Shown here piece by piece: positions 1 to 28,916 of a stretch of 28,916 nucleotides of DNA (the stretch's first letter is position 1; each line of letters opens with the position of its first letter). The notes beneath the pieces were generated by a model that was not told the DNA's origin, did no database searches, and worked only from the letters and a program-made list of their open reading frames with translations. Origin of the DNA: a virus. The translations under genes were made by a program, and so were the position numbers. The DNA lies in IMG/VR virus record IMGVR_UViG_3300042866_000653, positions 1-28,916 of that record; one strand, written 5' to 3'.

Positions 1-42
1 AACGAAATACACTACAAAAAACAACTTTTTAATTATAAGATT

Positions 43-609
43 ATGGAAAGAAAAGTAATTGAAATGGTAATTAACGATTTAGAAGACGAAGTTTTCGCTA
101 TTTCAGTCGTTACAAAACCCGCAATTGAGGAAAATTTTATAGCACTTTCAGAACACGAAGTTGAATTAAAAACTATTGACGAAGATAAACGCATTTTAAT
201 AGGTGCGGTTTTAGTTCCTGAAAAGGAAATATTAAGAGTTGACGCGAAAAACAACCCTTACTACATTAAATTTTCAGCTGAAACGATTAAGGTTTCAAGT
301 GAATTGTTTTTAATGCGCTCAAAACAGAACAACGTAACACTTCAACACGCTAAAAAGCTCGAAGACATGAGCGTTGTTGAAAGTTGGATAGTTGAAAATA
401 GCAAGGTTGATAAAAGCGCTTTGTATGGCTTTGAATATCCCAAAGGTACGTGGGTTGCAATGATGAAAGTTAACAACGACGATGTTTGGGAGCAAGTGAA
501 AAGCGGTGCGATTAAAGGGTTTTCAATCGAGGGAAAATTTAGCGATAATCAAAACCTTTCTGAATTGGATTTATTAGAACAAATTAAGCAATTATTAAAA
601 CAAATATAA
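43..609 (+). CDS. Prohead (head maturation) protease, XkdF-like
   Basis: Predicted serine protease that matures the prohead by cleaving scaffold and capsid precursors. The 188-residue protein has the order typical of XkdF-like phage proteases: a beta-rich start with VTKPAIEENF near residues 23-32, a His in LQHAKK (His102), the conserved VVESWI segment (111-116), GTWVAMMKV (135-143), and a Ser in GFSIEG (Ser161). His102 and Ser161 are the candidate catalytic residues. Family members often carry a longer C-terminus; this one stops soon after the core. It lies upstream of the scaffold candidate and the capsid gene, as expected. ATG 43 is chosen because an AATTAT leader motif sits 7-12 bases before it. 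The frame stays open to the left edge of the window, so an upstream start cannot be excluded. Confidence 0.8.
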   Translation: MERKVIEMVINDLEDEVFAISVVTKPAIEENFIALSEHEVELKTIDEDKRILIGAVLVPEKEILRVDAKNNPYYIKFSAETIKVSSELFLMRSKQNNVTLQHAKKLEDMSVVESWIVENSKVDKSALYGFEYPKGTWVAMMKVNNDDVWEQVKSGAIKGFSIEGKFSDNQNLSELDLLEQIKQLLKQI

Positions 610-610
610 A

Positions 611-1006
611 ATGAAAAATAATTTAATTATCGCACTAAATGCGATTGAAAAACACGAGGTGGAGTTAACATTATTGGGTGATTTACAAAAAGCATTAACT
701 GATTTAAAAGAAGCCCCCTTAACAATGAATAATAATGTTAAAGTATTTAAACAATTTCAATTGCAAGTAAATGAAGCAATGAAAGGTTATAATTATAATA
801 AAGAACAACTAACTATTAATCTTCAAAAATATCAAGATTCTTTTGATAGAACAGGTAAAATTATGAATGACCTTTCAATTTCAGCTAAAGAATTAGGTTT
901 AAATGTAAGTGATATTAAAGGTTATTCAGACCTTCAAAAATTACATCAAAGTCTTATAACTTCAATTAGTGATGTTAAAAAGGCTATTGCTACAATAAAA
1001 TTCTAA
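611..1006 (+). CDS. Hypothetical helical protein in head operon
   Basis: I do not recognise this 131-residue protein. It is rich in Lys, Gln, Leu and Asn and looks almost entirely alpha-helical, with long stretches suited to coiled coil and no signal peptide or membrane segment. It starts one base after the protease stop and precedes the scaffold-like gene, so it is co-expressed with head-assembly genes. A role as an assembly chaperone or minor head component is a guess from position only. Its base composition is more AT-rich than the protease or capsid genes, and it uses AAT and TTA more, which may mark a separate origin. Confidence 0.75.
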   Translation: MKNNLIIALNAIEKHEVELTLLGDLQKALTDLKEAPLTMNNNVKVFKQFQLQVNEAMKGYNYNKEQLTINLQKYQDSFDRTGKIMNDLSISAKELGLNVSDIKGYSDLQKLHQSLITSISDVKKAIATIKF

Positions 1007-1042
1007 AAACACAACAAAAATTAAATTCTTAATTATCTAAAT

Positions 1043-1600
1043 ATGAAAGAAAAAACAATTTTAAATAAGCTCAAAACACTTTTAGGAATGGAAGTAAAAT
1101 TGGAGCAAATGAAATTAGCGGACGGAATAACGGTTATTCAGGCGGATTCTTTTGAACCTGAAATGGAAGTAATGATAGTTACAACTGACGAACAAATGAT
1201 TCCTTTGCCAGTTGGCGAATACGAACTTGAAGACGGTCGCAAACTTACAGTTGTTATTGAAGGTATTATTGCAAGTGTTGAAATGGTTGAAGAAGAAGAA
1301 GTAATCGAACCCGTAGAAACACCCGTTGAGGCGAGTACAGAACCAACAGCACCTGCTAAAGAACCTAAGTCGATTATTGAAACAACAACGAAAGAGGTTA
1401 GATTTTCAGCGGAAGAGTTCGACACTTTGAAATCTGAAAACGAAGAATTAAAAACTAAGGTTGCTGAATTAGAAGTTAAACTTTCAGAGGCTACAATTAA
1501 ACCAATTACGTTTAATCCAGAGTCGCAAAATAAAACACAAATTGATTTGTCAAAAGTTGACAAACATACTAGATTGATTTATTCACTAAATAACAAATAA
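1043..1600 (+). CDS. Putative capsid scaffolding protein
   Basis: A 185-residue, strongly acidic protein between the prohead protease and the major capsid gene, the classical scaffold position. Residues about 75-115 are a low-complexity Glu/Pro/Thr/Val stretch that is probably disordered. Residues about 125-150 form a predicted coiled coil (EEFDTLKSENEELKTKVAEL), and a short basic-hydrophobic tail follows. Small size, acidity, coiled coil and position suggest an internal scaffold that the XkdF-like protease removes. No catalytic motif is visible. The start follows a leader containing AATTAT at -12 to -7, and the stop lies 3 bases before the capsid ATG, so the two genes are co-translated. Confidence 0.6.
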   Translation: MKEKTILNKLKTLLGMEVKLEQMKLADGITVIQADSFEPEMEVMIVTTDEQMIPLPVGEYELEDGRKLTVVIEGIIASVEMVEEEEVIEPVETPVEASTEPTAPAKEPKSIIETTTKEVRFSAEEFDTLKSENEELKTKVAELEVKLSEATIKPITFNPESQNKTQIDLSKVDKHTRLIYSLNNK

Positions 1601-1603
1601 AAA

Positions 1604-2539
1604 ATGGCTACAACATTAACAGTAGATTCAAATTACGCAGGGCAGGTTGCTGGCGAAATTATCGGTAAGGCTTTCAAAGAGTCGGACACTATCAAAAGAA
1701 ATCTAATTACGGTAATCCCGAATATTGATTTCCAAATCTCAATCCGTAAAATCGAATTTACAAACGGTTTGAAAAATTACGCTTGTGGATTCGTTCCAAC
1801 GGGTGCGGTTGTATTAAGCGAGAAATTGTTAACTCCAAAAAAATTGGATTTACCACTTGAAATCTGTAAAGAAACTTTGCGCCAAACGTGGTCAAGTGCT
1901 TCAATGGGATTTTCAGCACACAACGACGTTATGCCTAAAGACATTGAAACGGCTTTAATTGCTGAGGTTTTAGGAGATGTTTCTGAAGTTACAGAAAGCG
2001 ACATTTGGACGGGTAACGGTGGAAGTAACGGACACTTTGGAGGGTTTATTCCTTTGTTTACAGCAGATGCAGACGTAATCAAAGCTAATAACGGAATTGT
2101 TCCTTTAGAGGCTGCGATTGATAAAGACAACGTTGTTTCTGAATTAGAGAAAGTATTAAACGCTATTCCTGTTGCAGTAAGAAAAAGCGCGGATTTAGTA
2201 ATCGGAGTATCTGATAACGTTGGTTTAGCTTATACGCAAGCGTTAGTTTCAGCAGGAATTAACAACGGTTTAGGTTCTAACGATTATCAATTACGTTACG
2301 GTCGTTATGTATTGGAAATTATAGGAGGTTTACCTGATAACACTTTCGTAGCTTACGAAAAGAAAAACTTGAACTTTGGTACTGGTTTGCTTTCAGACCA
2401 CAACGAGTTAAGAATTAAAGATATGGACACTGTTGATTTAAGTGGAACGGTTCGTTTTAGAATGGTTTACACGGCAGGAGTTCAATACGCTAACTCTAAC
2501 GAAATTGTTTGGTATTTGTCAACAACAGCAGAAGACTAA
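1604..2539 (+). CDS. Major capsid protein
   Basis: A 311-residue protein that looks like the major capsid protein of Bacteroidota siphoviruses. It starts with a short helical region, followed by mixed alpha/beta sequence rich in Gly, Asn and Val (for example SDIWTGNGGSNGHFGGF near residues 130-146). It ends in a beta-rich segment with GTVRFRMVYTAGVQYAN. Length, position after protease and scaffold, and the strong terminator directly downstream at 2562-2595 all fit a highly expressed structural gene. The HK97 fold is inferred from context and length; I cannot align it here. No signal peptide or membrane segment is present. Confidence 0.8.
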   Translation: MATTLTVDSNYAGQVAGEIIGKAFKESDTIKRNLITVIPNIDFQISIRKIEFTNGLKNYACGFVPTGAVVLSEKLLTPKKLDLPLEICKETLRQTWSSASMGFSAHNDVMPKDIETALIAEVLGDVSEVTESDIWTGNGGSNGHFGGFIPLFTADADVIKANNGIVPLEAAIDKDNVVSELEKVLNAIPVAVRKSADLVIGVSDNVGLAYTQALVSAGINNGLGSNDYQLRYGRYVLEIIGGLPDNTFVAYEKKNLNFGTGLLSDHNELRIKDMDTVDLSGTVRFRMVYTAGVQYANSNEIVWYLSTTAED

Positions 2540-2561
2540 TAAATTAATTTAATTACAAATC

Positions 2562-2595
2562 AAAAGGGTGGTGCAATAAACACCGCCCTTTTTAA
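2562..2595 (+). terminator. Rho-independent terminator after capsid gene
   Basis: A 12-bp stem pairs AAAAGGGTGGTG with CACCGCCCTTTT, with one G-T wobble and a 7-base loop. A T-run follows directly. It lies 22 bases after the capsid stop and separates the capsid operon from the next structural gene. Confidence 0.85.
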
Positions 2596-2606
2596 TACAT
2601 AAAAAT

Positions 2607-3152
2607 ATGAGTTGTTTAATAACAAACGGAAGAAACGAAGTATGTTACGATTCAGTTGGTGGAATTGATGCGATTTACTTCATTAATAGAGGTTCTTATG
2701 CGTACCCAACAGATGTAACAATCGACGCAAACGACCAAGTTACAGCAGTAACGGGAGTTACTACTTTATTCAAGTACGAATTGAAAGGGGTTAACTTGTT
2801 CGACCAAACGCAAACACCAAGCGCGGATAACGGAACTAATTTTGTTGCTCAAGTGTTAACAGCACAATTGAAACAGCAAAACGTTACAATGCACAAAAAC
2901 TTTAAATTGATGGCTTACGGGCGTCCTTCGGTAGTTGTGAAAAATAGAAACGGTCAATTCTTTTTTATGGGTATTGAATACGGCGCTACAATGACGGCAG
3001 GGTCAATCGTAAACGGTACGCAGATGGGTGATTTTAACGGTTATAATATTACGCTAACGGCTAACGAAAGATTAGCGGCAAACTTTATTGATTGCACAAC
3101 GGAAGCGGAATTAGTTGCTATTTTTGACGACGCTACAATAGTTACAGATTAA
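2607..3152 (+). CDS. Structural protein, probable major tail tube protein
   Basis: A 181-residue, beta-rich protein with many Thr, Asn, Val and Gly and no catalytic motif. It contains FFFMGIEYGATMTAGSIVNG (about residues 119-138) and ends in a small acidic tail. Its own terminators lie on both sides (2562-2595 and 3173-3200), so it appears to be a separate high-output unit, as expected for a protein made in many copies. Similar proteins often follow the capsid gene in Bacteroidota phages. Major tail tube protein is my best guess, from size, beta content and gene order; a capsid decoration protein is the main alternative. Confidence 0.55.
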   Translation: MSCLITNGRNEVCYDSVGGIDAIYFINRGSYAYPTDVTIDANDQVTAVTGVTTLFKYELKGVNLFDQTQTPSADNGTNFVAQVLTAQLKQQNVTMHKNFKLMAYGRPSVVVKNRNGQFFFMGIEYGATMTAGSIVNGTQMGDFNGYNITLTANERLAANFIDCTTEAELVAIFDDATIVTD

Positions 3153-3172
3153 TTTTTTTTAGGTTGATTTAT

Positions 3173-3200
3173 GAAAGGGAGGTTAATAGCCTCCTTTTTC
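3173..3200 (+). terminator. Rho-independent terminator after tail-tube candidate
   Basis: The stem AAAGGGAGG pairs with CCTCCTTTT across a 7-base TTAATAG loop (one G-T pair), followed by more T. It lies about 20 bases after the stop at 3152 and before the portal operon. Confidence 0.8.
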
Positions 3201-3237
3201 ATTTTAGAACAAAATTGAAAGTTTTAATTATACTAAT

Positions 3238-3540
3238 ATGCAAGTAGTAACAACAGAGCAACCACAGATTTTAAAGTTGATGTTAACAGAACCTATTGAT
3301 AGGATTCTATTAACTGATGAAAGCGAAAATACTTCTATTACATATATGGAATTTACAGCTACTAATCAAGGTTATTTTTTTGAAATTGCAATTAATTTAG
3401 ATTTAGTAAACAATAGATTCTATAAAATTGAAGCTAAAAATGAAAATACTTTAATTTGTTACGATAAATTACTTTGCACCGACGGAACGGATAACAGATA
3501 TATCCAACGCACCACACAAAATACATTCATTACATTATGA
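3238..3540 (+). CDS. Hypothetical protein upstream of portal
   Basis: I do not recognise a domain in this 100-residue protein. It appears beta-rich, with alternating hydrophobic residues in ILKLMLTEPIDRILLTDES and YFFEIAINLDLVNNRFYKIEA. There is no signal peptide or membrane segment. The gene opens a new operon after the terminator at 3173-3200, and its ATG follows the leader GTTTTAATTATACTAAT. Its stop overlaps the portal ATG by 4 bases, so translation is coupled to the portal protein. A small virion or neck component is possible from position alone. Confidence 0.7.
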   Translation: MQVVTTEQPQILKLMLTEPIDRILLTDESENTSITYMEFTATNQGYFFEIAINLDLVNNRFYKIEAKNENTLICYDKLLCTDGTDNRYIQRTTQNTFITL

Positions 3541-5294
3541 GTAATAATAATAATACTTACGTTCTTAATTTAGCGGAATACGAAGCGCCAAAGATTATCG
3601 AGTCGAAGCAAAAAGATTGGGTAACTTTTGGGGAAAACAATTCGTATTTTAAGTACATAATTGACCGTTATCGAAATTCGACCACGAACAACGCCGTTAT
3701 TAATGCAATAACGCATTTGATTTACGGACGTGGTTTAAGTGCGTTAGACGCTTCTAAAAAGCCAAACGAATACGCTCAAATGATAGCAATGTTATCTAAA
3801 AATGACGTTCGACAAATAGCAACGGATTTCTATATGTTTGGTCAATGTGCTATCCAAGTACACTATAACGACAAACACGATACTATTGTTAAAGGTTTTC
3901 ATATTGCAGTAAATTTATTAGCGCCTCAAAAATGCGATGCAGACGGAAATATCAATAACTATTTTTATTCGGATAATTGGGAAAACACACGCGAGTTCGT
4001 TCCTAAATTAATTCCTGCTTACGGAACGTCAAAAGAAAAAATCGAAATACTTTACATACGTCCTTATATGGTCGGAATGAAGTACTTCGCAATGCCGTCT
4101 TATATTGGTGGGATTGGTTACGCTTATTTGGAAGAGTCAATAATGAACTATCAAATTAACGATGCCGAAAATTCATTTAGTGGTACTAAGGTTGTTAATA
4201 TTATTGGAGAATTTACCGAGGAGCAACAACGATTAAGAAGCGCACAAATACAAGAAAAACTAACGGGTCCAAATGGTAAAAAAGTAATCGTTTCTTTTAG
4301 CGGTTCTAAGGAATTGCAAACGGAAGTTACTGATATACCTTTGAACGATGCGCCAGAACATTATCAATACCTTTCAACGGAATGCACGGAAAAGATTTTA
4401 TTAGCACATAAAGTTGTAAGCGGTTTAATTTTCGGAGTTGCAAAAGCGAGCGGTTTTAGCTCAAATGCAGACGAATTAAAGACGGCAACGGTATTATTTG
4501 ACAATATGGTTATTAGACCGATTCAAGACCGTTTAATCGAAGCGTTCGACACGATGTTAGCTTATAATAAGATTAGTTTAAAGTTGTATTTTAAAACGTT
4601 ACAACCTTTAGAATTTATCGACCTTGAAAACGCACAAACAAACGAACAAGTTGCAGAAAAAACGGGAACGGAATTAAGTGAACAAGTTGATTTAAGTTTG
4701 TTTGGAGAAAATGTAAATCCTGATTGGTTGCTAATTGATGAATTCGAAGTTGACTACGATACCGACGAAGCTGAAAACGAGCTATTAAGCAAAGAACCAA
4801 AAGTTGAATTAAGCGTAATTAAGCAAATAATCAACTTAATTTCAACGGGTGATGCACGCCCAAACATTACAAGTAAGCAAGACGAAGTAATTGACGGAAT
4901 TAAATTTATTACGCGTTACGTTTATGCAGGTAAAGACGGCGGAAAAAGTGGAAAAGTAAGACCATTTTGCGAACAAATGCAAAAGTTAGGAAAAGTATAT
5001 CGTAAAGAAGATATTCAGTTAATGAGTTCACAAGCGGTTAATCCAGGTTTTGGCCCGAAAGGAACAAACACTTACGATATTTGGTTGTATAAAGGCGGTG
5101 CAAATTGTTACCATAGATGGAATAAACAAGTTTACGCAACTTTTGAGGGGAAAGCACTTGACATAAAAGACAAAAAAACTACTAAACAAATAGCAGTTCG
5201 TAAAGCTGAAAAATTAGGTTATGTTGTTAAGAATGATGCTTTAGTAAGTACTCGAATGATTGACACGCCAACACGTGGATTTTTACCTAAATAA
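3537..5294 (+). CDS. Portal protein with extra C-terminal domain
   Basis: The N-terminal ~420 of 585 residues look like a phage portal protein, the dodecameric ring through which DNA enters the head. They contain the early SYFKYIIDRYRNSTTNNAVINAI segment (about 34-55), a YGRGL element, the FYMFGQCAIQVHYN region (about 95-110), and a late helical part with LFDNMVIRPIQDRLIEAFDTML. After an acidic linker, residues about 460-585 form a separate domain with KVRPFCEQM (about 472-480), KVYRKEDIQLMSS, and TYDIWLYKGGANCYHRW (about 507-523). Similar modules occur, to my recollection, at the C-terminus of some phage minor-head or maturation proteins; its function is not known to me. Translation is coupled to the preceding gene by ATGA. 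Confidence 0.85.
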   Translation: MSNNNNTYVLNLAEYEAPKIIESKQKDWVTFGENNSYFKYIIDRYRNSTTNNAVINAITHLIYGRGLSALDASKKPNEYAQMIAMLSKNDVRQIATDFYMFGQCAIQVHYNDKHDTIVKGFHIAVNLLAPQKCDADGNINNYFYSDNWENTREFVPKLIPAYGTSKEKIEILYIRPYMVGMKYFAMPSYIGGIGYAYLEESIMNYQINDAENSFSGTKVVNIIGEFTEEQQRLRSAQIQEKLTGPNGKKVIVSFSGSKELQTEVTDIPLNDAPEHYQYLSTECTEKILLAHKVVSGLIFGVAKASGFSSNADELKTATVLFDNMVIRPIQDRLIEAFDTMLAYNKISLKLYFKTLQPLEFIDLENAQTNEQVAEKTGTELSEQVDLSLFGENVNPDWLLIDEFEVDYDTDEAENELLSKEPKVELSVIKQIINLISTGDARPNITSKQDEVIDGIKFITRYVYAGKDGGKSGKVRPFCEQMQKLGKVYRKEDIQLMSSQAVNPGFGPKGTNTYDIWLYKGGANCYHRWNKQVYATFEGKALDIKDKKTTKQIAVRKAEKLGYVVKNDALVSTRMIDTPTRGFLPK

Positions 5295-5301
5295 TTAAAA
5301 G

Positions 5302-5853
5302 ATGCCAACACCAAAAGTATTATTAATATCAACAGACGACGTAACCAAATTTACCACGATGAGTGGGAATATGGACGTGGACAAATTCATACAATATATT
5401 GCAACGGCGCAGGATATTCATTTAGAGGAATATTTAGGTAGCGAGTTGTTAGAAGCGTTACAAACGAAGATTGAAAATGAAACGTTAGCAGACCAATACG
5501 AACATTTAGTTAACAAGTATTGCAAACCTATTTTGATACATTTTGCAATGGTTGAATATATGCCGTTCGGAGCTTATACAATAGCGAATAAAGGAGTGTT
5601 TAAACATACAGCGGAAAACAGCGAAGCGGTAACAAAAACAGATGTTGATTTTCTTATACAAAAAGAACGCTCAATTGCTGAAGCGTATGTAAAAAGAATG
5701 ATTAAATATCTTTGTTTGAACTCAAACGATTTCCCTGAATATACTTATAACAGCAACAACGATGTAAATCCAAGCCGTCAAACTAACGTTGGCGGTTGGT
5801 ACTTAAACGAAGGTAATGAAAAAGATTATAGTTGTAGAGGTTGGTACTTGTAA
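5302..5853 (+). CDS. Head-tail connector, DUF6712-like
   Basis: A 183-residue protein of the type annotated as DUF6712 in Bacteroidota phages, a head-completion or connector protein docking onto the portal. Supporting features are the helical core with DVDKFIQYIATAQDIHLEEYLGSELLEAL (about 25-53), a second helical segment around YCKPILIHFAMVEYMPFGAYTI (about 73-94), and a C-terminal Asn-rich tail. Helical adaptor proteins of this size commonly follow the portal gene, as here (7-base gap). The tail repeats the motif GGWYL and RGWYL within about 17 residues, a minor oddity. Confidence 0.7.
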   Translation: MPTPKVLLISTDDVTKFTTMSGNMDVDKFIQYIATAQDIHLEEYLGSELLEALQTKIENETLADQYEHLVNKYCKPILIHFAMVEYMPFGAYTIANKGVFKHTAENSEAVTKTDVDFLIQKERSIAEAYVKRMIKYLCLNSNDFPEYTYNSNNDVNPSRQTNVGGWYLNEGNEKDYSCRGWYL

Positions 5854-5938
5854 ACGTTACAAACCTAAAAAAGAAAACGTTAAGAAATTAGAATTGTTCT
5901 TAAAGAAAATAGAAGAAAATGAGTATAAAAATAAGTGA
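5816..5938 (+). CDS. Possible small basic protein overlapping two genes
   Basis: A 40-codon frame that starts inside the end of the connector gene and ends 20 bases inside the tail-fibre gene. It encodes a Lys-rich peptide, MKKIIVVEVGTCKRYKPKKE plus a helical tail. It fills the only unassigned 65 bases between its neighbours, and the overlap pattern is typical of this genome. It could also be chance. No function can be proposed. Confidence 0.35.
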   Translation: MKKIIVVEVGTCKRYKPKKENVKKLELFLKKIEENEYKNK

Positions 5939-6992
5939 GTTAACAAGTGGCACAACCTTAGACGGTACGGAAGTTCTTCCAATAGTTCAAGACGGCGCAA
6001 CGGTTAAAATTACAACGCAAGACGTAGCAGATTTAGCGAGTAGTAGTGGAGCTGTTTGGGGTGGAATTACGGGAGATATTACCGACCAAACCGATTTAGT
6101 AACAGCGTTAAATTTAAAAGTTGATGCAGTACCTGGAAAAGGATTAAGCTCAAACGATTTCACGAATACGCTTAAAACTAAACTTGACGGAATACAAGAC
6201 GGCGCGGAAGTAAACGTTAACGCAGATTGGAACGCAACAAGTGGTGATGCGCAAATATTAAACAAGCCAACGATTCCAAGTATTACGGGTTTAGTTCCAT
6301 ACACGGGTGCTACTGCAGATGTTGACTTAGGAACGTTTCACCTAGATGCTGCAAAAGGTACATTCACACATAGTGGAAGTACAGATACACTTACAGCTAA
6401 TCACACAAGTGGTAGTGGTATAGGATTGTTAATCACTAAGGGTGGTGCTAATGAAGGACTTAAAGTCAATAAGACATCAGGTAGTGGTAACGCTGCTACA
6501 ATCATTGGTACATTAGAAGCTACTACAATAGTTAAGACTGGGGGTACATCTACTGAGTTCTTGATGGCTGATGGTAGCACAAGTTTACAATCTAATCCGT
6601 TCCCTTTATTTGGTGCTGCAATGGGAAATGTAATTGGAGCAGCAACACCAGTAACAAGGTTTTTTGCTTTTTTAGGTTTAACTGCTAATACAGCAGAAAA
6701 TCAAAGACAAATTCCAGTTCCTTATGCTGTAACTTTTAAAAATTTCTTTTGCTTTTTTGGAGTAGGTGCTAGTCAACCAGCAAGTGGTAGTTTAGTTTTG
6801 ACAATTAGAAAAAATGGAGTTGATACAGCAATAACAATTACTATTCCTGCAGGTAGTTCAATTGGCACTTATTCAGACACAACAAATTCAGAATCTTTTG
6901 CAGCAGGTGATTTAATTTCTGTAAAAGCAGTAAATAATGCAATTTCTGTAGCCTCTGGAAATATTACATCACTTACTTTGGGAACAATATGA
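5919..6992 (+). CDS. Tail fibre or receptor-binding structural protein
   Basis: A 357-residue fibrous protein. Residues 1-45 (SIKISELTSG...LPIVQDGATVKITTQDVADL) match a start module shared by many phage fibres. Next comes a collar segment with KGLSSNDFTNTLKTKLDGI and GAEVNVNADWNATSGDAQILNKPTI (about 75-125), common in phage tail proteins. A Gly/Ser/Thr-rich middle follows, containing SGSGIGLLITKGGANEGLKV. The C-terminal ~130 residues look like a beta-sandwich receptor-binding tip. The middle and tip use less of the AACG/TTACG style seen in neighbouring genes, which suggests the adhesive end was exchanged. The stop overlaps the next ATG (ATGA). Confidence 0.7.
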   Translation: MSIKISELTSGTTLDGTEVLPIVQDGATVKITTQDVADLASSSGAVWGGITGDITDQTDLVTALNLKVDAVPGKGLSSNDFTNTLKTKLDGIQDGAEVNVNADWNATSGDAQILNKPTIPSITGLVPYTGATADVDLGTFHLDAAKGTFTHSGSTDTLTANHTSGSGIGLLITKGGANEGLKVNKTSGSGNAATIIGTLEATTIVKTGGTSTEFLMADGSTSLQSNPFPLFGAAMGNVIGAATPVTRFFAFLGLTANTAENQRQIPVPYAVTFKNFFCFFGVGASQPASGSLVLTIRKNGVDTAITITIPAGSSIGTYSDTTNSESFAAGDLISVKAVNNAISVASGNITSLTLGTI

Positions 6993-7162
6993 AAATAGAA
7001 TCTAATAAATACACGTTTTTCCTAGACTCAACAGATGAGGTATTAGGTACTATCCACTCTCAAATGATTGAGGATTTTAAAGATGCAAGTAAGTTAGAGT
7101 ACTTTAAACAATTACTTGATGAAAACCCAAACACAGCATTTACAATTTATAACAATTTATGA
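6989..7162 (+). CDS. Small hypothetical protein before holin
   Basis: A 57-residue protein starting MKIESNKYTFFLDSTDEVLG and ending in a helical stretch with EYFKQLLDENPNTAFTIYNNL. It has 4-base ATGA overlaps at both ends, with the fibre gene and the holin gene, which is good evidence that it is translated. It is mixed alpha/beta, acidic and without membrane segments. Its place after the fibre suggests a fibre-associated or chaperone role, but no motif supports this. Confidence 0.6.
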   Translation: MKIESNKYTFFLDSTDEVLGTIHSQMIEDFKDASKLEYFKQLLDENPNTAFTIYNNL

Positions 7163-7581
7163 AAACTAAAATAACACTTTTACTACTTTCGTTCTTTTCT
7201 ATTTTAACACCTATAAAACCACTTGTATTGATAGCGGTTGTTTCAATTATATTAGATACTGTTTTCGGTATTTGGCGAAGTTATAGGAAAGGTCAAAAGA
7301 TTCGTTCACGTAGACTTTCACACACGATTTCTAAGAGCCTTTTATATAGTGGCGCGATAGTATTTATATTCTTATTGGAAAAGTTTGTTATAAGCGATAT
7401 TTTAGGGCATTTTATAGCAATTGATTTGGTATTAACTAAAATGTTTACTTTCTTTTGCGTAGTTACTGAATTGAAAAGCATTAATGAAAGTTACGAAAGT
7501 GTAACGGGCAAAGATGTTTGGAAAGCATTTATAAACTTTGCAAAAAGAAGTAAGGAACAAATTGAAGATTTAAAAGATTAG
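7159..7581 (+). CDS. Holin, phage_holin_4-like
   Basis: A 140-residue membrane protein, likely the holin that permeabilises the inner membrane at lysis. Hydrophobic segments are at about residues 5-35 (two closely spaced helices around TPIKPLVLIAVVSIILDTVFGIW) and 57-80 (SLLYSGAIVFIFLLEKFVI), with a possible further one at 88-105. A basic loop RSYRKGQKIRSRRLSH lies between them, and a charged helical C-terminus follows. The DTVFGIWRSYRKG segment resembles the toxin-secretion/phage-lysis holin family (Phage_holin_4_1). Candidate spanin and endolysin genes lie 1.6-2.1 kb downstream. A promoter and terminator directly follow the stop. Confidence 0.75.
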   Translation: MKTKITLLLLSFFSILTPIKPLVLIAVVSIILDTVFGIWRSYRKGQKIRSRRLSHTISKSLLYSGAIVFIFLLEKFVISDILGHFIAIDLVLTKMFTFFCVVTELKSINESYESVTGKDVWKAFINFAKRSKEQIEDLKD

Positions 7582-7592
7582 TATTATATTTG
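7562..7592 (+). promoter_or_regulatory. Bacteroidota-type promoter overlapping holin 3' end
   Basis: TTG at 7562-7564 is followed after 20 bases by TATATTTG at 7585-7592, matching the TTG-N19/20-TAnnTTTG consensus of Bacteroidota housekeeping promoters. Transcription would start near 7599, immediately before a terminator at 7621-7648. Confidence 0.6.
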
Positions 7593-7598
7593 CGCACT

Positions 7599-7648
7599 CC
7601 ATATTGTGTTAACTGTTAAGAAGCCTCAAAGAAATTTGGGGCTTTTTT
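7599..7648 (+). ncRNA. Possible ~50-nt small RNA or attenuated leader
   Basis: The promoter at 7562-7592 would begin a transcript at about 7599 that meets a strong terminator ending at 7648. No start codon or reading frame lies between. Either a short RNA of about 50 nt is made, or this is an attenuated leader for the genes from 7742 onward. The transcript would consist of an unpaired 5' part plus the terminator hairpin. The evidence is positional only. Confidence 0.35.
7621..7648 (+). terminator. Rho-independent terminator after holin
   Basis: The 10-bp stem AAGCCTCAAA/TTTGGGGCTT (one G-T pair) has a GAAA tetraloop and is followed by a T-run. Confidence 0.85.
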
Positions 7649-7655
7649 ATGCGTT

Positions 7656-7725
7656 TACCGTTCATAAAGCTATTTTACCGTTCATCACAATTGCAGGAAA
7701 CTAAGGTTATAAGTAGTTAAATTTG
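7656..7725 (+). promoter_or_regulatory. Paired operator and promoter P1
   Basis: Two copies of TACCGTTCAT begin at 7656 and 7676, exactly 20 bp apart; the second extends as TACCGTTCATCACAAT. TAAATTTG, matching TAnnTTTG, lies at 7718-7725, 42 bp after the second copy begins, and precedes the ATG at 7742. The same arrangement occurs at 11275 and 14751. I infer a shared regulatory protein binding cooperatively on one face of the helix. Confidence 0.6.
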
Positions 7726-7741
7726 AGGAAAATTAAACAAT

Positions 7742-7954
7742 ATGAAAAACACGAAAATAACAATTACTTTAATGATTACGGAAAACACCAACTTTTTAGG
7801 TAGTGTTATGAATCACGTTAAAGAGGTTGTTTGCAATGCTAAAAAAGATTGCGACATTGATTTTTTAGGAGTTACTGGAAATGTAGAATTTCAAGAAACA
7901 CGAATTGAAGAAATCAACGGGGTAAAATATCAAATAATTAAATCCAAAATATGA
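7742..7954 (+). CDS. Hypothetical protein, first gene of P1 operon
   Basis: A 70-residue protein without a recognisable domain. It starts with a beta-type segment (TKITITLMITENTNF), has a central stretch with two Cys (VVCNAKKDCDIDF), and ends in a beta-like strand. There is no signal peptide or membrane segment. It is the first gene after the paired operator P1 and overlaps the next gene by ATGA. As the promoter-proximal gene of a small-gene operon it may have a host-takeover or regulatory role, but nothing in the sequence shows this. Confidence 0.65.
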   Translation: MKNTKITITLMITENTNFLGSVMNHVKEVVCNAKKDCDIDFLGVTGNVEFQETRIEEINGVKYQIIKSKI

Positions 7955-8211
7955 AACGAACGATTTTAAAACTACAACACTCCGAAAAACCTGATTTGTT
8001 TATCGTAGTAAATGGTGGCATAGCTGAAGCGTATGACGTGGCGCAAACTTACAAGGTTAAAAAGTACGTAATGAAAGAGGCAATTCCTGCGAGAATTTGT
8101 ATATTTCAAAATGAGAAATGTCCTATAATTAGTGAACATTTGAACTATTACACTATTTTTTATAATCAACAAGAGTTAGCAGTTACTTCAACACAAATCG
8201 AGATACTATGA
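7951..8211 (+). CDS. Hypothetical protein
   Basis: An 86-residue protein, not recognised. It begins MKRTILKLQHSEKPDLFIVV and is predicted to be mixed alpha/beta with several Tyr and two Cys residues. No membrane segment or catalytic motif stands out. It sits in a chain of ATGA-coupled genes (upstream at 7951-7954, downstream at 8208-8211), so it is translated with its neighbours. Confidence 0.6.
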   Translation: MKRTILKLQHSEKPDLFIVVNGGIAEAYDVAQTYKVKKYVMKEAIPARICIFQNEKCPIISEHLNYYTIFYNQQELAVTSTQIEIL

Positions 8212-8453
8212 GAAAACTTACACCCAACGAAAAGCTAATAGCAGTTGTTGCAATTTTACCCGTAATGGCGGATTTAATGGAAGATATTAAGTTATTCCAA
8301 CTTTCAAAGAAATACGGAAATTTGTTTATTGACGAAGTACGCAAAACAGATAATACAATAATTCACGATGCAGAATTGGAAGCGCAATCGCAACAAGTAA
8401 ACATACAACGCGCGTTCGTTCAATGGTTGCAAAATGAATTTATAGAGCAGTAA
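8208..8453 (+). CDS. Hypothetical protein
   Basis: An 81-residue protein, not recognised. The N-terminal half has a hydrophobic stretch (LIAVVAILPVMADLM, residues 10-24) that could be a short membrane-associated helix. The rest is a charged helix rich in Gln and Glu. It is linked by ATGA to the preceding gene and is followed by a 19-base gap. The gap contains a leader (AGTAACAATAAAACAAAT) similar to those before 11653 and 14418. Confidence 0.6.
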   Translation: MRKLTPNEKLIAVVAILPVMADLMEDIKLFQLSKKYGNLFIDEVRKTDNTIIHDAELEAQSQQVNIQRAFVQWLQNEFIEQ

Positions 8454-8472
8454 CAATAAAACAAATAATACA

Positions 8473-8829
8473 ATGGAAAAAGGAAAAACAATTTTTGAGC
8501 AATTAGATGAAAAAAACATTTGTTATTCAGTGCTTATAAGTTTAGTTAGTTCTAAATTAGTAAGTGTTGAAGGTGGCAAAAAAGAGTATTCGATAATTAT
8601 ACACCGCAACGATTTAGATAAATTAAAAGGTTACGGATTTTATAACAGCGAAGTTTATAAATACATAATTTACGAACGCGATTTATTAATTCACGAAGTT
8701 GCAAGGTTTAAAGAAACAATCGAAAACTTTGTAAAAGTGAAACACGACAAACACGGGCGCGTTTATGAATTAAAAAACAATTCTTTTAAATCAATGTACG
8801 AATCTTTAAAACACAATAAATGGAACTAA
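8473..8829 (+). CDS. Hypothetical protein
   Basis: A 118-residue protein, not recognised. It is mixed alpha/beta and rich in Lys, Tyr and Val, including KKEYSIIIHRNDLDKLKGYG (about 35-54) and a helical segment around IYERDLLIHEVARFKETIEN. There are no membrane segments, Cys clusters or catalytic signatures. The start follows a leader copy instead of an overlap, so this may begin a sub-unit of the operon. Its 3' end overlaps the next ATG by 10 bases. Confidence 0.6.
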   Translation: MEKGKTIFEQLDEKNICYSVLISLVSSKLVSVEGGKKEYSIIIHRNDLDKLKGYGFYNSEVYKYIIYERDLLIHEVARFKETIENFVKVKHDKHGRVYELKNNSFKSMYESLKHNKWN

Positions 8830-8981
8830 ATTTAGCATCGCTGTTTATTATCGCTGGAATGGCTGTAATGATAGCAATTAAAAACCAACGTATTCAGTAC
8901 CTGAAAGACGAGCGTAACCACTACAAAAGAGTAGCTGAAAAATTAGAGCAAGACATTAACAATTTAACACAAACAAAATGA
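8820..8981 (+). CDS. Small membrane-anchored coiled-coil protein
   Basis: A 53-residue protein with an N-terminal hydrophobic helix (LASLFIIAGMAVMIAI, residues 5-20) followed by a charged helix (RIQYLKDERNHYKRVAEKLE) suited to coiled coil. It overlaps the preceding gene by 10 bases and the next by 4. The layout (short N-terminal membrane helix, periplasmic coiled coil, close to lysis genes) resembles a small i-spanin. The candidate single-gene spanin at 9190 makes that role less necessary. Confidence 0.55.
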   Translation: MELNLASLFIIAGMAVMIAIKNQRIQYLKDERNHYKRVAEKLEQDINNLTQTK

Positions 8982-9193
8982 ATAGAGAAAGATACTTTAA
9001 ACAATTAGTCCAGGAACAATCGGATAAAATCAAAGAACTAGAAGCGGATTATAACGACGAATTTACAAAGGGAGTTTTGAAGACGAAAGAGATTGAAAAA
9101 CTAAGGAATATTATTAGATTTATCCAACGTGGAATGGACGGCAACGAGCAGTTTTTACAAGTGGTTAACGACTTAAAAGGAGGCATCGAATGA
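8978..9193 (+). CDS. Small coiled-coil protein
   Basis: A 71-residue, highly charged, all-helical protein, MNRERYFKQLVQEQSDKIKE followed by further heptad-like sequence, with no membrane segment. It is coupled by ATGA on both sides, to the membrane-anchored coiled-coil protein before it and the spanin candidate after it. It may form a complex with the preceding coiled-coil protein, but I do not recognise the family. Confidence 0.55.
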   Translation: MNRERYFKQLVQEQSDKIKELEADYNDEFTKGVLKTKEIEKLRNIIRFIQRGMDGNEQFLQVVNDLKGGIE

Positions 9194-9633
9194 ATTTAGA
9201 TTTCAGAAAAATATTTATCATAATTTTAGGAACGCTTTGGTTGTGGTTAATGATTTCAATTCTTTACGGTTGCTCAGCAAGTTACCACTTTGGGAAATTC
9301 TTAAAGAAAGGCGGTACGATTGACACTACCGAACGAATTGTAAGCGTTGAAAAAGTAATTAAGGTAAACGGCAAAGATTCAATAATATTAGTTGAGATGC
9401 CGTTAAATTGCCCAGAAGTACAAATACCTGCAACACGTTACGAAACGCGCTTAGAATACAGATTAAAGCGTGATAGCATTGAAACGGTGCGTTACGTTAC
9501 TAAGTGGAAAACTAAAGAAGTTGTAAAGGTTGCTAAAGTTAAAGAACGTAAGCCGTTTAATTGGTTTTGGGTAGGTTTGGGAATAGGTTTAATTTTACCG
9601 ATTTTATTTAAATTTGTAATAAATAAATTATGA
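9190..9633 (+). CDS. Candidate unimolecular spanin (lipoprotein with C-terminal TM)
   Basis: A 147-residue protein with an N-terminal hydrophobic stretch (residues 8-27) ending in a lipobox, LYGC, with Cys28 as the predicted lipidation site. A 95-residue periplasmic region rich in charged beta-type repeats follows. The C-terminal hydrophobic helix is at 124-146 (FNWFWVGLGIGLILPILFKF). Outer-membrane lipoprotein anchor plus inner-membrane C-terminal helix in one chain is the architecture of u-spanins such as T1 gp11, which fuse inner and outer membranes in the last step of lysis. Its place directly before the endolysin candidate supports this. It could also be an unrelated phage lipoprotein. 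Confidence 0.55.
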   Translation: MNLDFRKIFIIILGTLWLWLMISILYGCSASYHFGKFLKKGGTIDTTERIVSVEKVIKVNGKDSIILVEMPLNCPEVQIPATRYETRLEYRLKRDSIETVRYVTKWKTKEVVKVAKVKERKPFNWFWVGLGIGLILPILFKFVINKL

Positions 9634-10205
9634 AACCAACAATTTACCAAATTATCAAAGGAATGGAAACGATCGGTGCGGTTGTATTTCGTGAGCCTTT
9701 CAGTATTAACCTTTTCGGAGTGCGTACAAATGAAAACAAAGCAAACACGTTTAACGATTGGGGTGGCGCTTTCTATTGGGATAATAAAGGCAAAAGGCAC
9801 GATCTAATTATTCCAATTACAACTGACGCAGGGGTTTATTACCGTTTGAAGCCAATGAATAAACTTGGAACGGCTATTTTAGTGCATAACAAACAATATA
9901 GAGGTTGCTACAATTTGCTAGATAACGGACATATGAAGCAAAAAGCGTTTAGACAAATCAAACCAATGGAATATTGGAGAGATAACGACAAAGATGCTGA
10001 ATTGGATATGCAAGGTAAAATTTACAGCGAGATAGCTTTTACCAACTTTCACTATATGGGGCGTGGAGTTACCGTTGATAATTGGTCAGCTGGCTGTCAA
10101 GGTGCATCTGTTACCAATATGAATCGTTTATACGCCTTTGTTGAGGTGCAAAAGTCAAGAATTTATAGTTATACGTTACTTCACGAAAGTATTTTAGGAA
10201 AATAA
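9630..10205 (+). CDS. Candidate endolysin (SAGCQ-motif protein)
   Basis: A 191-residue protein with no signal peptide. The core contains GTAILVHNKQYRGCYNL (about 80-96), a Tyr-Trp-Arg-Asp element at about 115-118, and a C-terminal FHYMGRGVTVDNWSAGCQ (140-157). His141, Ser153 and Cys156 form an H...SxGC arrangement reminiscent of L,D-transpeptidase-type (YkuD-like) active sites. Phage proteins with an N-W-S-A-G-C-Q motif are found in lysis cassettes. The gene is ATGA-coupled to the spanin candidate and ends in a terminator, consistent with a lysis gene. Peptidoglycan cleavage is inferred, not shown. Confidence 0.5.
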   Translation: MKPTIYQIIKGMETIGAVVFREPFSINLFGVRTNENKANTFNDWGGAFYWDNKGKRHDLIIPITTDAGVYYRLKPMNKLGTAILVHNKQYRGCYNLLDNGHMKQKAFRQIKPMEYWRDNDKDAELDMQGKIYSEIAFTNFHYMGRGVTVDNWSAGCQGASVTNMNRLYAFVEVQKSRIYSYTLLHESILGK

Positions 10206-10230
10206 AATCGGAGTTGAACGCCTGATTTTC

Positions 10231-10258
10231 AGCTACTTAGAAATGAGTAGCTTTTTTT
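10231..10258 (+). terminator. Terminator after lysis region
   Basis: A 7-bp stem AGCTACT/AGTAGCT with an 8-base loop, followed by a run of seven T. It lies 26 bases after the stop at 10205. Confidence 0.8.
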
Positions 10259-10278
10259 ATTGAAAATAATTTAGTATT

Positions 10279-10313
10279 TATAGTATATATATGAAATATA
10301 GTATATATATTTG
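10279..10313 (+). promoter_or_regulatory. Promoter with 14-bp direct repeat
   Basis: TATATTTG at 10306-10313 matches the Bacteroidota -7 box and lies 24 bases before the ATG at 10338. TATAGTATATATAT occurs twice, at 10279-10292 and 10297-10310, 18 bp apart; the second copy overlaps the -7 box. No TTG is present at the -33 position, so the repeat may mark an operator or activator site. Confidence 0.5.
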
Positions 10314-10337
10314 TAGACACTTAAACGGAAAAGCATT

Positions 10338-10499
10338 ATGATAACTTTAAAAGTAACAAGACACAAAGGAACACAATTTGAAAAAGTTATGTTTGAATTT
10401 ACTGCTAAAACTAAAAAAGAAGTTAATGCAGAATTTGTAAAAAAAGAGGGTTGGATGTATAAAAACATGAGCAGAACTTACGAATACATAAAAAACTAA
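10338..10499 (+). CDS. Small hypothetical protein
   Basis: A 53-residue basic protein. The sequence MITLKVTRHKGTQFEKVMFE plus a Lys-rich helix suggests a beta-hairpin followed by a helix. It stands alone between the promoter at 10279-10313 and a terminator at 10509-10530, so it is a single-gene transcript. Such isolated small genes in phages are often early host-takeover genes, but no function is evident. Confidence 0.6.
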   Translation: MITLKVTRHKGTQFEKVMFEFTAKTKKEVNAEFVKKEGWMYKNMSRTYEYIKN

Positions 10500-10508
10500 G
10501 TAACCAAC

Positions 10509-10530
10509 AAGGGGCGTAAAAGCCCCTTTT
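10509..10530 (+). terminator. Terminator after small gene
   Basis: The 7-bp GC-rich stem AAGGGGC/GCCCCTT has a 6-base loop and is followed by T residues. Confidence 0.8.
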
Positions 10531-10544
10531 AAAAACTAAACACA

Positions 10545-10622
10545 ATGGAAGGGAAAATCGTTTACTTATTAATACTTTATTCAATAGTAGCAACTATCAA
10601 GTTAATTATAAAATCAAAATAA
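10545..10622 (+). CDS. Possible 25-residue membrane peptide
   Basis: The frame MEGKIVYLLILYSIVATIKL plus IIKSK encodes almost only a single hydrophobic helix with basic ends. It starts 14 bases after the terminator and ends one base before the next ATG (10624). The position is convincing, but the frame is very short. Confidence 0.4.
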   Translation: MEGKIVYLLILYSIVATIKLIIKSK

Positions 10623-10623
10623 A

Positions 10624-10761
10624 ATGGCAAAGAAAAAAGTAATGATTACAATTAGTGAAAGCGACTTAAAGCATTGCAAAGAGCAATCGTTTAAGAAACT
10701 CAAAGACACAAACGTAAGCGGTTACATCGCAGTATTAATTGAAAAAGACAAATCAAAATGA
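10624..10761 (+). CDS. Small ribbon-helix-helix-like protein
   Basis: A 45-residue basic protein. The start KKKVMITISESDL is a candidate beta-strand plus turn, followed by one helix (LKHCKEQSFKKLKDT) and a second (NVSGYIAVLIEKDK). This strand-helix-helix layout is that of the Arc/CopG ribbon-helix-helix DNA-binding fold, in which paired strands read the major groove. The sequence is short and I cannot confirm the fold. It is ATGA-coupled to the next gene. If real, it is one candidate for a regulator of this phage's operators. Confidence 0.5.
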   Translation: MAKKKVMITISESDLKHCKEQSFKKLKDTNVSGYIAVLIEKDKSK

Positions 10762-10961
10762 AACTAGACACTAGATTATACTTTCTAAAAGACCCGTTTC
10801 TTTATATTCCTTTATTCTTATTTTTAGGTGGTTTAGGAATGATTATTAAGAACGAACAGCCGAAAGCTAAAGCAACCACTAAAGAAAGCGTTACAGCCGT
10901 TAAAAAAGATACAACGGAATGGCGCAAACAGTATTACGAACATTTGTATAATACGAAATGA
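10758..10961 (+). CDS. Small single-pass membrane protein
   Basis: A 67-residue protein with one hydrophobic helix at about residues 13-30 (FLYIPLFLFLGGLGMIIK) and a basic, Thr/Lys-rich hydrophilic tail ending in WRKQYYEHLYNTK. ATGA overlaps on both sides support translation. A single membrane anchor with a cytoplasmic or periplasmic tail is visible; no family is recognised. Confidence 0.55.
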   Translation: MKLDTRLYFLKDPFLYIPLFLFLGGLGMIIKNEQPKAKATTKESVTAVKKDTTEWRKQYYEHLYNTK

Positions 10962-11311
10962 AAAGCGAACACAGATTTCCGTACAACTGGAATTTAAAAG
11001 ATGCAGTTTTCACAAAAGACAAAGGAAAAGTATTTAGTTGTTTTGCGTGTGGTGGTGGCTCAACAATGGGCTATAAATTAGCAGGGTTTGATGTTATTGG
11101 ACACAACGACATTGATAAAAAAATGATTGAAGTTTATAAAGAAAATCACAATCCTAAATTTAGCTTTCACGAATCAATAACAACTTTTGCAAAGAGAAAA
11201 GATTTACCTAAAGAATTGTATAATTTGGATATTTTAGATGGTTCGCCACCTTGTTCAAGTTTTTCAATGGCTTTTACCACTCAACACCTAATACAACCGT
11301 TCAACACATAA
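10958..11311 (+). pseudogene. Truncated C5-cytosine DNA methyltransferase
   Basis: The 117-residue frame contains the N-terminal part of a Dcm-type enzyme: motif I FACGGGSTMGYKLAGF (about 29-44) with the SAM-binding Gly-rich loop, an acidic motif at HNDIDK, and motif IV DGSPPCSSFS (about 92-101) with the catalytic Cys. The later motifs (VI, VIII, IX, X) and the target-recognition domain are absent; the frame ends 16 residues after motif IV. The terminal residues TTQHLIQPFNT do not resemble the family. They coincide with the second paired operator, so the end of the gene has been replaced. It is probably inactive alone; a partial regulatory or split role cannot be excluded. Confidence 0.65.
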
Positions 11312-11345
11312 GCGGAAAAGTAAGTAAGTAAATAATATAATTTAG
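11275..11345 (+). promoter_or_regulatory. Paired operator and promoter P2
   Basis: A degenerate site (TACCACTCAACAC) begins at 11275 and AACCGTTCAACACATAA at 11295, 20 bp apart. TAATTTAG (one mismatch to TAnnTTTG) lies at 11338, 43 bp after the second site, just before the ATG at 11350. The second site shares ACCGTTCA and the following CACA with the P1 and P3 sites. The 13 bases from 11312 also match those at 7693 at 10 positions. Confidence 0.5.
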
Positions 11346-11349
11346 CACT

Positions 11350-11643
11350 ATGGAAACACTAAACTTTTATAAGCAATGCGATACGTGTCAAGGTGATGCG
11401 TACGTAATAATCAACGGAACACCGAATGAAAACCCACAATTTGACGAACACGAAGACTGTCCAATTTGTAACACTGGAAAAGTTCCGAATAACGAGGTGA
11501 TTCAAGAATGCCTTGATAAATGGGAGGATGTTGTAAGTAGAATAATTGAAGCACGTAACGAAAGAATTAAGCGTGAAGAAGAGTTCTTTTACAAATTAGC
11601 AAATCATCAATGGAGGTTAAAAAATAAATTAAGTAACAATTAA
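11350..11643 (+). CDS. Zinc-ribbon-like hypothetical protein
   Basis: A 97-residue protein with CDTC (Cys10, Cys13) and CPIC (Cys37, Cys40), two CxxC pairs 23 residues apart, that probably bind one zinc ion. The rest is a charged helix (about 48-90) with CLDKWEDVVSRIIEARNERI. There is no signal peptide. Similar treble-clef or DnaJ-type knuckles occur in small phage proteins that contact nucleic acids or host proteins. It is the first gene downstream of paired operator P2. Its stop lies 9 bases before the ATG of the next gene. Confidence 0.65.
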   Translation: METLNFYKQCDTCQGDAYVIINGTPNENPQFDEHEDCPICNTGKVPNNEVIQECLDKWEDVVSRIIEARNERIKREEEFFYKLANHQWRLKNKLSNN

Positions 11644-11652
11644 AACAAATAT

Positions 11653-12045
11653 ATGAAAAGAATTTATCACCCTTATTGGTTGTGGGAAGACCACAAAAAC
11701 GGATTTTACAATAATTGCTCTGGTGAAGAAAAAAAGGTATTTATTTCTAAAATTTTAGAAATGTTTAACTCTGAAAAACTTACAGAACAATTTATGTTAC
11801 GAGTAATTAACGAATGGAAATATTCGTGTGAACACAACTTAACAAATGAATCAATGAATAAAATCGCCTACATAGGTCAATCAGCTTGTTGTTTGTTTTG
11901 TGGTGCGCCAAATACCGTAACAATGGAGTCTTGGAGTTTACTATCAAATGAAGTAAAAAAAAGGTCAAATGAAATAGCAGAAAAAGTATTAACAATTTGG
12001 GAAACCCAAAACAAATACATTCAAACATGCCTAAAATTGGATTAA
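11653..12045 (+). CDS. Hypothetical Cys-containing protein of the ibr cassette
   Basis: A 130-residue protein of unknown function. The N-terminus has KRIYHPYWLWEDHKNGFY, and a compact motif QSACCLFCGAPNTVTMESWS lies at about 75-94, with CCxxC and the start of a zinc-knuckle-like segment. The remaining sequence is helical. It overlaps the IbrA-like gene by 19 bases. To my recollection, similar proteins accompany PAPS-reductase-family/ParB-family pairs in other phages; the role is unknown. It starts after a leader that is almost identical to the one before 14418. Confidence 0.6.
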   Translation: MKRIYHPYWLWEDHKNGFYNNCSGEEKKVFISKILEMFNSEKLTEQFMLRVINEWKYSCEHNLTNESMNKIAYIGQSACCLFCGAPNTVTMESWSLLSNEVKKRSNEIAEKVLTIWETQNKYIQTCLKLD

Positions 12046-13238
12046 AAAAGAATGTTTTCGATTGTTCAATTGAAAGAATAAATTTCACTTTTGATAATTT
12101 TGAAAGGATTTATTTATCATTTTCAGCAGGAAAAGATTCAACCGTTATGCTTCATTTAGTTATGGAAATAGCTAAGCAAAGAAATCAAAAAATAGGCTTA
12201 TTAATTGTTGATTTAGAAGGTCAATATAAAATGACTATTGAACATTTAGAAGCGTGCATAAATGAGTATTCAGAATGGATTGAATTATATTGGGTTTGTT
12301 TACCTATCCATTTAAGAAATGCTGTTTCTGTTTACGAACCGTTTTGGAAATGTTGGGATTCTGAAAGAAAAGAAGATTGGATAAGAGAATTGCCAGAAAA
12401 AAGCATTTCAGATTTAGATTATTTTCCATTTTTTAGTGACGGTATGGAGTTTGAAGAGTTTGTTCCTGAATTTGGTGAATGGTATTCACAAGGAAAATTA
12501 ACGGCTTGTTTAGTTGGAATTAGAAGCGATGAATCTTTAAACCGATACAGAACAATAAGTTCAACTACAAAAGTTATTTTCAAAGAAAAGGTTTATACTA
12601 CAAAAGTTACTGAAAATGTTTTTAATGTTTATCCTATTTACGATTGGAAAACAGAAGATATTTGGATTTTTCACGCTAAATTCCCAAACAAAAGATATAA
12701 TCAACTTTATGAATTAATGTTCAAAGCAGGTTTATCAATACATCAACAACGGATTTGTCAGCCTTATGGAGACGACCAAAGAAGAGGTTTATGGTTGTTT
12801 CATTTAATAGAGCCTGAAACGTGGGCAAAAGTAGTAGCAAGGGTAAACGGTGCAAATTCTGGTGCATTATACGTAAACGAAAGCGGTGCAATAAATGGTT
12901 ATAATTCAATCAAAAAACCAAAAGGTCATACGTGGAAATCATTTTCTGAATTATTCTTAAATTCAATTCCAGAGGTTACAAAAGAACACTACTTAAACAA
13001 AATATATGTTTTTGAGAAATGGTGGAAAGAAAGAGGTTATGAAGTTGAGATACCAGACGAAGCACCACAAATACTTGAATCTAAAAAATTAACTCCAAGT
13101 TGGAGACGTATTTGTAAATCACTTTTGAGAAATGATTTTTGGTGTAAAGGATTAGGATTTACACAACAAAAAACAGATGCTTATCAAAGATATTTAGATT
13201 TGAAAAAACAACAACGATTAAATCACAAAACAAAATGA
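12027..13238 (+). CDS. ibrA: IbrA-like PAPS reductase/ATP-pyrophosphatase family protein (DUF3440)
   Basis: A 403-residue protein of the phosphoadenosine-phosphosulfate reductase family, with the ATP-pyrophosphatase PP-loop SFSAGKDST at about residues 31-39. It also has a C-terminal region with RRICKSLLRNDFWCKGLGF, typical of the DUF3440/IbrA group. Residues GIRSDESLNRYRTI (about 163-176) and IYDWKTEDIW are further family hallmarks. IbrA of E. coli was described as a regulator of immunoglobulin-binding proteins; the biochemical role is unclear. I choose ATG 12027 because it gives MPKIGLKKNVFD and overlaps the previous gene by only 19 bases; a TTG at 11997 would add 10 residues. It lies in an operon with a nuclease and an IbrB-like gene. 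Confidence 0.75.
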   Translation: MPKIGLKKNVFDCSIERINFTFDNFERIYLSFSAGKDSTVMLHLVMEIAKQRNQKIGLLIVDLEGQYKMTIEHLEACINEYSEWIELYWVCLPIHLRNAVSVYEPFWKCWDSERKEDWIRELPEKSISDLDYFPFFSDGMEFEEFVPEFGEWYSQGKLTACLVGIRSDESLNRYRTISSTTKVIFKEKVYTTKVTENVFNVYPIYDWKTEDIWIFHAKFPNKRYNQLYELMFKAGLSIHQQRICQPYGDDQRRGLWLFHLIEPETWAKVVARVNGANSGALYVNESGAINGYNSIKKPKGHTWKSFSELFLNSIPEVTKEHYLNKIYVFEKWWKERGYEVEIPDEAPQILESKKLTPSWRRICKSLLRNDFWCKGLGFTQQKTDAYQRYLDLKKQQRLNHKTK

Positions 13239-13750
13239 TTTCAGTAACTAAATTATTAGACATACTTAATAAACCTAATTTAATTTATTGGGCAAATAAA
13301 ATTGGTTTAGAAGGTATAAATATTAATGATTATGAATCTAAAAGCAAATCTGAAGGTGTTAATAATCATAATCAAATTGAATTATTTATAAAAAAAGGTG
13401 TGAAATTTAAAGGTTGTGAAATTTTTGAAAAAGAAATTAAAGATTTTGAAATAATTGGAGTTGAAGTTGATGTGAAAAATGATTTCATAAATGGTAGAAT
13501 AGATTTAATTTTAAAAAAAGAAAATCAAATATTTATTTGTGATTTTAAAAAAAATAAAAATATTTATTTAAATACAAAACTTCAACTATCAACATATAAA
13601 CATCTTTATGGAGCAGATAAAATATGTTTTATAAATAGTTCTGATTTTAAAATAAAAGAAATAACAATTGACACACAAAAATATTTTGAAATAGTAAAAA
13701 GATTATTTCAAATACATAGCTTATTAATAAAATTAAATGAAAAATTATGA
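13235..13750 (+). CDS. RecB/Cas4-like PD-(D/E)XK nuclease candidate
   Basis: A 171-residue protein with the core of a PD-(D/E)XK nuclease: a His in GVNNHNQIELF (about 41-51), VEVDV (76-80), GRID (87-90, with a metal-binding Asp), ICDFKKNK (101-108, the D-x-K signature), and QLSTYKHLYG (117-126), the Q-x3-Y motif of RecB/Cas4-like nucleases. The motifs are in the correct order and spacing. DNA cleavage is inferred from the fold only. It is ATGA-coupled to both the IbrA-like and the IbrB-like gene, so all three act in one unit. It is the most AT-rich gene of the window, which suggests a distinct origin. Confidence 0.6.
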   Translation: MISVTKLLDILNKPNLIYWANKIGLEGININDYESKSKSEGVNNHNQIELFIKKGVKFKGCEIFEKEIKDFEIIGVEVDVKNDFINGRIDLILKKENQIFICDFKKNKNIYLNTKLQLSTYKHLYGADKICFINSSDFKIKEITIDTQKYFEIVKRLFQIHSLLIKLNEKL

Positions 13751-14397
13751 TTGAAAAATTAAATAAATTGTTAGAAGAAATATCCAATATGAAATTGGAT
13801 GAAAAAGTAACTGCTATTAATGAAATAAAAATGCAATTACATAAAATAAGTCCTTTTAATTCTGAACCAGTTGATTGTGTTATTTGGGTGAAAAATAATA
13901 CAGTTTATGCAAATGACTATAACCCAAATAGTGTTGCGCCACCCGAAATGGAACTTTTAAGGCTTTCAATTTCAAACGATGGATATACCCAACCAATTGT
14001 TTCAATGGATAACGGAAACGAAACAAGAGAGGTTATTGATGGATTCCATAGAAATAGAGTAGGTAAAGAATGTGAAGACATTCAAAAACGAGTGCATGGA
14101 TATTTACCTGTTGTTACAATTCGTGAATCTCAAAACGGTAAAAACGATAGGGTAGCTTCAACTATTCGACATAATAGAGCAAGAGGTAAACATAAAGTTG
14201 ATTCAATGTCTGAAATTGTAGTTGACTTAAAAAAACGTAATTGGAGTGATGCTAAAATCTCTAAGGAATTAGGAATGGATAGAGACGAAGTTTTAAGATT
14301 AACTCAAATATCTGGACTTACAGAAATGTTTTCAAATAAAGAATTTTCAGAGGGTTGGAGTCCTTTTGAAGAAAATGAACAAGAAACAATAGATTAG
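13747..14397 (+). CDS. ibrB: IbrB-like ParB/Srx-family protein
   Basis: A 216-residue protein with a ParB N-terminal domain: DYNPNSVAPPEMELLRLSI (about 57-75), DGYTQPIVS (78-86), and REVIDGFHRNRVGKE (94-108) containing the GxHR motif that binds nucleotide in ParB-type domains. A second conserved segment is STIRHNRARGKHK (138-150). A C-terminal helix-turn-helix (SDAKISKELGMDRDEVLRLT, 167-186) probably binds DNA. IbrB of E. coli has this architecture and is encoded next to IbrA, as here, although here a nuclease gene lies between. Whether it has CTPase or nuclease activity is not visible. Confidence 0.75.
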   Translation: MIEKLNKLLEEISNMKLDEKVTAINEIKMQLHKISPFNSEPVDCVIWVKNNTVYANDYNPNSVAPPEMELLRLSISNDGYTQPIVSMDNGNETREVIDGFHRNRVGKECEDIQKRVHGYLPVVTIRESQNGKNDRVASTIRHNRARGKHKVDSMSEIVVDLKKRNWSDAKISKELGMDRDEVLRLTQISGLTEMFSNKEFSEGWSPFEENEQETID

Positions 14398-14417
14398 TAA
14401 CAATTAAAATCAAATAT

Positions 14418-14750
14418 ATGCAAGTAGCAGGTAAATTAGTGGTAATCAATGCCACGCAAGTAGTAAGCGAGAAATTCTCGAAAAGAACGTTTGTAGTTGA
14501 AACAGCAGACCAATATCCACAGTCAATCGAGTTTCAATTAACGCAAGATAAATGCGACTATTTGGACGCTTACAAAGTAGGAGAACAAGTTAATGTTTCT
14601 ATTAATATTCGTGGCAGAGCGTGGACTAATCCACAAGGCGAAACTAAGTATTTCAATACGTTAGAAGCGTGGAAAATTGAAAAGGTAGGTAATGCACCCG
14701 TAATGAATCCAAACGCACCAAACGAAGAAAAAGACGATTTACCTTGGTAA
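14418..14750 (+). CDS. DUF3127 OB-fold single-stranded DNA-binding protein
   Basis: A 110-residue protein that resembles the DUF3127 family of Bacteroidota. Strands such as VAGKLVVINATQVV and FSKRTFVVETADQYPQSIEFQL, then VNVSINIRGRAW, form an apparent OB fold. The acidic tail ending EEKDDLPW resembles the C-terminal tip of SSB proteins, which recruits replication partners. It probably coats ssDNA for the Erf annealing protein downstream. A 25-bp leader precedes the start, a near copy of the one before 11653. The gene is followed by the paired operator P3. Confidence 0.75.
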   Translation: MQVAGKLVVINATQVVSEKFSKRTFVVETADQYPQSIEFQLTQDKCDYLDAYKVGEQVNVSINIRGRAWTNPQGETKYFNTLEAWKIEKVGNAPVMNPNAPNEEKDDLPW

Positions 14751-14821
14751 TACCGTTCATCATTGAATAATACCGTTCATCACAATAACAAGTTTTGAAC
14801 GGTTATTTAAAATTAGATTTA
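14751..14821 (+). promoter_or_regulatory. Paired operator and promoter P3
   Basis: TACCGTTCAT begins at 14751 and 14771, 20 bp apart; the second is TACCGTTCATCACAAT, identical over 16 bp to the P1 site. A third, inverted partial copy (TGAACGGTTA) lies at 14796-14805. TAGATTTA (one mismatch to TAnnTTTG) lies at 14814, 43 bp after the second site. The ATG of the Erf gene is at 14839. Confidence 0.6.
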
Positions 14822-14838
14822 CAGAAAATTAAACACTT

Positions 14839-15354
14839 ATGGAAACAAAAAACATTTATCAAAAATTACACGAGGCTAAACTCGAAATTGGAAAAGTAGC
14901 AAAGAATGCTAAAAATCCACACTTTAAAAACACTTATGCGGATTTAAACGCTTTAATAGAAGCAGTTGAACCGATACTACTAGATAAAGGTTTAGTGCTG
15001 TTACAGCCAATTAAAGAGGGCAAAGTGTTCACAATTATAACAAGCATTACTGATTCAGTTAGTATTGAAAGTTATATTGACCTACCAAACAATTTAAACC
15101 CTCAACAATTAGGAAGCGCCGTTACTTATTTCAGACGTTACACACTTCAATCGTTAATGTCGTTACAAGCTGTTGACGATGACGGGCAACACGCTTCGCA
15201 ACCAGTTAAAGTGCAAAAAACTGAATGCGATGCGCCAACGTTTGAAGCTATTAAGCAAGCGATTTTAGACGGTAAACGTACCATTGAACAAGCTAAAGAG
15301 AAATTTATATTTACGGGAACGCAATCAATTGAACTTTTAAACCTTAAGAAATGA
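14839..15354 (+). CDS. erf: Erf-family single-strand annealing protein
   Basis: A 171-residue recombinase of the ERF superfamily, which anneals complementary single strands during phage recombination or circularisation. Hallmarks are AKLEIGKVAKNAKNPHFKNTYADLNALIEAVEPIL (about 14-48), with the conserved N-x-H-F-K-x-x-Y-A segment, and GSAVTYFRRYTLQSLMSLQAVDDDG (about 95-119). The C-terminal helix bundle is shorter than in P22 Erf. It starts directly after the paired operator P3 and is followed by two small genes. The DUF3127 ssDNA-binding protein upstream is the expected partner. Confidence 0.85.
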   Translation: METKNIYQKLHEAKLEIGKVAKNAKNPHFKNTYADLNALIEAVEPILLDKGLVLLQPIKEGKVFTIITSITDSVSIESYIDLPNNLNPQQLGSAVTYFRRYTLQSLMSLQAVDDDGQHASQPVKVQKTECDAPTFEAIKQAILDGKRTIEQAKEKFIFTGTQSIELLNLKK

Positions 15355-15446
15355 ATTTAGCAGACATCGAGAGTTATTGGAATAACAACGGACACTTTAA
15401 TATTGAATTATACTTGAATTATTTACGAGCAAAAAACAAACAATAA
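15351..15446 (+). CDS. Possible 31-residue protein
   Basis: The short frame MNLADIESYWNNNGHFNIEL plus YLNYLRAKNKQ lies between the Erf gene (ATGA overlap) and the gene at 15448 (1-base gap). The exact fit in a gene-dense operon supports translation. It would be a small helical peptide; its function is unknown. Confidence 0.45.
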   Translation: MNLADIESYWNNNGHFNIELYLNYLRAKNKQ

Positions 15447-15447
15447 T

Positions 15448-15915
15448 ATGGAACATTTAGAACAAGTTGACATTGACTTACAAGCAAAAGAACACGATTA
15501 CCACAACGCACAACCGAACGTAATTGAAAAAACAACGCAAGGAGTTAACGCAATTATTGAAGCGGTTGAAAATGGAGTAGTAAACCCCTTAGATGCGTTC
15601 GCTTCATTCAACAAACTGGAGAAAATCTTTAAAGAAGCAAAAGTAAAGATTGACGAAATGGCACGTATTGAAGCGGATAAATACGTAGAGAAAACGTTTA
15701 AACTGGGGGCTGTTGAATTTACCAAAAAACAAGGCGCAGGTCGTTTGAATTACACCGAAGATTTATATTACAGCAACTTACAAGCGAAGTTAAAAGCACG
15801 TGAAGAGTTGTTAAAGGTAGCTCAGAAATCAACCATTTATGATGATGAAGGCGTTGAAGTTCCAAAAGTATCGACTAGCTACAACAAAGATTCGTTAACG
15901 GTAAAATTCAAGTAA
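15448..15915 (+). CDS. Recombination-associated hypothetical protein
   Basis: A 155-residue protein common, as I recall, next to Erf-type genes in Bacteroidota phages. It has helical sequence rich in Glu, Lys and Ala, for example NPLDAFASFNKLEKIFKEAKVKID (about 46-69) and a likely coiled-coil segment LQAKLKAREELLKV. A conserved EFTKKQGAGRLNYTED (about 90-105) follows an acidic loop. No catalytic motif is recognised. The terminator at 15933-15963 ends this operon. A structural or loading role in recombination is plausible from neighbourhood only. Confidence 0.6.
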   Translation: MEHLEQVDIDLQAKEHDYHNAQPNVIEKTTQGVNAIIEAVENGVVNPLDAFASFNKLEKIFKEAKVKIDEMARIEADKYVEKTFKLGAVEFTKKQGAGRLNYTEDLYYSNLQAKLKAREELLKVAQKSTIYDDEGVEVPKVSTSYNKDSLTVKFK

Positions 15916-15932
15916 CACGATGCATTTAATTG

Positions 15933-15963
15933 AAGCCTTGCATTAAGTTGTAAGGCTTTTTTT
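15933..15963 (+). terminator. Terminator at end of recombination operon
   Basis: The 10-bp stem AAGCCTTGCA/TGTAAGGCTT (one G-T pair) has a 6-base loop and is followed by a T-run. It lies 17 bases after the stop at 15915. Confidence 0.85.
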
Positions 15964-15970
15964 GTGTCAA

Positions 15971-16237
15971 ATGTTGACTTTTTAGGGGTAAAAAAGCAAA
16001 GTCAATACTAACTAAACATAAAACTAAATCAATGTTTATAAGGGTTTGATGCTGAAATGTTGACTTATTGAGTTTTTTTCTCCTATACTTATATTATATT
16101 TTATAGGTTTTTAGAGTTTTTACATATTTTTAAAAAAAAATGACAGAAAAAAGTCAATAAGTAAACAAATATAGCTGAAACCTTTATTGCTATTAACTTT
16201 TACAATGTTGACTTTATGTTGACTTTATGTTGACTTT
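15971..16237 (+). repeat. Iteron cluster, candidate origin of replication
   Basis: ATGTTGACTTT occurs at 15971-15981, 16205-15, 16216-26 and 16227-37; the last three are tandem with an 11-bp period. A 10-bp core copy lies at 16057-16066. Inverted copies AAAGTCAATA lie at 15998-16007 and 16150-16159. AT-rich tracts separate them. No frame is present, and replication genes start at 16420. Tandem plus inverted iterons next to AT-rich DNA, just upstream of a helicase operon, are typical of origins bound by an initiator protein. Origin function is inferred. Confidence 0.6.
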
Positions 16238-16290
16238 AAAAAAAAATGATTAAAAAAGTAAACATTTTCGTTTTATTACAAAACTTTTTA

Positions 16291-16298
16291 TATATTTG
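16291..16298 (+). promoter_or_regulatory. -7 promoter box of replication operon
   Basis: TATATTTG matches the Bacteroidota -7 box. The -33 region carries TCG instead of TTG at the expected distance. Transcription would start at about 16305 and produce a leader of about 115 nt before the ATG at 16420. Confidence 0.5.
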
Positions 16299-16304
16299 TG
16301 CATC

Positions 16305-16422
16305 TGAAATAACGTCAATTACAGAAAAATATTTTTTTAGAAACACAATTAAGTGAAAAACTCTCCTGCCTTTGACGTGGCTAGCTTGATTGTGTTTCTT
16401 TTATTTAAAATTACGTCAAATG
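16305..16422 (+). promoter_or_regulatory. Structured leader with start-codon complementary loop
   Basis: The arms AGAAACACAATTAAG (16339-16353) and CTTGATTGTGTTTCT (16385-16399) form a 15-bp stem with one G-T mismatch and a 31-base loop. The loop contains TTTGACGT (16371-16378). This is perfectly complementary to ACGTCAAA at 16413-16420, directly before and into the start codon of the next gene, and also to ACGTCAA at 16312-16318. Alternative pairings could open or block the start site, or ACGTCAA could be a protein site. Inference from complementarity only. Confidence 0.45.
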
Positions 16423-16692
16423 AAAAAAAAAGAATTTTACATTTTTTTACACGAAATACTTGTAAAAGAAAACAACGAAGAACACCTGCAAAAGTTAAAA
16501 ACAATGATTCGAGGAAAATGGAGTTTTAATTTTCGTGAAACAACTTGGATTAGTTATTTAAATAACAAGTGTGCTAGAATGGTTGATAATATTTTTATGC
16601 TTTCGTGTTACGATGCAGTAAAAAAACTTTGGGACTTTCCAGAAGAAAAAATTGAAGAGGTTTTAAATTATTTAAAAGAATGTAAGTTATGA
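16420..16692 (+). CDS. Hypothetical protein, first gene of replication operon
   Basis: A 90-residue protein, MKKKEFYIFLHEILVKENNE and so on, with two helical halves around a central basic-aromatic segment (IRGKWSFNFRETTWISYL) and one CYDAVKKLW element. It is not recognised. Small basic proteins directly before a replicative helicase can be initiators or helicase loaders, and the iterons lie upstream. I choose ATG 16420; a TTG at 16390 would be inside the right arm of the leader hairpin. It is ATGA-coupled to the helicase gene. Confidence 0.6.
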   Translation: MKKKEFYIFLHEILVKENNEEHLQKLKTMIRGKWSFNFRETTWISYLNNKCARMVDNIFMLSCYDAVKKLWDFPEEKIEEVLNYLKECKL

Positions 16693-18164
16693 GCCAAAGA
16701 GAATTTTTTAACGAAGACCAAAACGGAAAAATATCTTTGAATAATTACGCTTTCAAAATATTTTTAGAGAAACACCAATTTTCAAAACATAGACCAAATG
16801 ATAACAGCACTTTTAATCTTATAAAAAAAGACGGCATATTTTTGAAAATTAAAGACGATTGGGAGGTTAAAGATTTTGTTTTAGATTTTATCATTAAAAA
16901 CAAATTAGGAGAAAAAGCCTACAATTTAATGACTTCAAAAGGTAATATTTTTAAACGTGATTTTCTTTCAATGTTAGAATTAGAAGATTTGAAAATATTA
17001 AAAGATACTAAGGACACCAGTTATTTAATGTACCAAAATGGAGTTTTAGAAATAAACAAAAATGAATACAAATTAAAAGATTATAAAGAATTTGGGGTTT
17101 ATGTTTGGGAAGATCAAGTTATAAAAAGAAATTACGTTGATTCAGATCACCACGAATGCGAATATAGAACTTTCATTTGGTTGATTTCAGGCGGTTTTGA
17201 TTTGCCAGAAAACCCAACAGTTGAAGAAAAACATAAATATGAATTAGCAGTTAAACGTTATAATTCTTTTCAATCTGTTATAGGTTACTTATTGCATAGC
17301 TATAACGATAATGAAAACAAAGCTATTATCTTAAATGATGAAGCAATAAGCGAAGACCCAAACGGTCGAAGTGGAAAAGGTATTTTTTGGAATGCTTTGA
17401 GCCACTTAAAAAAAGTTCAATCATTGAATGGAAAATCTTTTGACTTTAATAGTGCGTTTCCTTATCAGGGAGTTAAAACAGATTGCCAAGTTTTAGTTTG
17501 GGACGATGTAAGAAAAAACTTTGATTTCGAAAATTTATTTAGCGTAATTACTGAGGGAATTGAAATTACTTATAAAGGAAAAGATACAATTAAACTTTCG
17601 ATTAAAGATTCTCCAAAGATTTTAATTACCACAAATTACACAATTAAAGGAAAAGGTGGAAGCCACGAAGATAGGAGATTTGAATTAGAATTAAGTAGCT
17701 TTTTTAATTCAAGTTATAAACCGATTGATTATTTTGGACACAAATTATTTACAGATTGGGACTATAAAGAATGGTCAAAATTTGATTCTTATATGGTTCA
17801 ATGTTTAACGAAATATTTAAATAATGGTTTAGTACCTTACGAACAAATTTCACTACCATTAAAGAAATTTCAATTGGAATTAACCACTGAATTATATAAT
17901 TGTATTTCAGCACTTGAATTAAACGAGTGGCACACTTACGAAAAGTTTTATAATAATTATGTTGATAGTGTAAAACGAAACAGCGCAAAAAGTAAAACGG
18001 CAGTTACTCAAGCTATTAAAAAATATTGTAATTTTCACGGATTTACATTTGATGCAACTTCAAACAATATTAAAATAATGATTGTAAGCAACAAACAAGA
18101 ACCGACGACAAAACAAGAACCGCCCGAAATTTGGGACGAACTAAATAAAAAAGCAGGGTTATGA
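16689..18164 (+). CDS. Replicative helicase, SF3/D5-like ATPase
   Basis: A 491-residue protein with a superfamily 3 ATPase core. Walker A is NGRSGKGIFW (from about residue 225), and Walker B is CQVLVWDDV (about 264-272) with two Asp. A sensor-like motif ILITTNYTIKGKG (about 310-322) follows, then an Arg finger candidate in EDRRFELELSSF (about 326-337). The first ~200 residues lack a recognised primase active site. The C-terminal ~80 residues look like a winged-helix-type domain, as in D5-like helicases. It probably unwinds the phage origin upstream. The protein length fits phage helicase-primase relatives; a primase domain is not evident here. Confidence 0.8.
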   Translation: MSQREFFNEDQNGKISLNNYAFKIFLEKHQFSKHRPNDNSTFNLIKKDGIFLKIKDDWEVKDFVLDFIIKNKLGEKAYNLMTSKGNIFKRDFLSMLELEDLKILKDTKDTSYLMYQNGVLEINKNEYKLKDYKEFGVYVWEDQVIKRNYVDSDHHECEYRTFIWLISGGFDLPENPTVEEKHKYELAVKRYNSFQSVIGYLLHSYNDNENKAIILNDEAISEDPNGRSGKGIFWNALSHLKKVQSLNGKSFDFNSAFPYQGVKTDCQVLVWDDVRKNFDFENLFSVITEGIEITYKGKDTIKLSIKDSPKILITTNYTIKGKGGSHEDRRFELELSSFFNSSYKPIDYFGHKLFTDWDYKEWSKFDSYMVQCLTKYLNNGLVPYEQISLPLKKFQLELTTELYNCISALELNEWHTYEKFYNNYVDSVKRNSAKSKTAVTQAIKKYCNFHGFTFDATSNNIKIMIVSNKQEPTTKQEPPEIWDELNKKAGL

Positions 18165-18490
18165 ATTCAATAAAACAGATGTTAGCAGAAACGCAGGAAA
18201 TCGATAAAGCGTGGAAAAAACTCGATATGAGTTGGATTATGGAAACGCAATATAAACACTCAGGTTATTTCCTAAACGATATTATTATTGAAGTTGAACG
18301 TAACTTAATCGCAAAGCAAAAAGAGGACTTACCAAATGTTAAAGTAATTCAGCGATTTGAGAAAACGTTAAACCGATTGCTTTTGATTCAAGAATACTTC
18401 AATAAATCGCAAAGTTATATTAGAGATTTGGAGCTACAAAACGAGCAGTTAAAACAGAAATTTGAAACGTATAAAATAAACATAAAATGA
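18161..18490 (+). CDS. Coiled-coil hypothetical protein
   Basis: A 109-residue all-helical, charged protein with a C-terminal heptad-like segment (SQSYIRDLELQNEQLKQKFE, about 84-103). It is ATGA-coupled to the helicase gene upstream and to the next gene. A helicase accessory factor is possible; no family is recognised. Confidence 0.55.
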   Translation: MNSIKQMLAETQEIDKAWKKLDMSWIMETQYKHSGYFLNDIIIEVERNLIAKQKEDLPNVKVIQRFEKTLNRLLLIQEYFNKSQSYIRDLELQNEQLKQKFETYKINIK

Positions 18491-18735
18491 AAACACAATT
18501 TGAAGGATTAAAATTTGTAGAACTACAAAAAGTAAAAGGATTAGTAGGTCAATTTGAACAAGAAACAGAAATGGAATATTACCCTTTATTATTCTTTGCA
18601 GTTTACGTTGATGTAAAAGACCAAACGTTAGAGTTTTTTCCAGTATTTGAATGCGATTTAATTGACGGTTGGTGCAATGCGTTTACTTGTTGTAATTATA
18701 AAGGAATTATAAAAAATCCATTAAATGACTTATAA
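18487..18735 (+). CDS. Hypothetical protein
   Basis: An 82-residue acidic protein, MKTQFEGLKFVELQKVKGLV and onward, with a hydrophobic core segment MEYYPLLFFAVYVDVKDQTLEFF (about 29-51) and a WCNAFTCCNYKG patch with three Cys near the end. No membrane segment is certain. ATGA overlap upstream and an 11-base overlap downstream support translation. Confidence 0.5.
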   Translation: MKTQFEGLKFVELQKVKGLVGQFEQETEMEYYPLLFFAVYVDVKDQTLEFFPVFECDLIDGWCNAFTCCNYKGIIKNPLNDL

Positions 18736-18856
18736 ATTAATTTACGCTAACTTTCAGGTTTGGTATTTTCCAAGCCGTCAATTAGCACTATGGAAAAAAA
18801 AGCAACTAATAGCAACTGGTAATTATTCACAACAATTTAAAATAGAAACGGTATGA
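18725..18856 (+). CDS. Small basic hypothetical protein
   Basis: A 43-residue protein, MTYKLIYANFQVWYFPSRQL plus a Lys-rich tail. It overlaps the previous gene by 11 bases and is coupled by ATGA to the HNH gene, filling the space exactly. It is basic and aromatic-rich; its function is unknown. Confidence 0.5.
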   Translation: MTYKLIYANFQVWYFPSRQLALWKKKQLIATGNYSQQFKIETV

Positions 18857-19326
18857 TTGAGGAGTGGAAAACAATTGAAGGATTTGAAGATTATTTAATT
18901 AGTTCAAAAGGTCGTGTAAAGTCGTTTAAACGTGGCAAAGTAAAAGAATTAAAAGGTTCAATTAATAGAGGCGGTTATTTAACTTATAAAGTAAATAATC
19001 GTAGTTATGGAGCTCAACAATTAGTTGCAATTGTTTTTTTAGGTCATAAAACTTGTGGATTTGAATTAGTTATTGACCATATAGACGAAAACCCTTTAAA
19101 TAATTGCGTGTCAAACCTTAGAATAGTTACAAATCGTTTTAACTCTCGAAGAAATCAAAAAAAATATAAAAGTAAATACAAAGGAGTTTGTTTTCAAAAG
19201 CAAAATAATAAATGGCTTTCGTCTATTAAAATAAGTGGAATAAAAAAACATTTAGGTTATTTTAATTGTGAAATTTGCGCACATTTAGCTTACTTAAAAG
19301 CAGTTAAAAAATTAGAAACATTATGA
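18853..19326 (+). CDS. HNH homing-type endonuclease with NUMOD4 and AP2-like domains
   Basis: A 157-residue protein with three parts: NUMOD4 (EEWKTIEGFEDYLISSKGRV, residues 3-22), an HNH core (LVIDHIDENPLNNCVSNL, about 72-89, with the paired Asp/His and Asn residues), and a C-terminal AP2-like DNA-binding domain (SKYKGVCFQKQNNKWLSSIK from about 107). This arrangement is typical of phage HNH homing endonucleases, which cut intron-less or endonuclease-less alleles and spread by repair. It sits as a free-standing gene between replication genes, and no intron is apparent. It may also be a packaging-associated nuclease, although the terminase lies 2 kb away. Confidence 0.85.
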   Translation: MIEEWKTIEGFEDYLISSKGRVKSFKRGKVKELKGSINRGGYLTYKVNNRSYGAQQLVAIVFLGHKTCGFELVIDHIDENPLNNCVSNLRIVTNRFNSRRNQKKYKSKYKGVCFQKQNNKWLSSIKISGIKKHLGYFNCEICAHLAYLKAVKKLETL

Positions 19327-19865
19327 CTATTTACACCCTAAAAGAATTTATTCAATACGTTCATATGGTGGACTGCTTAAACACGATTGTTCCAGCTTCA
19401 AAAGTTACCTTTAAAGAATACGACTTAAATAAAAAACGTATTGTTAAAAAACGATTGGTTGAGGTTCGACAAACTGATAACGGTATTCCTTACGAATTTG
19501 TTATTCAGAAAAAAGAAACTGTAAAAATACCGAACGCAAACACCAACGGCATAACAAAACTAATCCTCGATTATTTGCGATACGTTTACGGTAGCAGTTC
19601 AGTTCGTAGAATTTCAAGTGAGGGAAAATATCGTCCAGGAGTTGGATTTATTCCAAGTTCAAACAAAGGAATGAGCGACATTGAAGGGATTATTTACGGG
19701 AAATTCTTAAGTTTGGAAGTCAAAGTTGGAAAAGATACTATTCGAGAGTCGCAATTAAAACGCAAAGCTGAAATAGAAAAAGACGGTGGCATTTACTACC
19801 TTTGCAAGTGGAAAGACTTCGAGCAGTTCCAAAGAGAGATACAGCAATTAATACCGATACAATGA
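19323..19865 (+). CDS. VRR-NUC-like nuclease (PD-(D/E)XK)
   Basis: A 180-residue protein whose C-terminal half has the VRR-NUC/Holliday-resolvase-like core: KGMSDIEGIIYGKFLSLEVK (about 115-134) with Asp119 and the E-x-K triad member Glu132/Lys134, then RESQLKRKAEIEKDGGIYYL (141-160), in which the Q-x3 helix follows. The N-terminal ~70 residues are unrelated and unrecognised. Phage VRR-NUC proteins resolve branched DNA or trim ends. The ATGA overlap with the HNH gene suggests coupling. Function is inferred from the motif set. Confidence 0.75.
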   Translation: MTIYTLKEFIQYVHMVDCLNTIVPASKVTFKEYDLNKKRIVKKRLVEVRQTDNGIPYEFVIQKKETVKIPNANTNGITKLILDYLRYVYGSSSVRRISSEGKYRPGVGFIPSSNKGMSDIEGIIYGKFLSLEVKVGKDTIRESQLKRKAEIEKDGGIYYLCKWKDFEQFQREIQQLIPIQ

Positions 19866-20023
19866 CAAAAGAAGATTTAGAACTAATCAAATACTGGCAA
19901 CGTTGGAGACGTGACGAAAGCGAAGACCCACTACCAATGCCAAATCCTACAGAGGTAGGTCAAGCACTGGATAGAATGATCGCTTACTGTGAATTGTGTA
20001 TGAAATTAGAAAGCGAAGTATGA
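19862..20023 (+). CDS. Small hypothetical protein
   Basis: A 53-residue protein, MTKEDLELIKYWQRWRRDES followed by a Pro-rich loop and a helix with CELCMKLESEV. I choose ATG 19862, which gives a 4-base overlap with the upstream gene; a TTG at 19802 would add 20 residues inside the preceding gene. It is unrecognised; ATGA coupling also exists downstream. Confidence 0.55.
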   Translation: MTKEDLELIKYWQRWRRDESEDPLPMPNPTEVGQALDRMIAYCELCMKLESEV

Positions 20024-20226
20024 AAGGAAATAAAGTAGCGATTATCGACGTTTATAAAAATGGTATTTTTGTAAGGAAATTAGAATCCGTTTGGGCGCAT
20101 TTACCCGAGTTACAATTAGCTTGCACTTTTGAAATTACTACTAATAAAATGGAATGTAAAAGTAAAATTGATAAACAACTTTTTGATTTTTTAGAACAAG
20201 AAATTATTCAATTTTTAAATAATTAA
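20020..20226 (+). CDS. Small hypothetical protein
   Basis: A 68-residue protein, MKGNKVAIIDVYKNGIFVRK and onward, with a beta-hairpin-like start and a helical end (KQLFDFLEQEIIQFLNN). ATG 20020 is chosen because it creates an ATGA overlap; an in-frame GTG lies 24 bases upstream. It is not recognised. Confidence 0.5.
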   Translation: MKGNKVAIIDVYKNGIFVRKLESVWAHLPELQLACTFEITTNKMECKSKIDKQLFDFLEQEIIQFLNN

Positions 20227-20228
20227 AG

Positions 20229-20435
20229 ATGCTGAAAATAGGAGATAAAATTAAAGACACCGAAGACGGCGATTGTTATTTCGTTGGCGAAGTAGTGAAG
20301 CTAAACAGCTTTAATGGAGTGGAATATTACAAAGTAACTCAAGTTATTTGGAACGGCGAAGACTACAAAGATGATGATTTAATTGGTCAAGTAATTGCGC
20401 CACGTTGGTGGTATATTCAAAAAGTAGAAAATTGA
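20229..20435 (+). CDS. Small SH3-like hypothetical protein
   Basis: A 68-residue acidic protein with short beta-strands, MLKIGDKIKDTEDGDCYFVG and GVEYYKVTQVIWNGEDY, ending with RWWYIQKVEN. The pattern resembles a small barrel such as an SH3-like fold, but no family can be named. It is followed by a TTGA overlap with the sigma-like gene. Confidence 0.5.
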   Translation: MLKIGDKIKDTEDGDCYFVGEVVKLNSFNGVEYYKVTQVIWNGEDYKDDDLIGQVIAPRWWYIQKVEN

Positions 20436-20962
20436 AAGAACTTAACCAAGTAGCACAACATCACAAAGAATGGGTTAATGTCATTAAGTCATTTGGAGAA
20501 CGTAACTTCGCTGAAGATTTAGTGCAAGAAACTTACCTAATGCTTTACAAGTGGTCAAGCCCAGAAAAATACTTAACTAACGGAAAAGTGAATAAAGGCT
20601 ACATTTGGTTATGTTTACGTAATTCGTTCCTGCTATACCAACGTGAAAAAAAGAAAGCGATTAAGCTAGATTTAGATGCTATCCAGGAACTAAGCACAAA
20701 CGAGTTAAATATCAATTTCTTTGAAGCTAAAGAAAAAATATATACTTTTATCGTTCAGGAAGTTAACACGTGGAATCCATACGACCAAAAGTTATATCAT
20801 TTGCACGTGGAAAAGAAAATACCAATGCGCAAAATTTCAAGAGGAGCGGATATTTCACTAACTTCGATTTATGAAAGTTTAAAGAGCTGTAAGGAACGAT
20901 TAAGAGTAGCAGTTGGCGAAGATTATTACGATTTTATTAACGAAGAATTTGAAAGAATATGA
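20432..20962 (+). CDS. Sigma-70-like phage transcription factor
   Basis: A 176-residue protein with the layout of a small group 4 sigma factor. An N-terminal helix is followed by AEDLVQETYLMLYKW (about 27-41), which matches sigma region 2 (the DLVQETFLKLW-like core-binding helix), and a C-terminal segment with RKISRGADISLTSIYESLKSCKERLR resembles region 4 with a helix-turn-helix. The start is most likely TTG 20432, giving a TTGA overlap with the previous stop. Phage sigma factors redirect host RNA polymerase to late promoters. Region 4 is a weak match, so a sigma-like adaptor is also possible. Confidence 0.65.
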   Translation: MKELNQVAQHHKEWVNVIKSFGERNFAEDLVQETYLMLYKWSSPEKYLTNGKVNKGYIWLCLRNSFLLYQREKKKAIKLDLDAIQELSTNELNINFFEAKEKIYTFIVQEVNTWNPYDQKLYHLHVEKKIPMRKISRGADISLTSIYESLKSCKERLRVAVGEDYYDFINEEFERI

Positions 20963-21327
20963 GAAAACCAAGAACTAAAAAACCACAAGGATTAGGTGAT
21001 ACAATTGAAGCAGGATTACAAGCCGTTGGAATTGACAAAGTAGCGAAATGGATATTAGGCGAAGATTGTGGTTGCAACGAACGTAAAGAGAAACTTAACA
21101 AGTTATTTCCTTACAAAAAACCAAATTGCTTAACCGAAAATCATTACGAATACCTAACTTTGTTCTTTGAACGCAAACGTAATTCAATACTACCAAGCGA
21201 GCAGGACGTAATACTAAACATTTACAACACAACTTTTAACACAAACGTTGGAGCAACTCAATGCGTTACTTGTTGGATTGATATGATTGACGAACTAAAA
21301 CAAGTGTTTAACGCATACGAAAAATAA
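20959..21327 (+). CDS. Cys-rich hypothetical protein near terminase
   Basis: A 122-residue protein seen, to my recollection, upstream of terminase genes in related phages. It contains GLGDTIEAGLQAVGIDKVAKWILGEDCGCNERKEKLNKLF (about 11-50), where CGC (Cys37, Cys39) may bind metal, and CVTCW near residues 104-108. It appears helical. A role in packaging or in transcription with the sigma-like protein is possible; no motif decides it. Confidence 0.6.
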   Translation: MRKPRTKKPQGLGDTIEAGLQAVGIDKVAKWILGEDCGCNERKEKLNKLFPYKKPNCLTENHYEYLTLFFERKRNSILPSEQDVILNIYNTTFNTNVGATQCVTCWIDMIDELKQVFNAYEK

Positions 21328-21350
21328 TTAATTATTAATTTGTATTAATT

Positions 21351-21635
21351 ATGGATAAAAGAAAATTAAACGGGGGACACTCTACAAAGTCAAACGGAAC
21401 TGATAAAAGAAAAAACGAATACAAAGAGCTTTTAGATTTAGCAGCAACTTCAGATGAGGTTGTTCAAGTTATAAAAGTTCTAAAAGATAAAGCAATACAA
21501 ACGCAAGACGTAAACGCTATTAAATTGTTCTTAGAGTACTATTTAGGTAAACCAAAAGAAACAATCGACCAAACGATTAACGTTAACCAAACCGATATTA
21601 AAGAACTATTTAACTTTGATAACTCTAAGCGATAA
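21351..21635 (+). CDS. terS: Terminase small subunit
   Basis: A 94-residue protein that matches the small terminase of Bacteroidota siphoviruses. Its start is KLNGGHSTKSNGTDKRKNEY (about 6-25), followed by helices with LDLAATSDEVVQVIKVLKDK and NAIKLFLEYYLGKP. The small subunit recognises phage DNA and recruits the large subunit. It lies directly before the large subunit and overlaps its start by 20 bases. It is short compared with typical lambda-like subunits (about 160-180 residues) but agrees with this group. Confidence 0.8.
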   Translation: MDKRKLNGGHSTKSNGTDKRKNEYKELLDLAATSDEVVQVIKVLKDKAIQTQDVNAIKLFLEYYLGKPKETIDQTINVNQTDIKELFNFDNSKR

Positions 21636-22815
21636 ATATAAACCGTTAGCTTCAGATAGTAGGTATTTTATTTGTACGGGAGGTAGAGGTTCGGGTAAAT
21701 CATTTGGGGTAAATTTCTTTATTCTATTGCTAACTTACGAAACAGGACACGTTATTTTGTTTTCACGTTACACACTTGTTTCGGCTCATATTTCAATTAT
21801 ACCCGAGTTTATTGAAAAGATTGAATTATTAGGAAAAGAACACGAGTTTTTAATTACCAAAGATGAAATAACCAATTTAGTAACGGGTTCAAAGATTATC
21901 TTCAAAGGTATTAAGACTTCGAGCGGTCAACAAACAGCCAACTTAAAATCGTTAGCAGGGGTTACAACGTGGGTACTTGACGAAGCCGAAGAACTTACCG
22001 ACGAAGATACTTTCGACAAAATAGACTTATCAATTAGGCATAAAACAAAACAGAACCGAGTAATTTTAATCTTAAACCCTTCAACAAAAGAACACTTTAT
22101 TTATTCACGTTTCTTTGAGCAAAGGGGAGTTAACGAGGGCAGTAATTTAACGAAAGGCGATGCTACCTATATTCATACCACTTACGAAGATAACATAACC
22201 AATTTATCGGAATCGTTTATAAATCAAATTGAAAGTATTAAGCGAAACAACGTTCACAAATTTAACCACGTTATTTTGGGCGGTTGGTTGGATAAAGCTG
22301 AGGGGGTAATTTATTCTAATTGGAAAATAGGAGAATACTTACAAAGTGATTTAAGTTGTTACGGTCAGGATTTCGGGTTTAGCATAGACCCAACTACTTT
22401 AATTCAAGTTTCAATCGACAACAAGCAAAAAAGAATTTACGCAAAAGAATTACTATTTAAAGCAGGTTTAACTACGTCCGATATATTTGTACTTAATTCT
22501 AAATTGGTTGCGTTAAACGGGCTAATTGTAGCGGATAGCGCCGAACCACGTTTGATTAGTGAATTAAAAAGCAAAGGTTTAAACATTAAGGGAATTGAAA
22601 AACCAAAGATAACAGATAGAATTGCGTTAGTTCAAGATTATGAATTAATAATTGACGAAAATAGCACGAACTTAATCAAAGAACTTAACAACTATTCCTG
22701 GCACGATAGGAAATCCGAAACCCCTATTGATAACTTTAACCACTTACTCGATGCGTTAGGCTATGCCGTTTGGGACTTACTTGTAAAGAAAAAAGGAGTG
22801 TACGGAATTTTCTAG
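21616..22815 (+). CDS. terL: Terminase large subunit
   Basis: A 399-residue DNA-packaging motor. Walker A TGGRGSGKSF is at residues 21-30, Walker B TTWVLDEAEEL at about 117-127, and a coupling motif RVILILNPSTKEHFIYSRF follows. The C-terminal RNase-H-like nuclease has acidic residues in QDFGFSIDPTT (about 250-260), VADSAEPRLI (about 304-313), and NFNHLLDALGYA (about 374-385). It cuts concatemers and drives DNA into the prohead. No ATG lies in the first 100 codons, so translation must use an alternative start; TTG 21616 gives MITLSDKYKPL, which aligns with the usual start of homologues. Confidence 0.9.
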   Translation: MITLSDKYKPLASDSRYFICTGGRGSGKSFGVNFFILLLTYETGHVILFSRYTLVSAHISIIPEFIEKIELLGKEHEFLITKDEITNLVTGSKIIFKGIKTSSGQQTANLKSLAGVTTWVLDEAEELTDEDTFDKIDLSIRHKTKQNRVILILNPSTKEHFIYSRFFEQRGVNEGSNLTKGDATYIHTTYEDNITNLSESFINQIESIKRNNVHKFNHVILGGWLDKAEGVIYSNWKIGEYLQSDLSCYGQDFGFSIDPTTLIQVSIDNKQKRIYAKELLFKAGLTTSDIFVLNSKLVALNGLIVADSAEPRLISELKSKGLNIKGIEKPKITDRIALVQDYELIIDENSTNLIKELNNYSWHDRKSETPIDNFNHLLDALGYAVWDLLVKKKGVYGIF

Positions 22816-22848
22816 TGGTACAAAAATCAAAAATTTAATTATACTTAT

Positions 22849-23529
22849 ATGAAACTTGAATTAATCGTTCCAACGTCATTAAAAGATATTCCATTAAAGT
22901 CTTATCAAACATTTGTAAAGATGCGCGAAACTTCAAACGATGAAGATTTTGTAGCACAAAAAATGATTGAAATATTCTGCGGTATTGAACTTAAAGACGT
23001 TGTTAAAATGCGTTTAACAGATGTTAATGAGTTATTAGTTAGCTTCAATCAAATCTTTAACGAAAAGCCAAAATTTCAACCTAGATTTAATTTACACGGG
23101 ATAGAATACGGGTTTATTCCAAAGCTCGAAGATTTAACGCTCGAAGAATTTACGAACTTAGAGCAACTTATGAAATCGTGGGACACTTTTCACATGGCTT
23201 TGGCTGTAATGTACCGACCTGTTAAATTAGAGGTTAAAGGAAAATATGAAATACACAAATATTTCTACTCCGAAGATATGGGGGAAATATTCAAACTTTG
23301 CCCTTTAGATATAGCACTTTCTGCACGGGTTTTTTTTTGGAATTTAGCGAAAGAATTGCTAAACGCTATGCCGTCCTTTTTGGAGAGGGAACTGAAGAAC
23401 AATCCGAGTTTAACGAAAGAACTCAATTCGGAAAACAGTGGGGTTGGTATTCGTTCTATTATGCACTTGCTGGAGGAAAATTTGAGCAAATTGGACTTGT
23501 CGGAAAACGAAAACTTACTGAGGCTTTAA
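22849..23529 (+). CDS. Tail assembly chaperone, short form (gpG-like)
   Basis: A 226-residue protein between the terminase and the tail genes. It starts MKLELIVPTSLKDIPLKSYQ and contains conserved helical segments such as LEDLTLEEFTNLEQLMKSW (about 93-111) and LALAVMYRPV. The end, LAKELLNAMPSFLERELKNN (about 166-185), also looks protein-like. Position and the overlapping frame suggest the first of two tail chaperones that bind the tape measure during tail assembly. A T-run at 23330-23338 allows a -1 shift into the second frame. The start follows a leader with AATTAT at -12 to -7. Confidence 0.65.
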   Translation: MKLELIVPTSLKDIPLKSYQTFVKMRETSNDEDFVAQKMIEIFCGIELKDVVKMRLTDVNELLVSFNQIFNEKPKFQPRFNLHGIEYGFIPKLEDLTLEEFTNLEQLMKSWDTFHMALAVMYRPVKLEVKGKYEIHKYFYSEDMGEIFKLCPLDIALSARVFFWNLAKELLNAMPSFLERELKNNPSLTKELNSENSGVGIRSIMHLLEENLSKLDLSENENLLRL

Positions 23530-23609
23530 CGTTCTTAACGTTCGAAAAACAGAAACAACAGATTGAACAAATGGAAATTGAAAGAATGAAATTAAGACAC
23601 CAACAATGA
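22849..23609 (+). CDS. Tail assembly chaperone, -1 frameshift product (gpGT-like)
   Basis: If ribosomes slip by -1 at 23330-23338, 163 residues of the first frame are joined to 90 of the second, giving about 253 residues. The second frame has KQWGWYSFYYALAGGKFEQI and LTEALTFLTFEKQKQQIEQME, a pattern seen in the T domain of such chaperones. It has no ATG start before its conserved part, so it is unlikely to be made independently. The arrangement corresponds to gpG/gpGT of lambda. An insertion error in the T-run is the alternative explanation. Confidence 0.55.
23329..23338 (+). other. Candidate -1 ribosomal slippery site
   Basis: Nine consecutive T (23330-23338) follow G at 23329. In the gene's frame the codons are GTT TTT TTT TGG, so the heptamer T TTT TTT is in the right register for -1 slippage. 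The tail chaperone frame downstream supports this. Confidence 0.55.
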
Positions 23610-24049
23610 CAAAGTACTACGAATTACTAAACATACTTAAACAAGAAATTGAAGCGACTGGATTGGTTAATACAATCACGCAGGGAGATATTTCAGGCGT
23701 TGATATTAACAAAAAGAATTTATATCCTTTGGCACACGTTGTTGTTAATTCAGGTTCTTTTGTTTCAGCAACTATAAACTTTAACGTTACTATTCTTTGT
23801 ATGGATATTTTAGACGTTACGAAGCTACCAACGACCGACCAATTTAGAGGGAACGACAACGAAATAGATATTCTAAACGCTACCTTAACCACGCTTAACC
23901 GAGTGTTTGAAAAGTTTAGACGTGAGTACCAAATATTAGAAATCGGAGATGCTAATTTAACGCCGTTTGTGATGCGCTTTGAAAATGGTTTAGCAGGTTG
24001 GGAAATGACTTTCGATGTTACACTTCCAAGTAATATGCCAATATGTTAA
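23606..24049 (+). CDS. Tail completion/terminator-like protein
   Basis: A 147-residue protein, MTKYYELLNILKQEIEATGL and onward, with a beta-rich middle (YPLAHVVVNSGSFVSATINFNVTILCMDIL) and a helix around NATLTTLNRVFEKFRREY. The end is strand-rich. The pattern (helix, beta-sheet, helix) fits tail terminator or head-tail joining proteins, which cap the tail tube and join it to the head. ATGA overlap links it to the chaperone frame, and its stop overlaps the next gene by 7 bases. The family is not confirmed. Confidence 0.55.
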   Translation: MTKYYELLNILKQEIEATGLVNTITQGDISGVDINKKNLYPLAHVVVNSGSFVSATINFNVTILCMDILDVTKLPTTDQFRGNDNEIDILNATLTTLNRVFEKFRREYQILEIGDANLTPFVMRFENGLAGWEMTFDVTLPSNMPIC

Positions 24050-24576
24050 GCCCAACCGCAACGGCATTACAGCGCTTTCAACAGCACGTCGTTAGTCAAT
24101 CTAAACGAAACCTTACAACTAAGAATAAAAACGTTTCTAAGGCGCTTTATAATTCAATTAAAGGTGATGTTAAAGAAAGCCCAAATAGTATTCAGATATT
24201 GTTCACGATGTTGGATTACGGCTACTTTCAGGATAGAGGGGTTAAGGGCGTAAAGTCGGGACGTTCGTTAAGTGGTTTTAAGTTTGGAACGGGAACGGGA
24301 AAACAAGGCGGTTTAAGTGATGGAATTTACAAGTGGGTAAAAGCTCGCAAAATTCAGTTTAAGGATAGAAAAACGGGACGCTTTATGTCAAGTCAACAAA
24401 CGGCAAATTTAATAACACGTTCAATCTGGAATAAAGGAATTAAACCGACTGAATTTTTCTCTAAACCATTTGAAAGTGCATACAAGAATTTACCTAATGA
24501 ATTAGTAGAAACCTACGGATTAGAAGCTGAAAGACTATTCGACCAAATTATGATACAAAACTTTAAAAGAAAATGA
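24043..24576 (+). CDS. HK97 gp10-like neck or minor tail protein
   Basis: A 177-residue basic protein with features of HK97 gp10-type neck proteins. It has an N-terminal helix (ALQRFQQHVVSQSKRNLTTK), a beta-region with DYGYFQDRGVKGVKSG, and a C-terminal segment with GIKPTEFFSKPFESAYKNLP, in which the FF...FE pattern is typical of the family. These proteins join head and tail. The gene order (chaperone, completion protein, gp10-like) is somewhat unusual but the region is clearly tail/neck. It is coupled to both neighbours by overlaps. Confidence 0.6.
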   Translation: MLSPTATALQRFQQHVVSQSKRNLTTKNKNVSKALYNSIKGDVKESPNSIQILFTMLDYGYFQDRGVKGVKSGRSLSGFKFGTGTGKQGGLSDGIYKWVKARKIQFKDRKTGRFMSSQQTANLITRSIWNKGIKPTEFFSKPFESAYKNLPNELVETYGLEAERLFDQIMIQNFKRK

Positions 24577-25889
24577 TATTCGTTAACAGACCTTATTTAT
24601 TTACTATCAATTGGCCTGGTCAATTAGGTAGTAAATTAGAGTTGTTTATTTGGAACGGGGACACGCCACCAACAAATCCAACTTATACCTTTACGAAACA
24701 GATTGCAAGTGCAACAGATACAGCGAACTATTATAATATTAGTCCGTTTTTAGCTGAATTTATAGAGTTTGGGGTTACCGATACTGATTCAGCAACTTTA
24801 TTAGAAGATAATTACTTTGTAAATTATAGAATAAAGAATTACTATTTAGATTCAGACGGTATTTACCAACCTTTATTCATAGGAACACCGCCAACAAACC
24901 AAGCGATGTATGGTGATTTCGGTAACGTTTTCTTTGGGGGTTTATTAAAACAAGATACCTATTACACTTTAGGCGGTTGCGACTTAAATAGTTGCGACAC
25001 GATTAGCGTTACTTATCAATTATTAGATGGAGAACCTGTAACGGTGGAGGTGGAGAAGGTAGGGGTTGATAATGGTAAAAATTATTACGGACTTGAAATA
25101 GAAGGATATGAAATTTTTTCTATTGGTTGGGGAGACCCAATTGCTGAAGGATTTATTTGGTATGTTGCGGAGTCCCCAGATTTTAATGTTTCACAAGCCA
25201 CCCTATCCGAAGACACCCCTTGCCCTTTCGGAACATACACAATCGAGAGCGGTAGCATTTTTGAATCTTTCAGCGTTGCACCGAGTGGAGTAACAAACAA
25301 GTTTTTATTTCCATTGATTACGAACGCTACAAATAAAACAATTCGTTGGACTGATTTATATAACGGCGCAACAGAAACGGAAGTTTTAACAGCAAATAAA
25401 CTTTATTCAATAAACGGTGTGAGATACGCCAACGGAACGAAAGTAGAGTTCTTAAATAATAGTAGCGGAGTTGTTAATACGTGGACATTTTTACCACAAT
25501 GCGAATGTACTTACGAACCTATCAAAGTTCAATATTTAAACACTTACGGCGCGCTTATAACAACGTGGTTTTACAAAGCCAATAAGCAAGAATTTAGCGT
25601 TGAAAATTCAGAGTTCAAACGCTTTCAAAATGTTGATTCAAACTTTTATATTGGTAAACAGCGCCAAACGTTTAACACTTCAGCACGTGAAAAAATTACG
25701 GTTAATTCAGGTTGGGTAAATGAAAGCTATTCGCAAGTGATTAAAGACATTTTAACAAGTGAATACAACCTATTAAACGATAGCTTTGCCAACGTTGAAA
25801 GTAAGTCAATCGAAATACAGCAAAACATAAACAACGGCTTAATAAATTATCAATTGACGTTCAGTTATTCAAACGATTATAGACGATGA
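24573..25889 (+). CDS. Tail structural protein
   Basis: A 438-residue, beta-rich, Asn/Thr/Tyr-rich protein. It starts MIFVNRPYLFTINWPGQLGS and contains TNPTYTFTKQ, several aromatic-rich strands and a GGCDLNSCDTISV segment (about 132-144). Near the end, NIGKQRQTFNTSAREK-like sequence (about 362-377) precedes a helical segment (IKDILTSEYNLLND). No signal peptide or enzyme motif is present. It is ATGA-coupled to both neighbours and lies just before the large tail protein, so a distal-tail or baseplate component is likely; no specific family can be named. Confidence 0.6.
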   Translation: MIFVNRPYLFTINWPGQLGSKLELFIWNGDTPPTNPTYTFTKQIASATDTANYYNISPFLAEFIEFGVTDTDSATLLEDNYFVNYRIKNYYLDSDGIYQPLFIGTPPTNQAMYGDFGNVFFGGLLKQDTYYTLGGCDLNSCDTISVTYQLLDGEPVTVEVEKVGVDNGKNYYGLEIEGYEIFSIGWGDPIAEGFIWYVAESPDFNVSQATLSEDTPCPFGTYTIESGSIFESFSVAPSGVTNKFLFPLITNATNKTIRWTDLYNGATETEVLTANKLYSINGVRYANGTKVEFLNNSSGVVNTWTFLPQCECTYEPIKVQYLNTYGALITTWFYKANKQEFSVENSEFKRFQNVDSNFYIGKQRQTFNTSAREKITVNSGWVNESYSQVIKDILTSEYNLLNDSFANVESKSIEIQQNINNGLINYQLTFSYSNDYRR

Positions 25890-28201
25890 GAGAAGTAGGA
25901 TTATTCGTAAAGGTTAACGATGCTTATAAGCGTTTGGAATTGTTCAACGATGAAACAATCGAGCTTTCGTCAAGCGTTCAAAACGTTCAGGATATTAGCA
26001 AAGTGTTTAGCGATTTTACGCAAGGGTTTACAATTCCTGCAACACCTTACAACGCTTCAATTATAAACTACTTTGAGGAAAGTTCTATAAGTCAAATATT
26101 CGATTACCAAATAACGTTTGATGCTTACATAGAAATCGACACGATACCGTTTAGACGTGGGAAACTTTCAGTTGATAAAGGGCAAATAAAGAACGGAAAT
26201 CCGTATTGTTATAACGTTCAGTTTTTCGGACACCTTACTTCGCTAAAAGATACGTTTGGAGAACTGAAGTTAAGCGATTTGGATTTAACACCTTATTCGT
26301 TTGAATATAGCGGTGCAAATGTAGAGCAAAGGATAATAAACCCTTTTGATATTTACGATGTTCGATTTCCTTTAATTTCGAGCGATAGGGAGTGGGAATA
26401 CGGAACGGGAACGGCAAACGACATAAGCATTTTAGCAGGTTCTTTAAGTTTAGGGGAATTACTACCTGCGATTCGTGTTAACGCTATTTTAGAAGCGATG
26501 CAAAACAGATTCGGAATAACTTTTGATTCTGTATTCTTTCAATCAAAGGCTTTCAATCGGTTATTTCTGTATTTAAAAAATGCTTCAAACGATGCGATTA
26601 GCTTTAACTTTGATGCTGTTACTTTTGATTCGTTTAGTGGGGACTTACTTACAAGAACGGTTAATTTAATTGATTCAACTATAAGCTATTCAAGTGCGCC
26701 GACTATTTCAATTGGTGGGAGTTTAGCGCCTTTAAACAATTTAGATTTTTCGATAAATGTTACAAGCGTAACAAGTTCAACTTTAGGTTATTCAATTCAG
26801 ACTTTTAAAAATGGTTTATTAGTATCAACGGTAAACGGTCAAGGAGTCCAGGAATTAAGTTTGTTTTCAGATAGGATAATCGAGGGAATTGAAGCGGAAA
26901 TAAGTTTCGCTATCAATTCAGAAACGGGAAATACAATAGACTTTGAAATAATATCTAGTTATTCAGCAGGTTTAATAAATGGAGTTGACCCGTTAACAAT
27001 TATTTGCGACACTATCACTCCGAATTTAGATATTAACCTAAACGCACTTTGCCCAGATATTAAGATTAGCGACTTTTTTAGTGGGTTGCTTAAAATGTTC
27101 AACTTAACGATTGAGGGAATTACAGCAACTGAATTTAAAATTGAAACGCTCGAAAGTTGGTATTCTAAAGGAACGATTAAGAACATAACACTAAACACAA
27201 ACGACACTTTCGACGTTAGCAGGGTTAAACTTTACAAGCAAATAGATTTCAATTATCAACGAAGCGAAACTATTTTAAACCGTAAATTCTTTGGGTTTAA
27301 CCAAGCTGAATACGGTAACCTTAGAAACGTATTTCAAAATGACGGAAGCGATTTCAAAATTGATTTACCTTTCGAGAATTTATTACAGCAAAAGTTTACA
27401 GATGTAAATATTCAAGTTGGTTATTGTGTGGATTCAAACGGCGCACCGATAACACCTAAACCGATGTTACTCTATATGAATGATTCTGAAAATATAACAG
27501 CTAATCCGATAGAGTTTTTTGCAGGGGAATTGGGCTTTATTACCCTAAATACTTATATGCCGTTCGGCCAGGATTTGGAATATAACCAACAATACTACTC
27601 TTTGAATTGGGGTGCTGAAATTTCGAGCTTTTACCTAAACACGATTAGCAATAGTTTATTCGCTACTTATTGGAGTAACTACTTAACGACTTTATACGAT
27701 TTAAGACAGCGTTTGTACAACTTTCAAACGATGCTACCAATATCGAAATTAAACGGCTTAAAATTAAACGATAGGTTAGTGATTGAGGATAAACGTTACC
27801 TAATAAACGACATTAAACAGAACCTTACAACGGGTTTATGCGATGTTACTTTATTGCAGGATTTCAGAACGATATTACAACCGCTTATTTTCAATATGCC
27901 AACTTCGGCAGTATGCTTTGAAGTAATGATTTTTATTCCTAACGATGCGACTTCGTTTGAATTAACGACACCAACAGCAGGGGTAACAATGACACCCGAT
28001 AGCGGAACGGAAGACAGTTTAGTAACGATTTGTATTCCAATTTCGAGCGAAACAACTATCACAACAGAAAGCGAAATTGATATAACAACGGAAGACGGGG
28101 AAACATTAATAACGGAAGATTCAGCAGGTGGAACAATTACCATTTTGGTAACTTTCGACAACGGACAAACAAACGAAATAATAATAACACGAAATGCTTA
28201 G
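25886..28201 (+). CDS. Large tail protein, Dit/Tal-like candidate
   Basis: A 771-residue protein that is beta-rich and Asn/Ser/Thr-rich. The N-terminus (VGLFVKVNDAYKRLELFNDE, then SKVFSDFTQGFTIPATPYNA) has an immunoglobulin- or baseplate-like pattern seen in Bacteroidota phage tail proteins. A middle region contains ICDTITPNLDINLNALCPDI (two Cys). The last ~100 residues are highly Thr/Ser/Glu-rich with low complexity and no clear fold. It precedes the tape-measure gene, an unusual order for siphoviruses, where the distal tail genes normally follow. Baseplate hub or adhesin is inferred from size and position. Confidence 0.55.
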   Translation: MREVGLFVKVNDAYKRLELFNDETIELSSSVQNVQDISKVFSDFTQGFTIPATPYNASIINYFEESSISQIFDYQITFDAYIEIDTIPFRRGKLSVDKGQIKNGNPYCYNVQFFGHLTSLKDTFGELKLSDLDLTPYSFEYSGANVEQRIINPFDIYDVRFPLISSDREWEYGTGTANDISILAGSLSLGELLPAIRVNAILEAMQNRFGITFDSVFFQSKAFNRLFLYLKNASNDAISFNFDAVTFDSFSGDLLTRTVNLIDSTISYSSAPTISIGGSLAPLNNLDFSINVTSVTSSTLGYSIQTFKNGLLVSTVNGQGVQELSLFSDRIIEGIEAEISFAINSETGNTIDFEIISSYSAGLINGVDPLTIICDTITPNLDINLNALCPDIKISDFFSGLLKMFNLTIEGITATEFKIETLESWYSKGTIKNITLNTNDTFDVSRVKLYKQIDFNYQRSETILNRKFFGFNQAEYGNLRNVFQNDGSDFKIDLPFENLLQQKFTDVNIQVGYCVDSNGAPITPKPMLLYMNDSENITANPIEFFAGELGFITLNTYMPFGQDLEYNQQYYSLNWGAEISSFYLNTISNSLFATYWSNYLTTLYDLRQRLYNFQTMLPISKLNGLKLNDRLVIEDKRYLINDIKQNLTTGLCDVTLLQDFRTILQPLIFNMPTSAVCFEVMIFIPNDATSFELTTPTAGVTMTPDSGTEDSLVTICIPISSETTITTESEIDITTEDGETLITEDSAGGTITILVTFDNGQTNEIIITRNA

Positions 28202-28370
28202 ACTACTAATTGAATTACTAAGGATAGACGATTTTAACGGAATAAGTGAAAATATTGATATTGCAAAAGGTCAGTATAAATTGAACACTTCGGTTAAAGA
28301 AAGTTGGAAACAAGCAAAAAGAAAATACATAGCTAATAATACTTATAATGGCAGAAAAGAAAGTAATTGA
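28194..28370 (+). CDS. Small hypothetical protein before tape measure
   Basis: A 58-residue basic protein, MLRLLIELLRIDDFNGISEN and so on, which overlaps the previous gene by 8 bases and the tape-measure start by 23 bases. It fills the 146-base gap exactly. The start is hydrophobic-helical, the end Lys/Tyr-rich. Unrecognised. Confidence 0.5.
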   Translation: MLRLLIELLRIDDFNGISENIDIAKGQYKLNTSVKESWKQAKRKYIANNTYNGRKESN

Positions 28371-28916
28371 AATAGATATTGAAACGAATTTAGGTTCGTT
28401 AAAATCGCAACTTAGAGAGGCACAAAGCGAAGTCGCTTCGTTAAGTGATAAGTTCGGAGCGACCTCACGTGAGGCGGCAGAAGCGGCAAAAAGAGCGGCG
28501 GATTTAAAAGATAGGAGATGCGAAAGCGTTAACAGATGCTTTTAATCCAGATGCGAAATTTAATGCATTAAGTTCTTCAATCGGTGGGGTGCTTAATGGC
28601 TTTCAAGCTTACGAGGGTGCGTTGGGTTTAATAGGAGTTGAAAATGAGGACTTACAAAAAACTTTATTGAAAGTTCAAAGTGCAATGGCTTTATCGCAAG
28701 GAATACAAGGTTTAGCGGAGGCAAAAGATAGCTTTGTTCAGTTGGGAGCGGTTGTTAAAAATACAACGTTGTTTACTTCGGCTTACAACTTTGTTATGGG
28801 TATTTCCAACAAAGAAACAGCGACAAATGTAGTAGTTACCGAAGCTGATTCAGCAGCAAAAGTTGGTTTGGCAGCGTCAAGTTAAACGGCTGCAGGAGCA
28901 ATTGGAACGGCGACAA
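28348..28916 (+). pseudogene. Tape measure protein, N-terminal part, with frameshift and in-frame stop
   Basis: The first frame (28348-28545) starts MAEKKVIEIDIETNLGSLKS and runs through ASLSDKFGATSREAAEAAKR, a typical tape-measure start. It is lost near 28511-28516, where the sequence GATAGGAGATGCG appears to lack two (or five) bases. The protein continues in the next frame as GDAKALTDAFNPDAKFNALS and GLIGVENEDLQKTLLKVQSA up to a TAA at 28883-28885; coding-like sequence goes on after it (TAAGAIGTAT in the same frame). Tape measures set tail length and contain long helical and hydrophobic regions. The two lesions within about 370 bases indicate real decay or sequence error; the window ends inside the gene. 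Confidence 0.6.

Follow-up and report, generated by a model that had tools for sequence, protein, structure and literature searches.

Three operons in the window, i.e., the whole analysed stretch of 28,916 nucleotides from the IMG/VR record IMGVR_UViG_3300042866_000653 of an uncultured Bacteroidota phage, are each headed by two short tandem repeats followed by a promoter-like box. The repeat TACCGTTCAT occurs exactly at positions 7656, 7676, 14751 and 14771, always on the plus strand and with no further exact copy in the window, and thus forms two pairs with a period of 20 bp. A third pair with the same period has diverged to TACCACTCAACA and AACCGTTCAACA and starts at 11275 and 11295. We refer to the three sites and their promoters as P1, P2 and P3. 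Downstream of each pair lies a −7 box of the TAnnTTTG type (TAAATTTG at 7718, TAATTTAG at 11338 and TAGATTTA at 14814), and the boxes of P2 and P3 match only five of six consensus positions. The exact and diverged pairs and the boxes, at distances of 42, 43 and 43 bp from where the second site begins, had been described in an earlier sequence-only reading of this DNA, and all were found in place; two features of the surroundings, an overlap with a coding sequence at P2 and an additional half-site at P3, had escaped it.

P1 follows directly on a terminator-like hairpin with a T-run (7621..7650, plus strand, read by eye) that closes the late/holin operon. Its upstream half-site TACCGTTCATAA (7656..7667), downstream half-site TACCGTTCATCACAAT (7676..7691) and −7 box (7718..7725, 42 bp after the downstream half-site) all lie on the plus strand, as does the operon behind them (7742..10205), which encodes small proteins without assigned function, an Rz-like spanin (8820, a weak match), a lipoprotein-like ORF (9190) and a phrog_3000 protein (9630). 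Because of the latter three genes (8820-10205), P1 may drive lysis-type genes and not early genes alone. The homologue of the first gene of this operon is also preceded by a pair at locus L188.

The P2 operator (half-sites at 11275..11286 and 11295..11306, −7 box at 11338..11345, 43 bp after the downstream half-site, all on the plus strand) does not occupy a clean intergenic gap: it falls within a truncated methylase ORF (10958-11311), at its 3′ end. The pair differs from the exact one at five positions over 2 × 12 bases, the best background pair in the window at seven, and in a base-reversed control the frequency of pairs with at most five mismatches is about 0.01 per window for a given period. 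P2 is therefore real in itself, and its half-site variant ACCACTCA is also common among related phages. The operon that follows (11350..14750, plus strand) encodes a zinc-ribbon-like protein, an ibrA-like PAPS reductase, a PD-(D/E)XK nuclease, a ParB-like/IbrB protein and a DUF3127 single-stranded DNA-binding protein (SSB). As a separate observation, the C-5 cytosine methylase at 10958-11311 is cut to 117 amino acids; up to about 11254 it shares 86.6% DNA identity with Flavobacterium phage tooticki, and the match ends just before the P2 operator. The break probably marks a recombination event through which the P2 promoter was acquired and the methylase was inactivated.

At P3, the upstream half-site TACCGTTCATCA (14751..14762, plus strand) and the downstream half-site TACCGTTCATCACAAT (14771..14786, plus strand) are accompanied by a third, inverted half-site, AACCGTTCAA on the minus strand (14795..14804), which begins 24 bp from the first base of the downstream half-site and lies between the pair and the −7 box (14814..14821, plus strand, 43 bp after the downstream half-site). 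The operon behind P3 (14839..15915, plus strand) encodes an ERF single-strand annealing protein and a protein of 155 amino acids; ERF genes preceded by a site were also found at L223, L234 and L260. Next to this operon, a 474-bp AT-rich intergenic gap (15916-16389) contains repeats of TGTTGACTTTA and, on both strands, several −7-like boxes, and could be a replication origin.

The 20-bp period extends far beyond the window. When IMG/VR was scanned for two exact half-sites separated by 9-12 bp, which allows periods of 19-22, 81 viral stretches were returned, four of which have a period of 21 (L006, L014, L028 and L068) and all others a period of 20. Diverged pairs with up to four mismatches and periods of 19-21 were then counted in about 20 motif-carrying contigs (at most 46 kb each, 684 kb in total), and among the matches listed the period was 20 in 43 of 43. 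Periods of 14-30 added one other pair to the same 684 kb (period 27), and the base-reversed control of this sequence contained no diverged pair. In a second scan of IMG/VR, which required the downstream half and the −7 box but not the upstream half, the upstream half nevertheless stood at exactly 20 bp in 29 of the 32 non-redundant viral contexts among the matches listed for that scan alone; the period is thus not an effect of the search pattern. L212, an isolate-derived contig, matched without an upstream half, and in G012/L123 the period fits, the half-site ends differ (TACCGTTCATGT) and the −7 box is poor. The isolated relatives P12024L, tooticki and RAP44 are without sites, and no record with a pair was found in INPHARED at the sensitivity used. 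Motif-carrying phages fall into groups A (which includes the window), B and C plus one outlier. Conservation of the spacing in related phages had been named beforehand as a test of the proposal that a single regulator binds two sites two helical turns apart and controls several operons together; the spacing is conserved, which supports the proposal.

The distance between operator and promoter is equally constrained. In 50 non-redundant phage contexts among the matches listed, a perfect TAnnTTTG follows the downstream half-site at 42-44 bp (26 contexts), 52-53 bp (5), 62-65 bp (18) or 72 bp (1); the only distances outside these classes are five matches at 35 bp, read as overlap with the TTTG of the −33 element. 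The classes are spaced by whole helical turns (Rayleigh test at a period of 10.3, R = 0.89, nominal p ~1e-18, which is indicative only, since the contexts are related by descent and some of them come from a search restricted to distances of 39-69). A TTG at −33 spacing is present in 3/26 promoters of the 43-bp class, compared with 4/5 of the 53-bp class and 11/18 of the 63-bp class, i.e., about chance level at the adjacent position versus 15/23 at the farther ones. Class II and class I activation classically differ in just this way. The inverted third half-site seen at P3 recurs with the same arrangement, at an offset of 24 only, in 6/26 phage promoters of the 43-bp class. An ORF starts shortly downstream of 44/50 sites, and these ORFs, among them ERF and a protein that we take to be RecT-like, belong to mostly unrelated families; what the phages have in common is therefore the promoter module and not one gene.

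This geometry bears on how the pairs function. Short direct repeats in a phage could be iterons for replication or packaging, or could have arisen by chance, yet the pairs occur several times per genome, precede an operon each time at a fixed distance from a −7 box and are absent from control sequence, which already contradicts this reading and makes it the least credible of those considered. Hardly more credible is a promoter extended by the paired sequence and read by a phage sigma factor without any activator. The product of 20405-20962 matches a PHROG sigma factor (E = 5e-5), but a sigma-region-2 gene also occupies this place in Nonlabens phage P12024L, which has no such sites, the −7 box is of host type, and distances of 43, 53 and 63 bp are incompatible with one sigma promoter. 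The sigma-70-like gene itself sits just before the terminase genes.

The sequence-only reading had left open whether the sites serve activation or repression. Several operators before several operons would also be expected of a repressor, for immunity or early-gene shut-off, and repression at P3 might act through its inverted third half-site, which overlaps the stretch from −33 to −7. Against this, the sites are placed upstream of the core promoter at helically quantised distances, and the −33 element is missing only from promoters with the site at the closest position, neither of which a repressor needs, so that repressor operators appear unlikely. Spacing from the −7 box in helical steps, together with the loss of the −33 element at the closest position, favours an activator, and we consider it very probable that the pairs are activator sites of some kind.

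Which protein recognises them was approached from the phage side. Neither 37 motif phages nor 2.28 Mb of sequence from motif phages, many contigs of which are fragments, yielded a LytTR domain, and weak LytTR-like phage matches turned out to be a family of virion-like proteins. Profile cross-searches of the partly incomplete contigs recovered no protein resembling a regulator that groups A, B and C have in common. They share ERF alone and, in part, a small MTPKEKA protein of 75 aa, which does not resemble a DNA-binding protein, is not universal among motif phages and was rejected as a candidate. The same fate befell the ribbon-helix-helix-like protein encoded at 10624, which the sequence-only reading had offered as a possible regulator: its homologues are restricted to three further contigs with the motif, each closely related to the window, so that it is present in four contigs only.

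Cellular genomes carry the same layout. Across GTDB, sampled at one genome per species, the exact TACCGTTCAT pair was found in 28 stretches, mostly with a period of 21 and once with a period of 20, and a LytTR gene lies at 3 of these 28 loci. Across 397 Flavobacteriaceae genomes, strict pairs with at most three mismatches number 9 vs. 6 in the control, which is no enrichment, with about 18 vs. 10 at a period of 21 (counted by eye). Looser half-site pairs, sought without requiring a −7 box, number 19 vs. 5 in the control across 395 Bacteroidia genomes, and several non-coding ones carry a −7 box at 42, 43, 43 and 65 bp. When ACCRYTYAT pairs were combined with a −7 box at 43 bp, Bacteroidia genomes gave 25 matches at a period of 20 against none in the control, and 82 matches in 58 genomes against 9 at a period of 21 (sums counted from the listing). 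These numbers indicate that Bacteroidia themselves use this promoter architecture, with both periods, the period-20 sites of the hosts being rarer and more degenerate than those of period 21. The period-20 matches (L327-L351) are mostly found within a few dozen bases upstream of an ORF. Among the products of these ORFs are S49 and M16 peptidases and an S33-type hydrolase (two genomes each), M24 and M43 peptidases and outer-membrane proteins, and one pair directly precedes a LytTR-domain gene. The matches form an apparent host regulon with LytTR-like pairs of period 20 and a −7 box at 43 bp, and the phage sites represent a sharply defined consensus of this form. Another host target, padR-pspC, had been suggested by the chance loci L282 and L291 and was dropped, as 30 homologous loci are without the site.

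Taken together, the lack of LytTR domains and of a common regulator in the phages and the presence of the layout in Bacteroidia favour a host factor, the second candidate that the sequence-only reading had named. Due to the incompleteness of the contigs, the main rival is an activator encoded by the phages themselves, of a fold not recognised here, that turns on a set of middle operons as MotA does in T4. Its gene could lie outside the sequence searched, many phage contigs being fragments; several sites per phage resemble a phage regulon, and the strict period-20 consensus of the phages does not exceed chance in the 397 Flavobacteriaceae genomes. We regard such an activator as possible but rather unlikely, given that the profile searches revealed no regulator-like protein shared by the three groups, that the ribbon-helix-helix-like protein is confined to four contigs, and that the layout also exists in cells.

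The form of the half-site points to a particular class of host activator. LytTR sites generally consist of 9-11-nt repeats with 11-13-nt spacers, and an oligonucleotide bound up with this class, that of Escherichia coli YehT, contains ACCGCTTA and ACCACTCA 21 bp apart (PMC4847170). The phage repeat ACCGTTCAT of 9 nt with a spacer of 11 nt, at a period of 20, has this form at the lower edge of the published range, and the phage half-sites ACCGTTCA, ACCACTCA and ACCGCTTA match the ACCGCTTA...ACCACTCA of the YehT oligonucleotide, a likeness that is supportive only because LytTR sites share no universal consensus. The usual LytTR period is 21-22 bp; the phages keep to 20, cellular pairs are mostly at 21, and Bacteroidia also use 20. 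No LytTR gene accompanies the sites on the same replicon or in the same operon in the motif phages, so that the protein, if supplied by the host, would act in trans. LytTR proteins number up to tens per Bacteroidia genome, few of them with known targets.

On balance, we infer binding, LytTR identity, activation and host origin, and consider it probable that the pairs are operators of a LytTR-type activator encoded by the Bacteroidota host. Two protomers would occupy the tandem half-sites ACC[G/A][C/T]T[C/T]AT on one face of the DNA, 20 bp apart and just upstream of a promoter with a TAnnTTTG −7 box. At the 43-bp position, as in P1, P2 and P3, the bound site would replace the missing −33 element in a class II-like manner, while in related phages with the site one or two turns farther upstream it would work alongside the −33 element in a class I-like manner. 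Three operons would thereby be tied to one host activator: the small and lysis-like genes behind P1, the ibr cassette, nuclease and SSB behind P2, and ERF recombination behind P3. The promoters would work like LytTR-activated ones; a literature search, mostly of papers accessible without subscription, found no report of phage operons controlled by a host activator of the LytTR type.

Promoter control in Bacteroidota phages is largely uncharted. More tentatively, and with less confidence than we place in the operators themselves, at least three separate Bacteroidota phage lineages may have placed their recombination, lysis-like and takeover operons under a single host LytTR activator that uses a 20-bp operator, so that phage expression would follow the signal sensed by this activator, whose uncharacterised regulon would also be present in Bacteroidia before peptidase and other cell-envelope genes. 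If phage operons do require a host activator, infection would depend on the signalling state of the host, the activator would be a likely route to phage resistance, and the site would provide a ready inducible promoter part. The promoter rule, i.e., a paired site 43, 53 or 63 bp from the −7 box with a −33 element that is dispensable only at 43 bp, is ready for reporter assays and supplies a search pattern for LytTR regulons of Bacteroidia (ACCGTTCATC, period 20, −7 box at 43, 53 or 63 bp).

Three known systems offer comparisons. In the middle promoters of phage T4, an upstream sequence box recognised by the phage-encoded MotA replaces the −35 element, and the promoters described here likewise have an upstream box in place of a −35-type element; they differ from the T4 promoters in that no phage regulator was found and that the same layout occurs in cells. 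At class I and class II promoters of the CRP type, site distances differ by whole helical turns and the −35 element is weak or missing at the closest position. The phage sites are phased in the same way and lack the −33 element at the closest position, but their operator consists of direct repeats and not of a palindrome, and their regulator, unlike CRP, is only inferred. The closest resemblance is to the operators of LytTR proteins such as YehT/BtsR, YpdB, Staphylococcus aureus AgrA, whose site is centred near −60, and Pseudomonas aeruginosa AlgR, which have tandem half-sites of 9-10 bp about two turns apart upstream of a promoter. The phage half-site ACC[G/A]CT[C/T]A resembles the YehT oligonucleotide and presumably also the AlgR site ACCGTTCGTC. 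Compared with these operators, the phage pairs have a period of 20 instead of 21, belong to phages without a detected LytTR gene, and are joined to Bacteroidota −33/−7 promoters at three helically phased positions.
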